A stretch of 64,000 nt of DNA from Celeribacter neptunius (GTDB taxonomy: Bacteria > Pseudomonadota > Alphaproteobacteria > Rhodobacterales > Rhodobacteraceae), in contig NZ_FORH01000001.1 of the NCBI RefSeq assembly GCF_900113955.1, positions 178,395 through 242,394 of the forward strand, written 5' to 3'. This document shows, piece after piece, positions 1 to 64,000 of this stretch. The position numbers and the translations under genes were made by a program. The notes beneath the pieces were generated by a model. It saw only the letters and a program-made list of their open reading frames with translations, searched no databases and had not been told where the DNA came from. Position 1 is the first letter of the stretch. Every line of letters begins with the position of its first letter.

Positions 1-36
1 CTTCGGCTTCGGCTTCGGCTTCGGCTTCGGCTTCGG
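1..36. repeat. Six tandem CTTCGG hexamers coding Glu-Ala repeats
   Basis: Six uninterrupted copies of CTTCGG fill positions 1-36 and probably continue past the window edge. On the minus strand they read GCC GAA in frame, giving an Ala-Glu dipeptide run inside the truncated hypothetical protein. Perfect hexamer arrays of this kind are prone to slippage in units of two residues without breaking the frame. Confidence 0.9.
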
Positions 37-766
37 CGACAGGCGATTCCGGAGTGGTCTCTACGATGTCCTCGACAGTCTCTTCGACGGCGATCTCTTC
101 AACCGCAACCTCAACATCAACCTCGGGCTCGTCTTCGACGTCCATCGGGATCGGTTGCGATGTGGCGGCGAAGCTCATGGCTGCGCCCTGATCTTCGGTC
201 TGATCCTCGGTGAACTCGGCCTGGTTGCGCTGTGCCACGGCGGCGCGGATGCGCTCGAGCTTGTCGGCAATCGAGTTGCCGGCGAGCGGCGCGGCGGCAG
301 CGGCGGTTTCGGCGCGTTTCGGGGCCGTCGGCGTTGCGGTCGTTTGTTCCGGAGCGGCTTTCGCGTCCTGACGCTTCACCTTGGTGACAGGGGCCTTTTT
401 CGGAGCCTCGGTTTCCGGGGTGTCCTGAGTCGCGGGCTGAGCGGCGGCGTGCTGAGCGGGCACATCCTGCGGCGGGGCATCTGTCACCACCGGGGCGGGC
501 TGTTTGTCCTCGTCCAATTGACGCAACACCAGACCGTCGTCCTGCACCCGGGCCTCGACCCGGCGCTGGATCTCCTTTTCGGCGATGGAATGCAGCATCT
601 GCGGGTCCGGGGTCGGCGGTTCCGCCCCGAAATAGCGGTCATCGGCCGCAAGGTCGCGGAAATACTCCGCGATGGATCGCATCGTGGAGAACGGGTCGTC
701 GAACCCTTCCAACGTACAGGAGAAGGTCCCATAAGAGACCGTCAGGATTTTACTGTCACTCACCAT
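1..766 (-). CDS. Conserved Rhodobacterales hypothetical protein, Glu/Ala-rich, 3' end cut by window edge
   Basis: The reading frame opens with ATG at 766 and runs off the left edge, so the C-terminus is missing. The first ~75 residues are compact and look folded (start [20 protein letters not shown]; later [17 protein letters not shown]). The rest becomes Pro/Ala/Glu-rich and low in complexity. At the left edge it enters a Glu-Ala dipeptide run encoded by six CTTCGG units (1-36). The N-terminal block resembles a conserved protein I associate with Rhodobacterales; no function is known to me. No signal peptide or membrane segment is visible in the part present. The acidic, disordered middle suggests a flexible linker, which is inference. 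Confidence 0.75.
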
Positions 767-893
767 GCCTTAACTCGCTTTCTCGCCTTGCTCAGCCTCT
801 CTTGTTTACCATGAATTGGTTCGCAAATCGGAACAGAACAAGGATATGGTCGTGATCTTTTCCTGTCCTAAATGTGGCAAAGAGGTTAACAAA

Positions 894-1595
894 ATGCGTA
901 GCGCAGAGATTCAACCCCTTATGATTGTTGAGAAAAATGCGACTTTTCTAGGGGGCGGAAGGGCTTGCCACGAGGATTTGTTGTTGGCGCTCACTTTGGC
1001 ACCGCATCTAGTTGCCGCGGATGGGGCGGCGGGCACTGCACTTTCTTTCGGGCATATGCCGGAACGGGTGATCGGGGATTTCGATTCTCTCACCGATGAC
1101 ATGCGTCGGGTGATTCCCCCGGACCGGCTGTGCCATGTGCCGGAACAGGACAGCACGGATTTCGAGAAATGCCTGACCCGGGTCGAGGCGCCGATGGTGC
1201 TGGCCGTGGGCTTTACCGGCGCGCGGATCGATCACGAGCTGGCGGTCTATGCCGCGCTTACCCGCCTTGCCCATCGGCGCTGTATCGTCCTCGGGGAAGA
1301 GGACATTTGTTTCATCGCCCCGCCGGTGCTCAGCCTGGCGGTCGAACCGGGGCAGCGGGTGTCGCTTTTCCCGATGCGACCGGTGCGCGGGTGCTCCGAG
1401 GGGCTTCACTGGCCGATCGACGGGTTGGATTTCGCGCCCGACAGGCGGATCGGCACCTCGAACACGGCCGATGGTGAAGAGATTCGGCTCAGGTTCGATG
1501 CGCCCGGAATGCTGATGATTCTGCCGCGCCAGATGCTGAGCGCGGATTTGATCCGGCGGCTGATCGACGCGCCGGGCTGGCCGCAGGAGGTCTGA
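894..1595 (+). CDS. Thiamine pyrophosphokinase (thiamine diphosphokinase)
   Basis: This enzyme makes thiamine diphosphate from thiamine and ATP in the cytoplasm. The family signature is present: GDFDSL at residues 61-66, then STDFEK and a GARIDHELA segment, with a C-terminal beta-rich thiamine-binding part. I chose ATG 894 because AAAGAGG lies about 8 bases upstream, giving 233 residues. The frame is open further upstream to a TTG at 816, through a CPKCGK segment that is not typical of the family. ATG 921 (MIVEKNATFLGGG) is the other possible start and lies nearest the usual family start. The gene is convergent with the DMT exporter gene only 7 bases away. Confidence 0.88.
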   Translation: MRSAEIQPLMIVEKNATFLGGGRACHEDLLLALTLAPHLVAADGAAGTALSFGHMPERVIGDFDSLTDDMRRVIPPDRLCHVPEQDSTDFEKCLTRVEAPMVLAVGFTGARIDHELAVYAALTRLAHRRCIVLGEEDICFIAPPVLSLAVEPGQRVSLFPMRPVRGCSEGLHWPIDGLDFAPDRRIGTSNTADGEEIRLRFDAPGMLMILPRQMLSADLIRRLIDAPGWPQEV

Positions 1596-1602
1596 GCGCG
1601 CC

Positions 1603-2550
1603 TCAAAGCGCGGTCGGATCACCGGGCAGGGCGGGTTTGCGCAGGTTCACCCGCTCGCGGTGAATGAGGTAGAGCCCCGCCGCGACGATCACCACGATGC
1701 CGAGCCAGACCATGGGGGCCGGGAAGTCGCCGAAGACGACGAAACCCACGAGGGTGGAAAAGGCCAGTTCGAGATAGGCCAGTGGCGCAAGCGTGGCCGA
1801 GGGCGCCAGCCGGAGCGCCAGGGTCAGCCCCTGATGCGACAGGGTGGCGGCAACGCCGACGCCGGCGAGCCAGAGCCACATGATGCCTTTGGGCATCACC
1901 GGATCGAGCGCACCGCCCAGGATATCGGGGCCGGAGCCGTCGAACAGGAGCAAGAGCGGCAGGGCGACGCTCAGCGCCGCCACGGCGGTGGAGGCCTGAA
2001 GCGCCACCGGTTGATAGCGTCTGAGCGCCCGGGTCACCAACATGTAGCAGGCGAAAAAGAACCCGGCGGCCAGCGGCAGAAGGGCGGCCGGGCCAAAGGC
2101 CAGAAGCCCCGGGCGAACCACGAGCAGCACACCGAGAAAGCCGACGATGGCGGCGATGATCCGGCGCGGTCCGACCTCTTCGCCGAACAGGGCCCAGCCG
2201 AGAAACAGGATGATGAAGGGTTCGACAAAGGTGATCGCCAACGCATCGGCCAGTGGCATGATCGAGACAGCCCAGACAAAGGCGAATGTGGCGGCCAGCG
2301 TCAGAATCCCGCGCAGAAAGATCAGCCCGGCGTCGCGCCAATTGGCAACGAGGTTTTGCCGCAAGACGAGCGCGATCGGCAGCAGCAAAGCCCCCTGCAC
2401 GAGAAAGCGTGCGGCGGTGATCTGGCCCACCGGATGCTCGGAGGCGGCCAGTTTCGCGAAAGCGTCGATCATCGGCGCCACGGCGCAATAGACGAGCATC
2501 ATGCCCATGCCAAAGAGCGGGCGATCCTGGGTGAGGGAAGGTTGCGACAT
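1603..2550 (-). CDS. DMT-superfamily (EamA) transporter
   Basis: This is a 315-residue hydrophobic protein with about ten predicted membrane segments arranged as two EamA repeats, which is the usual DMT exporter size and layout. The first repeat ends near the GEEVGPRR loop and the second carries the VVFGDFPAPMVWLG segment. Such proteins export metabolites or amino acids, but the substrate cannot be read from sequence. It starts at ATG 2550 and converges with the thiamine pyrophosphokinase gene. It is the first of three EamA genes in the window; the three are not obvious recent duplicates. Confidence 0.85.
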   Translation of the reverse strand: MSQPSLTQDRPLFGMGMMLVYCAVAPMIDAFAKLAASEHPVGQITAARFLVQGALLLPIALVLRQNLVANWRDAGLIFLRGILTLAATFAFVWAVSIMPLADALAITFVEPFIILFLGWALFGEEVGPRRIIAAIVGFLGVLLVVRPGLLAFGPAALLPLAAGFFFACYMLVTRALRRYQPVALQASTAVAALSVALPLLLLFDGSGPDILGGALDPVMPKGIMWLWLAGVGVAATLSHQGLTLALRLAPSATLAPLAYLELAFSTLVGFVVFGDFPAPMVWLGIVVIVAAGLYLIHRERVNLRKPALPGDPTAL

Positions 2551-2653
2551 GCGCCTTTGTCGCGGTCCGCTCTGGGGGATGCAAGTCTTGTGGCTGTGCA
2601 GGGATGCGGGGCGCTGTTCGCCTGCGCTCAGCCCGGTCTCATAGCCCTGTCTG

Positions 2654-3022
2654 TTACCCGTCCGGTCGGGTCAGGATATAGAGCGCGCCGGCGCCGATCA
2701 GGGCGGCCTGTAGCCCGAGATAGATCGGCGGCACCGCCAGCAGGAGCGTCGGGATAAAGCTCATCATCATCATCGTGATCGAGATCGCCTTGATCCGCCG
2801 TGGAATCGCCCCGGTTTTTTCCCAGGCGCGGATGCCCGGTCCGAAATGCGCATGATCCAACAGCCATTGCCGCAGGCGCGGCGAGCCCTTGGTGAAGAAG
2901 AATGCCGCCAGAATCAGGAAGATCGTGGTTGGCATCACGGGCAGGAACACACCGATGAACCCCAGCGCGACGCAGAACACGCCGAGGGTCAGGTGGATAT
3001 ATCTGATGATCCGGTCGGTCAT
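2654..3022 (-). CDS. DUF454 (YbaN-like) inner-membrane protein
   Basis: This 122-residue protein has about three to four membrane helices and the family hallmark GVFLPVMPTTIF followed by FFFTKGSPRLRQWLLDH and a GIRAWEKTGAIPRRIK loop. It matches DUF454/YbaN in length and motif order. The biochemical role of the family is unknown; it sits in the inner membrane. I chose ATG 3022 (MTDRIIRYIHLTLG) over a longer open frame to 3193, because homologues start here and the upstream stretch is not protein-like. It lies about 100 bases downstream, on the same strand, of the DMT gene start and is probably separately transcribed. Confidence 0.82.
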   Translation of the reverse strand: MTDRIIRYIHLTLGVFCVALGFIGVFLPVMPTTIFLILAAFFFTKGSPRLRQWLLDHAHFGPGIRAWEKTGAIPRRIKAISITMMMMSFIPTLLLAVPPIYLGLQAALIGAGALYILTRPDG

Positions 3023-3225
3023 GGGGCAAGCCTGACATATCTGTCTCAGGAAAACATCTACGGCAATGTGTCGCCCTGTCCAGAGGGCTTGTCGCAGAGG
3101 GTGTCGCACAGGAGCCGCACAGGGCGCCGGGATTGATTTTCCTGTTCTTCGGATGGGGTTCCGCCTATAAGCCAAGGTACCGATATTGACCATGTTTCTG
3201 CCGAATCTTCGGGGAGGACCCAGCC

Positions 3226-4011
3226 ATGTCCGACACGCTGTCGCCGATCGATACCGCCAAATTCGTCGCCGCGAAAAAAGCGGTGGAATATGTCGAGGAT
3301 GGGATGAAGCTCGGGCTTGGCACCGGCTCGACCGCGGCCTGGATGGTGCGCTGTCTGGGCGAGATGGTGCGCGAGGAAGGGCTCAACATCGTGGGGGTGC
3401 CGACCTCGACCCGCACCGCCGAACTGGCGCGCCAGCAGGGGATCAAGGTGATTTCTCTCGATGAGGCGAAATGGCTCGACCTGACCATCGACGGCGCCGA
3501 CGAGTTCGACCCGGAGCTGAACCTGATCAAGGGCGGCGGCGGGGCGCTTTTGCAGGAAAAGATCGTCGCCACGGCCTCCGATCAGATGATCGTGATCTCG
3601 GATGTCTCGAAACAGGTCGACACGCTCGGGCATTTCCCGCTGCCGGTCGAGGTGATCCCCTTTGGCTGGCAGACCACCAAGGCGCTCGTTGAGGAAACGC
3701 TGGTCGCCATGGATGTGCTGGGGCAGCAGGCGACGCTCCGGATGAATGGCGAGGCCGCCTATGTCACCGATGAGGGCAATCATATCATCGACCTTCATCT
3801 GCAACGCATCGGCAATGCCCGCCAACTTGCCCTGGTGCTCAATCAGATCCCCGGCGTGGTGGAAAACGGACTTTTCATCGATATTTGCGACCGGGTGATC
3901 ATCGGCCACGGTGACGGCCGGGTGACGACCAGGGACATCCTCTCCGGCGAAGAGAGCGAAGATCAGGTCGAATTTGCCGAGAGCGAGAATATTTTCGCCG
4001 ATCTGGGGTGA
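3226..4011 (+). CDS. rpiA: Ribose-5-phosphate isomerase A
   Basis: RpiA interconverts ribose 5-phosphate and ribulose 5-phosphate in the non-oxidative pentose phosphate pathway (and, where present, the Calvin cycle). The 261-residue protein shows the phosphate-binding GTGST (32-36), the DGADE motif (89-93) and KGGGGALLQEK (102-112), which holds the catalytic glutamate. Length is somewhat above the E. coli enzyme because of an acidic C-terminal tail. The start at 3226 is supported by GGGGAGG about 8 bases upstream. The glutathione reductase gene follows on the same strand after a 116-base gap, so the two may be co-transcribed. Confidence 0.95.
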   Translation: MSDTLSPIDTAKFVAAKKAVEYVEDGMKLGLGTGSTAAWMVRCLGEMVREEGLNIVGVPTSTRTAELARQQGIKVISLDEAKWLDLTIDGADEFDPELNLIKGGGGALLQEKIVATASDQMIVISDVSKQVDTLGHFPLPVEVIPFGWQTTKALVEETLVAMDVLGQQATLRMNGEAAYVTDEGNHIIDLHLQRIGNARQLALVLNQIPGVVENGLFIDICDRVIIGHGDGRVTTRDILSGEESEDQVEFAESENIFADLG

Positions 4012-4127
4012 ACCGATCTTCTGGGTGAAAACCGCAAAGGCCCCTGTGCAGATGCCTGAGGGTTTTCCTTTTGCGGCAACTCCCCTACATCTACCGGCGA
4101 CTTAGAATTCTTCCAAAGGCGGAACTT

Positions 4128-5489
4128 ATGGATTTCGACTATGATCTTTTCGTGATCGGTGGTGGCTCGGGCGGCGTGCGGGCGGCGCGTCTGACGGCGG
4201 CGGGCGGCCAGAAGGTGGCGATGGCAGAGGAATACCGCATGGGCGGCACCTGTGTCATTCGCGGCTGTGTGCCGAAAAAACTGATGGTCTTTGCGTCGCA
4301 ATATGCGGCGGCGGCCGATGAGGCGTGGAAATACGGCTGGGACGTCAAGCTCGGCGATTTCAACTGGTCGTCGTTTCAGGACAAGCTGAAAGCGGAACTC
4401 TCCCGGCTCGAGGGCATTTACACCAAGAACGCCGGCAATGCGGGCGTCGAGATCCTGGCGCAGCGCGCCACCGTCAAGGACCCGCACACTGTGGTTCTGG
4501 CCGATGGCAGTGAGAAGACCGCGAAGCATATCCTCATTGCCGTGGGCGGTACCCCCTTCGTGCCGGAGCACACGCCGGGGATCGAACATGCGATCACCTC
4601 GAACGAGATTTTCGACATCCCGGAACTGCCGAAACGCATCCTGATCGTCGGCGGCGGCTATATCGCCTGTGAGTTTGCCTGCATCTTCAACGGGCTCGGG
4701 TCCGAAGTGACGCAGGTCTACCGCGGCGCGCAGATCCTGCGCGGGTTCGACGACGAGGCGCGCGGCCATATCGCCGAACTGATCGAAGGGCAGGGGGTGA
4801 CCCTGCACGTGGGCACCGATATCGAGCGGCTGGAAAAGCGCGACGACGGCATCTGGGTCAAGACCACCGACGGGCGCGAGGCGACCTTTGACGTGGTGCT
4901 CTACGCCACGGGGCGCAAACCCAACACCAAGGGCCTCGGTCTCGAGGAGGCCGGCGTCGCGCTCGGCCGTCATGGCGAGGTCAAGGTGGATGAGTACAGC
5001 CAGACCAACATTCCCTCGATCTTTGCCGTGGGGGACGTGACCGACCGCATCCAGTTGACGCCGGTGGCGATCCGCGAAGCGGTGGCCTTCCACGAGACCG
5101 TGTTCAAGGGCAATCCGATGAAGCCGGACCATGCCAATGTGCCTTCGGCGATCTTCACCCAGCCGGAATATGGCGCGGTCGGGCTGACCGAGGAACAGGC
5201 CCGCGACGAAGGCCCGGTCGAGGTCTATTCCGCCGCCTTCCGGCCGATGCAGAACTCGTTCATCGAAAAGAACGAGCGTGTGATGTTCAAGCTCATCGTC
5301 TGCGCCGATACCCGCAAGGTTCTGGGCTGTCACATCATCGCACCGCATGCCGGCGAGATGATCCAACTCGCGGGCGTGGCGGTGAAAATGGGCGCCACCA
5401 AGGAAGATTTCGATGCCACCGTGGCGGTGCACCCGACCATGGCCGAGGAAATCGTGCTGATGAAAGAGCCGGTGCGGGTTCACGACTGA
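4128..5489 (+). CDS. gor: Glutathione-disulfide reductase
   Basis: This NADPH-dependent flavoenzyme reduces glutathione disulfide. The 453-residue protein has the FAD-binding GGGSGG at 11-16, the redox-active disulfide in GGTCVIRGCVPKK (C42 and C47), a second dinucleotide fold GGGYIACEFA, and the C-terminal catalytic pair H435/E440 in HPTMAEE. All the residues needed for activity are present. ATG 4128 was chosen because AAGGCGGA precedes it and the N-terminus MDFDYDLFVIGGG matches the family; an open frame runs back to 4071. Together with the GST and transhydrogenase genes it points to active glutathione/NADPH metabolism. Confidence 0.95.
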   Translation: MDFDYDLFVIGGGSGGVRAARLTAAGGQKVAMAEEYRMGGTCVIRGCVPKKLMVFASQYAAAADEAWKYGWDVKLGDFNWSSFQDKLKAELSRLEGIYTKNAGNAGVEILAQRATVKDPHTVVLADGSEKTAKHILIAVGGTPFVPEHTPGIEHAITSNEIFDIPELPKRILIVGGGYIACEFACIFNGLGSEVTQVYRGAQILRGFDDEARGHIAELIEGQGVTLHVGTDIERLEKRDDGIWVKTTDGREATFDVVLYATGRKPNTKGLGLEEAGVALGRHGEVKVDEYSQTNIPSIFAVGDVTDRIQLTPVAIREAVAFHETVFKGNPMKPDHANVPSAIFTQPEYGAVGLTEEQARDEGPVEVYSAAFRPMQNSFIEKNERVMFKLIVCADTRKVLGCHIIAPHAGEMIQLAGVAVKMGATKEDFDATVAVHPTMAEEIVLMKEPVRVHD

Positions 5490-5572
5490 GCAAAAAGCCG
5501 GGGGAAAAGCGGGGTGCGACAGTCGCGCACCCTTGAAACTCGGTCCTGGAACGAACAGGTTACACACGAGCC

Positions 5573-5601
5573 TTGACCCGACAGGTGCCGCCTGCCGGGT
5601 C
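5573..5601 (+). promoter_or_regulatory. Imperfect hairpin with TTGACC box ahead of hflK
   Basis: Between gor and hflK, GACCCG.CAGG and CCTG.CGGGTC form a 10-pair stem with one mismatch and a 5-base loop. A TTGACC hexamer overlaps the left arm. No T-run follows, so this is not a standard terminator. It could be an hflK leader structure or a weak gor 3' end; a matching -10 box is not clear. Confidence 0.3.
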
Positions 5602-5630
5602 AGACCCATACGAGAGAGGACTTGACCTTA

Positions 5631-6788
5631 ATGGCCAGCAACAATGGCGGACCCTGGGGGGGAGGCGGTGGCAATCGCCCGACCGGAGGAGACGAACGCG
5701 GAAACGGGCGCGGGGGAGACCGTGACAACAACGGGCGCCGTCCCGGCGACCAGCCGCAAATCCCCGAAATCGACGAGATGCTCAACAAGGGCAACGAGTA
5801 CCTGAAAGTGCTGATGGGCGGCAAAGGCGGCGGCAATGGTCGTTTCGGCGGCCCCGGTGGCGAAGGTCCCGGCGTGTCCAAGGGCATGATCGGACTGGCC
5901 GTTTTGGGCGCAGTTGCGATTTGGGCCTATTCCTCTTTCTATACCGTGAAACCGGAAGAACAGTCGGTCGAACTGTTCCTCGGCGAATTCTACAAAATCG
6001 GTCAGCCGGGTCTGAACTTTGCCCCCTGGCCCCTGGTGTCCTACGAGAAAGTCGTGGTGACCGGTGAGCGGACCGAAACGGTCGGCGGCGTCGGACAGGG
6101 CAACACCGGCATGATGCTGACAACCGACGCCAATATCGTCGACATCGATTTCCAGGTGGTCTGGAACATCAACGACCCGGCGAAATATCTGTTCAATCTG
6201 AGCGATCCGCGCCAGACGGTGCAGGCGGTGTCGGAAGCCTCGATGCGCGAGATCATCGCCGCCTCGACGCTCGCGCCGATCCTCAACCGCGATCGTGGTC
6301 TGATTGCCGACAATGCGATGACCCTGATCCAGTCGACCCTCGACAGCTATGACAGCGGCATCACCGTGATCCGCGTCAACCTCGACAAGGCCGACCCGCC
6401 CGGTGAGGTGATCGACGCCTTCCGCGACGTGCAGGCAGCAGAGCAGGAGCGTGACCGTCTTGAGCGTCAGGCCGACGCCTACGCGAATACCGTGCTCGCA
6501 GGCGCCCGCGGTTCTGCGGCACAGATCCTCGAGGAGGCCGAAGGCTATCGCGCGCAGGTGATCAATGCCGCCGAGGGTGAGGCCAGCCGTTTCACCGCCG
6601 TTCTCGAAGAATATAAAAACGCGCCGGAAGTGACGCGCAAGCGGCTCTATCTCGAAGCGATCGAAGAGGTCTATGGCGGCATGGACAAGATCATTCTCGA
6701 CGACAATGCCGGTGGCGGTCAGGGCGTCGTGCCCTACCTGCCTTTGAATGAACTGAAGAAATCCACCACCACCGAGGGAGCGAACTGA
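5631..6788 (+). CDS. hflK: HflK, SPFH-family subunit of the FtsH modulator complex
   Basis: HflK and HflC form a periplasm-facing SPFH-domain complex that encloses and restrains the FtsH protease. The 385-residue protein has a Gly/Asn/Arg-rich cytoplasmic N-terminus (about 1-80), one membrane helix (about 84-101, MIGLAVLGAVAIWAYSSF), an SPFH/band-7 domain, then a long Ala/Glu/Arg-rich coiled coil. ATG 5631 is favoured over an in-frame TTG at 5622 because GAGAGGA is then 10 bases upstream. Its stop overlaps the hflC start (ATGA at 6786-6790), indicating translational coupling. Confidence 0.94.
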   Translation: MASNNGGPWGGGGGNRPTGGDERGNGRGGDRDNNGRRPGDQPQIPEIDEMLNKGNEYLKVLMGGKGGGNGRFGGPGGEGPGVSKGMIGLAVLGAVAIWAYSSFYTVKPEEQSVELFLGEFYKIGQPGLNFAPWPLVSYEKVVVTGERTETVGGVGQGNTGMMLTTDANIVDIDFQVVWNINDPAKYLFNLSDPRQTVQAVSEASMREIIAASTLAPILNRDRGLIADNAMTLIQSTLDSYDSGITVIRVNLDKADPPGEVIDAFRDVQAAEQERDRLERQADAYANTVLAGARGSAAQILEEAEGYRAQVINAAEGEASRFTAVLEEYKNAPEVTRKRLYLEAIEEVYGGMDKIILDDNAGGGQGVVPYLPLNELKKSTTTEGAN

Positions 6789-7663
6789 TGAAGAAACTTC
6801 CCATTCTTTTCGGCGTCCTGTTCCTCGCCGTGGTGCTGGTGATGTCGTCGCTGTTCATCGTCGACGAGCGCCAGAAAGCGCTTGTTCTGCAATTCGGTCA
6901 GATCAAATCGGTGAAGGAAGACCCGGGTCTCGCCTTCAAGATCCCGTTCATTCAGGAAGTGGTCTATTACGACGACCGTATCCTGTCGCTCGAGACCCCG
7001 GAGATCGAGGTCACGCCGTCGGATGACCGTCGTCTTCTGGTCGATGCTTTCGCCCGCTACCGGATTTCCGATGTGGTGCGGTTCCGCCAGGCCGTGTCCA
7101 CCGGCGGTGTGCGTCTGGCCGAAGATCGTCTCAAAGGCATCCTGAACGCGCAGCTGCGCGAAGTTCTGGGTGCCGATACGGTGACCTCGAACACGATCAT
7201 CTCCGCAGATCGCGGCGATCTCGCGCTGCGTATCCGCGATCAGTCCCGTGCCGAAGCGGCGTCTCTCGGCGTCGATATCGTGGACGTGCGTCTGAAACAG
7301 ACCTTCCTGCCGGATCAGAACCTCGATGCCACCTTTGCCCGGATGCGGGCCGAGCGCGAACGGGAGGCCGCCGATGAGCGGGCCCGTGGTGAAGAGGCCG
7401 CACAGCGCGTGCGGGCACAGGCCGACCGGACCGTGGTCGAACTCGAATCCGACGCCCGCCGTCAGGCCGAGATCACCCGCGGTGAGGCCGATGCGGCGAA
7501 GAACAAGATCTACGCCGATGCCTATGGCGCCGACCCGGATTTCTTCCAGTTCTACCGCTCGCTCGACGCCTATCGTCAGGGTCTCAAGGGCTCCAACACC
7601 ACCATGGTGATGTCGCCGGACAGCGAGTTCTTCGACTACCTGAAATCCGACGCCGGACGCTGA
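6788..7663 (+). CDS. hflC: HflC, SPFH-family partner of HflK
   Basis: This is the 291-residue partner of HflK in the membrane-bound complex that modulates FtsH. It has an N-terminal membrane anchor (about residues 5-23) directly followed by FIVDERQKALVLQFGQI, the start of the band-7/SPFH domain. A charged coiled coil follows (ARMRAEREREAADERARGEE) and a C-terminal FFQFYRSLDAYR segment typical of HflC. The start codon overlaps the hflK stop by one base. A strong terminator lies 40 bases downstream, so hflK-hflC end as a transcription unit before the Do protease gene. Confidence 0.95.
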   Translation: MKKLPILFGVLFLAVVLVMSSLFIVDERQKALVLQFGQIKSVKEDPGLAFKIPFIQEVVYYDDRILSLETPEIEVTPSDDRRLLVDAFARYRISDVVRFRQAVSTGGVRLAEDRLKGILNAQLREVLGADTVTSNTIISADRGDLALRIRDQSRAEAASLGVDIVDVRLKQTFLPDQNLDATFARMRAEREREAADERARGEEAAQRVRAQADRTVVELESDARRQAEITRGEADAAKNKIYADAYGADPDFFQFYRSLDAYRQGLKGSNTTMVMSPDSEFFDYLKSDAGR

Positions 7664-7702
7664 GCGCCACTAGGCGCGCAGAAGCTTTGACGCAGAGTAT
7701 TC

Positions 7703-7737
7703 GACAGGGCCGGGCATCGCACCGGCCCTGTCTTTTT
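7703..7737 (+). terminator. Intrinsic terminator after hflKC
   Basis: A perfect 11-base-pair stem (GACAGGGCCGG / CCGGCCCTGTC) with an 8-base loop is followed by five Ts. It stands 40 bases after the hflC stop and separates hflKC from degP. Confidence 0.93.
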
Positions 7738-7980
7738 GCCGGCATCTGGCCGGCAGCCGGCGGATGTTTTTTCGGCAGTGAGCGCTCTGGCGCGCGGCCG
7801 GAAAATTTCCCCGCCAATGCACCGGGGTTTCTCCTTGTCACACGGCCCTCACATGCTGTTGACTGGATGCGACCGACTTTGAATTGTGCTGGGACGGGCC
7901 TAAATGTAGCCCTGTGGACAGTTGTCAGCGCCAACATGGCCTTTTGCCCAAAGGCGCATCATACGGAGGATTTTGTACCG
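7738..7980 (+). other. Untranslated region upstream of degP
   Basis: Between the hflKC terminator and the degP start are about 240 bases with no convincing gene. The stretch must hold the degP promoter. I see no clear sigma-70 pair, and no sigma-E or sigma-32 consensus that I would defend. The frame is open through this stretch into degP, but the encoded peptide does not look like a protein N-terminus. Confidence 0.5.
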
Positions 7981-9474
7981 ATGACACAGGCTCGCGCCGC
8001 ATCAATCGCCCTGAGGGAGCCCCTGCGAGGCGCCCGCGTGGATTTGCGCACCTTGTTCATTGCCCTGATCGGGGCGATGGCGCTCATGTTCCAGACCATG
8101 GCGGCCGAGGCGCGGGGCGCGCCGGAAAGCTTTGCCGATCTCGCCGAAAAGGTCAGCCCGGCCGTGGTCAATATCACCACCACCACCGTGGTCGAGGCTG
8201 CGACCGATCAGCAGCCGATCGTCCCCGAGGGCTCGCCCTTCGAGGATTTCTTCCGCGATTTCATGGATCGCAACGGGCAAGGCCCGCAAGGTCCGCGTCG
8301 CTCGCAGGCGCTGGGCTCCGGTTTCGTGATTTCCGAGGATGGCTATATCGTCACCAACAACCATGTCATCGAGGGCGCCGACGAGATCGAGATCGAGTTC
8401 TACGAAGGCTTCACCCTGCCGGCGAAACTCGTGGGCACCGATCCCAAGACCGATATCGCGCTTTTGAAAGTCGAAAGCGACAAGCCGCTGACCTATGTGC
8501 CCTTCGGCGACAGCGATGCCGCCCGTGTCGGCGATTGGGTCATGGCCATGGGCAACCCGCTCGGCCAGGGTTTTTCGGTCTCCGCCGGTATCGTGTCGCA
8601 ACGCGGCCGGGCCTTGTCGGGGGCTTATGACGATTACATTCAGACCGACGCCGCCATCAACCGCGGCAATTCCGGCGGTCCGCTGTTCGACATGGCGGGC
8701 GAAGTGATCGGCGTGAACACCGCGATCCTGTCGCCCAACGGCGGCTCGATCGGCATCGGCTTCTCCATGGCGTCCAATGTCGTCTCGAAAGTCGTCGGCC
8801 AGCTCAAGGAATTCGGCGAGACCCGCCGCGGTTGGCTCGGCGTGCGGATTCAGGACGTCACCGCCGACGTGGCCGAGGCCATGGGGCTCGACGGTGCCAA
8901 GGGCGCGCTGGTGACCGATGTGCCGGACGGTCCGTCGAAGGACGCCGGCATCGAATCCGGTGACGTGATCCTGAGCTTTGACGGCACCGAAGTGACCGAC
9001 ACTCGCGCGCTGGTGCGCACGGTCGGCGAGACCGAGGTCGGCAAGGCGGTGCGCGTCGTGGTGTTCCGCGATGGCAAGACCCAAACGCTGATGGTCACTC
9101 TGGGCCGTCGTGAAGAGGCCGAGAATGTCGCCTTCCCGACCGAGGCTCCGGCCCAGCCGGAAGCCCCCGAGACCACCGAGATGCTCGGCCTGACGCTGCA
9201 GCCGCTGGATGACACGCTGCGCGAAGAGCTGGGGGTTACCGCCGGCACCACCGGTCTTGCGGTGGTCGAGGTGGACGAGAGCACCGAAGCCTTCACCAAG
9301 GGCCTGCGTGCCGGTGATGTGATCACCGAAGCCGGGCAGCAGAAGGTGGCCTCCGTCGAGGATCTGCAATCGCGGATCGATGAGGCACGCGAGGCCGGTC
9401 GCAAGACCGTGCTGCTGCTGGTGCGTCGCGCCGGCGAGCCGCGTTTCGTGGCACTGGGTGTGGCGGAGGACTGA
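7981..9474 (+). CDS. degP: Do/DegP-family periplasmic serine endopeptidase
   Basis: This is a 497-residue HtrA/Do protease that degrades or refolds damaged envelope proteins. An N-terminal export signal or anchor (about 20-42) is followed by a trypsin-like domain with an intact triad: H128 (NNHVIEG), D158 (TDIALLK) and S231 (GNSGGPLF). Two PDZ domains follow (about 275-375 and 400-495), joined by a Pro/Glu/Ala linker. GGAGG lies 11 bases before ATG 7981. Position directly behind hflKC fits a shared role in membrane-protein quality control. Contrast the gene at 29676-31475, whose related domain has lost its catalytic residues. Confidence 0.93.
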   Translation: MTQARAASIALREPLRGARVDLRTLFIALIGAMALMFQTMAAEARGAPESFADLAEKVSPAVVNITTTTVVEAATDQQPIVPEGSPFEDFFRDFMDRNGQGPQGPRRSQALGSGFVISEDGYIVTNNHVIEGADEIEIEFYEGFTLPAKLVGTDPKTDIALLKVESDKPLTYVPFGDSDAARVGDWVMAMGNPLGQGFSVSAGIVSQRGRALSGAYDDYIQTDAAINRGNSGGPLFDMAGEVIGVNTAILSPNGGSIGIGFSMASNVVSKVVGQLKEFGETRRGWLGVRIQDVTADVAEAMGLDGAKGALVTDVPDGPSKDAGIESGDVILSFDGTEVTDTRALVRTVGETEVGKAVRVVVFRDGKTQTLMVTLGRREEAENVAFPTEAPAQPEAPETTEMLGLTLQPLDDTLREELGVTAGTTGLAVVEVDESTEAFTKGLRAGDVITEAGQQKVASVEDLQSRIDEAREAGRKTVLLLVRRAGEPRFVALGVAED

Positions 9475-9503
9475 TCCCCGCACCAGAAGGTTCAGCAACG
9501 CAG

Positions 9504-9530
9504 AAAGGCGGCCTCCGGGCCGCCTTTTTT
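9504..9530 (+). terminator. Intrinsic terminator after degP
   Basis: AAAGGCGGCC pairs with GGCCGCCTTT around a TCCG loop, followed by a T-run, 30 bases after the degP stop. It also separates degP from the convergent lipoprotein gene. Confidence 0.92.
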
Positions 9531-9557
9531 CTTTGCGATCGCGAGGGGCGAGGACAA

Positions 9558-10088
9558 TCAGCCGTTGTCGCGCGGCACTTCCTTGAGACCCAGTTGACGC
9601 GCGGCGGCGAGCGAGAGGATGTCGCTGTCGACCCCCTGTTCCACCTGATAGGCACGGATTGCGCGTTTGGTGGCATGGTCCATCCGGCCATTGGCCGCAC
9701 CGTTGTAATAGCCGCGCACGGCCAGGGCGCGCTGCACCGAGGCTACGAACTCCGGCGTCAGCTCTTCGGTACAGAGTGTCTCGAACCAGAGCTCCTTGCG
9801 TTCGCGCACGATCTCCTGCCGGGTTTCCGTGCGATAGACGGCCGGGTAGCTGACCGCACCGCTGGCATCGATCTGTGGCGGTTGCACCAGAACCTGTTCG
9901 GTCACGGTCTCGATGATCGCGGGGGTGACATGGCGGCCGTAACAGGCATCGGGATCTGCGCCGGGCGGCGCGCCGGGGGTCTCGGAGGCGCGCAGGATCT
10001 CGGAAGACGGCGCACTCATCTGACAGGCGCTCAGAAGCGCGATCGATAGAACCAGGGGAAAGCCCGCGCGGGCGTGCTGTCGTCTCAT
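9558..10088 (-). CDS. Lipoprotein with C-terminal peptidoglycan-binding-like domain
   Basis: This is a predicted 176-residue lipoprotein: the N-terminus MRRQHARAGFPLVLSIALL ends in a lipobox LSAC. The middle region (PAIIETVTEQVLVQP...RTETRQEIVRERKELWFETLC) is conserved-looking but unassigned. The C-terminal part (about 115-170) has the pattern of a peptidoglycan-binding-1 domain: VQRALAVRGYYNG, GRMDHATKRAIRAYQ. ATG 10088 was chosen because it gives a clean signal peptide; the frame continues upstream to 10280 without protein-like content. It probably anchors to the outer membrane and contacts the cell wall, which is inference from domain type. Confidence 0.8.
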   Translation of the reverse strand: MRRQHARAGFPLVLSIALLSACQMSAPSSEILRASETPGAPPGADPDACYGRHVTPAIIETVTEQVLVQPPQIDASGAVSYPAVYRTETRQEIVRERKELWFETLCTEELTPEFVASVQRALAVRGYYNGAANGRMDHATKRAIRAYQVEQGVDSDILSLAAARQLGLKEVPRDNG

Positions 10089-10363
10089 CTGCTCGTTTGC
10101 CTGTTGTCGCTGGCCTGTTTCATCTGGGCCTGTTTTGCACGGCCTTTGCCCAACACTACTCTCATATGGGGGATTTCCAAAGCGGCAATGCGGGAAGTTT
10201 TTCTGCGCCCCCGCGGCGCGGTGCCCAAAAATTGGGGGCGGCCCTTGGGACTGCCACAAAATAAGGCCTCGTATGGGCATCGGACGGGGAGTCGCGACGG
10301 AATGGCTCTTTTCTCCGGCGGAGCGGCAGGCTAAGCCTGTTCCCGACGCGAAAAGAGCGATGA

Positions 10364-10698
<335 letters not shown>

Positions 10699-10699
<1 letters not shown>

Positions 10700-11424
10700 T
10701 GCTGAAGCTGGCCGCAATTTTCGCAATGGTGGCCAGCCCGCTTGCCGCTGGTGAGGGCGCTGCGCGGATTACCGGGGCCTCTTATGCCGAACCGACCGAG
10801 GTCTATGGCCATGGCGCGGTGAAGGGCGGTGAAAACGCCAAGATGGTGGTGGCGCTCGATGACGGCAGCACCCGCGAGGTTTCCTTCAAGAAAAGCATTT
10901 TCGAGGACACCGCGCCACGGCTTCACGATTTCAACGGCGATGGTGCGCCGGAGATCGTCACCGTGGTCAGCGGCTTTGCCACCGGGTCCTGGGTTCAGGT
11001 CTGGTCTCTCGATGCTGAGGCCCGTCTGGTGCCGGCCAAGGCTTCGGCTCCGATCGGTCAGCGTCACCGCTGGCTCGCCATTGCCGGCATTGCCGATTTC
11101 GATGGGGACGGGGTGGACGAGATCGCCTATGTCGATCGTCCGCATCTTGCCAAGGAATTGGTGCTGATGCCGGTCGAACTGGCGCGCGAGGGCATGCTGG
11201 TGGCCTCGGCCCGTGCGCAGGGGCTGACCAATCACCATCTCGGCGCCGAGGAGATCGAGGGCGGGGTCCGGGACTGTCCGGGCGAGCTGCCGGTGATCCT
11301 GACCGCCGATGCGGAGTGGCAGAATATCGTCGAGACCCGCTATGAGGGCGGGGACTTACACGCGACCGTCGTGGCGCCCTATGCTGGCGCCGACAGTTTC
11401 TCTGCCTATCTGAGATGTGAGTGA
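10699..11424 (+). CDS. Exported FG-GAP/VCBS-repeat protein
   Basis: This 241-residue protein has an N-terminal signal peptide (MLKLAAIFAMVASPLAAG) and at least two calcium-binding-type FG-GAP loops, DFNGDGAPEI and DFDGDGVDEI, each followed by a hydrophobic strand. It is predicted to be periplasmic and beta-propeller-like. Function is unknown. Its start overlaps the ferredoxin stop by one base, yet one product is cytoplasmic and the other exported, so the coupling may reflect shared expression rather than contact. No terminator directly follows. Confidence 0.78.
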
Positions 11425-11925
11425 CGGTTTTCGGGACTCGATGTCTTTGGGAAGCCCGGTGTCTTTGGGAAGATCGTCGCCGACAGGTTTGAAACCTCTG
11501 GAAAATCGCCCGCGATCAAAGAGCCCGAGCAAAGGGCCTGGACACAGGATCCGGACAAAGGAAAGGCGTGCCGTTCGAGCACGCCTCATTCTGTCGCGAC
11601 AGCCTCTTGAAGGATCGATCCTCCTGGGCTTTTACACCAAAGTACCAAATCGACATTTCCATGCCGGAGGGCCATTCGAGCCGATGGTGCCTTTCGCCCG
11701 TTCTTTGTCGGCGAGCAGGGTTAAAAGGCAATTAATTAAAATTGGTTTCTGAAGTGAGAAATAGGAACAATGCAGTTAAAAATCTATGTAACTCGAGGCG
11801 TGGCAAAGGGCCTTGCCTGACGGCAGCTTGAGGCCCTGATGGGGCAGAAGAAAAGCCGCTTTCGTGTCAGAGGGTTACGGGCGACACGCGCCTGTAACCA
11901 GAGCTGACATGAAGGTGCGCCCGGC
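11425..11925. other. 501-base gap without a supported gene
   Basis: No frame here looks like protein. It holds a short direct repeat (GTCTTTGGGAAG twice, near 11442 and 11461), a perfect 8-pair hairpin AGGCGTGC/GCACGCCT at 11564-11585 without a T-run, an AT-rich block at about 11715-11800 that stands out from the GC-rich surroundings, and the purD 3' hairpin near 11873. A small RNA or the remains of a lost gene are possible; nothing in the sequence decides it. Confidence 0.5.
11873..11899 (-). terminator. Hairpin downstream of purD, likely terminator
   Basis: GGTTACGGGCG and CGCCTGTAACC form an 11-pair stem with one G-T wobble and a 5-base loop. It lies 27 bases past the purD stop on the minus strand. 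No T-run follows immediately; a CTTTTCTTCT stretch comes about 18 bases later, so termination here is likely but not textbook. Confidence 0.45.
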
Positions 11926-13191
11926 TTAGGATAGCGCGCGCCAGCCGATATCGGTGCGGTTGAACCCTTCGGGCCAGTCGATTTCATTGATCATCGCATA
12001 GGCGCGGTCACGGGCGTCCTTGAGGCTGTCGCCGCGCGCCGTGACGTTCAAAACCCGCCCGCCGGTGGCGACGATCTGGCCGTCTTTCTCGGATGTGCCG
12101 GCGTGGAACACCATGTTCTTGCTGTCCTCGGGCAGGGCATCGAGGCCGCGGATCACGGAACCTTTCTCATAGGCGCCCGGATAGCCATTTGCCGCCATGA
12201 CCACGGTCATCGCGTGATCGTCGGCCCAGTTGACCCGGGCCTGATCGAGCGTGCCCTCGGCGGTGGCGAGCATCAGATCCAAGGCCTGTGCGCCCAGACG
12301 CATCATCAGCACCTGACATTCCGGATCACCGAAGCGGCAATTGTATTCGACCAGCCGCGGCTGGCCGTCCTTGATCATGAAACCGGCATAGAGCACGCCT
12401 TGGTACGGCATGCCGCGCTTTGCCATTTCCGCAACCGTCGGCTTGATGATCTCACTCATCGCCTTGTCGATCACCGCATCCGTCATCACCGGCGCCGGCG
12501 AGTAAGCCCCCATGCCACCGGTGTTGAGCCCGGTGTCGCCATCGCCCACACGTTTGTGGTCCTGCGCCGTGCCCACGGGCAGCACGTTTTCACCGTCGCA
12601 GAGGATGAACCAGGAGGCCTCTTCGCCTTCCATGAACTCCTCGATCACCACCTCGGCGCCAGCTGCGCCAAATTCACCGCCGAACATGTCGTCGATGGCA
12701 TCCAGAGCGGTGGCCTCATCCATGGCGACGATCACGCCCTTGCCGGCGGCCAGACCGTCGGCCTTGACCACGATCGGTGCGCCCTGTTCGCGGATGTAGG
12801 CTTTGGCCGCCTCGGCCTCGGTGAAATGCGCATAGCCCGCGGTGGGCGCGCCGGAGGCATCGCAGATGTCCTTGGTAAAGCTTTTCGAGGCCTCGAGCTG
12901 TGCCGCTGCCTTGGAGGGGCCGAAGGTCAGCACGCCGGCGGCGCGCAGATCGTCGGCAACCCCGGCGGCCAAGGGGGCTTCCGGGCCGATGATGACGAAA
13001 TCGATGGCGTTCTCCTCGACGAAAGAGGCCACCGCCGCGCCGTCATTGATGTCGAAACTGGCGCATTCGGCGATCATCGCGATCCCGGCATTGCCCGGGG
13101 CGACAATCAGCTTGTCGCATTTCGGGTTCTGCATCACCGCCCAGGCGAGCGCATGTTCGCGACCGCCGCTGCCAAGGATCAGAATATTCAT
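11926..13191 (-). CDS. purD: Phosphoribosylamine-glycine ligase (GAR synthetase)
   Basis: PurD joins glycine to phosphoribosylamine with ATP in purine synthesis. The 421-residue protein opens with the canonical MNILILGSGGREHALAWA and shows the ATP-grasp features VVKADGLAAGKGV, QDHKRVGDGDTGLNTGGMG and YNCRFGDPECQ. Length is normal. ATG 13191 has GGAGAG about 7 bases upstream. The frame stays open upstream as far as 14034, but that part is antisense to xseA and is not real. purD and xseA are divergent with 75 bases between them, so their promoters share that gap. Confidence 0.96.
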   Translation of the reverse strand: MNILILGSGGREHALAWAVMQNPKCDKLIVAPGNAGIAMIAECASFDINDGAAVASFVEENAIDFVIIGPEAPLAAGVADDLRAAGVLTFGPSKAAAQLEASKSFTKDICDASGAPTAGYAHFTEAEAAKAYIREQGAPIVVKADGLAAGKGVIVAMDEATALDAIDDMFGGEFGAAGAEVVIEEFMEGEEASWFILCDGENVLPVGTAQDHKRVGDGDTGLNTGGMGAYSPAPVMTDAVIDKAMSEIIKPTVAEMAKRGMPYQGVLYAGFMIKDGQPRLVEYNCRFGDPECQVLMMRLGAQALDLMLATAEGTLDQARVNWADDHAMTVVMAANGYPGAYEKGSVIRGLDALPEDSKNMVFHAGTSEKDGQIVATGGRVLNVTARGDSLKDARDRAYAMINEIDWPEGFNRTDIGWRALS

Positions 13192-13266
13192 GATGGCTCT
13201 CCGCTTCACCTTTGCTTGCGGGCGTTCTAAGGTCAGCGCGACCCTGACACAAGCACGAGCCACCAT

Positions 13267-14856
13267 ATGTCTGAGCTTTTCGAGGATGACGGCCCTGCCG
13301 GGACCGGCAATGGCGCCTCCAACGCCCCCGAATTTTCCGTTTCCGAACTGTCGGGCGCGGTGAAAAAGCTGATCGAGGGCGAGTTCGGCTATGTCCGGGT
13401 GCGCGCGGAAGTCGGCCGGGTGTCGCGCCCGCGCTCGGGTCACATGTATTTCGATCTGAAAGACGACCGGGCGGTGATCAATGCGGTGAGCTGGAAAGGC
13501 CAGGTCGCGCGCATGGAAGTCCAGCCGGAAGAGGGGATGGAGGTGGTGGCCACGGGCCGGATGACCACCTTCCCCGGTGGCTCGCGCTATCAGCTTATCG
13601 TCGACACGGTGGAGCCGGCGGGCGCCGGTGCGCTGATGGCCATGCTCGAGAAGCGCAAGAAGGAGCTTGCCGCCGAGGGCCTGTTCGATGCGGGCCGCAA
13701 ACGTCCGATCCCCTATCTGCCGGAGGTGATCGGTGTGGTGACCTCGCCCTCGGGCGCGGTGATCCGCGACATCCTGCATCGGCTGCGTGACCGCTTTCCG
13801 CGTCATGTGCTGATCTGGCCCGTGGCCGTGCAAGGCGCGAAAAGTGCCGCCGAGGTGGCAAATGGCATCAAAGGCTTCAATGCCCTGCCCGAAGGCGGGG
13901 CGATCCCACGTCCCGATCTGATCATCGTCGCGCGCGGCGGTGGCTCGGTCGAGGATCTCTGGGGCTTCAACGAAGAGGTGGTGGTGCGCGCGGCGGCAGA
14001 GTCCGCGATCCCGCTGATCTCCGCCGTGGGGCACGAGACCGACACCACGCTGATCGATTTTGCCTCTGACAAGCGGGCGCCGACGCCGACGGCGGCCGCC
14101 GAGCTGGCGGTGCCGGTGCGACGCGAGCTCTGGGTCACCATTCAGGAAATGCGCGCCCGGATGGAACGGGCGCTGACCGGCGGGGTGGAGTACCGGCGTC
14201 AGCGGCTCACCGATCTTGCCCGCGCCTTGCCGCAGAAGGAACGCCTGCTCGATGGGCCGCGCCAGCGGGTCGATCAGATGGATCTGCGGCTGACCCAGGG
14301 GCTGATCAATGGCGTGCGCAACCGGCGGCTGAAACTTTCAGAGGCCTCCTCGGTGCTCCGGCCACGGCTGTTGCAAGGCCGGCTGGAGAGCGGGGGCGAG
14401 CGGGTCGCGGCCTTGTCGGGGCGGTTGTCGCCCGCTCTGTCGCGCGGGATTGCCGATCATCGGCGCGATTTGACCCGCCTGTCAGCGCGGCTGTCGCCCA
14501 CCACGGTGTCGCGCAACACGCTCGAGGCACGGGGAAGGCTGACGCAGCTTTCCGACCGGTTCGACCGGGCGGCGCAAACACAGGTCGAGCGCTGGCGCTC
14601 CGATCTCGACCGCCGGGCCAGTCTTCTCACTGCGCTGTCCTACAAGGAAACGCTCAAACGCGGCTATGCGGTGGTGCGGGATGCCTCCGGCGGGGTGGTG
14701 CGCTCGGCGCAGGACGCGGCGCGTATGCATGAGGTGGAATTCGCCGACGGCAAAGTTCAGATCGGCGGTGGGGCGGTGGCTGTTCCCGCGAAGCCCAGAC
14801 CCAAGCCAAAAGCCAAACCACCGTCGGAGGACGGCGGGCAGGGCAGTCTGTTCTAA
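13267..14856 (+). CDS. xseA: Exodeoxyribonuclease VII large subunit
   Basis: This is the large subunit of exonuclease VII, which degrades single-stranded DNA with the small XseB subunit. The 529-residue protein has the N-terminal OB-fold (about 20-120, FSVSELSGAVKKLIEGEFG then GHMYFDLKDD), the catalytic domain with GVVTSPSGAVIRDI, IVARGGGSVEDLWGFN and SAVGHETDTTLIDF, and a long Arg-rich helical C-terminal region with repeated RLS/RLT heptad-like segments. A Pro/Lys-rich tail ends the protein. xseB is not in this window. It converges with the secreted protein gene 15 bases away. Confidence 0.95.
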   Translation: MSELFEDDGPAGTGNGASNAPEFSVSELSGAVKKLIEGEFGYVRVRAEVGRVSRPRSGHMYFDLKDDRAVINAVSWKGQVARMEVQPEEGMEVVATGRMTTFPGGSRYQLIVDTVEPAGAGALMAMLEKRKKELAAEGLFDAGRKRPIPYLPEVIGVVTSPSGAVIRDILHRLRDRFPRHVLIWPVAVQGAKSAAEVANGIKGFNALPEGGAIPRPDLIIVARGGGSVEDLWGFNEEVVVRAAAESAIPLISAVGHETDTTLIDFASDKRAPTPTAAAELAVPVRRELWVTIQEMRARMERALTGGVEYRRQRLTDLARALPQKERLLDGPRQRVDQMDLRLTQGLINGVRNRRLKLSEASSVLRPRLLQGRLESGGERVAALSGRLSPALSRGIADHRRDLTRLSARLSPTTVSRNTLEARGRLTQLSDRFDRAAQTQVERWRSDLDRRASLLTALSYKETLKRGYAVVRDASGGVVRSAQDAARMHEVEFADGKVQIGGGAVAVPAKPRPKPKAKPPSEDGGQGSLF

Positions 14857-14871
14857 GTCGGGAAGAGGGGC

Positions 14872-15282
14872 TCAGACGCCCACTTGCGGTCCCATGCAGG
14901 CCAGCGGCCCGTCCGAGGTCCAGGCTTCGTAAAGCTCGGTGCCGCTGTCGCCCTGGAACACCGCCTTGAGCTTGTCGCTCTCGACGAAGAACTGCCAGCA
15001 TTGCGGCTCCGTGCCGTCCTCATAGACGAAGCAGATGTTGCTCTCCTTTTCGTACCAGAACCCTTCCTTGCAGGTGTCCTGATCGAAGGCCCAACGCACC
15101 CGGTTGCCCGGCAAATATTGCTCGGCGCCATAGGGCTGGCCATCCTCGGCAAAGGTCAGCGTCTTGCCGGTGGCATAGGCGCCGAATTCCTCGCCCGAGA
15201 GCGGATCGGCCAACGCGGGCGCGGCAAGTGCCAGAAGGGCGGCACAGGGCAGAAAACGGGGGAGGACGCAGGTCTTCATCAT
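14872..15282 (-). CDS. Small exported conserved protein
   Basis: The protein has 136 residues, with a signal peptide (MMKTCVLPRFLPCAALLALA, cut near PALA-DP) and a mature part of about 110 residues containing four cysteines and many aromatics (GKTLTFAEDGQPYGAEQYL, RVRWAFDQDTCKEGFWYE). I do not recognise a named family, though the look is that of a conserved Rhodobacterales periplasmic protein. The start could be ATG 15282 or the adjacent ATG 15279. No strong ribosome-binding site is visible. It is downstream of the alkB-like gene on the same strand's far side (alkB ends at 15338), so the order here is this gene upstream-independent and short. Confidence 0.72.
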   Translation of the reverse strand: MMKTCVLPRFLPCAALLALAAPALADPLSGEEFGAYATGKTLTFAEDGQPYGAEQYLPGNRVRWAFDQDTCKEGFWYEKESNICFVYEDGTEPQCWQFFVESDKLKAVFQGDSGTELYEAWTSDGPLACMGPQVGV

Positions 15283-15337
15283 GTGACAATCATATCCGAG
15301 CGCGGTGAGTCGCTCCACTCACATTCTTAACAGCTGG

Positions 15338-16402
15338 TTACCTGCCGACCGTGCCGTCCATCTGCTGCGCGGCCAGGAGCCGTTCCACGCGTTTGTCCAT
15401 CACCCGGCGCCACAGCGGCGGGATGAGTGCCAGCGTCGCCATCGCCGGCAGCGAGCGCGGCAGTTGCGGCATCTCTTCGGTCAACTCGAGCGCGACATAG
15501 GGTTTCATCGGGTGGGCGTGATGATCGGAATGGCGCGGCGCGTTCAACATCAGAAAGGATGTGAACCATTGCGGGCTGTTCCAGCTGTGTGCCGGACCGA
15601 CCGGCTCGAATTTCCCCTCGGAAATCTCGCGCCGTCTGAGCCCGTAATGCTGCACGTAATCCGAGAGCATCAGCTGGGCCGAGGCATAGCCCGCGAGCAG
15701 CACATATTTGATCACGCCCGTGACGCCGCCGATCAGAAAGGCCAGGATGAGACAGGCGATGGCGCCGCCGATATAGAGCGCATAGGGGTGCAGATCGGTC
15801 GATCCGGCGCGGGCGCGCATCGCGTTTTCCTCGCGCAGCCCGGCTTTGAACGAACCCAGCCAGGCCCGCGGCAAAAAGCGGTAATAGCTCATGCCGAATG
15901 GCGCGGAATTCGGGTCCGTCGCTGAGGCGGCATAGCGGTGATGCACACGGACATGCGCCGTGGCATGATGGCCGAACAGCAGTGTGATATAGACCCAGGT
16001 GCCGAGCCGGCGCAGCGTCCGGTCGGAGCGATGCACCAGCTCATGGGCGTTGGAGTTCGACACCTGTCCGAAAAACAAGCCCATGCCGAAAAAGACCAAA
16101 AGCCGCTCCCAAAAGGCGAGCTGACCATTGGAAAGCGCCCAGACCCCCAGCGGCAAAAGCGCGAAATGCGCCAAGGCCAGGACCACCGATAGCGCGTTTG
16201 CGTCCGGGAATTCCGCCTCCGGGTCGTCCGGGTCTCGCGCCAGATTGACCAGCTGGTCCAATGAGTAGGCCAGCGCGGTCATGTAGAGAAACCCGGCCAG
16301 GGCAAAGACACCGCCGAACAGGGCCCCGAGCGCCAGGAGCGCCACCGGGGCCATGGTGGAAACCGCAAAGAATCGAATGATATGAGAGGTTTTACGAGCC
16401 AT
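15338..16402 (-). CDS. alkB: AlkB-type membrane di-iron hydroxylase (alkane 1-monooxygenase family)
   Basis: This is a 354-residue integral membrane protein with the histidine clusters of the non-haem di-iron hydroxylases: HELVH (H120, H124), GHHATAHVRVHH (H145-H155) and RHSDHH (H291-H295), plus DYVQHYGL before the last box. These match alkane 1-monooxygenase, which inserts oxygen at the terminal carbon of alkanes using rubredoxin. The second box departs from the usual form, and the protein is shorter than the ~400-residue GPo1 enzyme. No rubredoxin or rubredoxin reductase is nearby. The substrate could be an alkane, fatty acyl chain or other lipid. Confidence 0.85.
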   Translation of the reverse strand: MARKTSHIIRFFAVSTMAPVALLALGALFGGVFALAGFLYMTALAYSLDQLVNLARDPDDPEAEFPDANALSVVLALAHFALLPLGVWALSNGQLAFWERLLVFFGMGLFFGQVSNSNAHELVHRSDRTLRRLGTWVYITLLFGHHATAHVRVHHRYAASATDPNSAPFGMSYYRFLPRAWLGSFKAGLREENAMRARAGSTDLHPYALYIGGAIACLILAFLIGGVTGVIKYVLLAGYASAQLMLSDYVQHYGLRRREISEGKFEPVGPAHSWNSPQWFTSFLMLNAPRHSDHHAHPMKPYVALELTEEMPQLPRSLPAMATLALIPPLWRRVMDKRVERLLAAQQMDGTVGR

Positions 16403-16493
16403 GTCCGCGCCTGTCTGATAGGCAGGACTATAGGCAGCGCGGCAATATCATGCAAAAGCTAATGCCGCGACAGACACAGGTGGGGAGAGGCGG

Positions 16494-17153
16494 ATGAGCG
16501 GGGCACAGATGGCCGTTGGAGTAACCGGGCTGGCGGGGCTTTTCGCACTGGCCTATCTGCCGCTGACATCCGCAGCCGAAAGCCTGCGGCGCACGGCGAT
16601 CAAAACCGTGCCTTTGGCGCTTCTGGCCCTGTGCGGCTTTGCCTTGGGCGCGCCGCTGTTGCTCGGGGTCGGTCTGGCCCTCTCGGCACTGGGAGACCTT
16701 GCCCTGTCGCGCCCCGGTGAGCGCGCCTTTCTCATGGGGCTGGTGAGTTTCGCGCTGGCACATGTCTGTTACCTGCTGCTGTTTTGGGGTGCGGTCGAGG
16801 CGGTTTATTGGCCCGGCGCGCTCGGGCTTGCGCTGTTCGCGCTCTCGTCCGAGCGCTGGCTCAGCCCCTATACGGGGGCGCTGCGCTGGCCGGTCCGGGT
16901 CTATGTGATGCTGATCTGTGCCATGGTGATCGCGGCGCTGAGCCTGCCCGCCGGGTTGCATCTCGCCACGCTCGGCGCGGTGATGTTTCTGGTCTCCGAT
17001 CTGATCCTGTCGCTGCAGCTGTTTCGGATGAAGGAGGGCACGCAAAGAGCGCGGATCGCGGGTTACGCGCTCTGGGGCCTCTATATTGCCGGGCAAATGG
17101 CGATCTTTTGGGCGTTTTTGCCACGCGGCACCGGGGCTTGGGGGCTTTCATAA
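16494..17153 (+). CDS. YhhN/TMEM86-family membrane protein, lysoplasmalogenase-like
   Basis: This is a 219-residue protein with about eight hydrophobic segments and the family motifs LSALGDLALS and LGAVMFLVSDLILSLQLF, each with a conserved Asp in a membrane helix. The family includes human lysoplasmalogenase TMEM86B, which hydrolyses the vinyl-ether bond of lysoplasmalogens; some bacterial members have the same activity. The exact substrate here is unknown. GGGAGAGGCGG precedes ATG 16494. It is 40 bases ahead of ftsY on the same strand and is probably co-transcribed. Confidence 0.85.
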   Translation: MSGAQMAVGVTGLAGLFALAYLPLTSAAESLRRTAIKTVPLALLALCGFALGAPLLLGVGLALSALGDLALSRPGERAFLMGLVSFALAHVCYLLLFWGAVEAVYWPGALGLALFALSSERWLSPYTGALRWPVRVYVMLICAMVIAALSLPAGLHLATLGAVMFLVSDLILSLQLFRMKEGTQRARIAGYALWGLYIAGQMAIFWAFLPRGTGAWGLS

Positions 17154-17193
17154 GGCCGCAGAACCGATTAAGTGACGAAGGAACGGAGGCCCC

Positions 17194-18609
17194 ATGTCGC
17201 TTTTTTCGAAACTGAAATCCCGCCTGTTGAAAACCTCGTCGAAACTCGATGAGGGGTTGGAAGCCATCGTCGAGGACGGTGGCGAGAAAAGCACGGAAGC
17301 CGAAGCTTTCGTCGAAGAGGTGATGGAGCAGGCCGCGCCCGAGCCAGAGGTGACGCCCGAGCCTGTGCCAGAGCCGGACCCTGTGCCCGCACCTGAGCCA
17401 CACCCCGAGCCTGAGCCCGAGCCCGCTCCGGCCCCGCAGCCCGAGCCTGCGCCGGAACCTGTCCCGGAGCCTACACCTGAACCGCAGCCGATCCCGCAAC
17501 CGACCCCCGAGCCCAGCCCGGCGGACGTGCCGGAAGCGCCCGTCGAAATTCCTGCCGAAATCCCTGCCGAGACCCCGGCGGAGATGCCCGTCGAAGCGCC
17601 GGTCGAGACCCCCGTGGATATTCCGGCAGAAATGCCCGCAGAGACCCCGGTCGAGATGCCGGCCATGCCGACACCGATGGAAATTCCGCCGGTTGAGGAT
17701 GGGATCGAAGCGGCGCCGGTCAAACCGGGGTTCCTGGGCCGTCTTCTTGGTCGCAAGGAAACGAAAACTGTCACCCGCCGCACGCTTGACGACGATATGC
17801 TCGAGCAACTCGAGGAGCTGTTGATCACCGCCGATATGGGGGTCGAGACCTCGATGCGCGTGACCGCCGCCATGGCCGAAGGCCGCTATGGCAAGAAGCT
17901 CTCGGTCGAGGAAATCAAGCGCCTGATGGCGCGTGAGATCGCCCGGATCATGGAGCCGGTGGCGAAACCCATGCCGCTTTACCCCAAGACCCCGCAAGTG
18001 GTGCTGGTGGTCGGAGTCAACGGCTCCGGCAAGACCACCACCATCGGCAAACTGGCCAGCCAGTTCAAAGCCGCCGGCAAATCCGTGGTGATCGCCGCCG
18101 GCGACACGTTCCGCGCCGCCGCGGTCGAGCAGTTGCAGGTCTGGGGCGAGCGCGCCGGTGTGCCGGTGCTGACCGCGCCCGAGGGCTCTGATCCGGCCTC
18201 TCTGGCCTTTGATGCGATGACCAAGGCGCAGGAGAGCGGTGCCGATCTGTTGATGATCGACACGGCGGGGCGGTTGCAGAACCGTCAGGACCTGATGGAA
18301 GAGCTGGCGAAAATCGTCCGGGTGATCCGCAAGAAAGACGAGAGCGCGCCGCATAACACTCTGCTTGTGCTCGACGCCACAACAGGGCAGAACGCGGTTT
18401 CGCAGGTCGAGATCTTCCAGAAAATCGCGGATGTCTCCGGTCTTGTGATGACGAAACTCGATGGGACGGCGCGCGGCGGGGTGCTCGTGAGCCTGGCCGA
18501 CAAGTTCGGTCTGCCGATCCATGCCATTGGCGTGGGCGAGCAGATCGACGATCTGGCGCCGTTCGATCCCGAAGAATTTGCCGCGGCCCTGACGGGTCTG
18601 GAGGTTTGA
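17194..18609 (+). CDS. ftsY: FtsY, signal recognition particle receptor GTPase
   Basis: FtsY docks SRP-bound ribosomes at the inner membrane. The 471-residue protein has a short amphipathic N-terminus ([13 protein letters not shown]), a long acidic low-complexity A domain (about 30-175), then the NG GTPase core: G1 [14 protein letters not shown] from residue 273, [33 protein letters not shown]. The A domain is dominated by Pro-Glu repeats of two types. GGAGGCCCC precedes ATG 17194. The stop overlaps the next start (TGATG), coupling it to the small gene at 18609. Confidence 0.95.
17338..17688 (+). repeat. Pro-Glu repeat blocks inside ftsY
   Basis: Two adjoining low-complexity blocks code part of the FtsY A domain. 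Residues ~49-109 are built on a Pro-Glu-Pro-x pattern; residues ~113-165 on tetrapeptides such as [12 protein letters not shown] and APVE. Codon use varies between units, so selection acts on the peptide pattern rather than a recent DNA expansion. Confidence 0.88.
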
Positions 18610-19040
18610 TGCTCGAAATTCTACACGCCATCGGTCCCAACAGCTGGGTTGCGTCCCACGATCCGGTGGCGCGCCGCGAAGCCATGCAGGAGCTGTTCTT
18701 CGATCATCCGGTCTGTCCGGAGGAAACCGGCGAGGACTGGCCCGAGGATCGCGAGCTCTATTCCGAGATGGTCATCGTTGATGGAAACCGCCTCGTCGGC
18801 ACCGCCATGCTGGTGGTCGACCCGGAGCGCGAAGATCGTCCGGCCCGGATCTGGGGCATGGGGGTTCTGCCGGAATATCGCACGGAATTCGTCATTCGCA
18901 CTCTCGAGGAAGCGCTGATCACCGCCGGCTACCTCGATCCGGCCTATGCCTTTATCGAGGCGACCGACGGCATGCTGGTGCCCAATCCCTACTCCGATAT
19001 GCCGGGGCTGATCCAGGTCGGAGATCCCCGCGCGGTCTGA
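18609..19040 (+). CDS. Conserved hypothetical protein coupled to ftsY
   Basis: The 143-residue soluble acidic protein starts [20 protein letters not shown] do not recognise a defined family. The middle (VDGNRLVGTAMLVVDPE...IWGMGVLPEYRTEFVIRTLEEALITAGY) loosely recalls the strand-helix order of an acyltransferase fold, but no GNAT acetyl-CoA motif is evident. ATG 18609 overlaps the ftsY stop by one base, so it is translated with FtsY. The tight link suggests co-expression with the secretion machinery; function is unknown. Confidence 0.75.
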   Translation: MLEILHAIGPNSWVASHDPVARREAMQELFFDHPVCPEETGEDWPEDRELYSEMVIVDGNRLVGTAMLVVDPEREDRPARIWGMGVLPEYRTEFVIRTLEEALITAGYLDPAYAFIEATDGMLVPNPYSDMPGLIQVGDPRAV

Positions 19041-19242
19041 GCGCATCGCAGGACCTGTGGCGCCTTCAGCCTTGTTCCGCGCCAGGAGGTGAATGCCCCC
19101 AAAGGGCACTTCGCGACCGCACGGCCAGGCCCGGTTGAGCTCCCCCGGGGGCAAGGCCATCTGCTCTTCGCGGGAATTTGCCAATCAGCCTGTGCAAAAT
19201 CATGCTCTGGACCTTTCAGGGCGCGACAGGTAGCAGAAGCGC

Positions 19243-20145
19243 ATGAGCGAGTTCATTCTTTCCTTGGAAGGCACCGAGACCGGCCATCAGGCGGCGCTGA
19301 TTCTGGCGCTGATGGCGGCGTTTCTGCATGCGCTGTTCGGGGCCCTGCAAAAGGGGCGGCACGATCCGTGGCTGTCCCGCGGCGCCATGGATTTCTTCTA
19401 CGGCATCATCGCCGCACCTTTCGCGCTCTTCGTCGTGCCCTGGCCCGAGCCGCATATGTGGATCATCTTCGCCGGCATGTTTCTCATTCATCTGGGCTAC
19501 AAGATCGCCCAGGGCTACACCTACACCAAGGGCGCCTATACCGTGGTCTACCCGGTGGTGCGCGGCTCCGGTCCGCTGTTTGCGGTGATCGGTGCCGGGT
19601 TTGTCTTTGGCGAACATTTTACCCTGATCCAATGGCTGGGGGTTCTGGTGCTTCTGGCCGGCATCTTTGGCCTGGCGATCTACAATCTGCGCACCATCAC
19701 CGTCGGGCGCGAGACCATGGTGCCGGCCCTGATGCTGGCCGTGCTCACCGGCGGCTTTGTCGCGCTCTACACCACCTATGACGCCTTCGGTATCCGTTCC
19801 ACCGCCGATCCGTTCACCTTTCTGGCGTGGTTCTTCTTCCTCGATGGCTGGGTGATGCCGGTGGTGGCCTTCCTGCGCTACCGCCAGATGGAATTCAAAC
19901 CGGAGCTTGGCCCTCTGGCCGTCAAAGGCTTCTTCGGCGGTATCGTCGCCTATTTCTCATTCGGCTGTATCATGCTGGCGACCCGTCTGGACAATGTCGG
20001 CGAGGCCGCCGTGCTGCGTGAGACCTCGACCGTTTTCGCCGCACTGATCGGCTGGATCGTCCTGGGCGAAAAGGTCGGGCCGCGCCGTTTGGGGCTGATG
20101 GCCTTGATTGCGGCGGGCGCGGTCATAGTTGAGATGGGTAGCTGA
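19243..20145 (+). CDS. EamA-family (DMT) membrane transporter
   Basis: This is a 300-residue protein with about ten membrane helices. It shows the DMT features GYTYTKGAYTVVYPVVRGSG in the first half and GEAAVLRETSTVFAALIGWI followed by GEKVGPRRLGLMALI in the second. These proteins export small metabolites; the substrate is unknown. It is separated from the preceding gene by about 200 bases that contain no gene or clear terminator, and its stop is 11 bases before the yciB start, so it is the first gene of a likely two-gene operon with yciB. Confidence 0.85.
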   Translation: MSEFILSLEGTETGHQAALILALMAAFLHALFGALQKGRHDPWLSRGAMDFFYGIIAAPFALFVVPWPEPHMWIIFAGMFLIHLGYKIAQGYTYTKGAYTVVYPVVRGSGPLFAVIGAGFVFGEHFTLIQWLGVLVLLAGIFGLAIYNLRTITVGRETMVPALMLAVLTGGFVALYTTYDAFGIRSTADPFTFLAWFFFLDGWVMPVVAFLRYRQMEFKPELGPLAVKGFFGGIVAYFSFGCIMLATRLDNVGEAAVLRETSTVFAALIGWIVLGEKVGPRRLGLMALIAAGAVIVEMGS

Positions 20146-20155
20146 GAGGAAACGC

Positions 20156-20782
20156 ATGTCCGAGCAACCTGAAAAACAGATGAAACCCTGGCTGAAACCG
20201 GCGCTGGAAATGGGGCCGATCCTGGCGTTTTTCGCGGGCTATATCGCGCTCCGGGACAAGATGTTCCAGATCGCCGGTACGGAATATTCCGGCTTCATCG
20301 TGATGACCGCGCTGTTCATCCCGCTTCTGGCGCTCTCGACCTTCGCGCTCTGGCGCCTGACCGGCAAGCTGTCGGCGATGCAGATCATGACGCTGGTGCT
20401 GGTGGTGGTGTTCGGCGGGCTCACGATCTGGCTCAATGACGAACGTTTCTTCAAAATGAAGCCGACGATGATTTACATCATGTTCGGTGCGATCCTTGGC
20501 CTCGGGCTTTTGCGCTCGAAAAGCTACCTGTCGCTGGTTCTGGGTGAGGTCATGCCGCTGGATGCCGACGGCTGGCGCAAGCTCGAATTCCGCATGATGC
20601 TGTTCTTCTTCGGGCTGGCGGTCGCCAATGAGGCGATCTGGCGGACGATGACCACCGATACGTGGGTGAAGTTCAAGACCTTTGGCCTGCCCATTGCCAT
20701 GCTGGCATTCTTCATGTCGCAAAGCGGGCTGATGGCCCGGCATTCGACCGAAGAACCCGAGGAAAAAGACGCCACCGAATAG
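20156..20782 (+). CDS. yciB: YciB/IspZ inner-membrane septation protein
   Basis: This 208-residue protein has five or so membrane helices. It carries the conserved LEMGPILAFFAGYIA, NDERFFKMKPTMIYIMFG, RSKSYLSLVLGE and EFRMMLFFFGLAVANEAIWR segments of the YciB (intracellular septation protein A) family, which affects envelope biogenesis and division. ATG 20156 with GAGAGGAAACGC upstream is preferred to an upstream start at 20129 that would overlap the EamA gene. It converges with the hydrolase gene 10 bases away; no terminator is visible between them. Confidence 0.92.
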   Translation: MSEQPEKQMKPWLKPALEMGPILAFFAGYIALRDKMFQIAGTEYSGFIVMTALFIPLLALSTFALWRLTGKLSAMQIMTLVLVVVFGGLTIWLNDERFFKMKPTMIYIMFGAILGLGLLRSKSYLSLVLGEVMPLDADGWRKLEFRMMLFFFGLAVANEAIWRTMTTDTWVKFKTFGLPIAMLAFFMSQSGLMARHSTEEPEEKDATE

Positions 20783-20792
20783 CGTTGCGGCC

Positions 20793-21926
20793 TCAGGTTC
20801 CGGTGATCGTATAGGGCAGATAGGCAATCGCCAGCGCCGCAGATCCGGTGAGGCTCAGCCCTTCGATCAGGATATCCTGACCGGGCGCGCCGGCGACGAT
20901 CCGGTCGACAAAGCTGCGCGAGGCGATCATCGCCAGAAGCTCCGGCGAATGCATCAAGCCGGAATGCCCAAGCGGTCCGGGGCGGGGCGCCGTCGATGTG
21001 TCCACAACGAGCACGCCCAGCCGCCGCAACTCCTCGATGTTTTCGGCCTCGCCAATCCGCGGATGGCCGCCGGTCAGCACCGAGGAGAGTTTCAACGCCC
21101 GGTCGCGGCGTGAGGCGAAGACCGCCAGTTCGACGTCGAAAGGCTTGAGATCCGTGAGCTGCGCCCGGAACACATCGACATCGATATCGGCCTGGACCAG
21201 CACCACGCCATTGAGCCGGTCGAGCGTCTTGCGATCCCCGATCAGGGCCAGACGTTTCAATGCCTCCATGGTCAGAAGCCCGCCCATGGAATGGGCCAGA
21301 ATGGTGATCTGTTCGGCTTGCGTGGCGGCCAGATCCTGCAGCGTCCGGGCCAGCGCCTTGCGGGCAAACAGCACCGAATCCCGGTCATAGGCATAGCGCG
21401 AGGCCCGCCCGGCGGAGGGCCAAGAAAACAGCACCATCGGCTGGTCGAGCTGGAAATCCGTGGCGATCTGCGCCGCCCGGAACACTGCGCCGGGGTAGGA
21501 GACATTGTAGCCATGCACGAAGAGCACCACCCCGCGTTCGCCCCTGGGCAGCCTGGAGATGCGGTGGTTGAGCACACGACCGAAATCCCTTTCCGCCTCG
21601 AAATGCGCGCTTTGCGCCACGAAAAACTGCCTTTCAGGATCGAGCGGGATGCGCGGAAAGGAGAATTCCCCGGGCTTGCGGTTCTCGGGCACGGAAATTT
21701 CGTAATCGCAGAAAAACCGGCTGTCGGACCGCAGGCTTTCGAATTCCAGTCCGGGATCCGGGGAAATCCTGCGATTGGTGACGGCGAGGATATCCCGCCG
21801 CCGCGCGATCTCGATGCCATCGACCGCGGCCGGTGAGTTGATCCGGGGCGCGGCACAACCGCTTAGGGCCATGGCCCCGCCGAGTGCCGTCGCCCCCAAG
21901 ACCATATCGCGCCGGCTGAGCCGCAT
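20793..21926 (-). CDS. Alpha/beta-fold serine hydrolase (DUF900 type), Tat/lipoprotein signal
   Basis: The 377-residue exported hydrolase begins with SRRDMVLGATALGG and LSGC, which reads as a twin-arginine-type signal plus lipobox. The hydrolase core has VVLFVHGYNVSY (oxyanion region) and the nucleophile elbow LAHSMGG. A late HSGLMHS histidine may complete the triad. The layout fits the DUF900 hydrolases. The start (21926) is 4 bases after the GST stop, so GST and this gene form an operon. The substrate is unknown; location outside the cytoplasm contrasts with the cytoplasmic GST. Confidence 0.82.
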   Translation of the reverse strand: MRLSRRDMVLGATALGGAMALSGCAAPRINSPAAVDGIEIARRRDILAVTNRRISPDPGLEFESLRSDSRFFCDYEISVPENRKPGEFSFPRIPLDPERQFFVAQSAHFEAERDFGRVLNHRISRLPRGERGVVLFVHGYNVSYPGAVFRAAQIATDFQLDQPMVLFSWPSAGRASRYAYDRDSVLFARKALARTLQDLAATQAEQITILAHSMGGLLTMEALKRLALIGDRKTLDRLNGVVLVQADIDVDVFRAQLTDLKPFDVELAVFASRRDRALKLSSVLTGGHPRIGEAENIEELRRLGVLVVDTSTAPRPGPLGHSGLMHSPELLAMIASRSFVDRIVAGAPGQDILIEGLSLTGSAALAIAYLPYTITGT

Positions 21927-21930
21927 CGGC

Positions 21931-22638
21931 TCAGCGCCGTCCGAACAGGACTTTCTGGGCATCCTTGTCTTGTGCGGCGTTGGTGCGTTTTTCGGCGGCC
22001 AAGGCGCGACCGCGCTGTACCGCCGGGCGCGAGGCGATGCGCGCCAGCCAACGCGCCAGATGCGGCTTGTCGTCCAATGTCTGTTCCTGACCTTCCCACA
22101 AGGACGCCCAGGGCCAGATCGCCATATCGGCGATGGAGAAAAAGTCACCGGCGACGAATTCCTCTTCGGCCAGACGCCGATCCAGCACGCCGTAAAGTCG
22201 CGCGACCTCGCTGCGGTAGCGATCCTTGGCATAGGGCAGGTCGTTGGGCGGCTCCATATTGGGCGCGTATTTCAGGAAATGATGCGCCTGTCCGGCCATC
22301 GGCCCGAGGCCACCCATCTGCCACATCAGCCATTGGTCCACCGCCACCCGATCGCGCTCGCCACCGCCATAGAACTGGCCGGATTTGCGCGCGAGATATT
22401 GCAGGATCGCCCCCGATTCAAAGATCGAGATCTCACGCCCGCCGGGGCCCTCGGGATCGACAATGGCCGGCATGCGGTTGTTCGGTGCGATCTTGAGAAA
22501 CTCCGGGTCGAACTGTTCGCCGGCGCCGATATTCACCAGCTTGACCTCATAGGGCAGGTCCATCTCCTCGAGGGCGATGGAAATTTTCCAGCCATTCGGC
22601 GTGGGCCAGTAATAAAGCGTGATCGGGGCGTCGGTCAT
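21931..22638 (-). CDS. Glutathione S-transferase family protein, Nu/YfcG-like
   Basis: This is a 235-residue cytosolic GST-fold protein. The N-terminal thioredoxin-like domain has YYWPTPNGWKISIALEE, NNRMPAIVD and FESGAILQYLA; the C-terminal helical domain has FSIADMAIWPWASLW. The TPNGWK motif, with Thr-Asn near the glutathione thiol in place of Tyr/Ser, is the mark of the Nu class (YfcG/YghU/Ure2-like), which has disulfide-bond oxidoreductase activity. ATG 22638 was chosen from this motif spacing. It lies between two serine hydrolase genes on the same strand, spacing 4 and about 53 bases. Confidence 0.87.
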   Translation of the reverse strand: MTDAPITLYYWPTPNGWKISIALEEMDLPYEVKLVNIGAGEQFDPEFLKIAPNNRMPAIVDPEGPGGREISIFESGAILQYLARKSGQFYGGGERDRVAVDQWLMWQMGGLGPMAGQAHHFLKYAPNMEPPNDLPYAKDRYRSEVARLYGVLDRRLAEEEFVAGDFFSIADMAIWPWASLWEGQEQTLDDKPHLARWLARIASRPAVQRGRALAAEKRTNAAQDKDAQKVLFGRR

Positions 22639-22691
22639 CGGTCTGCTTTCGTGCAAGATTTCGAGGCTGTGTCCTAAGGACAGGTTCTGTC

Positions 22692-23615
22692 TCAAGATGA
22701 TGCATTGCGCGAAAAGGGCAAGGGGGCAGGGCGCGACAGGGCCGACAAAAACCGGGTGTGGCCGCGCTCGGCGGGCTGTGGCAGCAGCTCCTGCAACAAC
22801 GGGATCGGCAGACGTTCGGGATGGCGCAGCACCGTGCGGTAGATCTCGAACAGCCCGTCGCGCAGATAGGGCGACCAATGACAGATCCGGCGGTCCGGCG
22901 CCGGAATGTCATGGCCCAGATGCCGAAAGGCGGCGCGGGTGGCCGGATCGTCGATCTGCATGTCGCACCAGCCGCGCCGAATCTCGCCAAGCCCCGATCC
23001 GAGCGAACGCGAAGGGCCATGGTCGGGACGCAGCGCCAGTTCGACCATCAGATCGAAGAGATCGTTCTCCCGCGAGGTGACATTGAGGATCTGAGCGGCG
23101 CGACCGGCCTCGCTGTCGAGCGCATGGAGCGCCGTGCTGCGGAACTCTGCCGCCGCCAGCAACACCGCGCGTTCGACGGTTCCTGCGGGCAGATGCGGCA
23201 GGGCCGAGAGGATCACGCGGGCGCCGAGGCTGTGGCCGATCACTTGCACCGGCCGGTCGAGTTTCCAGATCAGCCGCGCCAGGGCCTCTCCGGTCTGGCG
23301 CGCACGGGCGTAAGCCTGCCAGATCGAGCCACGCGCCTCCCAGCCGAGGCCGATGCACAGACCTTCCTTCGCCGTGCCAGAACCGAAACCGAGCGCGCGC
23401 GGCCAGCTCCGTGCCTTTCTGCATGGACTGCCGGGGTCGAGCGCGAGGATATGATCATGCGGATCGTGACGCGGGATTTTCGGCGAGAATTTGAACCCGT
23501 GGACACAGATGATCACCGGTGCGTCACGGGGCGTGTCCCTCAGGGCCCGGCGCAGGTCGCGGCGTGCACCCGGGGGCAGAAACGGTCCATCGCTGTTGAT
23601 CTTCAACTGGGGCAT
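22692..23615 (-). CDS. Alpha/beta-fold hydrolase
   Basis: This 307-residue protein has PVIICVHGFKFSP in the first strand-turn and the nucleophile elbow VIGHSLGARV, so it is a serine hydrolase of lipase/esterase type. No signal peptide is evident. The start is uncertain: ATG 23615 gives MPQLKINSDGPFLPP, while in-frame ATGs at 23633 and 23651 are also possible. It is upstream of the GST and the exported hydrolase on the same strand and may be the first gene of that run. The substrate is unknown. Confidence 0.78.
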   Translation of the reverse strand: MPQLKINSDGPFLPPGARRDLRRALRDTPRDAPVIICVHGFKFSPKIPRHDPHDHILALDPGSPCRKARSWPRALGFGSGTAKEGLCIGLGWEARGSIWQAYARARQTGEALARLIWKLDRPVQVIGHSLGARVILSALPHLPAGTVERAVLLAAAEFRSTALHALDSEAGRAAQILNVTSRENDLFDLMVELALRPDHGPSRSLGSGLGEIRRGWCDMQIDDPATRAAFRHLGHDIPAPDRRICHWSPYLRDGLFEIYRTVLRHPERLPIPLLQELLPQPAERGHTRFLSALSRPAPLPFSRNASS

Positions 23616-23740
23616 CGCCTGCCACCCCCGCATCGCAACTGTCGGTGTCATTCCGCGTGCTGATATGCGCGCGCAATGTCACGATGCTGCGACGGCCAGG
23701 TGAATCTTTGTTAACGCCTGCCTCCGTCATGGTCATCGGC

Positions 23741-23767
23741 TTGACAGAATGTCGCAGGATTTGTACC
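23741..23767 (+). promoter_or_regulatory. Probable metZ promoter
   Basis: TTGACA (23741-23746) is a perfect -35 box. A weak -10 (TGTACC at 23762-23767, 15-16 bases on) precedes the SAM-II riboswitch by about 20 bases, which is the right place for the leader RNA start. Confidence 0.5.
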
Positions 23768-23788
23768 CCGCCTGTACCAAGACTGACG

Positions 23789-23843
23789 ACGTGGCGATTT
23801 GTTCTCCGGATTGCGGGCCACGATAAACATGCCGCTAAAGAGG
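23789..23843 (+). ncRNA. SAM-II riboswitch (metZ leader)
   Basis: The stretch matches the SAM-II layout. A P1 stem CGTGGC (23790-23795) / GCCACG (23817-23822) encloses GATTTGTTCTCCGGATTGCG. The hallmark 3' tail ATAAACATGCCGCTAAAGA (23823-23841) follows, whose CCGC can pair with GCGG in the loop to form the pseudoknot. SAM-II elements bind S-adenosylmethionine and repress methionine genes in alphaproteobacteria. Here an intrinsic terminator follows before the metZ start, so control is likely by transcription attenuation. Confidence 0.9.
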
Positions 23844-23879
23844 TCAGGACGAGACGCTGGGTTGGTCAGAACCCGCCGC

Positions 23880-23912
23880 GCCCCCGCTCTTGATCGAGAG
23901 GGGGCTTTTTTA
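23880..23912 (+). terminator. Attenuator-type terminator between SAM-II riboswitch and metZ
   Basis: CCCCCGCTC and GAGAGGGGG form a stem with one internal mismatch, followed by CTTTTTTATTT. It lies 37 bases after the riboswitch and 22 bases before metZ, the position expected for a SAM-controlled terminator. The metZ ribosome-binding site (AAAGGGA) lies beyond it. Confidence 0.88.
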
Positions 23913-23933
23913 TTTGGCGAAAGGGATCGCACG

Positions 23934-25130
23934 ATGGATCGCAAAAACTCGAACAGCCACTGGCAAACCCAGACGAAACTCATTCATGACGGCATTCGCC
24001 GTTCGCAATATGGCGAGGTGTCCGAGGCGCTGTTCCTGACCCAGGGCTTTGTCTATGACACCGCCGAGGCGGCCGAGGCGCGGTTTGTCAATCAGGGCGA
24101 AGACGAGTTCATCTATGCCCGCTACGGCAACCCGACAACGCGGATGTTCGAGGACCGCATGGCCGCGATCGAGGGCTGTGAAGATGCTTTTGCCACCGCC
24201 TCGGGCATGGCCGCGGTCGCCGGCGCGCTGATGTCGGTGCTGAAGGCCGGCGATCACCTCGTCTCCTCGAAAGCGCTGTTCGGCTCCTGCCTTTACATCG
24301 TCACCGAGGTGCTGCCCAAGTTCGGCGTCGAGACCACCTTGGTCGATGGCAAAGACCTCGATGAATGGAAGGCCGCGATCCGGCCCGACACCAAGGCGGT
24401 GTTCCTCGAGAGCATTTCCAACCCGACGCTTGAGGTGATCGATCTCAAGGCCGTGGCGGATCTCGCCCATGCGGTCGGCGCGCTCGTGGTGGTGGACAAT
24501 GCCATGTGCACGCCGATCTTCTCCTATGCCAAGAAATGCGGTGCCGATCTGATCATCTATTCGACCACCAAACATGTGGACGGGCAGGGGCGGTGCCTCG
24601 GCGGAATCATCGCCGGTGACAAGGAGCTAATCCGCGGTCCGGTCGAGATGTATATCAAACATACCGGCGGGGCGATTTCGCCGTTCAACGCCTGGGTGCA
24701 GTTGAAATCCCTCGACACGCTCGATCTGCGCGTGCGGCGTCAGGCGGAGACGGCGATGAAGCTCTGCGCGGCAGTGGACGGCCATCCGGCGCTCACTTCC
24801 GTGCGCTACCCGGCCTACAAATCGCATCCGCAATACGAGTTGGCCGTGTCGCAATCCGAGGCCGCGGGCACGGTGATCACCGTGGATCTCAAGGGCGGCA
24901 AGGAGGCGGCGTTCAAATTCCTCAACGCGCTCCAGGTGTTTACGCTCTCGAACAATTTCGCCGATGCGAAGTCGATCGCCACACATCCCTGCACCACCAC
25001 GCATAAGAACGTGCCGGTGGAGAAACGCCCGGAACTGGGCCTGACCGACGGGCTGGTGCGGCTCTCCATCGGGCTCGAGGCGCCCGAGGACATCATCGCG
25101 GATATCACCTCTGCACTGGACGCACTCTGA
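23934..25130 (+). CDS. metZ: O-succinylhomoserine sulfhydrylase
   Basis: MetZ makes homocysteine directly from O-succinyl- (or O-acetyl-) homoserine and sulfide, bypassing cystathionine. The 398-residue protein is a Cys/Met-metabolism PLP enzyme: YARYGNPTTRMFEDRMAAIEG, ATASGMAAV, the PLP lysine K213 in YSTTKHVDGQGR, and a C-terminal VRLSIGLE. ATG 23934 has AAAGGGA 7 bases upstream. A SAM-II riboswitch and terminator precede it, which fits feedback by SAM and supports the methionine assignment. MetZ and MetY-type enzymes are hard to separate by eye; the sequence length and context favour MetZ. Confidence 0.9.
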   Translation: MDRKNSNSHWQTQTKLIHDGIRRSQYGEVSEALFLTQGFVYDTAEAAEARFVNQGEDEFIYARYGNPTTRMFEDRMAAIEGCEDAFATASGMAAVAGALMSVLKAGDHLVSSKALFGSCLYIVTEVLPKFGVETTLVDGKDLDEWKAAIRPDTKAVFLESISNPTLEVIDLKAVADLAHAVGALVVVDNAMCTPIFSYAKKCGADLIIYSTTKHVDGQGRCLGGIIAGDKELIRGPVEMYIKHTGGAISPFNAWVQLKSLDTLDLRVRRQAETAMKLCAAVDGHPALTSVRYPAYKSHPQYELAVSQSEAAGTVITVDLKGGKEAAFKFLNALQVFTLSNNFADAKSIATHPCTTTHKNVPVEKRPELGLTDGLVRLSIGLEAPEDIIADITSALDAL

Positions 25131-25167
25131 GGTTCGGGACACCCCGCGTCCGGGACGACCCGGTTTT

Positions 25168-25210
25168 GCAACCCGCCTTTCAAAGCCCTTGCGGGCGAGG
25201 GGCGGGTTGC
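25168..25210 (+). terminator. Long hairpin after metZ, possible terminator
   Basis: GCAACCCGCC (25168-25177) is perfectly complementary to GGCGGGTTGC (25201-25210). A smaller GCCC-TTGC-GGGC hairpin is nested within the loop. No T-run follows, so it may be a processing or protective structure rather than a factor-independent terminator. Confidence 0.45.
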
Positions 25211-25393
25211 CTATAGAGGCCATATTGGTCCGCAGCTCACCAAGTCACTGCCGTCTCCGAAACGGGGATATGCTGAACCTGCGTCTCTTCCTATTTCTGA
25301 CGTTTGACATTTTCGGCGTCTTCTGGCTTCAGGCACCCGCTTGGGCAAGGGCAGTTTCCATTGCGATTACGGTGCCAATGAGGATCATTTCCC

Positions 25394-26839
25394 ATGGACC
25401 AAAAGACCCCCGTCACGCAAGGTGACAGCTCTCCTGACGGCATGCCTGTCTCCAATCCGTTCCTGACCGCGCCGGTCACACGGCTGTTTATCGTCAACGC
25501 TCTGCCCGTTGTCTTCATGATGGTGATGCAGGGGCTGCTCTCCATCGTCGATGCGATCTTTCTCGGCCATTTCGTCGGCACCAGGGCGCTTTCCGCCGTC
25601 AGTGTCGTCTTTCCGATCCTGATCGTGACCATCGCGCTGTCGAGCCTGTTGGGCGGCGGGCTGTCGAGCCTCTATGCCCGGCATCTCGGCGCCGGAAATC
25701 GCCATCGCGCGGCGCAGGTGATGGCGAGCGCCCATGGTCTCGCCATGTTCATCGCCTTGGCGATCAACCTGCTCTATGCCGCGATCGGGCCGCGGCTCAT
25801 CCTGACGCTGGCACAAGGCGATGCAGAGATTGCCGCCATGGCCGGCACTTACACGCGGCTCCTGATGCTGGCGACGCCGGTACAATTCCTATTGTCTCTG
25901 CATTCCGACGGGTTCCGAAACGAGGGCAAGGCGCCGATGATCGCGGTGACCGCCGTCGCGGTGACGCTCGCGAATATGCTGTTCGACTATGTCTTTGTCG
26001 TGCCCCTGGGCTACGGCGTTGCCGGGGTGGCGCTGGGCACGATTCTGGCGCAGCTGATCGCCGTGGTCGCGCTCGTCGTGATGCGCCTGCATCCGGAGGC
26101 CATGCTGCGCCTGCCGACGCTGTTTGCCCATCCCTGGCATCGCGGCTGGGGCAATGTGCTCAAGCTCGGCGCGCCGATGAGCCTGTCGATGATCGGGCTG
26201 GCGCTGTCCTCGGCGGTGGTGATCTCTGCCCTCGGGGCGACCGCGCTCACCGGTTATCCGGAGAAAGCCGCCGCCTATGGCATCGTGACCCGGCTCTACG
26301 GGTTTGCCTTCATGCCGCTGATGGGGCTGGCCATGGGGATGCAGAGCATTGTCGGCAACAATGTGGGCGCGCGGCTCTATCGCCGCTCGGATGCGGTGCT
26401 GCGGGTCGCGCTCGGGCTGGCCTTTGCCTATTGTCTGGCGCTCGAGCTGCTTTTTGTCGGCTTCGGCGGCGCTCTGGCGCGGATTTTCACCGATGATCCG
26501 GTGGTGATCGCCTATGCCGCGCTGATCCTGCGCAATGTTTCGCTGTTGTTTGCGGTGGTCGGGCCGACCCTGGCGCTGGCGCTCTATTTCCAGGCCATCG
26601 GCGCGCCGGGGCTCACCGCGCTTCTGAGCCTGCTCAAACCCTATGTCATCGCGCCGATGCTGGTGATCTCGGGGGCGCTCATGTTTGGCGAACATGCGAT
26701 CTGGCCGGCCCAGGCGGTCGCGGATCTCGTGGTGCTCTGCGTGACGCTGGTACTGCTGCGGCGGCTCTATGTGCCGGGGCAGCCGGGGTTCGGCATTCGG
26801 GTGACGACAGATCGGGAGGATGCGCGCGACATGCCGTAA
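25394..26839 (+). CDS. MATE-family efflux transporter
   Basis: This 481-residue protein has twelve predicted membrane helices in two similar halves. MATE features include PVVFMMVMQGLLSIVDAIFLGHFVG in the first helix region, PLGYGVAGVALGT, and GLAMGMQSIVGNNVGA in the second half. MATE pumps exchange Na+ or H+ for cationic drugs or metabolites; the substrate cannot be told. AGGA lies 9 bases before ATG 25394. A 51-codon hydrophobic frame (25270-25425) overlaps its start in another frame and might act as an upstream ORF. Confidence 0.87.
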   Translation: MDQKTPVTQGDSSPDGMPVSNPFLTAPVTRLFIVNALPVVFMMVMQGLLSIVDAIFLGHFVGTRALSAVSVVFPILIVTIALSSLLGGGLSSLYARHLGAGNRHRAAQVMASAHGLAMFIALAINLLYAAIGPRLILTLAQGDAEIAAMAGTYTRLLMLATPVQFLLSLHSDGFRNEGKAPMIAVTAVAVTLANMLFDYVFVVPLGYGVAGVALGTILAQLIAVVALVVMRLHPEAMLRLPTLFAHPWHRGWGNVLKLGAPMSLSMIGLALSSAVVISALGATALTGYPEKAAAYGIVTRLYGFAFMPLMGLAMGMQSIVGNNVGARLYRRSDAVLRVALGLAFAYCLALELLFVGFGGALARIFTDDPVVIAYAALILRNVSLLFAVVGPTLALALYFQAIGAPGLTALLSLLKPYVIAPMLVISGALMFGEHAIWPAQAVADLVVLCVTLVLLRRLYVPGQPGFGIRVTTDREDARDMP

Positions 26840-26904
26840 GACAGGGTTGGCCTTTTGCGCTGGCGCCTCCTATATCAGTGTGGAAACGTTGCAGGAGGCG
26901 CCAC

Positions 26905-28014
26905 ATGAATGTGCCGGACAATTTGAAACCCTCTGAGAAAGTCAGCCTGCGCAAGGCCAGCGCCGCTCTGGAGACCCTGCGCGACTGGGCGGCACAGGCG
27001 ACGCCGACGGAAGTGGCGGAGCTCGATCCGGCGATTGCCCGGCTCCTGCCCGAGGCGGATGATTTCGCCAATTACCCGGCGCTGCGCCGCGCTTACCCCG
27101 AGGATTTCGAGGTTTCCGAGGGCTACAAGGACAGCCTGCCGGATCTGCAGAACGGGCCGGAGAGCCTGATCAAGGGCGCCAAGCGGCAGATCCAGCATGT
27201 CGGCATTTCGAATTTCCGCCTGCCGATCCGCTTCAAGACCCGCGATGACGGCGATCTTTCGCTCGAGACCTCGGTGACCGGCACGGTGAGCCTCGAGGCC
27301 GAGAAAAAGGGCATCAACATGTCCCGGATCATGCGGTCGTTTTACCGGCATGCCGAGCGCAGCTTTTCCTTCGATGTGATCGAGGCGGCGCTGCGCGACT
27401 ATCAAAGCGATCTCGAAAGCTTCGATGCGCGCATCCAGATGCGCTTTTCCTTCCCGGTGAAACGCGCCTCCCTGCGTTCTGGCCTCGAAGGTTACCAGTA
27501 TTACGACATCGCGCTCGAATTGGTGGAGCAGGGCGGGAAAATGAAAGAAATCATGCATCTGGACTATGTGTATAGCTCCACCTGCCCGTGTTCTCTTGAA
27601 CTTTCCGAACATGCGCGCCGGACGCGGCATCAATTGGCGACGCCGCATTCGCAACGTTCGGTGGCGCGTATCTCGGTCGAGGTGAAACAGCGCGAAAACA
27701 CGCTCTGGTTCGAGGATCTGATCGATCTCTGCCGCAAAGCGGTGCCGACCGAGACCCAGGTCATGGTCAAGCGCGAGGATGAGCAGGCCTTTGCCGAGCT
27801 GAATGCCGCCAACCCGATTTTCGTCGAGGATGCGGCAAGGCTCTTTGCCGAGGCGCTCGAGGGCGAGCCGCGTGTCGGCGATTTCCGGGTGGTGGCGAGC
27901 CATCAGGAGAGCCTGCATTCCCATGACGCGGTCTCGGTCCTGACCGAGGGCGAGACCTTTGCCGCGCAAAGTCTCGATCCGAAACTGTTTTCGACGCTTT
28001 TCCACATCGGTTGA
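26905..28014 (+). CDS. folE2: GTP cyclohydrolase FolE2 (type IB)
   Basis: FolE2 opens GTP to 7,8-dihydroneopterin triphosphate, the first step of folate synthesis. The 369-residue protein has the type-IB motifs KKGINMSRIMR (135-145) and SSTCPCSLELSEHARR with the metal/catalytic cysteines C227 and C229. Length is longer than the ~300-residue Bacillus form because of N- and C-terminal additions. GGAGGC precedes ATG 26905. FolE2 uses other metals than zinc and is Zur-controlled in some bacteria; I see no convincing Zur box. folB and folP lie 11 kb downstream. Confidence 0.93.
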   Translation: MNVPDNLKPSEKVSLRKASAALETLRDWAAQATPTEVAELDPAIARLLPEADDFANYPALRRAYPEDFEVSEGYKDSLPDLQNGPESLIKGAKRQIQHVGISNFRLPIRFKTRDDGDLSLETSVTGTVSLEAEKKGINMSRIMRSFYRHAERSFSFDVIEAALRDYQSDLESFDARIQMRFSFPVKRASLRSGLEGYQYYDIALELVEQGGKMKEIMHLDYVYSSTCPCSLELSEHARRTRHQLATPHSQRSVARISVEVKQRENTLWFEDLIDLCRKAVPTETQVMVKREDEQAFAELNAANPIFVEDAARLFAEALEGEPRVGDFRVVASHQESLHSHDAVSVLTEGETFAAQSLDPKLFSTLFHIG

Positions 28015-28083
28015 GCCGCACCGGAACCGCTGCCGCAAAGGCGTGCTTGACTTGGCTTTCCGCGCCAGCCAAGCCTTCTCCTC

Positions 28084-29532
28084 ATGACGGATTTGAGACC
28101 TGTTGGATATGTGATCGGCACGCTCGTCGCCCTGTTGGGGCTGACGATGGCGATCCCGATGGCGGTGGACCTGTATTTCGGGTCGGGCGAATGGCATGTG
28201 TTCTTCAGAGCCGGGGTGATCACCTTCGTGTTCGGGGCGGCTTTGACCCTGTCGACGCAGAACGCCCAGCAACAGGGGCTGTCGATCCAGCAGATGTTTC
28301 TTCTGACCACGCTGATCTGGCTGATCCTGCCGTTGTTCGGCGGTATCCCCTTCATGCTCGGGGCCACCGAGGCGAGCCTGACGGATGCGTTTTTCGAGGC
28401 GATGTCGGGGATGACCACCACCGGCTCGACGGTGTTTTCCGGGCTCGATGATCTGCCCGAGGGCGTGCTTCTGTGGCGCTCGATGCTGCAATGGTTCGGC
28501 GGTGTCGGGATCATCGTCGTGGCGATGGTGTTCCTGCCCGAACTCAAGGTCGGTGGCATGCAGGTGTTCCGCTCCGAGGCTTTCGACACCGATGGCAAGG
28601 TGCTGCCGCGCGCGGGGGAGATCGCCTCGCGCATTTCGGTGATCTACGTGGCGCTGACATTCCTGTGCTTTCTGGGCTATCTGCTTGTCGGCATGACTGT
28701 TTTCGATGCGCTGAACCATGCGCTCACGACCCTGTCAACCGGCGGATTCTCGACCCGGGATGCCTCTTTCGGGGCCTTTCAAGGGCCGGCCGAATATGTC
28801 TCGTCGCTGTTCATGATCCTCGCCAGCCTGCCGTTCGTGCGCTATGTGCAGTTGATCGCGGGCACCGCCAGACCGCTTTGGCGCGACACCCAGATCCACG
28901 CCTATCTGGCGATCATTTTCGCGCTCACCCTGTGTTTCGCCGTCTATCGTCTGCTGGTCAATCAGGACCATTTTGAACATTCCTTCCGTGAAGGCCTGTT
29001 CAATGTCACCTCGATCATCTCCGGCACCGGCTATGCCTCGGTCGATTATCAGCTCTGGGGCGCGTTTCCGGCGGTGGCGTTTTTCTTCATCGGCCTGATC
29101 GGTGGCTGTGCCGGCTCGACGGCCTGTTCGGTGAAAGTGTTCCGTTATCAGCTTTTGTGGGCCTCGATGCGGGCGCAGATCCGCAAGATCCACAGCCCCA
29201 ACGGCGTCTTTACCCCGCGCTATCAGGGCCAGCCGGTGGGCGAAGACGTGCTGTCCTCGGTGATGGCGTTTTTCTCGTTCTTCATCGTGACATTGGGCAT
29301 CACCTCGGTGCTTCTGGCGGCCACCGGGCTCGATTTCATCACCGCAGTGTCGGGTGCAGCGACGGCGCTGGCCTGTGTCGGGCCGGGGCTTGGCGATATC
29401 ATCGGGCCCTCGGGAAATTTCGAGACGCTGAATGCTCCGGCAAAATGGATATTGGCCATCGCCATGCTGATCGGGCGGCTCGAAGTCATGTCGGTCTTCG
29501 CCCTGTTCACCATCCGGTTCTGGCGCGCCTGA
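28084..29532 (+). CDS. trkH: TrkH-family potassium transporter subunit
   Basis: TrkH is the membrane pore of Trk-type potassium uptake. The 482-residue protein has the four pore-loop repeats expected: SGMTTTGST, TLSTGGFST, SIISGTGYAS and ALACVGPGLGD, each near the selectivity-filter glycine. The late GGCAGSTACSVKVFR segment is also typical. The start is ATG 28084 with no strong ribosome-binding site. The TrkA regulatory partner is not in this window. A bidirectional terminator lies 80 bases after its stop, shared with the convergent gene. Confidence 0.93.
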   Translation: MTDLRPVGYVIGTLVALLGLTMAIPMAVDLYFGSGEWHVFFRAGVITFVFGAALTLSTQNAQQQGLSIQQMFLLTTLIWLILPLFGGIPFMLGATEASLTDAFFEAMSGMTTTGSTVFSGLDDLPEGVLLWRSMLQWFGGVGIIVVAMVFLPELKVGGMQVFRSEAFDTDGKVLPRAGEIASRISVIYVALTFLCFLGYLLVGMTVFDALNHALTTLSTGGFSTRDASFGAFQGPAEYVSSLFMILASLPFVRYVQLIAGTARPLWRDTQIHAYLAIIFALTLCFAVYRLLVNQDHFEHSFREGLFNVTSIISGTGYASVDYQLWGAFPAVAFFFIGLIGGCAGSTACSVKVFRYQLLWASMRAQIRKIHSPNGVFTPRYQGQPVGEDVLSSVMAFFSFFIVTLGITSVLLAATGLDFITAVSGAATALACVGPGLGDIIGPSGNFETLNAPAKWILAIAMLIGRLEVMSVFALFTIRFWRA

Positions 29533-29611
29533 CGCGGTGGCGACACGGCGGCCATGCGGCGGCCAAGGGCCGGGCTGGCGGCAGGGTTGGGGCCGGCGGG
29601 AACCCAAAGAA

Positions 29612-29645
29612 AAACCCCGCCGGCAAGGCGGGGTTTCGGTTTTTC
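29612..29645. terminator. Bidirectional terminator between trkH and the pseudoprotease gene
   Basis: AAACCCCGCC and GGCGGGGTTT form a perfect 10-pair stem with a 5-base loop. A T-run flanks it on the plus strand and TTTTTCTTT on the minus strand, so it can serve both convergent genes. Confidence 0.92.
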
Positions 29646-29675
29646 AGCCTGTCGTCTGGCAAGCTGTCGCCCGGA

Positions 29676-31475
29676 TCAGTTCCAGCAATTCACCAGAACC
29701 GTCAGGTCGCGGCCGATGGTGACCAGATCGGCGTCACCGGTGCTGGCCATGTCGGAGGCGGTCGCGGTCACGCCATTGGCGGACAGAAAGCCCACGAGCT
29801 TTTCCATGTCATAGGCAAAGGCGACATCCTCGGGCAGGCTGCGGCCCTGGGCCTCGGGGATGGCGCTCGTCGGCAGGAGCATGCCGATCACCGCACCGGC
29901 AGTGTTCATCAGCGGCCCGCCGGCCTCGCCCGGCAGCGTGTTCATCGCCAGACGCAGCAGGTCCTCTTCGCCCGAAAGCCCCTTGTGCTCGGCCATCAGC
30001 CCGTAATTGAGCGTCGGCGCGTCGAGACGGTCGGCATAGGCAAAGCCGGCAACCGAAACCTCGGATTGCAGACGCGGCAGATGGCTGTCGAAGGCGGCGA
30101 CGGCCAGCGGCGCCAGCGGTTCCGACGGGGTGAGAAGCGCCAGGCCATCTTCGGTGGCGGACACCGTGGCCTCGTTACCATCGGTGAGGGTGATCCGGGC
30201 GCATTGCGCCACCAGATCGGCCGAGGTCAGCACCGTGCCCGTGTCATCGACGTAAAAGCCGCTGCCGGCTTTCTCCGGGCGGCGAATGTCGAGCCCGGCC
30301 ATCAGATCGATATCCTGTTCGGCACCGTCACCATAGGCATCGGGCAAGATGCCGTCGGTCGGCGCGAAGGAGGCTTTCATTGCGTCGAGGGCCATCTGGT
30401 GACGTTTCTCGTCAGAGGGACCTTTGCCGGCGGGCCAGATCAGGGTCCAGCCCTTGACCGTGCCGTTCACCAGACGCGCCTCGGTGTGCGAGGTGATCCT
30501 TGCGTTGCTGCCGGTCAGGGTAAAGCTGTTCTTGTCGCGCGACCGCGGGCCGTCCATCGGCACGATCTCGAGCGTCTGCATGATCTCGTAGAGCCCGCCG
30601 AGCGTGGCCTCGTCGCCGGTCTGGGAGATCAGCAGCACCTGGGCGTCGGAGCCATCGGTGGCGCTGTATTTGGCAAAGGGCGGGGCGTAGCTGTCGAATT
30701 TCACCAGACCCATCGGCAGTTCGATGGCGATCCCTGCCACCTCATCGACCACGGGGCGCATGCCGAGACTGTCGATCGCGTTGCGATAGGCGGCGAGCAC
30801 TTCGCCGCGCTGACGGCTGGTCAAGACGCCGGTGGGCTCATAGCCCTTGAGCGTCTGCCACTCCGACATGGCGCGCCGCGTGCCGGGGCCAAACGCGCCG
30901 TCGATGCCGGAATTATAGGTCCCGGCAAAGCGCAGAGCGATCTGCAGCGCCTCGCGCTCAGAGCGGTCCAGCTGCCGTTCGGAAGCGCGCGCCTCGGCCG
31001 GGGTTTCATCCAATACGACCGGCGGCTGTTCGAGCGTTTCTCCCGGCGTCATCGCGGCTTCGGTCACCTGATCGGCGGCCTCTTCGCTCAGCGCGGCGGG
31101 GGGCGTGTCCGGCGCGGTGGTGGCGGCGCTCAACACCGCCAGATTGGCCCCCACCGGCCAGAACGGGCTCTGGAAGCGGGCGCCGTCGGTGATGTAGCTG
31201 TCGCCGGGGATCTGACGATCGGCGCGCAGGGCCTGACGGGCGCTTTCGGCCTCGACCTCGGTGGCATAGGGGCCAAGCGCGATGGCATGCCAGCGGCCGG
31301 GAAGGGCAAAGCCGACCACATTGGGCAGGCTCGCGGCATAGCCCTGAGCCGCTTCGGTGGCCTGTGTCAGCGTCGGCTGCGCTTCGATCTGAATCCATTG
31401 CTCGGCGTGAAGCGCGGTGGTGAGCAACAACGTGGCGGCAACCCCGATCGGGGCAACGGCGAGATACCTTTTCAT
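29676..31475 (-). CDS. Exported SPOR-like/peptidoglycan-binding protein with a degenerate trypsin-like domain
   Basis: The 599-residue protein has a signal peptide (about 1-24), an SPOR-like repeat region (about 27-97, WIQIEAQP...RWHAIALGPY), an acidic linker, a peptidoglycan-binding-1 domain (about 172-230, GIDGAFGPGTRRAMSEWQ), a middle unassigned region, and a C-terminal trypsin/HtrA-like fold (about 400-565). At the three triad positions I read D420 (TSADLV in place of TNxHVV), G444 (GLALL in place of DLALL) and A518 (GEAGGP in place of GNSGGP). All are substituted, so it is predicted inactive as a protease. ATG 31475 has AAGGG upstream. It probably acts at the cell wall as a binding protein. 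Confidence 0.82.
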   Translation of the reverse strand: MKRYLAVAPIGVAATLLLTTALHAEQWIQIEAQPTLTQATEAAQGYAASLPNVVGFALPGRWHAIALGPYATEVEAESARQALRADRQIPGDSYITDGARFQSPFWPVGANLAVLSAATTAPDTPPAALSEEAADQVTEAAMTPGETLEQPPVVLDETPAEARASERQLDRSEREALQIALRFAGTYNSGIDGAFGPGTRRAMSEWQTLKGYEPTGVLTSRQRGEVLAAYRNAIDSLGMRPVVDEVAGIAIELPMGLVKFDSYAPPFAKYSATDGSDAQVLLISQTGDEATLGGLYEIMQTLEIVPMDGPRSRDKNSFTLTGSNARITSHTEARLVNGTVKGWTLIWPAGKGPSDEKRHQMALDAMKASFAPTDGILPDAYGDGAEQDIDLMAGLDIRRPEKAGSGFYVDDTGTVLTSADLVAQCARITLTDGNEATVSATEDGLALLTPSEPLAPLAVAAFDSHLPRLQSEVSVAGFAYADRLDAPTLNYGLMAEHKGLSGEEDLLRLAMNTLPGEAGGPLMNTAGAVIGMLLPTSAIPEAQGRSLPEDVAFAYDMEKLVGFLSANGVTATASDMASTGDADLVTIGRDLTVLVNCWN

Positions 31476-31721
31476 GAAAACCCTTACTTCCTGTCGAACG
31501 GGCTTTTGCCCTTGTTCTTCGCATGTCTTTCTCATCTGGCAGAGAAAACAGGTTTCGCGCCAAGGTCAACACGGGGACGTGATCTTAGGGGCGAAATGGC
31601 GCGGTTGTGATCTAAATTCGCCGGAATGCGGCGCGCGCCGGAGCCTTTCGATTGACGCCCCTCGCGGCCTTGCCTATTGAAGTCCCGCGTTTTACTGGCT
31701 CCAGAGGCGAAAGACCCCACG

Positions 31722-32672
31722 ATGTCCGACATGTCCCAAACCGTCGAAAAACCGCGCAGCTTTCAGGAGATCATCCTGCGGCTGCAGGCCTATTGGGCCG
31801 GCAAAGGCTGTGCCGTGCTGCAGCCCTATGACATGGAAGTGGGGGCGGGGACCTTTCACCCGGCCACGACGCTGCGCTCTCTGGGCTCGACGCCCTGGGC
31901 CGCGGCCTATGTTCAACCCTCGCGCCGCCCGACCGACGGGCGCTATGGCGAGAACCCGAACCGGTTGCAGCATTACTACCAGTATCAGGTGCTGATCAAA
32001 CCCTCCCCGCCGGATCTTCAGGATCTGTACCTCGGCTCCTTGAAGGCCATCGGCATCGACACCGATCTGCACGACATCCGCTTTGTCGAGGACGACTGGG
32101 AAAGTCCGACGCTGGGGGCCTGGGGCCTCGGCTGGGAGGTCTGGTGCGATGGCATGGAAGTCAGCCAGTTCACCTATTTCCAACAGGTCGGGGGCCACGA
32201 TTGCCACCCGGTCTCGGGCGAGCTGACCTATGGTCTCGAACGCCTCGCCATGTATGTCCTGGGCATCGATCACGTCATGGACATGCCGTTCAACGATCCG
32301 CAGGCGCCGATCGCGCTGAAATACGGCGATGTGTTCCAACAGACCGAGGAAGAATATTCCCGGCACAATTTCGACGTGGCCAATACCGAGAAACTGCTCT
32401 CGGATTTCGAGAATGCCGAGAAGGAATGCCACGCCATTCTCGATCAGGAGCATATCGATCCGAAAACCGGCAAACGCATCATCATGGCCCATCCGGCCTA
32501 TGATCAATGCATCAAGGCCAGCCATATCTTCAACCTCTTGGACGCGCGCGGCGTGATCTCGGTCACCGAACGCCAGGCCTATATCGGCCGGGTGCGCACG
32601 CTGGCCAAGGCCTGTGCCGACGCGTTTGTTCTGACCACGGCGGGTGGCTACACGCCCGAGGCGGCAGAATAA
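31722..32672 (+). CDS. glyQ: Glycyl-tRNA synthetase alpha subunit
   Basis: GlyQ is the catalytic alpha subunit of the alpha2beta2 glycyl-tRNA synthetase. The 316-residue protein has the family core: [68 protein letters not shown] and [13 protein letters not shown] chose ATG 31722; ATG 31731 is an alternative. It is divergent from the pseudoprotease gene. A small membrane protein gene sits directly between glyQ and glyS (stop TAA followed at once by ATG), and the three are tightly packed as one operon. Confidence 0.95.
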
Positions 32673-33200
32673 ATGAACGGCAAACTGATCGCAGGGTTTA
32701 TCGTGGTACTCGCACTCGTCTTTGGCGCCGGCCTCTATTATTCGCAGGTCTATGCCTATTATGATCGGCTGGACGCCTCGGCGCCGGCTGCCGATATCCG
32801 TGCGACCACGTTCGAGGGGGTGACCGAGGACCTGCTGGCCGAGAATTTCGAGGGGATCGATGCCGAGACCTCGCCGATCCGGTTTCGCGCCTGTTTCATC
32901 ACGCCGCTGTCGGTGGCGATGATGAGCGAGACCTTCCAGCCCTACGTGCGCCCCGAACCGCTGATCGCGCCGAAATGGTTCGGCTGTTTCGACGCCAAAC
33001 GCATCGGCGCCGATCTCGAAGCCGGGGAGGCCGTCGCCTTTCTCGGAGAGGAAAATTTTGAATATGGCATCGACCGCGTTGTCGCCGTCTACCCGGATGG
33101 CCGCGGCTATGCCTGGAACCAGATCAACCGCTGCGGCAAGGCCGTGTTCGACGGTGATCCTGCCCCCATGGGCTGCCCGCCCGCGCCCGAAGGAAACTGA
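32673..33200 (+). CDS. Small anchored protein between glyQ and glyS (likely DUF6446)
   Basis: The 175-residue protein has one N-terminal membrane anchor (GKLIAGFIVVLALVFGAGLYY) and a periplasmic part of about 145 residues with four cysteines (RACFIT, WFGCFD, NRCGK, MGCPP), suggesting disulfides. I believe it belongs to DUF6446, found between glyQ and glyS in Rhodobacterales; function is unknown. Its start follows the glyQ stop with no spacer, and glyS begins 2 bases after its stop, so all three are co-translated. Confidence 0.8.
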   Translation: MNGKLIAGFIVVLALVFGAGLYYSQVYAYYDRLDASAPAADIRATTFEGVTEDLLAENFEGIDAETSPIRFRACFITPLSVAMMSETFQPYVRPEPLIAPKWFGCFDAKRIGADLEAGEAVAFLGEENFEYGIDRVVAVYPDGRGYAWNQINRCGKAVFDGDPAPMGCPPAPEGN

Positions 33201-33202
33201 CC

Positions 33203-35431
33203 ATGTCTGATTTGCTCATTGAACTCTTTTCCGAGGAAATCCCGGCCCGGATGCAGAAACGTGCCTCCGAGGATCTGAAAAAGATGATGACCGACGGTCT
33301 GGTCGAAGCGGGTCTGACCTATGCCTCCGCCGGGGCTTTCGCGACGCCGCGGCGTCTGGCGCTGTCGGTCGAGGGCCTGCTCGACGCCTCGCCGACCACG
33401 GTCGAGGAGCGCAAGGGGCCGCGCGTTGACGCACCGGAGAAAGCCATCGAGGGCTTCCTGCGCGGGGCAGGGGTGACGAAAGACGATCTGGAAATCCGCG
33501 ACGAGAAAAAGGGCCAGGTGTATTTTGCCAAGATCACCAAGCCGGGGCGCCCGGCGGCCGAGATCGTCGCCGAAGTGCTCGAGGCCACGGTGCGCAATTT
33601 CCCCTGGCCCAAATCGATGCGCTGGGGCGCCGGCAGCCTGAAATGGGTGCGCCCGCTGCATGCGATCACCTGTATTCTCACGAAAGAGGACGGTGCCGAG
33701 GTGGTGCCGCTCGAGATCGACGGGATCACCGCGGGCAACACGGTCTGGGGCCATCGCTTCATGTCCCAGGGCAGTTTCAAGGTCACGGGCTTTGAAGATT
33801 ATGCCAGCAAGTTGAAGAAGAATTTCGTCATTCTCGACCCGGAGGAGCGCGCCGAACACATCTGGCACGACGCCACCAATCAGGCGTTTGCCCAGGGCCT
33901 TGAGGTGGTCGAGGACAAGGGGCTTCTCTCTGAGGTCGCCGGGCTTGTGGAATGGCCGGTCGTGCTGATGGGCAATATCGATGACGCCTTCCTCGGTCTG
34001 CCGCCGGAAGTGCTGCAAACCTCGATGAAAGAGCATCAGAAATTCTTCTCCGTGCGCAATCCGAAGACCGGGCGCATCGAGAAATTCGTCACCGTTGCCA
34101 ACCGCGAGACCGCCGACAATGGCGCGACCATTCTGGCCGGCAATCAAAAGGTTCTGGCGGCGCGGCTCTCGGATGCGAAATTCTTCTGGGAAAACGATGT
34201 GCGCATGGTCGAGCGTGACGGCATGGAAGTGCTGTCGGCGCCTCTGGCCCATGTGACCTTTCACAACAAGCTCGGCAGCCAGGCGGCCCGTATCGGTCGG
34301 ATCGCCAAGCTCGCGGGCGAGATCGCGCCGATCCTCGGCGCCGATGTGGAGGAGGCGGTGCTGGCGGCCAAGGTGGCCAAGGCTGACCTGTCCTCCGAAA
34401 TGGTCTACGAATTCCCCGAGTTGCAGGGCATCATGGGGCGCTACTACGCCAAGAAAGCCGGGCTTTCGGATGCCGTGGCCGATGCCTGCCGTGATCACTA
34501 CAGCCCGCTTGGCCCGTCGGACGATGTCCCGACCGAACCTGTGTCCGTGGCGGTGGCGCTGGCCGACAAGCTCGACACGCTGTCGGGCTTCTGGGCGATC
34601 GACGAGAAACCCACCGGCTCCAAGGACCCGTTCGCGCTGCGTCGCGCGGCGCTTGGTGTGATCCGCCTGTTGATCACCAATGATGTGCGGCTCAATCTCG
34701 ACCGCTTCATCGATGCCCAGCTGCTGCGTCAGAAAATCGCCGTGGCCGATGAGAATGACGGGGTGATCGACACGCTCAAGGAGATCATCGACGAGATCGC
34801 CGAACATGGCGTCTTCGGCGCCGCCTTCGAGGCCATCGCCGACCGGCTCTCCGATGACGAGAAAGATGCGGTCAAACATGCGGCGGGCGATGTGCCCGAC
34901 ACCTCCGACGACCTTCTGAGCTTCTTCCACGACCGGTTGAAAGTCTTCCTGCGCGACGAGGGCATTCGTCATGATGTTATCGACGCCTGCCTCGCCATGG
35001 CGGGCTCCGACGACATCACGCTGTTGGTCAAACGCGCCCGTGCGTTGCAGGCGATGCTCGACACCGAGGACGGCACCAACCTCATTCAGGGGTTCAAGCG
35101 CGCCAACAATATCCTGACCCAAGCCGAGGAGAAGGACGGGGTCGAATACAGCTTCGGACCCGATCTGAAATTCGCCGAGACCGACGAGGAAAAGGCGCTG
35201 TTTGCCGCGCTCGACGGGGCGGAAGCCAAGATCAAACCGGCGATGGCGGAGGAGGATTTCACCGCGGCGATGGAAGCCATGGCGGAAATGCGTCCGGCGG
35301 TCGATGCCTTCTTTGAAGCGGTTCAGGTGAATGCCGAGAACGACATCGTGCGGCGCAATCGTCTCAACCTGCTGGGGCGCATTCGCGACATCTGTCTCTC
35401 TGTGGCCGATCTGACGAAAGTGGAAAGCTGA
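33203..35431 (+). CDS. glyS: Glycyl-tRNA synthetase beta subunit
   Basis: GlyS is the tRNA-binding beta subunit that partners GlyQ. The 742-residue protein begins MSDLLIELFSEEIPARMQ, the family start, and includes FPWPKSMRWG, NLIQGFKRANNIL and a C-terminal RNRLNLLGRIRDICLSVADLTK (HD/anticodon-binding region). It is about 50 residues longer than the E. coli protein. AAGGA lies 8 bases before ATG 33203. It is the third gene of the glyQ-DUF6446-glyS unit; the PPDK-like gene follows after about 125 bases. Confidence 0.95.
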   Translation: MSDLLIELFSEEIPARMQKRASEDLKKMMTDGLVEAGLTYASAGAFATPRRLALSVEGLLDASPTTVEERKGPRVDAPEKAIEGFLRGAGVTKDDLEIRDEKKGQVYFAKITKPGRPAAEIVAEVLEATVRNFPWPKSMRWGAGSLKWVRPLHAITCILTKEDGAEVVPLEIDGITAGNTVWGHRFMSQGSFKVTGFEDYASKLKKNFVILDPEERAEHIWHDATNQAFAQGLEVVEDKGLLSEVAGLVEWPVVLMGNIDDAFLGLPPEVLQTSMKEHQKFFSVRNPKTGRIEKFVTVANRETADNGATILAGNQKVLAARLSDAKFFWENDVRMVERDGMEVLSAPLAHVTFHNKLGSQAARIGRIAKLAGEIAPILGADVEEAVLAAKVAKADLSSEMVYEFPELQGIMGRYYAKKAGLSDAVADACRDHYSPLGPSDDVPTEPVSVAVALADKLDTLSGFWAIDEKPTGSKDPFALRRAALGVIRLLITNDVRLNLDRFIDAQLLRQKIAVADENDGVIDTLKEIIDEIAEHGVFGAAFEAIADRLSDDEKDAVKHAAGDVPDTSDDLLSFFHDRLKVFLRDEGIRHDVIDACLAMAGSDDITLLVKRARALQAMLDTEDGTNLIQGFKRANNILTQAEEKDGVEYSFGPDLKFAETDEEKALFAALDGAEAKIKPAMAEEDFTAAMEAMAEMRPAVDAFFEAVQVNAENDIVRRNRLNLLGRIRDICLSVADLTKVES

Positions 35432-35556
35432 GCCTGGCCAAGGCCGGTCTCTTAGCCTTTCTGCAACTCTCTGTGGGTCATTTTCGCGGATCAGAGCTTT
35501 GAGGTTGCGCGGCTGCGCCCCCGGGGCGTAGGCTTTGGCGCAAAGGGAGTGCCGCA

Positions 35557-38115
35557 ATGCAGCAAGAGAGCGATATCCTCGGTTTTACCCGGATCCGGCG
35601 TGTCGCGCCGATCGCGGTCAATACCCATGGCGGTCGCGCGAAATGTCTGCAGCGGCTCATTCGCCTCGACCTGCCCGTGCCCGAAACCGTGGCCCTGTCA
35701 TTCGATGCGGTGCATCGTCTGGCCGAGGGGCAAAGCTTTGATAAAAAGTCGCTTTTGCGGGTGTTCGGCGAGGCGCCTCTCTTGTCGGTGCGCCCCTCGT
35801 CGGAAGACCCGGATTGGGGCGGGCCGGGGGCCATTCTCAATATCGGCATGAACGATGCCCGCCATGCGGAGCTGACCCAGACCCATGGCCCGGACGCGGC
35901 CGATCAGCTCTATCTGCGTTTTGTGCAATCTTATGCGGTACATGTCGAGCGGCTCGACCCGGAATTGTTCGAATTCGATACGGATATGCCGGTCGGCGAG
36001 GCGTTGAAAGCCGCGCTCGATGCCCATGAGGACGAAACCGGCGAAGGATTTCCGCAGGACCCCGCGCATCAGCTCGGCCAGGTGCTGCGCTCCATGGCGC
36101 GGGCCTGGGAGGGCACCACGGCGCGGCTGTTGCGGCAGGCCAAGGGGGCGCCGGCGGATGCCGGGCTCGGCCTCATCGTTCAGGCCATGTCGCTCGGTCT
36201 CGGGCCGGGCGAAAGCGGCGCCGGCGTGATTCAGCTGGTCGATCCGGGCACTGGCGCGCCGCAGGTCAAGGGCCGCTACAAACGTCAGGCGCAGGGGCGC
36301 GAGGCGCTCAGTGCCCCGACCGGGGCCGCTGCGGACGAGGTCATGTATCTGACCCGTGACGCGCGTGGCACGTCGCTGGAAGAGGCGCAGCCGAAGATTT
36401 TCGAGACCCTCGTGGAAATGTCGCGGCTCTGTCGCACACGGCTGCGCGAGGAAATGCAGGTCGAATTCACCATCGCCGGGGGCAAGCTGGCGATCTTGGA
36501 TGCAGTGCGCGTGCCGCGCAGCTCACGCGCCGCATTGCGCATCGCCGTGCAACTGGCCGAGGACGGGATCATCCCGCGCGAAGAGGCGATCCTGCGGGTG
36601 CCGGCGCGCTCGCTCACGGAATTGTTGCACCAACAGGTCGACCCTTCCGGCAAGCGCGAGGTCATCGCCAAGGGCATTGCCGCCTCGCCCGGCGGGGCCA
36701 TGGGGCGGATCGTGTTCAACTCCACCGTGGCGCAGAGCTACGAAGCCCGGGGTGAACCCTGCATTCTGGTGCGGCGCGAGACCACGCCCGAGGATATTCG
36801 CGGCATGCATTCTTCGGTCGGTATCCTGACCGAACGCGGCGGGGTGACCTCGCATGCGGCGGTGATCGCCCGCGGCATGGGCGTGCCCTGTGTCGTCGGC
36901 GCCTCGATCCGGATCAATATCCGCGAAAAGACGCTGGAACTCGCGGATGGGCGCAAGCTCGAAGAGGGCGAGGTGCTGACGCTGGACGGCTCGGCGGGCG
37001 AGGCGCTTCTTGGCGCGGCCAAGATGCTGCCGCCGGTCAAGGATCATTGGTATCTGCAATTGATGGACTGGGCCGATGGCATTCGTGACATCGGGGTGCG
37101 GGCCAATGCCGACACGCCGATGGATGCCGCCATGGCCCGCGATTTCAAGGCCCAGGGCATCGGGTTGTGCCGCACCGAGCACATGTTCTTCGAAGGCGAC
37201 CGGCTGACGGTGATGCGCGAGATGATTTTCGCCGCGAAACAGGAAGACCGGATGGAGGCGATCGCCCGGCTCCTGCCGATGCAGCGTTCGGATTTCATCG
37301 AATTGTTCCGGATCATGGAGGGTCTGCCGGTCTGTATCCGCCTGTTCGACCCGCCCTTGCACGAATTCCTGCCCTCGACCCGCGAAGGCGCCAAGGAGCT
37401 CGCCGAGGCGCTCGACCTGCCGCTCTCCGACGTCACCCGCCGGATCGAATGGCTCTCCGAGTTTAACCCGATGCTGGGGATGCGCGGCGTGCGTCTCGGT
37501 ATCACCTTCCCGGAAATCTACGCGATGCAGGCCCGGGCCATCTTTGAAGCCACGATCGAGGCCAGCAAACATGGCGATCCGGTGGTCCCCGAGATCATGA
37601 TCCCGCTGGTTTCGGCGCAGCGCGAGGTCGAGCTGGTCAAGACCCAGATCGATGCGGTGGCCGCCGCCGTGCGCAACGAGACCGGCGCCAATTTCACCTA
37701 TCGTCTGGGCGTCATGGTCGAGACCCCGCGTGCCGCCCTGCGCGCTGGCGACATTGCCCAGAATGCGGCGTTTCTGTCCTTCGGCACCAATGACCTGACT
37801 CAGATGGCCTACGGGCTGTCGCGTGACGATGCGGGCCGGTTCATGAACGCCTATGTGCAACAGGGCGTCTTCCCGGAAGATCCGTTCCACATGCTCGATT
37901 TCGAAGGCGTGGGGGAACTCTTGAAGATCGGGGCCGAGCGGGGCCGGGCGGCGCGCCCAGATCTGACCGTCGCGGTTTGTGGTGAACATGGCGGTAACCC
38001 CGAATCAATCGCCTTTTGTAGGGCCGCCGGCTTCGACTATGTCTCCTGTTCGCCCTTCCGGGTGCCGGTCGCCCGTCTTGCTGCGGCGCAGCTTGTTGTT
38101 GCAGATGCAAAATAA
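35557..38115 (+). CDS. ppdK: Pyruvate phosphate dikinase homologue with altered ATP-grasp region
   Basis: The 852-residue protein follows PPDK order. The swivelling phosphohistidine domain (GGVTSHAAVIARGMG, H433) and the PEP/pyruvate barrel are intact: GLCRTEHMFF, IRLFDPPLHEFLP, PEIMIPLV, GTNDLTQM and CGEHGGNPESI with C808. The N-terminal nucleotide-binding part is unusual. The usual GGKGANL reads GGRAKCL, and the conserved LQTR near the ATP site reads LDAV (about 314-317). VRPSSEDPDWGG and ILNIGMND still align with PPDK. It may act as a PPDK, a PEP-binding enzyme with changed nucleotide use, or a regulator. GGGAG precedes ATG 35557. Confidence 0.85.
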   Translation: MQQESDILGFTRIRRVAPIAVNTHGGRAKCLQRLIRLDLPVPETVALSFDAVHRLAEGQSFDKKSLLRVFGEAPLLSVRPSSEDPDWGGPGAILNIGMNDARHAELTQTHGPDAADQLYLRFVQSYAVHVERLDPELFEFDTDMPVGEALKAALDAHEDETGEGFPQDPAHQLGQVLRSMARAWEGTTARLLRQAKGAPADAGLGLIVQAMSLGLGPGESGAGVIQLVDPGTGAPQVKGRYKRQAQGREALSAPTGAAADEVMYLTRDARGTSLEEAQPKIFETLVEMSRLCRTRLREEMQVEFTIAGGKLAILDAVRVPRSSRAALRIAVQLAEDGIIPREEAILRVPARSLTELLHQQVDPSGKREVIAKGIAASPGGAMGRIVFNSTVAQSYEARGEPCILVRRETTPEDIRGMHSSVGILTERGGVTSHAAVIARGMGVPCVVGASIRINIREKTLELADGRKLEEGEVLTLDGSAGEALLGAAKMLPPVKDHWYLQLMDWADGIRDIGVRANADTPMDAAMARDFKAQGIGLCRTEHMFFEGDRLTVMREMIFAAKQEDRMEAIARLLPMQRSDFIELFRIMEGLPVCIRLFDPPLHEFLPSTREGAKELAEALDLPLSDVTRRIEWLSEFNPMLGMRGVRLGITFPEIYAMQARAIFEATIEASKHGDPVVPEIMIPLVSAQREVELVKTQIDAVAAAVRNETGANFTYRLGVMVETPRAALRAGDIAQNAAFLSFGTNDLTQMAYGLSRDDAGRFMNAYVQQGVFPEDPFHMLDFEGVGELLKIGAERGRAARPDLTVAVCGEHGGNPESIAFCRAAGFDYVSCSPFRVPVARLAAAQLVVADAK

Positions 38116-38320
38116 TCACAGATTTATGACAAGCTGCTGAATTCAAAGGCGTTGTGAGGGTGTTTTTGCGACCGGCGCGGGCACGGTTACGCTTTCGTGT
38201 TGACGAATTGAAAACCTCTATCGGGCAGGTAGGCTGGACCTGAACGGCGTTTTGACCTATGTCCCGCCGCAACAACCACCCGTGACGCCCCGCCCCCGGG
38301 GACAATGGAGGGAAGACCCT

Positions 38321-39019
38321 ATGATACCCCTAGCAAGGCTCAAAGCGTTCGCGCTTCTGGCTTCGCTTTGCGTTTTTTCGCTGCCGAGCCCGTCTCTGGC
38401 CGAGGTGACGCTGAGCCATTCGAATGATCCGGAGCAGGCGCTCGGTTTTGAGCTGACGGCGCTTTTGAACCAGGAGCGTGCTGGGTTTGAACATGCCGAT
38501 GCCGACGCGATCGAACGTCTGCTCGCCAGCTTCAAGCCCAAACCCAAGACCTCCGCGGCCAAGGCGCCGAAAACCCTCGAGTATAGCAAAAGCTTCCTCG
38601 AGAGCCTGCCCAAGGCTTCTGGCGATGCCGAATGGCAATGCCTGTCCGAAGCCTTGTATTTCGAAGCCCGTGGTGAAAGCGTCAAAGGTCAGTTTGCTGT
38701 CGCCGAGGTGATCCTCAACCGCGTCAAGTCGGGCGCGTTCCCGAACACGATCTGCGGCGTGGTCCATCAGGGCACCGGCAAGAAATATCAGTGCCAGTTC
38801 ACCTACACCTGTGATGGTCATGCCGAAGCGATCCACGAACCGGCCGCTTTCACGCAGGTCGGCAAGGTGGCGCGGCTGATGATCGATGGCGCCCCGCGCG
38901 CGCTCACCCAGGGCGCCACCCATTACCACACCCGCGCCGTGAACCCGCGCTGGGCCCGGCAATTCGCCAAGACCGCGCAGATCGGTGTGCACATGTTCTA
39001 CCGGATGCCGCAGGCCTGA
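38321..39019 (+). CDS. Exported cell-wall hydrolase (SleB/CwlJ-like, Hydrolase_2)
   Basis: The 232-residue exported protein has a signal peptide (MIPLARLKAFALLASLCVFS, cut near SLAEV), a ~85-residue linker, and a C-terminal catalytic domain: WQCLSEALYFEARGES, VAEVILNRVKSGAFPNTICG, CQFTYTCDG, and a THYHTRAVNPRWA segment. The conserved YFEARGES glutamate is the expected catalytic acid of this lytic/amidase family. GGAGGG precedes ATG 38321; the frame is open to 38252. It is monocistronic: a gap of about 200 bases lies upstream and a terminator downstream. Confidence 0.88.
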   Translation: MIPLARLKAFALLASLCVFSLPSPSLAEVTLSHSNDPEQALGFELTALLNQERAGFEHADADAIERLLASFKPKPKTSAAKAPKTLEYSKSFLESLPKASGDAEWQCLSEALYFEARGESVKGQFAVAEVILNRVKSGAFPNTICGVVHQGTGKKYQCQFTYTCDGHAEAIHEPAAFTQVGKVARLMIDGAPRALTQGATHYHTRAVNPRWARQFAKTAQIGVHMFYRMPQA

Positions 39020-39086
39020 GTTCTGGCCTGCACTTTGGCCTGATCCGCCGCGGGGTCGCGCCCGATGATCACGGAAATGTTTCAAG

Positions 39087-39112
39087 CCCCGTCGTGAAAA
39101 CGGCGGGGTTTT
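39087..39112 (+). terminator. Terminator after the cell-wall hydrolase gene
   Basis: CCCCGTCG and CGGCGGGG pair (one G-T) around TGAAAA, followed by TTTT, 67 bases after the stop. Confidence 0.85.
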
Positions 39113-39208
39113 GCCATTCGCGGGAGGGCAACCCGCGCGGGACAGTTTGGCCTTGGCCCCGGGCGACCAAAGCGGTAGCTAATGCCAAACTGATCAAAAG
39201 GGGCGGAA

Positions 39209-40138
39209 ATGTCCGAAATTCGACAGGCTTTCGAGCATCCTGAAACCCGCGCCGCCGCCACCGCTGCGGCGTTGCCGCTCGACCGGATCTCGCTCAGGGA
39301 TCACGTGGTGGATGTGGAAATCGGCGCCTTTCAGGCCGAGCGCGGCACCACCCAGAGGGTGTCTTTCAACATCGTGGTGGAATTGACGCCGATCTCCGGC
39401 CCGATCGAGGACGATGTCGATCGCATCCTGTCCTATGACCGTCTCACGGAGGCGATCCATATCGAGCTGGAGGCCGAGCGGCTCAATCTGCTGGAAACGC
39501 TCGCCGAGCGGATCGCGGATCGCATTCTGCTGGAGCCGCGGGCCTTCCGGGTCTTCGTCCGGGTCGAGAAGCTCGATCGTGGCCCCGGCGCCTTGGGGGT
39601 CGAGATCGTGCGCAGTGTCGATCAGCTCGACGATCCTGCCGCGGCCGCGATGGGGGCAACGGCGATGCAGATGGCGCCCCATCCGCTGATCGTGCATTTG
39701 TCCCAAGAGGCGCTGGAGAGCCCGCAGCTCAGCGCCTGGATCGATGCGCTCGCAGATGATCCGCGCCCGGTGATCCTCACCGTCGGTCTGCCCGAGGGCG
39801 AATGGCCCAAGGCGGGCCATAAGGCGGCGCAACGCCGGATCGACCTTTTGGCGATCGAACAAAACGCCTGGACGCTCGCCGCGCGTGATCCGCGCTGTGT
39901 CGTGCGCGCCTCGCGCACCGAACTCGACTGGGCGATGAAACAGGGCGAGCTTTCGCTCTGGGCGCCGTCGAAACTGGTGCTCGACGCGGTGCATGGTCCG
40001 AGGGGCGGGATTGCCGAAATGGTCCAGTGGCTGGCCGCGGAGCTTTCTGCCGCGGCGGTGATCAGCCTTGGCAATGCCGGGATCGAGGGCGCGAAGATCT
40101 ACGCCCCCGATGGTCCCGTTGATCTGGCCGGGAGCTGA
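39209..40138 (+). CDS. folB: Dihydroneopterin aldolase (FolB) with long C-terminal extension
   Basis: FolB converts dihydroneopterin to hydroxymethyl-dihydropterin in folate synthesis. Residues ~25-140 match FolB (LRDHVVDVEIGAFQAERG, LSYDRLTEAIHIELEAERLN, LLETLAERIADRIL, VEKLDRGPGALGVEIVR), including the conserved glutamate and lysine. Usual FolB is ~120 residues, but this protein has 309. The extra ~165 residues (WIDALADDPRPVILTVGLP to the end) form a separate unassigned domain. folP follows 13 bases after the stop and glmM overlaps folP, making a folate-plus-cell-wall operon. Confidence 0.87.
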   Translation: MSEIRQAFEHPETRAAATAAALPLDRISLRDHVVDVEIGAFQAERGTTQRVSFNIVVELTPISGPIEDDVDRILSYDRLTEAIHIELEAERLNLLETLAERIADRILLEPRAFRVFVRVEKLDRGPGALGVEIVRSVDQLDDPAAAAMGATAMQMAPHPLIVHLSQEALESPQLSAWIDALADDPRPVILTVGLPEGEWPKAGHKAAQRRIDLLAIEQNAWTLAARDPRCVVRASRTELDWAMKQGELSLWAPSKLVLDAVHGPRGGIAEMVQWLAAELSAAAVISLGNAGIEGAKIYAPDGPVDLAGS

Positions 40139-40151
40139 GCCGAGAGAGACC

Positions 40152-41198
40152 ATGTTGCGCAAGCCCTATTATCGTCCAATCCCGCAGTTTGATACGGCCC
40201 GCCCGGAGGGCGCGCTCTCGCTTGCTGGCGGCTGGTGCTGGTTCACCCATGTCGAGCGTCTGAGCCGCTCCGGACCACCAGAGGTGCTGCCGGTCTCGGA
40301 GCTGCCGGAGACGCTCCGGGCGCGCCTGACCCAACCGCGGGCGGAGATCGCCGGCATGGACCTGTCGCGCCCCAATCTCATGGGCATTCTCAATGTTACC
40401 CCGGACAGTTTCTCCGATGGCGGCGATTTCTCTGAAAGGGATGCCGCGCTCTCGGCCGCCCGCGAGATGATCGCGCTTGGTGTCGGGATCATCGACATCG
40501 GCGGCGAGAGCACCCGTCCGGGCGCGACCTATGTGCCGGTCGACACGGAGATCAACCGCACGGCACCGGTGATTGCCGCGATCCGGGGCGAGAGCGATGT
40601 CCCGATCTCGATCGACACGCGCAAGGCGCCGGTGGCCGAAGCCGCGCTCGAGGCCGGCGCTTCGCTGGTCAATGATGTCTACGCGTTCACCCATGATCCC
40701 GAGGTGATGCGCGTCGTGGCCAATTCCGATGCCCCGGTCTGTCTGATGCATGCCCAGGGCGATCCGGAAGACATGCAACACGATCCGCATTATGACGATG
40801 TGCTTTTGGACGTGTATGATTTTCTCGAGGTGCGTATCGCCGTGGCCGAGGCGGCGGGCATTCCGCGGTCGCGCATTCTCGTCGATCCGGGCATCGGTTT
40901 CGGCAAGTCGCAGGCGCATAATCTGGCGCTTTTGCAGCGCATGTCCTTGTTCCACAGCCTTGGATGCGGTGTGCTTCTGGGCATATCACGCAAAGGCTTC
41001 ATCGGCCGGATCGGCCAGGCGTCCGAGGCAAAAGACCGGGCACCCGGTTCGATCGCGGTGACGCTCGCCGGGCTGGCACAGGGGATTCAGGTCCACCGCG
41101 TCCATGATGTCGCGGAGATGAAACAGGCGCTGGCGCTCTGGCAGGCCGTGACAGAACAGGTAGTGACAGGACAGGCGGGTACAGGAGATATGGCATGA
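40152..41198 (+). CDS. folP: Dihydropteroate synthase
   Basis: FolP joins hydroxymethyl-dihydropterin diphosphate to p-aminobenzoate; it is the sulfonamide target. The 348-residue protein has [48 protein letters not shown] and GISRKGFIG, all in canonical order. An N-terminal extension of about 70 residues precedes the barrel. ATG 40152 follows GAGAGAGACC, 13 bases after folB. The stop overlaps the glmM start by 4 bases (ATGA), so folP and glmM are translationally coupled. Confidence 0.94.
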
Positions 41199-42541
41199 CA
41201 CGGAAATTCTTTGGCACCGACGGGGTGCGCGGGCGCGCCAATTCCCATCCGATGACCGCCGAAATGGCGCTCAAACTGGGGGCCGCCGCCGGGCGCTATT
41301 TTCGCCGTGACAAGGGCCGCGAACACCGGGTGGTGATCGGCAAGGACACGCGGCTCTCTGGCTATATGTTCGAAACCGCGATGACCGCGGGTTTCACCTC
41401 GACCGGCATGAATGTCTTCCTGCTCGGTCCGGTGCCGACGCCGGCGGTGGGGATGATGACCACCTCGATGCGTGCGGATGTCGGCGTGATGATCTCCGCC
41501 TCGCACAATCCCGCCGAGGACAACGGCATCAAGTTTTTCGGCCCCGACGGGTTCAAATTGTCGGACGAGGCCGAGAGCGAGATCGAGCGGCTGATGGAAG
41601 AGGGGGTCGAGGCGGCGCAGGCCTCGAATATCGGCCGCGCCAAGCGCATCGACGACGGGCGGTTCCGCTATAACGAGCGGGTGAAATCCACCCTGCCGCG
41701 CGGCATGACGCTTCAGGGGCTGAAAGTGGTGATCGACTGTGCCAATGGCGCCGCCTATCGCACCGCGCCCGAGGTGCTCTGGGAGCTGGGGGCCGAGGTG
41801 ATCCCGGTCGGCACCGCCCCGAATGGCCGTAATATCAACGATCATTGCGGCTCCACCTATGTCCAGACCGCCGCCGAGGCCGTGGTGGCCCATGGCGCCG
41901 ATGTCGGGATCTGCCTCGACGGCGATGCCGATCGCGTGATGATCCTGGACGAGAACGGTCAGGTCGCCGATGGCGATCAGCTGATGGGGCTGATGGCCAA
42001 GGCCTGGGCCGATCAGGAGCGTCTCACTGGCGGGGCGCTGGTCGCCACCGTGATGTCGAACCTCGGTCTGGAGCGCTATCTCGAAGCCTCCGGCCTGCGG
42101 CTCGAACGCACCTCGGTGGGCGACCGCTATGTGGTCGAACGGATGCGCCAGGGCGGTTTCAACCTCGGTGGCGAGCAGTCCGGCCATATCGTGATGACGG
42201 ACTATGCCACCACCGGCGACGGTCTGCTCGCCGGGCTGCAATTCCTGGCGGCCATGGTCGAGACCGGCAAGAAAGCCTCGGAACTGGCGCAGGTGTTCGA
42301 ACCGGTGCCGCAGCTGCTGAAAAATGTCCGCTACGGCACCGGGCAGAAACCGCTCGACGATGCACAGGTGCAGGCCGCGATCCGGGACGCCGAGGCCAAG
42401 CTCATGGGCAATGGTCGTCTGCTCATCCGCAAATCCGGCACCGAGCCGCTCATCCGCGTCATGGCCGAAAGCGTCGAGGAGACCATCATGACCGGCGCGG
42501 TGGACACGGTCGTGGCGGCGGTGCAGGCGGCGACGCGCTGA
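41195..42541 (+). CDS. glmM: Phosphoglucosamine mutase
   Basis: GlmM converts glucosamine 6-phosphate to 1-phosphate for UDP-GlcNAc and cell-wall synthesis. The 448-residue protein has the phosphoserine loop ISASHNP (S103), the metal-binding DGDADR, GGEQSGH and the C-terminal phosphate-binding [14 protein letters not shown]. Length is normal. It overlaps folP by 4 bases, an arrangement common to many bacteria (folP-glmM). It converges with the oxidoreductase gene 23 bases away without an obvious terminator. Confidence 0.96.
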
Positions 42542-42564
42542 GCACCGCCACCTGAAGGCCTGAT

Positions 42565-43488
42565 CTAGGGCAGGAGCACGATCTTGCCCGCCGGGCGTTG
42601 CATCAGCGCCTCATGCGCTGCGGGGGCTTGGGCCAGCGGAAAGCTCCCGGCCACGATCGGGCGCAAGGCGCCACGTTCTGCAAGCCCGGCCAGTTCCGTG
42701 AGATCTGCGGCACTCGGCGCGACCATGATCCGGGCGACGCTTTTGCCCTCGGTTGCGGCCCGGGCCTCGGCCCCTTCCGAGAGCGGCAGGAGAGTGATCA
42801 GCCGGCCGCTTGGCGCCAAAGCCGTGACGCCGCGATCCGCCTGATCCCCGCCAGCATGATCGAAGATCAGATCGAACGGCCCGAAATCGGTGAAATCCTC
42901 GGTCTTGTAGTCGATCACGTGATCGGCGCCCAGATCGCGAGCAATCTCCGCCTTGGCCGCACTCACCGTGGTCCAGACCTCGGCGCCAAGCGCCTTGGCG
43001 ATTTGTACGGCGAGATGTCCGACCCCGCCGGCACCGGCATGGATCAGCACTTTTTCCCCGGCTTTGAGGCCGCCATGGGTGACCAGCCCCTGCCAGGCGG
43101 TCAGACCGGCCAGGGGCAGGGCGCCGGCCTCGGCGTCAGAGAGCGCCTCCGGGGTTTTGGCGAGCTCATGGGCGGCGGCAAGCGCCTCTTCGGCATAGGC
43201 ATTTGCCGGCGCCGGGAAGGTGGGCATGCCAAAGACCCGGTCACCGGGGGTAAAGCCGCTCACCTCGGGCCCCACGGCCAATACCGTGCCGGCGAGATCC
43301 CAGCCGATGGTGAAGGGCGGTTCGCCCAGAAGCGGCACGTCGCCGTTGCGAACCATCAGATCGACGGGGTTGATCCCCGCCGCATGGACGCGGATATGAA
43401 GCTCGCCCGGACCCGGAGCGGGCAGGGTGACGTCTTCAAGCGTCAGGACATCGGCGGGGCCGGTGGTTGATTGGGTGATGCGTTTCAT
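42565..43488 (-). CDS. NADPH:quinone reductase-like zinc-free MDR oxidoreductase
   Basis: The 307-residue protein belongs to the medium-chain dehydrogenase/reductase family, zeta-crystallin/quinone-reductase branch. It has GINPVDLMVRNGD, GWDLAGTVLAVGPEV near the N-terminus and the NADPH fold GAGGVGHLAVQIAKALGA. The structural and catalytic zinc cysteines of alcohol dehydrogenases are absent. ATG 43488 has GGAG 8 bases upstream. The divergent HxlR regulator gene starts 93 bases away and likely controls it. It may reduce quinones or alpha,beta-unsaturated carbonyls. Confidence 0.87.
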   Translation of the reverse strand: MKRITQSTTGPADVLTLEDVTLPAPGPGELHIRVHAAGINPVDLMVRNGDVPLLGEPPFTIGWDLAGTVLAVGPEVSGFTPGDRVFGMPTFPAPANAYAEEALAAAHELAKTPEALSDAEAGALPLAGLTAWQGLVTHGGLKAGEKVLIHAGAGGVGHLAVQIAKALGAEVWTTVSAAKAEIARDLGADHVIDYKTEDFTDFGPFDLIFDHAGGDQADRGVTALAPSGRLITLLPLSEGAEARAATEGKSVARIMVAPSAADLTELAGLAERGALRPIVAGSFPLAQAPAAHEALMQRPAGKIVLLP

Positions 43489-43511
43489 TGGAGTGTCTCC
43501 ATTCGATTGTG

Positions 43512-43572
43512 TGTATATGGCCAATCTAAGAAGTCACTATATATTGTGAAGTATGAACCTTTTTGATATATA
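43512..43572. promoter_or_regulatory. Divergent promoters with shared palindromic operator (oxidoreductase/HxlR)
   Basis: The palindrome TCACTATATATTGTGA (43534-43549, 7 of 8 pairs match) lies between the two genes. Rightwards, TTGTGA (43544-43549) and TATATA (43567-43572), 17 bases apart, fit a promoter for the HxlR gene. Leftwards, TAGTGA (43534-43539) and TATACA (43512-43517), 16 bases apart, fit one for the oxidoreductase. The operator covers both -35 boxes, so one bound dimer could repress both genes. The rightward start site would fall close to ATG 43581, suggesting a leaderless mRNA. Confidence 0.6.
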
Positions 43573-43580
43573 CTATCCTT

Positions 43581-43970
43581 ATGGAAAGCATGGATCACAT
43601 TTCTTACGATATGTTTCGTCGCACCTGCCCGTCGCATACGGTGCTGGAACTGTTGAGCAACAAATGGGCCTATCTGGCAGTGATGGCGCTCAAACGCGGA
43701 CGGCATCGCTATTCCGAGATGCAAAGACGGCTCGAAGGCGTCAGCCCGAAAATGCTGACCCAGACCCTGCGGGCGCTGGAGCGCGACGGGCTGGTGCTGC
43801 GCGAGGTCTATCCGGTGGTGCCGCCACGGGTCGAATATGAACTGACCCCGCTGGGCGAGGAACTGGCTGCGCTGATGTCCAGCCTGCGGGACTGGGGCGA
43901 GGCGCATGTGCCGGATATTCTGGCGGCGCGGGCACGGTTCGAAGCGGAGAAGGCGGCAAGTGCCACCTGA
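43581..43970 (+). CDS. HxlR-family transcriptional regulator
   Basis: This is a 129-residue winged-helix repressor. The HxlR layout is clear: RRTCPSHTVLELLSNKWAYLAVMAL, then RHRYSEMQRRLEGVSPKMLTQTLRALERDGLV (recognition region) and VPPRVEYELTPLGEEL (wing). C16 is at the conserved redox-sensing position known from QorR and YodB. ATG 43581 was chosen; ATG 43590 is also possible and neither has a strong ribosome-binding site. It is divergent from the quinone-reductase-like gene, as in the QorR-Qor2 pair of Corynebacterium. Confidence 0.88.
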   Translation: MESMDHISYDMFRRTCPSHTVLELLSNKWAYLAVMALKRGRHRYSEMQRRLEGVSPKMLTQTLRALERDGLVLREVYPVVPPRVEYELTPLGEELAALMSSLRDWGEAHVPDILAARARFEAEKAASAT

Positions 43971-44005
43971 GTTGTCTCAAGGGCGATATGTTCGAAAATG
44001 ATAAG

Positions 44006-44032
44006 AAAGGCGGCTGATATGGCCGCCTTTTT
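44006..44032 (+). terminator. Terminator after the HxlR gene
   Basis: A perfect 9-pair stem AAAGGCGGC/GCCGCCTTT with a 7-base loop is followed by a short T-run, 36 bases past the stop. AAA on the left arm also allows use by the convergent gene. Confidence 0.88.
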
Positions 44033-44071
44033 ATATTTGATATCGGATTTCTACTTGCTCTGCTGCGCGTT

Positions 44072-44530
44072 TTAGTGGCCCAGCGGCAGGGTGATCCCGG
44101 TCGAGACCACGCCGTAGACGCCATTGTCATAGCCATTGGCGAGATTGACGAAGAGATATTTGTAATTGAGCTGAAGCGAGGGGGCAAAGCCACGGTAGCC
44201 ATCGCCGAAGGAATGGATGTAGGCGCCGACGATCCCGGCCTGCGCCTGATCTCCGATGTCCCACATCCTGGCAGCCGAGAGATGCACCGACAGGTCGGCC
44301 TCGCTGTCGCGATAGGCCCCCACGGTGTAATTCAACCCGCCCGCGCGTTCCGCCCAGGTGAGCATCAGGCCGGGATTGAATTCGTTGAACCTGTCCCCGG
44401 TCTTGTCGCCCCAATCGCCATAATGATGCGAGGCCAGCGGGATAGACAGATAGTCGGGGGCGCGCCCGTCGGCGAGCGCGGGGGGCGCCAGAGAGAGCGC
44501 CAGTGCAGTGAACAAGCTCCTGATTTGCAT
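44072..44530 (-). CDS. Small exported protein, possible outer-membrane beta-barrel (PagP-like?)
   Basis: The protein has 152 residues, with a signal peptide (MQIRSLFTALALSLAPPALA) and a mature part of alternating hydrophobic/polar strands ending in a short aromatic-free GITLPLGH tail. The pattern H35/H36, N49-E50, D75-S76 (SHHYG, FNEFNPGL, AYRDSE) recalls the catalytic His and Asp-Ser of the lipid A palmitoyltransferase PagP, with similar spacing and length. That resemblance is by eye only and may be chance; other small barrels share the NEFNPG pattern. It lies 17 bases after the next membrane-protein gene's stop, so they may form an operon. Confidence 0.6.
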   Translation of the reverse strand: MQIRSLFTALALSLAPPALADGRAPDYLSIPLASHHYGDWGDKTGDRFNEFNPGLMLTWAERAGGLNYTVGAYRDSEADLSVHLSAARMWDIGDQAQAGIVGAYIHSFGDGYRGFAPSLQLNYKYLFVNLANGYDNGVYGVVSTGITLPLGH

Positions 44531-44547
44531 CGATGATGTCTCTCGTG

Positions 44548-44967
44548 TCAGCTGCCGCCGGTGAACGGCGTATAGGCCAGCGACATGGCGGCATTCATCA
44601 GGGTCCAGATCACGCCAAGGAGTTTCATCCCTTTGCCGGAATCGCCCTTGGGCTTGGCGAGCCAGACGGCGCGGGCCACGGCCAGAAGGTAGATGCCGAA
44701 GAGGATGAACACCACCGGGATCAGCCCGTAGAGCGGCGGGATCGCCAGGAGCAGCACATAGACCGGAACGAAGAACAGCGCGGCGAGGTAATTGCCGGCC
44801 CAGAACGTGTCGCCCAGCCCCTCGCGCCCCATCAGAAGGCTTTTCCAGAAGCCTAATGTGAACATGCGGGCGCGCTCCTCGCGGATATCGGCCTCATGTT
44901 CCGGCGTCAGATCGGCGGGGATATGCGCGTCATGTTGCGGATCTTGCGGGGCTTTCGGATCGGTCAT
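44548..44967 (-). CDS. Small inner-membrane protein, unknown function
   Basis: The 139-residue protein has a charged, His/Asp/Glu-rich N-terminus (DPKAPQDPQHDAHIP) followed by three likely membrane segments (NYLAALFFVPVYVLLLAIPP, LIPVVFILFGIYLLAVARAV, GVIWTLMNAAMSLAY). The FTLGFWKSLLMGREGLGDTFW segment before the first helix is amphipathic. The arrangement recalls DUF2628-type proteins, but I would not assign it. ATG 44967 has AAAGGAG 9 bases upstream. It is followed by the possible barrel gene on the same strand. Confidence 0.78.
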   Translation of the reverse strand: MTDPKAPQDPQHDAHIPADLTPEHEADIREERARMFTLGFWKSLLMGREGLGDTFWAGNYLAALFFVPVYVLLLAIPPLYGLIPVVFILFGIYLLAVARAVWLAKPKGDSGKGMKLLGVIWTLMNAAMSLAYTPFTGGS

Positions 44968-44998
44968 CTGGGTCTCCTTTGGCCGCATCCTGCGCATG

Positions 44999-45026
44999 AA
45001 AAAGGGCGCCCCGCAAGGCACCCTTT
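44999..45026 (-). terminator. Terminator after the hemerythrin gene
   Basis: On the minus strand AAAGGGTGCC and GGCGCCCTTT pair (one T-G) around TTGCGG and run into TTTTT, 41 bases past the stop. Confidence 0.85.
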
Positions 45027-45066
45027 CAGTCTTGTTGGCGGTTTCCTGTGGCATTTCAGCGCCACA

Positions 45067-45630
45067 TCAGCCGCGCAGCTTGTGATGCAGGATGATCGGC
45101 ACCACCAGATCCTCCTCATCCGCCAGGTGACGGTCAAGGATCGAGCCGATCTTGTCGACATGGGCATGGATCGCCCCGGCCTCGTCATACATGTCGGCGG
45201 GCGACAGATGCGCCAGTTGAACGATCCGGTTGGCGCCGCGCTTGAAGGTCTCGAGCGTGCCGTCGAGCGCCTCGTGATCGGTCTCCAGCATGTCGAGCCC
45301 GGCGATCAGCCGGCTTTCCGCATGCCCCAGCTCCGGGAAGAACCTGCGATCTTCCCATGTGTGGTGGCCATGCAGGCTCTGGAGCAGGATATGCCCGTAT
45401 TTCGCGAGTTTCTGCGCATAGATCTGATCCTCCATCCTTTTGTCCAGAAAGGCCTCCGTGTCCTCCCGGAGATAGGAGGACAGAGCCCGGAACATGTCAT
45501 GAGCGCTCATCCATTTCTGGACGGAGCGGGTGAAATTCGGGTGATCCGGCCATGTATCGCGCGGATAATCCCGAAGCAGGAGCTGCATCTCTTCGGGCAA
45601 CCCCTGTCTTTTGTTTACAGGGTAGGTCAT
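45067..45630 (-). CDS. Hemerythrin-domain protein (HHE)
   Basis: The 187-residue protein is a four-helix bundle of the hemerythrin HHE class. The likely di-iron ligands are in LHGHHTWEDRRFFPE, ETDHEALD and DRHLADEEDLVVP (the usual H...H-x3-E...H...H-x4-D/E layout). Bacterial hemerythrins bind oxygen or nitric oxide or help repair Fe-S clusters; no partner gene here decides which. It starts at ATG 45630 and has its own downstream terminator. A cytochrome c', another gas-binding protein type, lies 6 kb away. Confidence 0.83.
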   Translation of the reverse strand: MTYPVNKRQGLPEEMQLLLRDYPRDTWPDHPNFTRSVQKWMSAHDMFRALSSYLREDTEAFLDKRMEDQIYAQKLAKYGHILLQSLHGHHTWEDRRFFPELGHAESRLIAGLDMLETDHEALDGTLETFKRGANRIVQLAHLSPADMYDEAGAIHAHVDKIGSILDRHLADEEDLVVPIILHHKLRG

Positions 45631-45690
45631 GGCGGGAATATGGGGAGCGCCGATATGGTTACAATATAACGCTCGCGCAGGGCGACCCCG

Positions 45691-46635
45691 CTATCCGCGC
45701 ACAAAGATCCGGCGCACCACCGGCCATTGCGAGATCGCCATACCGCCCAAGATCAGCGCCAGGGCGATCAGAAGGCTCGGCGGCAAAGGTTCGCTCAGGA
45801 CCAGTGCCCCCAGAACCACCGACCAGACCGGCACCTGATAATTCACCAATGTCATGAAGGTCGGCCCGGCGGAGCGGATCACCAGCACCCTGAGTTGGTT
45901 CATCGCCGCCGTAGAGATGACGCCGAGAAAGATCAGCGCGACAAAGGCCTTGAGTGGCGGCAGGCCAGGGGCGCCTTCGGCGGCGATCGAGAAGGGCAGG
46001 GTGATGAGCGCGCCGCTGGCCATCATGATCGTGGTCAATGCGGTGGAATTGATCGGCGGGATGCGCCGCACGGTGATCGAATTGAGGGCGTAGCAAAAGG
46101 CAACGGTGAGACAGGCCAGGCGACCCCAGACTTCGAGATCGGCACCGGAACTGTGCAGCGCGTCCTGACCGACCAGAAGGAAAACGCCGAAGAAGCCGAG
46201 TGTCACGCCGATCACCGAACGCAGGCTCAGCCGTTCGCCTGCCACCATGAAATGCGCCATCGGCAGCACCACCAAGGGCACGGCGGCCATCGAGGTCCCG
46301 GCAAAGCCGGAGGTGACATATTGCTGACCCCAGTTCAGCAGCAGAAAGGGAATGCCGGAGGACACCGCGCCGGCCCAGATCAGCGACAGCGGATGCGGGC
46401 GGTTGCCGGGGTCCGTGCCCATGCGAAACCCCTCGCGCCCCCAAAACACCGCCATGACCATCGCCGCGATGGTGAGCCGGAAGGTGGCGAGCCAGAAGGG
46501 CGTCACGCCCGTGAGTGCGATCTCGATCACCATGAAGGTGGAGCCCCAGACAAAGCCCAGGATGCCGACCATGACCCAGGAGGCGCGGGTGATCTCGGGG
46601 AGGGGCGAGAGTCTAGCGTTCATCGGGCGCGTCAT
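45691..46635 (-). CDS. EamA-family (DMT) transporter
   Basis: This is a 314-residue protein with about ten membrane helices in two EamA repeats: ILGFVWGSTFMVIEIALTGV then a second half with VNYQVPVWSVVLGALVLSEPL. The GSTF/VWG and E-in-the-loop patterns are typical of DMT exporters. The start may be ATG 46635 or the nearby ATG 46623; both overlap the end of the upstream cupin gene by 11-23 bases, so the two are translationally linked. Substrate unknown. Confidence 0.83.
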   Translation of the reverse strand: MTRPMNARLSPLPEITRASWVMVGILGFVWGSTFMVIEIALTGVTPFWLATFRLTIAAMVMAVFWGREGFRMGTDPGNRPHPLSLIWAGAVSSGIPFLLLNWGQQYVTSGFAGTSMAAVPLVVLPMAHFMVAGERLSLRSVIGVTLGFFGVFLLVGQDALHSSGADLEVWGRLACLTVAFCYALNSITVRRIPPINSTALTTIMMASGALITLPFSIAAEGAPGLPPLKAFVALIFLGVISTAAMNQLRVLVIRSAGPTFMTLVNYQVPVWSVVLGALVLSEPLPPSLLIALALILGGMAISQWPVVRRIFVRG

Positions 46636-47107
46636 AGGGGGAGGTCGTCGCAGGCGTGCCGTCGAGTGTGCTGTAGCGCCGTTCCGAGACCTCGGTCGCG
46701 CCGGGAGCGCGGGTGAAGCGCAGGATGCGGTCGTGATCCGGATAGGTGACCGTGTCGCCGGTCGAGCGGGTACCGATCACCAGATAGCGGATCGGGGCCG
46801 GCGTGTCGTTGCGCAGGCAGTGCCCGGTCGCGACCCCGGCCTTGAACGTGGCGGCCTCGCCCGCATGGAGCAGATAGGTCTCGTCGCCCTCGATGACCGT
46901 GGCCGTGCCCTCGATCATATAGACCATCTCGTCCTCGGCCGCGTGCCAATGTTTGATCGAAGAGGCGGAGCCGGGCGGCAGGATTTCCTCGAAAGCGCCG
47001 AATTGCGAGAGCCCCCCGCTGTCGCTGAACAAAAGTGCTTCATAGGGGCCGCAGGCGGCGGTTGCGCCGCTGTCCCTGCGCACGGTTGTCGGGGTGAATT
47101 TGGGCAT
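46613..47107 (-). CDS. Cupin-domain protein
   Basis: This is a 164-residue single-cupin protein. The cupin motifs are KHWHAAEDEMVYMIEG (motif 1, with the metal-binding His/Glu set) and RYLVIGTRS (end of motif 2); GHCLRNDTPAPIR lies in the second strand pair. It may be an enzyme or a binding protein; cupins are too varied to say. ATG 47107 was chosen from the MPKFTPTTVRRD start; the frame runs on upstream without protein character. It overlaps the EamA gene downstream and probably works with it. Confidence 0.8.
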   Translation of the reverse strand: MPKFTPTTVRRDSGATAACGPYEALLFSDSGGLSQFGAFEEILPPGSASSIKHWHAAEDEMVYMIEGTATVIEGDETYLLHAGEAATFKAGVATGHCLRNDTPAPIRYLVIGTRSTGDTVTYPDHDRILRFTRAPGATEVSERRYSTLDGTPATTSPYDAPDER

Positions 47108-47130
47108 GATGATCCTGAAATACGTGATCA

Positions 47131-47160
47131 AAAGAAAAGGCCCCGACGCGGGTCGGGGCC
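47131..47160 (-). terminator. Terminator after the VPLPA-CTERM gene
   Basis: GGCCCCGAC and GTCGGGGCC form a perfect 9-pair stem with a 4-base loop. On the minus strand it runs into TTTTCTTTT, 72 bases past the stop of the upstream gene. Confidence 0.88.
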
Positions 47161-47231
47161 TCTCGTCCAGAGAGTGATAGGGGCGGGGGAGGCGTCTTGT
47201 CCAGCCACTTACCCCGTCGGAGGGGCATTGC

Positions 47232-47861
47232 TCAGCTGATTTTGCGACGGCGCTTGACCCCTGCGAACAGGCCGAGCGCCGCCAGGAGCAAAGGTGCACT
47301 GGCCGGGAGAGGCACGGCGGCGGCCGGGCTGTAATCGGTGAAAACGCGGACGTAATCGCCGGGGTTGCTGGCGGTCCAATCAACCCAGAGTTTGGTGTTG
47401 TCATTCGAGTCGACCCAAACGGAATCACCGCCTTCGAGCCCGAGCAGGCTGGGCGAGAGATAGGTGACGCCGGGCGCCCCGAGAAACGCGCTGGCCGAGA
47501 CCAGTGCGGAAGTGGTGGCAACGCCATAGATGGCGCTGTCGAACTGGACCCAGCCGACCTGGTGCGCGGTGTTGAGCGGATCGAAGGCGAGATAATGACT
47601 GGAGATGTAGCTTCCGGCGCTGATGCCGGAGCCGATGTTCACGCTGACATCCTCGGTCAGGACAACGTTTTGCTGTTCATCGAACGCATAGAGGTTGAGG
47701 TCGTCGAAGTTGTTCTGGCCGACCGAAAAGCCGCTGGTGCCGCTCAGATTGACGAAACTGCCGCTTCCTGTCGTCACGGCGCCGGTTATGATGGTGGCGA
47801 AAGCAGGTGTTGAATACAGAAACAGGGCCGCGAACGCGGCTTTGAGCATGTTGATTTTCAT
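47232..47861 (-). CDS. VPLPA-CTERM sorting-signal protein
   Basis: This 209-residue exported protein has a signal peptide (MKINMLKAAFAALFLYSTPA). Its C-terminus is a textbook sorting tag: VPLPASAP, a hydrophobic helix (LLLAALGLFAG), then VKRRRKIS. Such tags are recognised by exosortase-type membrane enzymes that move proteins to the surface or polysaccharide matrix. The body is Ser/Gly/Asp-rich with many strands and no cysteine, like many PEP-CTERM proteins. No exosortase gene is in the window. ATG 47861 has a GGGGGG run about 8 bases upstream. Confidence 0.85.
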   Translation of the reverse strand: MKINMLKAAFAALFLYSTPAFATIITGAVTTGSGSFVNLSGTSGFSVGQNNFDDLNLYAFDEQQNVVLTEDVSVNIGSGISAGSYISSHYLAFDPLNTAHQVGWVQFDSAIYGVATTSALVSASAFLGAPGVTYLSPSLLGLEGGDSVWVDSNDNTKLWVDWTASNPGDYVRVFTDYSPAAAVPLPASAPLLLAALGLFAGVKRRRKIS

Positions 47862-47995
47862 CGTAGATCCCCCCGGAATGACCGCAAGACTGGTTAACAA
47901 AAGATGAAAGCAGTGTCCGAGAGGAAATTGATTCGAGTCAAGATCGCTTGGGTTTTCTCCGGCTCGGGCAACGTCCGGGACCTCTGAATGCGCAT

Positions 47996-48023
47996 AAAAA
48001 AGCCCCGCCGAAGCGGGGCTTTT
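47996..48023 (-). terminator. Terminator after ilvC
   Basis: On the minus strand AAAAGCCCCGC/GCGGGGCTTTTTT with a TTCG loop forms a strong stem ending in Ts, 18 bases past the ilvC stop. Confidence 0.92.
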
Positions 48024-48040
48024 CAACCTATGCGAGACGC

Positions 48041-49203
<1,163 letters not shown>

Positions 49204-49220
49204 CCTAAGTTGAAAAAATC

Positions 49221-49679
49221 ATGCAAGTTGACGACACCGATCGCCGAATACTGCGCCAGATTCAGGCGGAACCGGCGGCGCTGCCCTCCGATCTCGCCGA
49301 GCGCGCGGGTGTGACCGCAGCGACATTCGCGCGGCGGCTGGAGCGGATGCGCGCCGCCGGCGTGGTGAAAGCGATCCGCGAAGAGGTCGACTGGCGGGCG
49401 CTGGGCTATGGTGTCGAGGTGTCTCTGCGGGTGACCTTGGACAAGACCGAGCCGCGCGCCTTCGACGAATTCATCGCGGCGGCGCGCGAGGTGCCGGAGG
49501 TGATCTCGATTGGGACATTTCTGGGCCGGGTCGATGCGCGGCTGTTGGTGATCGCCCGCGACATGGCGGATTATCAGCGGATCTATCGCGAGAAGATCCT
49601 CACACTGCCGCATATGACGGATATCGAGGCGCTGATGCAGGTGGCGACGATCAAGGACAGCCAGTCGGTGCCGTTGTGA
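49221..49679 (+). CDS. Lrp/AsnC-family regulator
   Basis: This is a 152-residue Lrp-type regulator with an N-terminal helix-turn-helix (DDTDRRILRQIQAEPAALPSDLAERAGVTAATFARRLERMRAAG) and a C-terminal ligand-sensing RAM domain (VSLRVTLDKTEPRAFDEFI... LGRVDARLLVIARDMADY). Proteins of this family sense amino acids and act as octamers. It is divergent from ilvC, suggesting control of that gene and itself. There is no clear ribosome-binding site at ATG 49221. A second Lrp gene lies 135 bases downstream; the two are only moderately alike. Confidence 0.88.
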   Translation: MQVDDTDRRILRQIQAEPAALPSDLAERAGVTAATFARRLERMRAAGVVKAIREEVDWRALGYGVEVSLRVTLDKTEPRAFDEFIAAAREVPEVISIGTFLGRVDARLLVIARDMADYQRIYREKILTLPHMTDIEALMQVATIKDSQSVPL

Positions 49680-49814
49680 GGATGAGGTTTGGAATAGCCG
49701 CAGGATTACCTGACCGGGGGACGGGTCCTGCAATCGCATGCTTCCAGCAAGGCCGATCCTGCAGCGGCTTCGCCTTGATTCCGCAGGAGGATTTGACCGC
49801 CGGGGGAGGCAATA

Positions 49815-50270
49815 ATGATCGATCTCGATGACATCGACCGCAAGCTCATCCGGGCGCTTTGCGAGGATGCGACGCAATCGGCGGGCGCGCTGGGGCGGGC
49901 ATTCGGCCTGAGCCAGCCCGCCACCTGGCGGCGGATCAAGCGGCTTCGGGAAGCGGGCATTTTCGGTCCGCGCCGGGTCGATCTCGACCTCGAGGCCTTG
50001 GGCTTTGGCGTCACCGTGTTTCTCGGTGTAAAACTTGCCACCAAGGGTCGTGTCAGCCTCGAGGATTTCGAGCGCGCCGTGCGCGCCATTCCGGAGGTGC
50101 AGACGGTGCAGCACGTGTTGGGTCTGTTCGATTATCGCCTGCGGGTGGTGGCGCAGGATCTGCCGGATTTCGAACGCGTGCTCCGGCGCCGGATCATGAC
50201 ATTGCCGGGGGTCGGCAATGTCGAGGCCAATGTCGTGCTCTCCGAAGAGCGGCTGCCCGGGCCGATCTGA
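49815..50270 (+). CDS. Second Lrp/AsnC-family regulator
   Basis: This is a 151-residue Lrp-type protein: helix-turn-helix LDDIDRKLIRALCEDATQSAGALGRAFGLSQPATWRRIKRLREAG, then a RAM-type domain (FGVTVFLGVKLATKGRVSLEDFERAV, LGLFDYRLRVVAQDLPDFE). It is the typical transcription-factor size. It is in tandem with the first Lrp gene but shares little sequence beyond the family fold, so they are not a recent duplication. The adjoining gene downstream codes a dioxygenase; a link is not evident. Confidence 0.88.
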   Translation: MIDLDDIDRKLIRALCEDATQSAGALGRAFGLSQPATWRRIKRLREAGIFGPRRVDLDLEALGFGVTVFLGVKLATKGRVSLEDFERAVRAIPEVQTVQHVLGLFDYRLRVVAQDLPDFERVLRRRIMTLPGVGNVEANVVLSEERLPGPI

Positions 50271-50390
50271 GAGGCCGCGCTGGCCGGAGGCGGCGGCGCT
50301 ATGCTCACGCGCATGTTATGGCCTGTCATGACGGAGTTCGCGTCCCTGTGCGTTAATCTTGCAATGAAAACGCACATAAGGATCTGAGCG

Positions 50391-51200
50391 ATGCCGCATG
50401 ACCATTCCGACGACGACCACGATCTGGGATTTCAGCATGATTTGCCGAGGATGCTGGGGCGCAGACGCCTGCTCCAGCTGATGAGCGGTCTGGGGATTGC
50501 CTCGGTGGCGGGCGCGCCAGCGTTGGCGCTCGACTGTGTGGCCCTGCCATGGGAGACCGCCGGGCCGTTCCCGGCGGATGGCAGCAATCGTCGAAGCGGC
50601 ACTGTCATCAATGTCTTGCGCCAATCCGGTGTGATCCGTCGCGATGTCACCGCCTCCTTTGGCGATTATCGGGGCCAGGTCGCCGGCACGGCTTTGACGC
50701 TGGAGCTGAGCTTGCAGGATCACCCGGGGTGTCAGCCGCTCCAGGGCGCGGCGATCTATATCTGGCATTGTGACGCCGACGGCGCCTATTCGATGTATAA
50801 TGTTCCTGAGGCCAATTGGTTGCGCGGTCTTGGCGTGGCCGATGCCGAGGGCAGGGTGACATTCGAGACCATCGTGCCGGGCTGTTATCCCGGGCGCTGG
50901 CCGCATATCCATTTCGAAGTTTTCGAAAGCGCCGAGGCGGCGGTCTCCGGCGCAAAGCCGCTCCTGACCTCCCAGCTCGCCTTGCCAGAGGGTGAAATCG
51001 CCGCGATCTATGAGGCGGACAGGGCGCGCTATGGCGCTTCGGTGCGCAATCTCAGCCGCAGCCCCTTGTCGCGCGACGGGATCTTTCGCAACAACAGCGC
51101 CGCGGAACTGGCGCAGCAGACGATTGCGCTTTCGACGGCGCTGTCGTCCGGCGCGGCAGATGGCCTGTCGGGGCGCTGTGCCATTCCGATTGCACTCTGA
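50391..51200 (+). CDS. Exported intradiol-dioxygenase-like protein
   Basis: This is a 269-residue protein with the intradiol (catechol/protocatechuate) dioxygenase fold. The likely non-haem Fe(III) ligands are Y133 (GAYS after YIWHCDAD), Y166 (GCYPGR), H172 and H174 (PHIHFE). It begins with GRRRLLQLMSGLG, a twin-arginine-type signal, so it should be exported folded. Cytoplasmic ring-cleaving enzymes lack this. Substrate and pathway are unknown; no aromatic-pathway genes are nearby. The weak ribosome-binding site and isolated position suggest its own promoter. Confidence 0.82.
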   Translation: MPHDHSDDDHDLGFQHDLPRMLGRRRLLQLMSGLGIASVAGAPALALDCVALPWETAGPFPADGSNRRSGTVINVLRQSGVIRRDVTASFGDYRGQVAGTALTLELSLQDHPGCQPLQGAAIYIWHCDADGAYSMYNVPEANWLRGLGVADAEGRVTFETIVPGCYPGRWPHIHFEVFESAEAAVSGAKPLLTSQLALPEGEIAAIYEADRARYGASVRNLSRSPLSRDGIFRNNSAAELAQQTIALSTALSSGAADGLSGRCAIPIAL

Positions 51201-51222
51201 TCCGATCGCGGGTCCCGGGTTT

Positions 51223-51253
51223 AAAAAAAAGGGCGCCAGATCGGCGCCCTTTT
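51223..51253. terminator. Bidirectional terminator between the dioxygenase and cytochrome b561 genes
   Basis: A perfect 11-pair stem AAAAGGGCGCC/GGCGCCCTTTT with a 5-base loop has Ts on both sides, serving two convergent genes. Confidence 0.93.
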
Positions 51254-51284
51254 CATTTCTGTTTTCAGCTTCGGTCTCAGCTCG

Positions 51285-51881
51285 TTACTCGCCCGGAACC
51301 TTTCCCGGTGGCAGATCGGCATAGCCGGTGATCATCGGTTTCACGAGGTTCTCGCCCTTGCGTTTCTTGTACCAGAAGATTGCGCCGATATGGCCCAGCA
51401 CCATGATCAGGAGCAGAAACGACAGAGGCTCGTGCAGCGAGAGCGCCTTGCGGGTGATGTCCGAGGAGACATATTGCGCCAGCGGTCCGACATTGATGTA
51501 GTCTTCCGGGTCGGCAAAGAGCCCGCTCGCCACCTGCATCGCCAGAACAAGCAACACACCGACGACGAAAAGCGCGCCCACAGGGTTGTGGCCGTAGCTG
51601 CGCGACGGTGTTTGGGACGGCAGGGTCCGGGCATAGGCGATGACCTTGCCCGGACCTTTGACGAAGTTGGAAAACCGTGCCGTATAGAAGCCGAAGATCC
51701 CCCAGAGCACCCGCAGCACCACGATCCCGGCCACCGCGTAGCCGGCATAGAAATGCAAGGTCATCTGGTCCGGGCCGAATTTGCCGAGACCGAATGCGGT
51801 GAAAAACGCGATCACCAATGCCCAGTGCAGGACCCGGACAACCGGGTCCCAGAGATAGGTTTTTTCAAGCTGTTCCGACAT
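51285..51881 (-). CDS. Cytochrome b561-type membrane haem protein
   Basis: The 198-residue protein has four membrane helices and a di-haem b561 (YceJ/CybB-like) layout. Conserved histidines are in VVRVLHWALVIAF, MTLHFYAGYAV, LSLHEPLSFLLL and VLGHIGAIF. It begins MSEQLEKTYLWDPVVRVLHW, which is typical. It can pass electrons between the quinone pool and periplasmic carriers. The cytochrome c' gene ends 20 bases upstream of its start, so the two are probably co-transcribed, and the c' product may be its partner. Confidence 0.87.
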   Translation of the reverse strand: MSEQLEKTYLWDPVVRVLHWALVIAFFTAFGLGKFGPDQMTLHFYAGYAVAGIVVLRVLWGIFGFYTARFSNFVKGPGKVIAYARTLPSQTPSRSYGHNPVGALFVVGVLLVLAMQVASGLFADPEDYINVGPLAQYVSSDITRKALSLHEPLSFLLLIMVLGHIGAIFWYKKRKGENLVKPMITGYADLPPGKVPGE

Positions 51882-51901
51882 GGTACGCCTTGATGTTCAG
51901 A

Positions 51902-52360
51902 TCAGAAATCTTTGGCGCGGTAGTCGTCGTGGCAGGCTTTGCAGGTGCCGCCCAGCTGGCCGACGGCCGGACGCAGCGCGTCGAGACCGTTGCCAGCCAC
52001 CTCGTTGAGCGCGACCACGGCTTCGTAGAAGGCCATGCCTTTTTCCTGAACGCCGGCCATGTCGGACCAGATCTCGGGCTTGGCGCGGGTCTCGCCCGGC
52101 AGATCCGCGTTCGAGGTGCCCGGGACGTAGTAATCGGCGGTGTGCAGACCGGCGAGGGTCATCAGGTCCTTGGCTGACTGGCTGGCGGCTTCGGCGTCAT
52201 AGTCCATTTTGCCCTGTGCCATCGCGCCCAGAGAGGCCATTTCATAGCCGACGAGCGTGTAGAAGGCGCGGCGCGCCTTGGCGGTGTCGGATGGCGATTG
52301 TGCAAATGCGCCGGTGGCAGCCGTGGCTGCGATCACTGTCGAAATAAGAAGCTTTTTCAT
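51902..52360 (-). CDS. Cytochrome c' (class II)
   Basis: This is a 152-residue periplasmic protein with a signal peptide (MKKLLISTVIAATAATGAFA), a four-helix bundle, and the haem-attachment motif CKACH at the C-terminus (C140, C143, H144), as in class II cytochromes c'. In this class the iron is five-coordinate and binds NO; members protect against nitric oxide or transfer electrons. It precedes the cytochrome b561 gene by 20 bases in the same direction, indicating a c'-b561 unit with the b561 as likely membrane redox partner. Confidence 0.9.
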   Translation of the reverse strand: MKKLLISTVIAATAATGAFAQSPSDTAKARRAFYTLVGYEMASLGAMAQGKMDYDAEAASQSAKDLMTLAGLHTADYYVPGTSNADLPGETRAKPEIWSDMAGVQEKGMAFYEAVVALNEVAGNGLDALRPAVGQLGGTCKACHDDYRAKDF

Positions 52361-52599
52361 GGGGTGTTGTCCCTGTTTGATCGTAAAAAGTTAGGCGTGT
52401 CGCCCGCGCGATAAGAGGCATCATGACATAAGATTGCGGGGTTTGAATGTGACAATCTTTCCAGTTCGGCGGGGAAGGGGGCGAGACCGGCGAACTTGGG
52501 ATCAAATCTTTGTTATTATTGCGTTATGATAGCGCCAACGGGGCGAAAGCCCCGTTGGCTCGGATCTCGGTCCGACCTTCGATCCCGACGCTGAGCGGC
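52361..52599. other. Intergenic region between pepN and cytochrome c' genes
   Basis: About 240 bases with no gene. It holds the cytochrome c' promoter on the minus strand and, at 52535-52559, the perfect hairpin CCAACGGGGC-GAAA-GCCCCGTTGG. The hairpin lies past the pepN stop but has no T-run on either strand. Confidence 0.5.
52535..52559 (-). terminator. Strong GAAA-loop hairpin past the pepN stop
   Basis: CCAACGGGGC and GCCCCGTTGG pair perfectly around a GAAA loop, about 40 bases downstream of pepN. No T-run follows on the minus strand, so it may act as a 3' stabiliser or need Rho rather than terminate alone. Confidence 0.5.
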
Positions 52600-55149
52600 T
52601 CAGGCCGAGAGGATTCGTGTCACCATTTCGGTGGTGTCGCGCGACAGGCCGGGGGTGGCGAGAATGCGCTCGAGCTCGGCCCGGATCAGCTGTTGGCGAT
52701 CCGCATCATAGCGTTTCCAAGTCTCGAAGGCACCGCTCATCCGCGCCGTGGTCTGCGGGTTCAGGGCGTCGAGCGTGATCAACTGATCGGCCAGAAGCCG
52801 GTAGGCGGCGCCGCTCTCATGATGGAACCCGGCATGGTTGCCCGCGAGCGCGCCAAAGACCGCCCGGAAGCGGTTCGGGTTTTTCATGGTGAAATCAGCA
52901 TGTTCGGAGAGGGACTTCGCGACCGTCGCCGCCCTGTCCGGGGCCGCGGCGGCGACCTGCATCATGAACCATTTGTCCATCACCAACCGGTCGTCTTTCC
53001 AGCGTTCGGCAAAGGCGGCGAGTTCCTCTTTGCCATGGCCCGCCGCCAGCAGCGCCTGCAGCGCACCGGCCTGTTCGGTCATGTTATCGGCACGTTTGTA
53101 GAGTGCCCGCGCCGTGACGCCCTCGTCGCGCAGGCTCAGGAGCGCCAGGATCGCCAGCCGCAGGCTGCGCTTGCCGGAGCCCTCCGCATCGGGGGTAAAG
53201 GCGCCGGCATCGTTTTCGGCATAGAGCGCGGGGATCACCTCGCGCAGATGATCCGAGAGGATATGGCGCAGGCTTTCGCGCGCCTCATAGATCTTCTGCG
53301 GGTTCGGGATGATCCCGGCGTCGTGCAGCGATTGCGCCAGATCGTCCTGCGACGGCAAGCCGAGGCTCAGGGCGCGGAAGGCCGGATCGAGGCTTTCATC
53401 CGTGACCACGGATTTGATCGCGTCGAGATAGGCGTGGCTCGGGTCGGTGCCTTTGACGATCATCGCCAGAAGCGTATCCTTGGCCAGCGTCCGGCCCATC
53501 TCCCATTTCTGGAACGGGTCGGTGTCATGGGCCAGGAGGAAGGCGCGGGTCTTGGCATCGATCTCGCGCTCCAAAATCACCGGGGCGGAGAAGTCGCGCA
53601 GCACCGAGGCCACGGGGCGGGCGCCGAGGCCCTCGAAGGTGAAGCTTTGTTCCGCTTCGGTCATCTCCAGAACGGTGGTCGGCACGACCTCGTCGCCATT
53701 CGGTCCGATCAGGCCGACAGCGATCGGGATGAGCTGGGGCTTCTTCTCGCTCTGGCCCGGGGTCGGCGGGGTCGATTGCGAGAAGCTGAGGGTCAACGTT
53801 CCGTCTTCCCAGGTCTCGCTCATCTTGAGGCGCGGCGTGCCAGCCTGGCTGTACCATTGTTTGAAATGTGCAAGATCGCGGCCCGTGGCATCCTCGAAGG
53901 CCTTGAGCCAATCCTCGATGGTCACGGCCTGTCCGTCGTGGCGGGCGAAATAAAGCTCGCAGCCTTTCTTATAATCTTCGTCGCCGACAAGGCGGCGCAG
54001 CATGCCGATGATTTCGGCGCCTTTCTCATAGACGGTCGCAGTGTAGAAATTGTTGATCTCGACAAAGCTCTCGGGCCGCACCGGATGGGCCAACGGGCCA
54101 TTGTCCTCGCGGAACTGGCGGGCGCGGAGCGTCAGAACTTCTTCAATCCGTTTCACCGCATGGCTGCGCATGTCGCCGGAGAACATCTGGTCGCGATAGA
54201 CGGTGAGGCCTTCTTTCAGGCAGAGCTGGAACCAGTCGCGGCAGGTGATGCGGTTGCCGGTCCAGTTGTGGAAATACTCATGGGCGATGATGCCTTCGAT
54301 ACGTTCGAAATTGGCGTCGGTCGAGGTTTCCTTGGACGCGAGCACACAGGACGAGTTGAAAATGTTCAGCCCCTTGTTCTCCATCGCGCCCATGTTGAAA
54401 TCATCGACGGCGACGATGTTGAAAATGTCCAAATCATATTCGCGCCCGTAGGTGTCCTCGTCCCATTTCATCGAGTCCTTGAGCGCCTGCATGCCAAAGG
54501 CGCATTTGCCCTCGTCACCCGGCCGGACCCAGATGTTCAGCTCGACCTCACGGCCCGACTTTGTGGTGAAAAACCCGGGGTGGTTGATCAGCTCGCCCGC
54601 CACCAGGGCAAAGAGATAGGAGGGTTTCGGCCAGGGATCGTGCCATTCGGCAAAACCGTCCCCCTTGGTCACCGGGTTGCCATTGGACAGCAGCACCGGC
54701 AAATCACCCTCGATCCGAACGGTGAAGACCGCCATGACATCGGGGCGGTCGGGATAGAAGGTGATCTTGCGGAAGCCCTCGGCCTCACACTGCGTGCAAT
54801 ACATGCCGTTGGACATGTAAAGCCCCTCGAGCGCGGTGTTGCTCTCCGGCGCGATCTCCACCTCGGCCTCCCAGGTGAAGGGCACGTCGGGCACATCGGC
54901 CTCGAGCCCACCTTCGACCATGCGGGGCGTGATCTCCGCCCCGTCGATCTTGGCCGAGAGCAGCTTCAGCTCCTCGCCATGCAGGAAAAAGCGTTTATCG
55001 GCTGCCGCCGGGGTCGGGGCGAACGCGATCTTTGAGATCACCCGTGTCGCCCCGGGAGCGAGCCGGAAGGTCAGATGGACGCTCTCGATCTCATAGCCGA
55101 AAGGCGTGTAATCCTTGAGATGGATGGTCTGGGGAGCTGCGTCTTTCAT
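52600..55149 (-). CDS. pepN: Aminopeptidase N
   Basis: PepN is an M1 zinc aminopeptidase that trims peptides in the cytoplasm. The 849-residue protein has the exopeptidase motif GAMENKGLN and the zinc motif HEYFH (H290, H294) with E313, 18 residues further in LKEGLTVYRD. Length and motif spacing match gammaproteobacterial PepN. I chose ATG 55149 (MKDAAPQTIHLKDYTPFGYE); the frame continues upstream to 55476 but that is not protein-like. The gene is transcribed alone, leftwards. Confidence 0.94.
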   Translation of the reverse strand: MKDAAPQTIHLKDYTPFGYEIESVHLTFRLAPGATRVISKIAFAPTPAAADKRFFLHGEELKLLSAKIDGAEITPRMVEGGLEADVPDVPFTWEAEVEIAPESNTALEGLYMSNGMYCTQCEAEGFRKITFYPDRPDVMAVFTVRIEGDLPVLLSNGNPVTKGDGFAEWHDPWPKPSYLFALVAGELINHPGFFTTKSGREVELNIWVRPGDEGKCAFGMQALKDSMKWDEDTYGREYDLDIFNIVAVDDFNMGAMENKGLNIFNSSCVLASKETSTDANFERIEGIIAHEYFHNWTGNRITCRDWFQLCLKEGLTVYRDQMFSGDMRSHAVKRIEEVLTLRARQFREDNGPLAHPVRPESFVEINNFYTATVYEKGAEIIGMLRRLVGDEDYKKGCELYFARHDGQAVTIEDWLKAFEDATGRDLAHFKQWYSQAGTPRLKMSETWEDGTLTLSFSQSTPPTPGQSEKKPQLIPIAVGLIGPNGDEVVPTTVLEMTEAEQSFTFEGLGARPVASVLRDFSAPVILEREIDAKTRAFLLAHDTDPFQKWEMGRTLAKDTLLAMIVKGTDPSHAYLDAIKSVVTDESLDPAFRALSLGLPSQDDLAQSLHDAGIIPNPQKIYEARESLRHILSDHLREVIPALYAENDAGAFTPDAEGSGKRSLRLAILALLSLRDEGVTARALYKRADNMTEQAGALQALLAAGHGKEELAAFAERWKDDRLVMDKWFMMQVAAAAPDRAATVAKSLSEHADFTMKNPNRFRAVFGALAGNHAGFHHESGAAYRLLADQLITLDALNPQTTARMSGAFETWKRYDADRQQLIRAELERILATPGLSRDTTEMVTRILSA

Positions 55150-55291
55150 CGGGATGCCTTTGCGGTTGAAACCTCGTTTGGGGGAAACGTTAGTTTGCCG
55201 CCGCGGGGGCTGCAACCGGCGGTAACGCAAAGGGGATTGGGCGCAAAGCCGCAGGCACTGCGCCCCCGGGAGGTGCGTGATGTCGGGATGG

Positions 55292-55744
55292 TCAGTCGGC
55301 CCCAATGAAGACCGCAAGCTTGCCCAGCGTCTGCAGTCCCAGTTCGACCGCGCCAAAGCCCTTGGCCTCTTGATATTCCGCTTCGGTGACGAAAACCATT
55401 TCGAGCGTGATCCGGCAGCCGGTTCCCAGATCTTCGAATATGGCGCTGGCATCCGCGTGTTTCGGGCCGTTTTCACCCCAAAGCAAGTCGTAGTCGATCC
55501 GTTCGAGCGGGATCACGCGGGTGTAGCGGTGATGGTTGGGAAACACCGTCCCGTCCGGGCCGATCATGTCGAACACCCATTCACCGCCCTCGCGCAGATC
55601 GATCCGCGTGGTGCGACAGCTGAACCCGTCTGGCCCCCACCATTGCGGCAGGGCCTCCGGGTCGGTCCAGGCCGTCCAGGCCAGCTCAACTGGTGCGGCG
55701 ATCTCGCGCGACAGCGTCATGGTGCGGCTTGCGGTGTTTTCCAT
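55292..55744 (-). CDS. SRPBCC (AHSA1-like) protein
   Basis: This is a 150-residue START/Bet v1-like fold of the activator-of-Hsp90-ATPase homologue family: REIAAPVELAWTAWTDPEALPQWWGPDGF is the family start, and EGGEWVFDMIGPDGTVFPNHHRYTRVIPLERI the core strands. Such proteins hold hydrophobic ligands; the ligand is unknown. ATG 55744 overlaps the stop of the upstream SRPBCC gene (TGATG) and has AGGA about 9 bases upstream. A GTG at 55747 is also possible. It is the third gene of the ArsR-SRPBCC-SRPBCC operon. Confidence 0.87.
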   Translation of the reverse strand: MENTASRTMTLSREIAAPVELAWTAWTDPEALPQWWGPDGFSCRTTRIDLREGGEWVFDMIGPDGTVFPNHHRYTRVIPLERIDYDLLWGENGPKHADASAIFEDLGTGCRITLEMVFVTEAEYQEAKGFGAVELGLQTLGKLAVFIGAD

Positions 55745-56211
55745 CACATCAGTCCTCGAATGTATTCCACGAGCTGATCGGCGACGATGCCCCAGCCGCC
55801 GTAAAACCCCATGTCCTCATGGGTCTGTCTGGCTTCGGGCGAACGGTGCCGCGCCGTGGCGGTATAGATCGTGCCGCCTTCCGCACAGTCAGAGAGTTCG
55901 AGGATCGCGGTCATGAACGGATCGGGCGCGGGTTTCCAGCCCTCGGCGTAGCTGTCGGTGAAGACAAGCTTTTTCTCGGGGATCAGTTCGAGATAGACAC
56001 CTTTGTTGTCCATCATATTGCCTTCGACCTCGAATGTGGTGTTGAACCGTCCGCCGACCCGCAAATCGATGTCGCAGCTGGTCACCCGGTGGGGCCGCGG
56101 GATGAAAAACTGCGGAATATGTTCGGGCGAGGTCCAGCATTCCCAGATCAGGGCACGGGGCACCGGCAGGGTGCGGGTAAAGCTGAGATCAGTCTTTGGG
56201 TCCAGTTCCAT
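55744..56211 (-). CDS. SRPBCC (AHSA1-like) protein
   Basis: This 155-residue relative of the next gene downstream has RTLPVPRALIWECWTSPEHIPQFF, RVGGRFNTTFEVEGNMMDNKGVYLEL and a C-terminal HEDMGFYGGWGIVADQLVEYI. It is distinct enough to be an old paralogue. Its start (56211) lies 22 bases inside the 3' end of the ArsR gene, with AAGGA upstream in the ArsR coding region, so the two are tightly coupled. The ligand is unknown; such pairs often act in small-molecule metabolism or stress. Confidence 0.87.
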   Translation of the reverse strand: MELDPKTDLSFTRTLPVPRALIWECWTSPEHIPQFFIPRPHRVTSCDIDLRVGGRFNTTFEVEGNMMDNKGVYLELIPEKKLVFTDSYAEGWKPAPDPFMTAILELSDCAEGGTIYTATARHRSPEARQTHEDMGFYGGWGIVADQLVEYIRGLM

Positions 56212-56560
56212 TTTTGCGTTCCTTCATCAGATTTGTGACATAGTCGTCGAACCGGTCGAGCCGTTCCGACCAGAGGGTGCGCTGGGTCTCGAGCCAGCTT
56301 TGTACCGGGCTGAACGCGCCGGGGTTGAGCCGACAGCTGCGCACGCGGCCTCGTTTTTCCGAGGTGATCAACCCGGCCTCTTCCAGTTTCTTCAGATGTC
56401 CCATGAACGAGGGCAGGGCCATGTCTTTGGAGCCGTCATGGGCGTTGTGCAATTCCGAGACCGTGGCGGGGCCGCGGGCGAGACGGGTGAGGATCTCGCG
56501 CCGGGTCGGATCGCCAAGGGCGGTGAAGAGGATGTCGAGTTGGGAATCATGCTTAGCCAT
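56189..56560 (-). CDS. ArsR-family transcriptional regulator
   Basis: This is a 123-residue winged-helix regulator: LDILFTALGDPTRREILTRLARGPATVSELH, MGHLKKLEEAGLITSEKRGRVRSCRLN. No metal-binding CxC motif is seen in the usual alpha3 position, so it may not sense metals. It leads the operon arsR-SRPBCC-SRPBCC and overlaps the next gene by 23 bases. ATG 56560 has no ribosome-binding site and lies within a perfect palindromic operator, which suggests self-repression and a leaderless mRNA. Confidence 0.88.
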   Translation of the reverse strand: MAKHDSQLDILFTALGDPTRREILTRLARGPATVSELHNAHDGSKDMALPSFMGHLKKLEEAGLITSEKRGRVRSCRLNPGAFSPVQSWLETQRTLWSERLDRFDDYVTNLMKERKNGTGPKD

Positions 56561-56569
56561 GTGGCTAAG
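56552..56569. promoter_or_regulatory. Palindromic operator O1 over the arsR start
   Basis: CTTAGCCATGTGGCTAAG has perfect 8-base arms with a TG centre. It covers the arsR start codon and the end of a likely -10 (CAATAC on the minus strand, with TTGCCT 16 bases upstream), so bound repressor would block initiation. Confidence 0.65.
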
Positions 56570-56601
56570 TATTGAGTGGCAATGGCGCTGAGGCAAGAAA
56601 A

Positions 56602-56621
56602 ACTTAGCCTTATGCCTAAGT
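56602..56621. promoter_or_regulatory. Palindromic operator O2 upstream of arsR
   Basis: ACTTAGCCTTATGCCTAAGT has 6-base arms ACTTAG/CTAAGT around a near-symmetric centre. It shares CTTAG/CTAAG with O1, 50 bases away, and lies just upstream of the putative arsR -35, between arsR and glcB. Confidence 0.6.
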
Positions 56622-56638
56622 GATTGGGGTGAGAGGTT

Positions 56639-56654
56639 GTTTCCGATCGGAAAC
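56639..56654. promoter_or_regulatory. Perfect 16-base palindrome upstream of glcB
   Basis: GTTTCCGATCGGAAAC is fully symmetric and lies 45 bases before the glcB start. It differs from the arsR operators, so it is a candidate site for a separate glcB regulator. Confidence 0.6.
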
Positions 56655-56666
56655 ACGCTAGTTTGA

Positions 56667-56688
56667 CCTGATCTTTCCGAAAATCAGG
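56667..56688 (+). promoter_or_regulatory. Small hairpin in the glcB leader
   Basis: CCTGAT and ATCAGG pair around a 10-base loop just before glcB. The 3' arm overlaps the presumed ribosome-binding site AGGTGA, so it could modulate translation. Confidence 0.4.
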
Positions 56689-56698
56689 TGATTCCCAT

Positions 56699-58852
56699 AT
56701 GACCCGCATCGACAAATCCGGCCTGAAGGTCGCCCAGGAGCTTGCCCAATTCATCGACGCCGAGGCCCTGCCGGGCACCGGGGTGAGTGCGGAGGCGTTC
56801 TGGGACGGGCTCGCCGGTATGGTGCGTGATTTCGGGACGAAGAACCGGGCGCTTTTGGAGAAACGCGAGGCGATTCAGAGCCAGATCGATGAATGGCATC
56901 TGGCGCGCAAGGGCCAGGATCACGACGCAGAGGCTTATACGGCGTTTCTGACCGAGATCGGATATCTCCTGCCCGAGGGCGAGGATTTCACCGTCGAGAC
57001 CTCCAAGATCGACGCGGAATTCGCCACCAAGCCGGGACCGCAATTGGTGGTGCCGATCACCAATGCGCGCTATGCCTTGAATGCCGCCAATGCGCGCTGG
57101 GGTTCGCTCTATGACGGGCTTTACGGCACCGATGCGCTGGGCGATCTGCCGGGCCAAAATGGGGGTGGCAAGGGGTACGATGCCGCCCGTGGCGCCCGGG
57201 TGATCGCCTGGGCCAAGGCGCATCTCGACAAGGTCGCGCCGCTGGCGGGCGGGTCCTGGGCCGATGTCATCGGGCTCTCGGTCAAGGGCGATCTCCTGCT
57301 GATCTCGGGTGCCATGGGGGAAACCGGTCTGGCCGATCCGTCGCAATTCGCGGGATCTTCCGACGGTCATATCCTGCTCAGCAAGAACGGGCTCTATATC
57401 GACATCGTGATCGATCCCTCGACGCCCGTGGGGGCGCAGGACAAGGCGGGGATTTCCGACATTCTTTTGGAGGCCGCCGTTTCCGCGATCATGGATTGCG
57501 AGGATTCCGTCGCTGCGGTCGACGCCGAGGAGAAGCTCGGCGCCTATCGCAACTGGCTCGGCCTGATGAAAGGCGATCTCACCGAAGAGGTCTCGAAGGG
57601 CGGTGCAACCTTCACCCGCGCGCTGAACCCGGATCGCAGCTATGTTGCGCCGGATGGCTCCGATCTCACCTTGCAAGGCCGGGCGATGATGCTGGTCCGG
57701 AACGTCGGCCATCTGATGACCAACCCGGCGATCCTCGACGCTGAAGGCCGCGAGATCGGCGAAGGGATCATGGATGCGCTGGTGACGGTGATGATTGCGC
57801 TGCACGATCTGCAAAAGGCCGAAGGTCCGAAGAACTCGCGCGAGGGCTCCGTCTATATCGTCAAGCCGAAGATGCACGGACCGGAGGAAGTCGCCTTTGC
57901 CGATGAGATCTTCTCCCGCGTCGAAGAGATCCTCGGGCTCGACCAATATACGGTGAAACTTGGCATCATGGATGAGGAACGCCGGACCTCGGCCAATCTC
58001 AAGGAATGCATCCGCGCCGCGAAACATCGTGTGGCCTTCATCAATACCGGCTTTCTCGACCGCACAGGCGACGAGATCCACACCTCGATGGAAGCGGGGC
58101 CGATGATCCGCAAGGGGGAGATGAAGGATCAGCCCTGGATCAAGAGCTATGAGGAGCGCAATGTCGATATCGGTCTGGCCTGCGGGCTCAAGGGCCGGGC
58201 GCAGATCGGCAAGGGCATGTGGGCCATGCCGGACCTGATGAACGCTATGCTGGAGGCCAAGATCGGCCATCCGAAGGCGGGCGCGACCTGTGCCTGGGTG
58301 CCAAGCCCCACGGCCGCGACGCTGCATGCCACCCATTATCATCTGGTCGATGTCTTTGCCGTACAGGACGAGATCGCGAAAGGCGGTGCCCGTGGCACGC
58401 TCGGCGAGTTGCTGACCATCCCGGTGGCGAAAGGCGTGAACTGGTCCGAGGGTGAGATCACCGATGAGATCGAAAACAACGCCCAGGGCATCCTCGGCTA
58501 TGTGGTGCGTTGGGTCGATCAGGGCGTCGGCTGCTCAAAAGTGCCGGATATCCATGACGTCGGTCTGATGGAAGACCGCGCCACCTGCCGGATTTCCTCG
58601 CAAGGGCTGGCCAACTGGTTGCATCACGGCGTGGTCTCGCAAGAGCGTGTGATGGAGGCGATGAAAAAGATGGCTCTGGTGGTGGACCGTCAGAATGCCG
58701 GTGATCCGGCCTATCTGCCGATGGCGCCGTCCTATGACACGATTGCCTTCAAAGCGGCCTGCGATCTGGTGTTCAAGGGCCGGGTGCAACCCTCGGGCTA
58801 TACCGAACCGGTGCTGCATGCGCGGCGGCTGGAGCTCAAGGCGCAGCGCTGA
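56699..58852 (+). CDS. glcB: Malate synthase G
   Basis: GlcB joins glyoxylate and acetyl-CoA to malate. The 717-residue protein has the G-form layout and signature residues: [25 protein letters not shown], the [16 protein letters not shown]...ATHYH barrel strand set, and the catalytic Asp region [18 protein letters not shown] near the C-terminus. Length is normal (~720). AGGTGA precedes ATG 56699. It lies opposite the arsR operon with palindromes between them. No glyoxylate-shunt partner is in this window. Confidence 0.96.
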
Positions 58853-59033
58853 AGCGCCGAGATGAGGGGGGCATCTCTTACAGGAGAGCCCTCAAATGAG
58901 GCTTTCTGTGCGTTCTGCGCAGATTTTCACAGCAAAGCATGCGAGCCGCGCGCTGATGCAGAGGGACTGCGCGCGGCTAAGTCTTTTCTCACCTGCGAAA
59001 GCCGCTATCTTTGGCGAAAAGGAAAGGCAAATC

Positions 59034-59810
59034 ATGACACGACCCGTCGTCGGCATCATCGGCAATACAGACATGCTCAATGGAACCTACCCGGCCTATA
59101 CCGGAGGGCGCATGAATGCCGAGGCTGTCGCCGAAGTGTCGCATTGCATGCCGCTGCTGATCCCGGCCCATCCGAATTTCGTCTCCGTCGACGAGCTGAT
59201 GGAGACCTGCGACGGCTTCCTGTTCACCGGCGGGCGACCGAATGTCCATCCCGAGGAATATGGCGAAGAGGAAACCGAGGCGCATGGTGCCTTTGACCGG
59301 TGCCGTGACGCCATCACCCTGCCGCTCATTCGCGCCTGCGTCGAGGCCGGCCAACCTTTCTTTGGCATCTGCCGCGGCTTTCAGGAGGTGAACGTGGCCA
59401 TGGGGGGCACGCTCTACCCGGAGATCCGGGACCTGCCGGGGCGGATGAACCACCGCATGCCCCCGGATGGCTCGCTTGAGGAAAAATTCGCCCTGCGCCA
59501 CCCGGTGCGGCTGTCGAAGGGCGGGATGTTCGAGAAACTCTTTGGCACCGATGAGGTGATGACCAACACGCTGCACGGGCAGGGGATCAAACGGCCCGGC
59601 GCCCGCATCGTGATCGAGGGCTATGCCCCCGATGGCACGCCCGAGGCGATCTATGTCAAAGACGCGCCGGGCTTTGCCATGGCCGTGCAATGGCACCCGG
59701 AATACCGCGCCGGCGAAGACCCGGTCTCGCGGCCTCTGTTCGAAGCTTTCGGCGTTGCCGTCCGCGATTTCGCCGAAGCCCGGCGGGGTCGGGTCTCGGA
59801 AGTGGCGTAA
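59034..59810 (+). CDS. Class I glutamine amidotransferase-like hydrolase (peptidase C26 type)
   Basis: This is a 258-residue protein of the gamma-glutamyl hydrolase/gamma-glutamyl-GABA hydrolase (PuuD-like) family. The nucleophile is in PFFGICRGFQEVNVAMGG, the catalytic His-Glu in AVQWHPEYRAG, and LFTGGRPNVHPEEYGE lies earlier. AAAGGAAAGGC precedes ATG 59034. It would hydrolyse a gamma-glutamyl amide bond; PuuD-type enzymes act in putrescine breakdown, but no other such genes are next to it. It stands alone behind glcB and converges with the next gene. Confidence 0.87.
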   Translation: MTRPVVGIIGNTDMLNGTYPAYTGGRMNAEAVAEVSHCMPLLIPAHPNFVSVDELMETCDGFLFTGGRPNVHPEEYGEEETEAHGAFDRCRDAITLPLIRACVEAGQPFFGICRGFQEVNVAMGGTLYPEIRDLPGRMNHRMPPDGSLEEKFALRHPVRLSKGGMFEKLFGTDEVMTNTLHGQGIKRPGARIVIEGYAPDGTPEAIYVKDAPGFAMAVQWHPEYRAGEDPVSRPLFEAFGVAVRDFAEARRGRVSEVA

Positions 59811-59877
59811 AGCTCTTGGCGGCTGCTTCGAAAGGGCGGTCGACCGAGGAAACACTGGTCTACATCGCTGGTCTTTA

Positions 59878-60129
59878 TCACTCGCCTTCGTCATCGTTAC
59901 GACCATAGAGATCCTTGTACATCGGAATGCTCGTGCCGGTGCTGATCTTCTCAAGGAATTTGGATATCGAAACCCAAATCCATGCCATGACTGACAGCAA
60001 GGCAAGCATGGCCACGCCGCCGGTCGCCAGAACGAATACTCTCGGGGCGCCATAGATCTGAGTGAGATAGTTTGCGCCTGCGCTGGCCGTGAAAAGGCCC
60101 AGCGAAATGAGAGGCCAAGTGAATTTCAT
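59878..60129 (-). CDS. Small two-helix membrane protein
   Basis: This is an 83-residue protein with two membrane segments (FTWPLISLGLFTASAGANYL and VFVLATGGVAMLALLSVMAWIW) and a charged C-terminal tail (NDDEGE). I do not recognise a family. The start may be ATG 60129 or a TTG at 60141. It lies 62 bases after the GNAT gene on the same strand. No codon bias or ribosome-binding site argues strongly for or against expression. Confidence 0.55.
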   Translation of the reverse strand: MKFTWPLISLGLFTASAGANYLTQIYGAPRVFVLATGGVAMLALLSVMAWIWVSISKFLEKISTGTSIPMYKDLYGRNDDEGE

Positions 60130-60191
60130 ATGAATGCCCAAGGTGTTGTCGCGCTTCTTGCTCTCTTAAGCTTACACCGTCTTCTTGCGGA

Positions 60192-60683
60192 TCACAGCCG
60201 CTTCTCCATCCGGAAATTCTCGATCCCGACGCTATCTCTGATGACTGTCTGCCGCGCTACGACGCGCCAGCCGCGTTTCTCGAAGAAGCGGCGGGCGAGA
60301 TGGCTGGCCTCGGTCTCCATGTGCTGCAGTCCGAGACGTCGCGCTTCGGTCTCGCAGGCCTCATAGAGCCGCGCGGCCGTGCCCTTGCCCATTTCTTCCA
60401 ATGCGACATAGGCGAAATCGATATGACCGTCATGGCCCATGGTGAAAAAGCCTACGATCCTGCTGCCACGGGTGGCGCAGATAGAAAAGCCTTCGGTCAG
60501 TCGCGCGGGCCAGGTCTCTGGCGCATGGGGCCGGTCGGGCGCCCAGGCGGCACGCTGTTCGGCCTCGTAAAAGGCACCCGTTCCGCCATGTACGGTGCGG
60601 TGAAACAGCGCATAGCAGGCGTCCGCATCCGCCTCGGACAAGGTTCTGAGTTTCAGGGGGCGAAGTGTCACGGGAAATTTCAT
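60192..60683 (-). CDS. GNAT-family N-acetyltransferase
   Basis: This is a 163-residue protein with the GNAT layout: LRTLSEADADACYALFHRTV, DFAYVALEEMGKGTAARLYEAC (acetyl-CoA-binding motif A, x-x-G-x-G/A), and ASHLARRFFEKRGWRVV at the end. It should acetylate an amine; the substrate is unknown. It starts at ATG 60683, divergent from the isoprenylcysteine methyltransferase-like gene 46 bases away. Confidence 0.85.
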   Translation of the reverse strand: MKFPVTLRPLKLRTLSEADADACYALFHRTVHGGTGAFYEAEQRAAWAPDRPHAPETWPARLTEGFSICATRGSRIVGFFTMGHDGHIDFAYVALEEMGKGTAARLYEACETEARRLGLQHMETEASHLARRFFEKRGWRVVARQTVIRDSVGIENFRMEKRL

Positions 60684-60729
60684 GATCTGGCTTCTAGCCG
60701 AACCCTCTGTCTCGGGCTAGCTTTCCGCT

Positions 60730-61185
60730 ATGACATTTCTTGCGAAAACACTCGACTATCCGCCGATCTGGCTTTTGGGATTTCTGACACTGGCCTGGGC
60801 TTTGGCCGGGGCGGGGCTGGGGTTTGCGCCGCCGCTCTGGCTCAAGGGGATCGGCGGCGGGCTGGTCGCGCTGGGTGTTGCGCTGATGATCGCCGCGGTC
60901 TTTGCCATGTGGCGCCACCATACCACGGTGATCCCGCATCGCGTGCCCTCCGACATCGTCACCGACGGAATTTACAGATTTACGAGAAACCCGATTTATC
61001 TGGGCGATGTCTTTACTCTCTTGGGCTTTTCATTACTGTACGGCAGCCCGGCAGGCGTTTTGCTGATCCCCGTCTTTATGGCGGTGATACAAAGACGTTT
61101 TATTGCCGAGGAAGAGAAATGGCTTGGCACGAAATTTGCTTCTGAATTTCAAAGCTGGGCCGAAAGAACGCGACGTTGGTTGTGA
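60730..61185 (+). CDS. Isoprenylcysteine carboxyl methyltransferase-like membrane protein
   Basis: The 151-residue protein has about four membrane helices and the family's C-terminal motifs: VTDGIYRFTRNPIYLGD (with the Arg-Asn-Pro turn and following Tyr) and a final EEEKWLGTKFASEFQSW. The ICMT/PEMT-type family methylates small carboxyls or lipids with SAM. Bacterial members of this size methylate unknown small molecules. The start is ATG 60730. pntA follows 113 bases later on the same strand. Confidence 0.84.
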   Translation: MTFLAKTLDYPPIWLLGFLTLAWALAGAGLGFAPPLWLKGIGGGLVALGVALMIAAVFAMWRHHTTVIPHRVPSDIVTDGIYRFTRNPIYLGDVFTLLGFSLLYGSPAGVLLIPVFMAVIQRRFIAEEEKWLGTKFASEFQSWAERTRRWL

Positions 61186-61298
61186 CTTCTTGTCATAATT
61201 GTTGTGGTGTGTACGCAATATTGTTGCGCTGCGCCGCCGCAATTGGGTAAGGAAGGTGTCAGCAATCGTTGTAGGACTGGGGAAAAGAGGATCAACAC

Positions 61299-62870
61299 GT
61301 GAAATTCGGTGTTCCTAAGGAAGTTTTCGAGGGCGAAGCGCGGGTTGCGTTGACGCCTGAGAGTGCCAAGCAGCTTCAGAAGCTTGGCTATGAATGTGCA
61401 ATCGAGGCGGGGGCGGGCGTGCTCGCCGGGTTCTCGGACAAGGCGTATGAAGAGGCCGGTGTCGAGGTCGTCAAGACCGCTGCGGCGCTGTGGAAAGCCT
61501 CTGACATCGTGGCCAAGGTGCGTCAGCCCGACGCCACCGAGATGAAGCGGCTGAAAAAGGGTCAGACCCTGATTTCCTTCTTCAATCCGGGCGGCAACGA
61601 GGCCGGCATGGAAGCCGCCAAGAAATCCGGTGCCAATGTCATCGCCATGGAAATGGTGCCGCGGATCAGCCGGGCGCAGAAGATGGACGCGCTCTCGTCG
61701 ATGGCCAATATCGCGGGCTATCGCGCCGTGATCGAGGCTGGCAACAACTTTGGCCGGTTCTTCACCGGTCAGATCACCGCCGCGGGCAAGGTGCCGCCGG
61801 CGAAAGTGCTCGTGGTCGGCGCAGGGGTTGCGGGCCTCGCCGCCATCGGCACCTCGACCTCTTTGGGTGCCGTGACCTACGCCTTCGACGTGCGTCCGGA
61901 AGTGGCCGAACAGGTCGAGTCGATGGGCGCCGAGTTCGTCTATCTCGACTTCGAGGAAGAACAACAGGACGGCGCCGCCACCGGGGGCTATGCCTCTGTG
62001 TCTTCGCCCGAGTTCCGCGAAGCCCAGCTGGCGAAGTTCCGCGAGCTGGCGCCGGAGATGGACATCGTCATCACCACTGCGCTGATCCCGAACCGCGAAG
62101 CCCCGGAGCTTTGGACCGAGGACATGGTCGCGGCGATGAAACCCGGCTCGGTGATCGTCGATCTCGCGGCTGAGAAAGGCGGCAACTGCAAGCTGACCAA
62201 GGCGGATGAGAAGATCGTCACCGAGAATGGCGTGACCATCATCGGCTACACCGATTTCCCGTCGCGCATGGCGACCCAGGCCTCGACGCTCTACGCAACG
62301 AATATTCGTCACATGATGTCCGACCTGACGCCCGAGAAGGACGGTCAGATCAACCACAACATGGAAGATGACGTCATTCGCGGTGCCACCGTGACCCATG
62401 AGGGCGAGATCACCTTCCCGCCGCCGCCGCCGAAAGTGGCCGCGATCGCGGCGAAGCCGAAAGCCCCGGTGGTCGAGCTGACGCCCGAGGAAAAACGCGC
62501 CGCCGAAGTGGCCGCGTTCAAGGCGCAGACCAAACAGCAGGTGACGCTGATCGCCGTCGGCGCAGCGCTTCTGCTGGGCGTGGGCCTGGTGGCGCCTGCC
62601 TCCTTCATGCAGCATTTCATCGTCTTCGTGCTCTCCGTCTTCATTGGCTTCCAGGTGATCTGGAACGTGTCGCACTCGCTGCACACGCCGCTGATGGCCG
62701 TGACCAATGCGATCTCCTCGATCATCATCTTGGGCGCGCTGATGCAGATCGGTTCGGGCAGCTGGATCGTGATCCTGCTTGCGGCGCTGTCGGTCTTCAT
62801 GGCCGGGATCAATATTTTCGGTGGCTTCCTCGTCACGCGGCGCATGCTCGCCATGTTCCAGAAATCGTAA
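61299..62870 (+). CDS. pntA: NAD(P) transhydrogenase alpha subunit
   Basis: PntA is the NAD(H)-binding and part-membrane subunit of proton-translocating transhydrogenase, which makes NADPH. The 523-residue protein begins [22 protein letters not shown] and has the NAD-binding [18 protein letters not shown] and [17 protein letters not shown] proline-rich linker precedes about four C-terminal membrane helices. The start is GTG at 61299, supported by AAAAGAGG 8 bases upstream. pntB starts 12 bases after the stop. Confidence 0.96.
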
Positions 62871-62882
62871 GGAGTAGAGGCA

Positions 62883-64000
62883 ATGGAATTCGGATTTACG
62901 ACGGCGGCCTATGTGGTCGCGGCTGTTCTCTTCATCCTCTCTCTGGGGGGGCTCTCCGGTCAGGAAAGCGCCAAACGTGCGGTGTGGTACGGCATCGCCG
63001 GCATGGCGCTGGCGGTGTTCGCAACGCTGATCGGACCGGGCGCGGGGCTCTGGCTCCTATCGCTCATCCTGATCGCCGGCGGCGGTCTCATCGGCTGGTA
63101 TGTCGCCAAGAAGGTCGAAATGACCGAGATGCCGCAGCTCGTCGCCGCGATGCACTCGCTGGTCGGTCTGGCCGCGGTGTTCGTCGGCTTCAACGCGCAT
63201 TTCGAAATGGGTCACGTGGCCGGTCTTCTGGCCTCGGCGCCCGAGTCGCTCAATGCCAATGGTGTGCAAGCCTGGCTGCACGATCAGCACCTCGGCACCT
63301 TTGCCGCGCTGATCGCGCATAAGACGCCGGTGGAGCTCAATATTCTCAAGGTTGAGCTCTTCCTCGGCATCTTCATCGGGGCGGTGACCTTCACCGGCTC
63401 CGTCGTGGCCTTTGGCAAGCTCGCCGGCAAGGTGACCTCGAAAGCCACGAAACTGCCGGGCGGTCATGCGCTCAATGCCGGGGCTGCCGCGATCTCGCTT
63501 CTGGCGCTGATCTGGTACTTCAACACCGGTGGGCTTTTCCCGCTCTTCCTGATGACGCTGATGGCGCTGTTCATCGGCTATCACCTGATCATGGGCATCG
63601 GCGGTGCCGATATGCCGGTGGTGGTCTCGATGCTCAACTCCTACTCGGGCTGGGCCGCGGCGGCGATCGGTTTCTCGCTTGGCAACGATCTGCTGATCGT
63701 GGTCGGTGCGCTGGTGGGCTCCTCGGGTGCGATCCTCTCCTACATCATGTGTAAGGCGATGAACCGCAGCTTCATCTCGGTGATCCTCGGCGGTTTCGGT
63801 GGCACCACCGGCCCGGCGATGGAAGTCGAGGGCGAACAGATCGCCATCGATGCCGACGGTGTTGCCACGGCGCTCAACGAGGCCGACAGCATCATCATTG
63901 TGCCGGGCTACGGCATGGCGGTGGCACAGGCGCAGGCGGCGGTGTCCGAGCTGACCAACAAGCTGCGCGGCAAGGGCAAGAACGTGCGTTTCGCCATTCA
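62883..64000 (+). CDS. pntB: NAD(P) transhydrogenase beta subunit, C-terminus cut by window edge
   Basis: PntB completes the transhydrogenase with its membrane domain and NADP(H)-binding domain. The 372 visible residues open with [20 protein letters not shown], then many membrane helices. The [20 protein letters not shown] segment is a family hallmark, and the start of the NADP domain ([16 protein letters not shown]) is just visible near the edge. GGAG lies about 10 bases before ATG 62883. Usual length is about 460 residues, so roughly 90 residues lie outside the window. Confidence 0.96.

Follow-up and report, generated by a model that had tools for sequence, protein, structure and literature searches.

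A lineage-wide HtrA-fold pseudoprotease joined to a peptidoglycan-binding domain in Rhodobacteraceae

A protein encoded in a 64,000-nucleotide stretch of the Celeribacter neptunius genome (hereafter, the window) carries an HtrA-fold domain without the serine-protease triad, and the same holds for all 136 full-length carriers that we sampled among the Rhodobacteraceae. The protease fold is maintained under selection while its catalytic residues are gone, which makes the domain a pseudoprotease, and a lineage-wide one; HtrA folds without catalysis are already known from MamO and PflC. Most of the members sampled from this large family keep the pseudoprotease, and its locus is usually the same. 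Automated annotation would likely call it a "trypsin-like peptidase", which is wrong as a statement of function.

The gene lies on the reverse strand, and most same-genus homologs align with it over residues 1–599. Its product is built from a signal peptide, a SPOR-like domain, a PG_binding_1 domain, a PsbP-like domain and an HtrA fold.

29676–31475, reverse strand: pseudoprotease gene, whole coding sequence (599 amino acids plus stop)
31404–31475, reverse strand: signal peptide, residues 1–24
31146–31400, reverse strand: SPOR-like domain, residues 26–110
30771–31007, reverse strand: peptidoglycan-binding domain (PG_binding_1), residues 157–235
30366–30761, reverse strand: PsbP/Mog1-like domain, residues 239–370
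29766–30284, reverse strand: HtrA-fold pseudoprotease domain, residues 398–570

The original prediction, made from the sequence alone, had named a signal peptide, a SPOR-like region, a peptidoglycan-binding domain and a C-terminal HtrA/trypsin fold. The signal peptide is present by sequence, with the cut after LHA judged by eye, and is variable across homologs (mean pairwise identity 0.22). PG_binding_1 was matched at residues 171–221 (Pfam, E = 2.5 × 10−9) and in all 78 family members scanned. The SPOR-like region gave mixed results: its predicted pLDDT is ~95 and 28 of the 78 family members in the alignment matched SPOR at E ≤ 0.01, but the window copy itself (residues 37–93, E = 0.011) scores 16.4 bits against the 21 that Pfam requires. 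The domain list had missed the PsbP-like domain altogether. This middle region has no Pfam family in the window copy, and a PDB sequence search at E up to 1 returned no match to it. Predicted alone with AF2, residues 236–386 reached a pLDDT of 93 and a pTM of 0.89; the best Foldseek hit was the PsbP structure 2xb3 (E = 4.1 × 10−5), and the predicted domain is superposable on PsbP (2vu4; VIA Z 12.2, rmsd 3.5 over 132 residues), as expected of a PsbP/Mog1-like fold.

The C-terminal fold was borne out. Trypsin_2 matched residues 404–532 above the Pfam cut-off (E = 2.3 × 10−14), and the domain superposed on DegS (2qf0) with a VIA Z of 19.8 and an rmsd of 2.3 over 160 residues at 20% identity, consistent with a trypsin-like double barrel of the S1/HtrA type. 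The protein ends 29 residues beyond this domain. It is not a Do/DegP protease: the curated family TIGR02037 scored 20 bits against a cut-off of 416.2, and there was no PDZ domain among Pfam matches at E up to 1. The sole NCBIfam matches fell far under their cut-offs, and no family name was assigned. Prediction of the whole protein from 78 aligned sequences gave a mean pLDDT of 88 and a pTM of only 0.53; the individual domains are therefore reliable and their mutual arrangement is not.

The catalytic positions of the window copy, and an intact protease encoded in the same window, are as follows.

30216–30218, reverse strand: Asp420 at the His site; Glu or Asp in 105 of 136 genomes
30144–30146, reverse strand: Gly444 at the Asp site; Gly in 133 of 136
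29922–29924, reverse strand: Ala518 at the Ser site; Ala in 104 and Ser in three of 136
7687–9474, forward strand: intact Do-type protease (H/D/S), used as a comparator in alignment with active homologs

Asp, Gly and Ala had originally been read at the His, Asp and Ser positions, and three alignments converge on this assignment. HMMER alignment to HhoA gave Asp420, Gly444 and Ala518, with clear His and Ser columns and a loose Asp column. A MAFFT alignment with active homologs gave the same residues; there, the window's Do protease, which had been named for comparison, showed H/D/S in the same columns, and of the 32 active rows 31 were H/D/S and one was H/E/S. Alignment to the active paralog family with hhalign again returned these positions. 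Thus, the His-Asp-Ser triad of S1/HtrA enzymes is missing from the window copy.

Thirty loci, namely the window's own and 29 relatives with the paralog L002 set aside, have zero triad residues left, and among 110 rows the full triad occurs in none, the His being kept in one and the Asp in one. Some genomes enter these 110 rows twice (for example, as L006 and L032). As the rows lean toward near relatives, we sampled the order evenly with 149 genomes, every one of them belonging to the Rhodobacteraceae (broad sense). Profile matches at E ≤ 1 × 10−30 were obtained in 139 of these genomes and a full-length protein in 136. No triad residue remains in 131 of the 136 proteins, a single one remains in five, and none keeps two. 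The His site is occupied by Glu (83), Asp (22), Ala (16) or other residues (15); the Asp site by Gly (133); and the Ser site by Ala (104), Val (15), Ser (3) or others (14). These counts strongly support the pseudoprotease reading and show that the loss of the triad is not a private mutation of the window copy. No conserved candidate for a triad was found at other residues, since the best His column of the domain, among the columns present in the window copy, reaches only 23 of 136. Family members with an active triad numbered zero in both the 136 genomes and the 110 rows, the active homologs falling outside the clade. Judged from its residues, the protein is almost certainly non-proteolytic.

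By the pattern of its columns, the old active site is re-conserved and not in random decay. Two more of its positions, and the two universal cysteines, are as follows.

29925–29927, reverse strand: Glu517, immediately preceding the Ser site; 133 of 136 genomes have an acidic residue, whereas 31 of 33 active rows have Asn
29952–29954, reverse strand: Arg508, ten residues ahead of the Ser site; 135 of 136 genomes have Arg, whereas 32 of 33 active rows have Gln
30201–30203, reverse strand: Cys425, putative disulfide partner of Cys597; 136 of 136 and 33 of 33 active rows
29685–29687, reverse strand: Cys597, third-last residue; 136 of 136 and 33 of 33 active rows

At the triad sites, the active rows carry His in 33 of 33 and Asp in 32 of 33. 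At every position of the GGP motif (519–521), no fewer than 127 of 129 rows agree. Cys425 and Cys597 occur in active and inactive proteins alike, which makes a structural role, as a disulfide, more likely than a catalytic one. The dN/dS of the pseudoprotease domain ranged from 0.042 to 0.217, like that of the other domains (Nei–Gojobori, 14 closest family pairs, some sharing members), and mean pairwise identity was 0.54 for this domain, 0.53 for SPOR, 0.60 for peptidoglycan binding and 0.56 for the PsbP-like domain. The fold and both cysteines are maintained under purifying selection.

The locus is marked by two neighboring genes.

31677–32672, forward strand: glyQ, divergent neighbor marking the locus (PF02091, E = 5 × 10−139; start codon as in the list of open reading frames)
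28084–29532, forward strand: trkH, convergent neighbor (PF02386, E = 1.7 × 10−53)

The pseudoprotease gene is divergent from glyQ in 77 of 80 loci, two others being rearranged and one contig ending too early, and trkH stands in the flank of at least 54 of the 80, some flanks being short. Between glyQ and glyS, a DUF6446 protein of unknown function (32673–33200, forward strand) recurs in the flank of at least 75 of the 80 loci.

The full-length protein is missing from 13 of the 149 genomes. In seven of them, six of genus g48 plus G123, a homolog at the same locus ends before the HtrA fold; the g48 copies lie between trkH and glyQ, the G123 copy adjoins glyQ, and these homologs match the SPOR, peptidoglycan-binding and PsbP-like regions of the family profile. 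Pfam analysis of one g48 member placed PG_binding_1 just under the cut-off and found no match to SPOR. The g48 proteins (L186, L187, L188, L189, L190 and L197) contain two stretches matching the SPOR part of the profile. The other six genomes yielded nothing beyond single-domain matches at E ≤ 1 × 10−6. In a tree of the peptidoglycan-binding and PsbP-like part, both domain-lacking groups fall within the inactive clade (the branches that join them have support of 98/95 and 99/85), which suggests that the HtrA-fold domain was probably lost twice; a branch of 2.69 under g48 leaves the placement of that genus unsure, and the root of this tree is weak, the outgroup middle domain being barely alignable. 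Some lineages thus run the peptidoglycan-binding protein without an HtrA-fold domain. Since it is absent from the same-locus protein in seven of 149 genomes, the domain is dispensable there for the role of the remainder, which is evidence against its being the core function of the protein.

A profile search of 240 genomes of the class recovered the full-length protein in three only, all within the family and including the window's genome, so that its absence outside the family is that of this 240-genome class sample. The matches in 29 other genomes of the class are to the C-terminal domain. We obtained loci from 27 of these 29; 24 were scorable, 23 as H/D/S and one as H/E/S, and the remaining three are fragments (L155, L164 and L167), counted as neither active nor inactive. 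These class-wide domain relatives (L142–L168) have in common one Cys near the C-terminus and another that follows the catalytic His by five residues; they seem to form a distinct active HtrA-fold group.

A paralog with intact H/D/S (L002) is encoded in the window's genome, with its peptidoglycan-binding, middle and trypsin regions in the same order as in the inactive protein. At E ≤ 1 × 10−50 such a paralog occurs in 12 of the 149 genomes, the window's included, and in seven it falls under 1 × 10−130; the count is a lower bound, a weaker paralog being present in G152. All nine scored paralog rows are H/D/S, six from the 12 sample genomes and three from outside the sample. The inactive and paralog families align in hhalign over 409 columns, from the peptidoglycan-binding domain to the C-terminus (E = 4.5 × 10−40). 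A profile comparison of the middle domain alone did not show homology between the inactive and active families (probability 0.5%, E = 0.11); the whole-protein alignment is nonetheless colinear. The two families share these three colinear regions and both cysteines, and differ in that the active paralogs retain H/D/S, carry Asn and Gln in place of the acid and Arg of the inactive family, and show a SPOR-like N-terminus in one of eight rows. This row (L170:993–2747, H/D/S) matches the SPOR part of the family profile weakly (13 bits), with no Pfam SPOR match to its N-terminus. SPOR may have been ancestral to both families.

Removing proteins identical over their C-terminal 300 residues reduced 181 proteins to 167; setting aside two that lack a protease domain and one that is too short left 164 rows. 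Alignment A2 covers 77 of the 80 loci (L093, L094 and L107 left out), and the domain alignment A3 covers 73 of the 78 rows of A2. A tree built with the triad columns removed took in one DegP, 40 of the 129 inactive rows and 32 of the 33 active rows. Its inactive rows group on a single branch (100/99), which fits a single loss of the triad; the bootstrap of this tree had yet to stabilize, a number of its branches are long, and long branches join L177 and the active side.

With a signal peptide, two peptidoglycan-binding domain types and a triad-less protease fold, the simplest mechanism is that of a wall-anchored adaptor, and we regard a peptidoglycan-anchored, non-proteolytic role of this kind in the periplasm as moderately likely. 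Once exported, the protein would be held on peptidoglycan by its SPOR-like and PG_binding_1 domains, as their domain families suggest, leaving the PsbP-like and HtrA-fold domains to bind exposed peptides or partner proteins with no cleavage. Its function would thus be binding, and its partners would reside in the envelope, possibly at the septum. Action near the septum or cell wall, as originally proposed, is plausible given the families to which SPOR and PG_binding_1 belong. More tentatively, the emptied active site, with acid at its His and pre-Ser sites and Arg in place of the Gln of active relatives, could be a new, selected recognition pocket, through which an HtrA fold anchored to the wall would sense ions or the ends of peptides and signal via the PsbP-like domain; we think this conceivable, if on the unlikely side. 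Were it true, a protease would have turned sensor, and this would be common to most of a large bacterial family.

An alternative, in which the pocket is a ligand site whose acids at the old His and pre-Ser sites bind, together with Arg508, a small ligand such as a metal or the cationic terminus of a peptide, draws on the re-conserved columns (acid at 517 in 133 of 136 and at 420 in 105, Gly444 in 133, Arg508 in 135). Arg508 sits ten residues before the old Ser, at the position that would correspond to Gln191 of DegS, and the DegS structures matched include the Q191A and R178A mutants. MamO, which binds its metal elsewhere on the fold, offers a precedent (PMC4794232). Residue 420 is non-acidic in 31 of 136 proteins, and these columns would also be accounted for by a buried salt bridge stabilizing the emptied site; we consider a ligand site unlikely. 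That the domain is instead a functionless passenger on its way out is suggested by its absence at the same locus in the six g48 genomes and G123, with the two probable losses and the long-branch caveat described above. Its dN/dS of 0.04–0.22, universal cysteines and re-conserved active-site positions speak against decay, as does the fact that 136 of 149 genomes retain it, and we judge this quite improbable.

The protein might also serve as the inactive partner of its own active paralog, comparable to the active/inactive protease pairs of magnetotactic bacteria. The window's genome does hold an intact paralog, and the two families align over most of their length, but the paralog is found in 12 of 149 genomes at the cut-off used against 136 for the inactive protein. 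Most genomes therefore have no such partner at E ≤ 1 × 10−50 (weaker ones exist, as in G152), and pairing is improbable as a general arrangement; we find the idea very doubtful, although another active HtrA protease might still fill the partner's place. Least probable is that the protein still cleaves through other residues: Trypsin_2 clears the Pfam cut-off and one triad residue survives in five of 136, but no His column exceeds the 23 of 136 given above, and the universal cysteines, being common to the active serine enzymes, more likely form a disulfide. The adaptor reading is our preferred account. Active relatives and domain-lacking versions both exist for comparison, which makes the post-catalysis role of the protease fold, and the contribution of the domain to a peptidoglycan-binding protein, testable.

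Known systems offer three parallels. In MamO of magnetotactic bacteria, an HtrA-type domain became a non-catalytic metal-binding factor (PMC4794232): as here, catalysis was lost, the domain was kept for another job, and active relatives stand beside it. MamO, however, keeps the His and Asp, has Thr for Ser, binds metal via a surface di-histidine and carries a transporter domain (PMC4794232), whereas the window protein has all three triad residues replaced and peptidoglycan-binding and PsbP-like partner domains; no comparable di-histidine was found, no domain column holding His in more than 23 of 136 proteins. PflC of Campylobacter jejuni is likewise a periplasmic HtrA relative without the triad, turned structural scaffold of the flagellum (PMC12222027). 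It combines its protease-like domain with two PDZ-like domains in the flagellar disk (PMC12222027), in contrast to the PDZ-less window protein, whose other domains are SPOR-like, PG_binding_1 and PsbP-like. DipM and its fellow degenerate LytM proteins are also envelope proteins with a dead enzyme domain, which in DipM serves to regulate hydrolases of the wall (PMC10336132); the analogy is one of principle, as the dead domain is LytM and not trypsin-like, and we claim no relation by descent.

In the open-access literature searched, we recognized no paper on the pseudoprotease family. A Dinoroseobacter vesicle SPOR protein (PMC7901474) was considered and showed no tie to the family. The probable Rhodobacter sphaeroides ortholog (L182:4487–6268) shows Glu, Gly and Ala at the triad sites. 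It lies at 450–452 kb of G154, which we take to be strain 2.4.1. RSP_1880, a peptidoglycan-binding CenR target (PMC9275681), lies near 478 kb and was rejected as this ortholog, and with it the idea that the pseudoprotease is a CenR target in R. sphaeroides. RSP_1851 is a methanethiol-forming enzyme (PMC3152904), and RSP_1852, listed among RpoH-regulon genes of unknown function (PMC3441632), may be either the R. sphaeroides ortholog or a neighbor.
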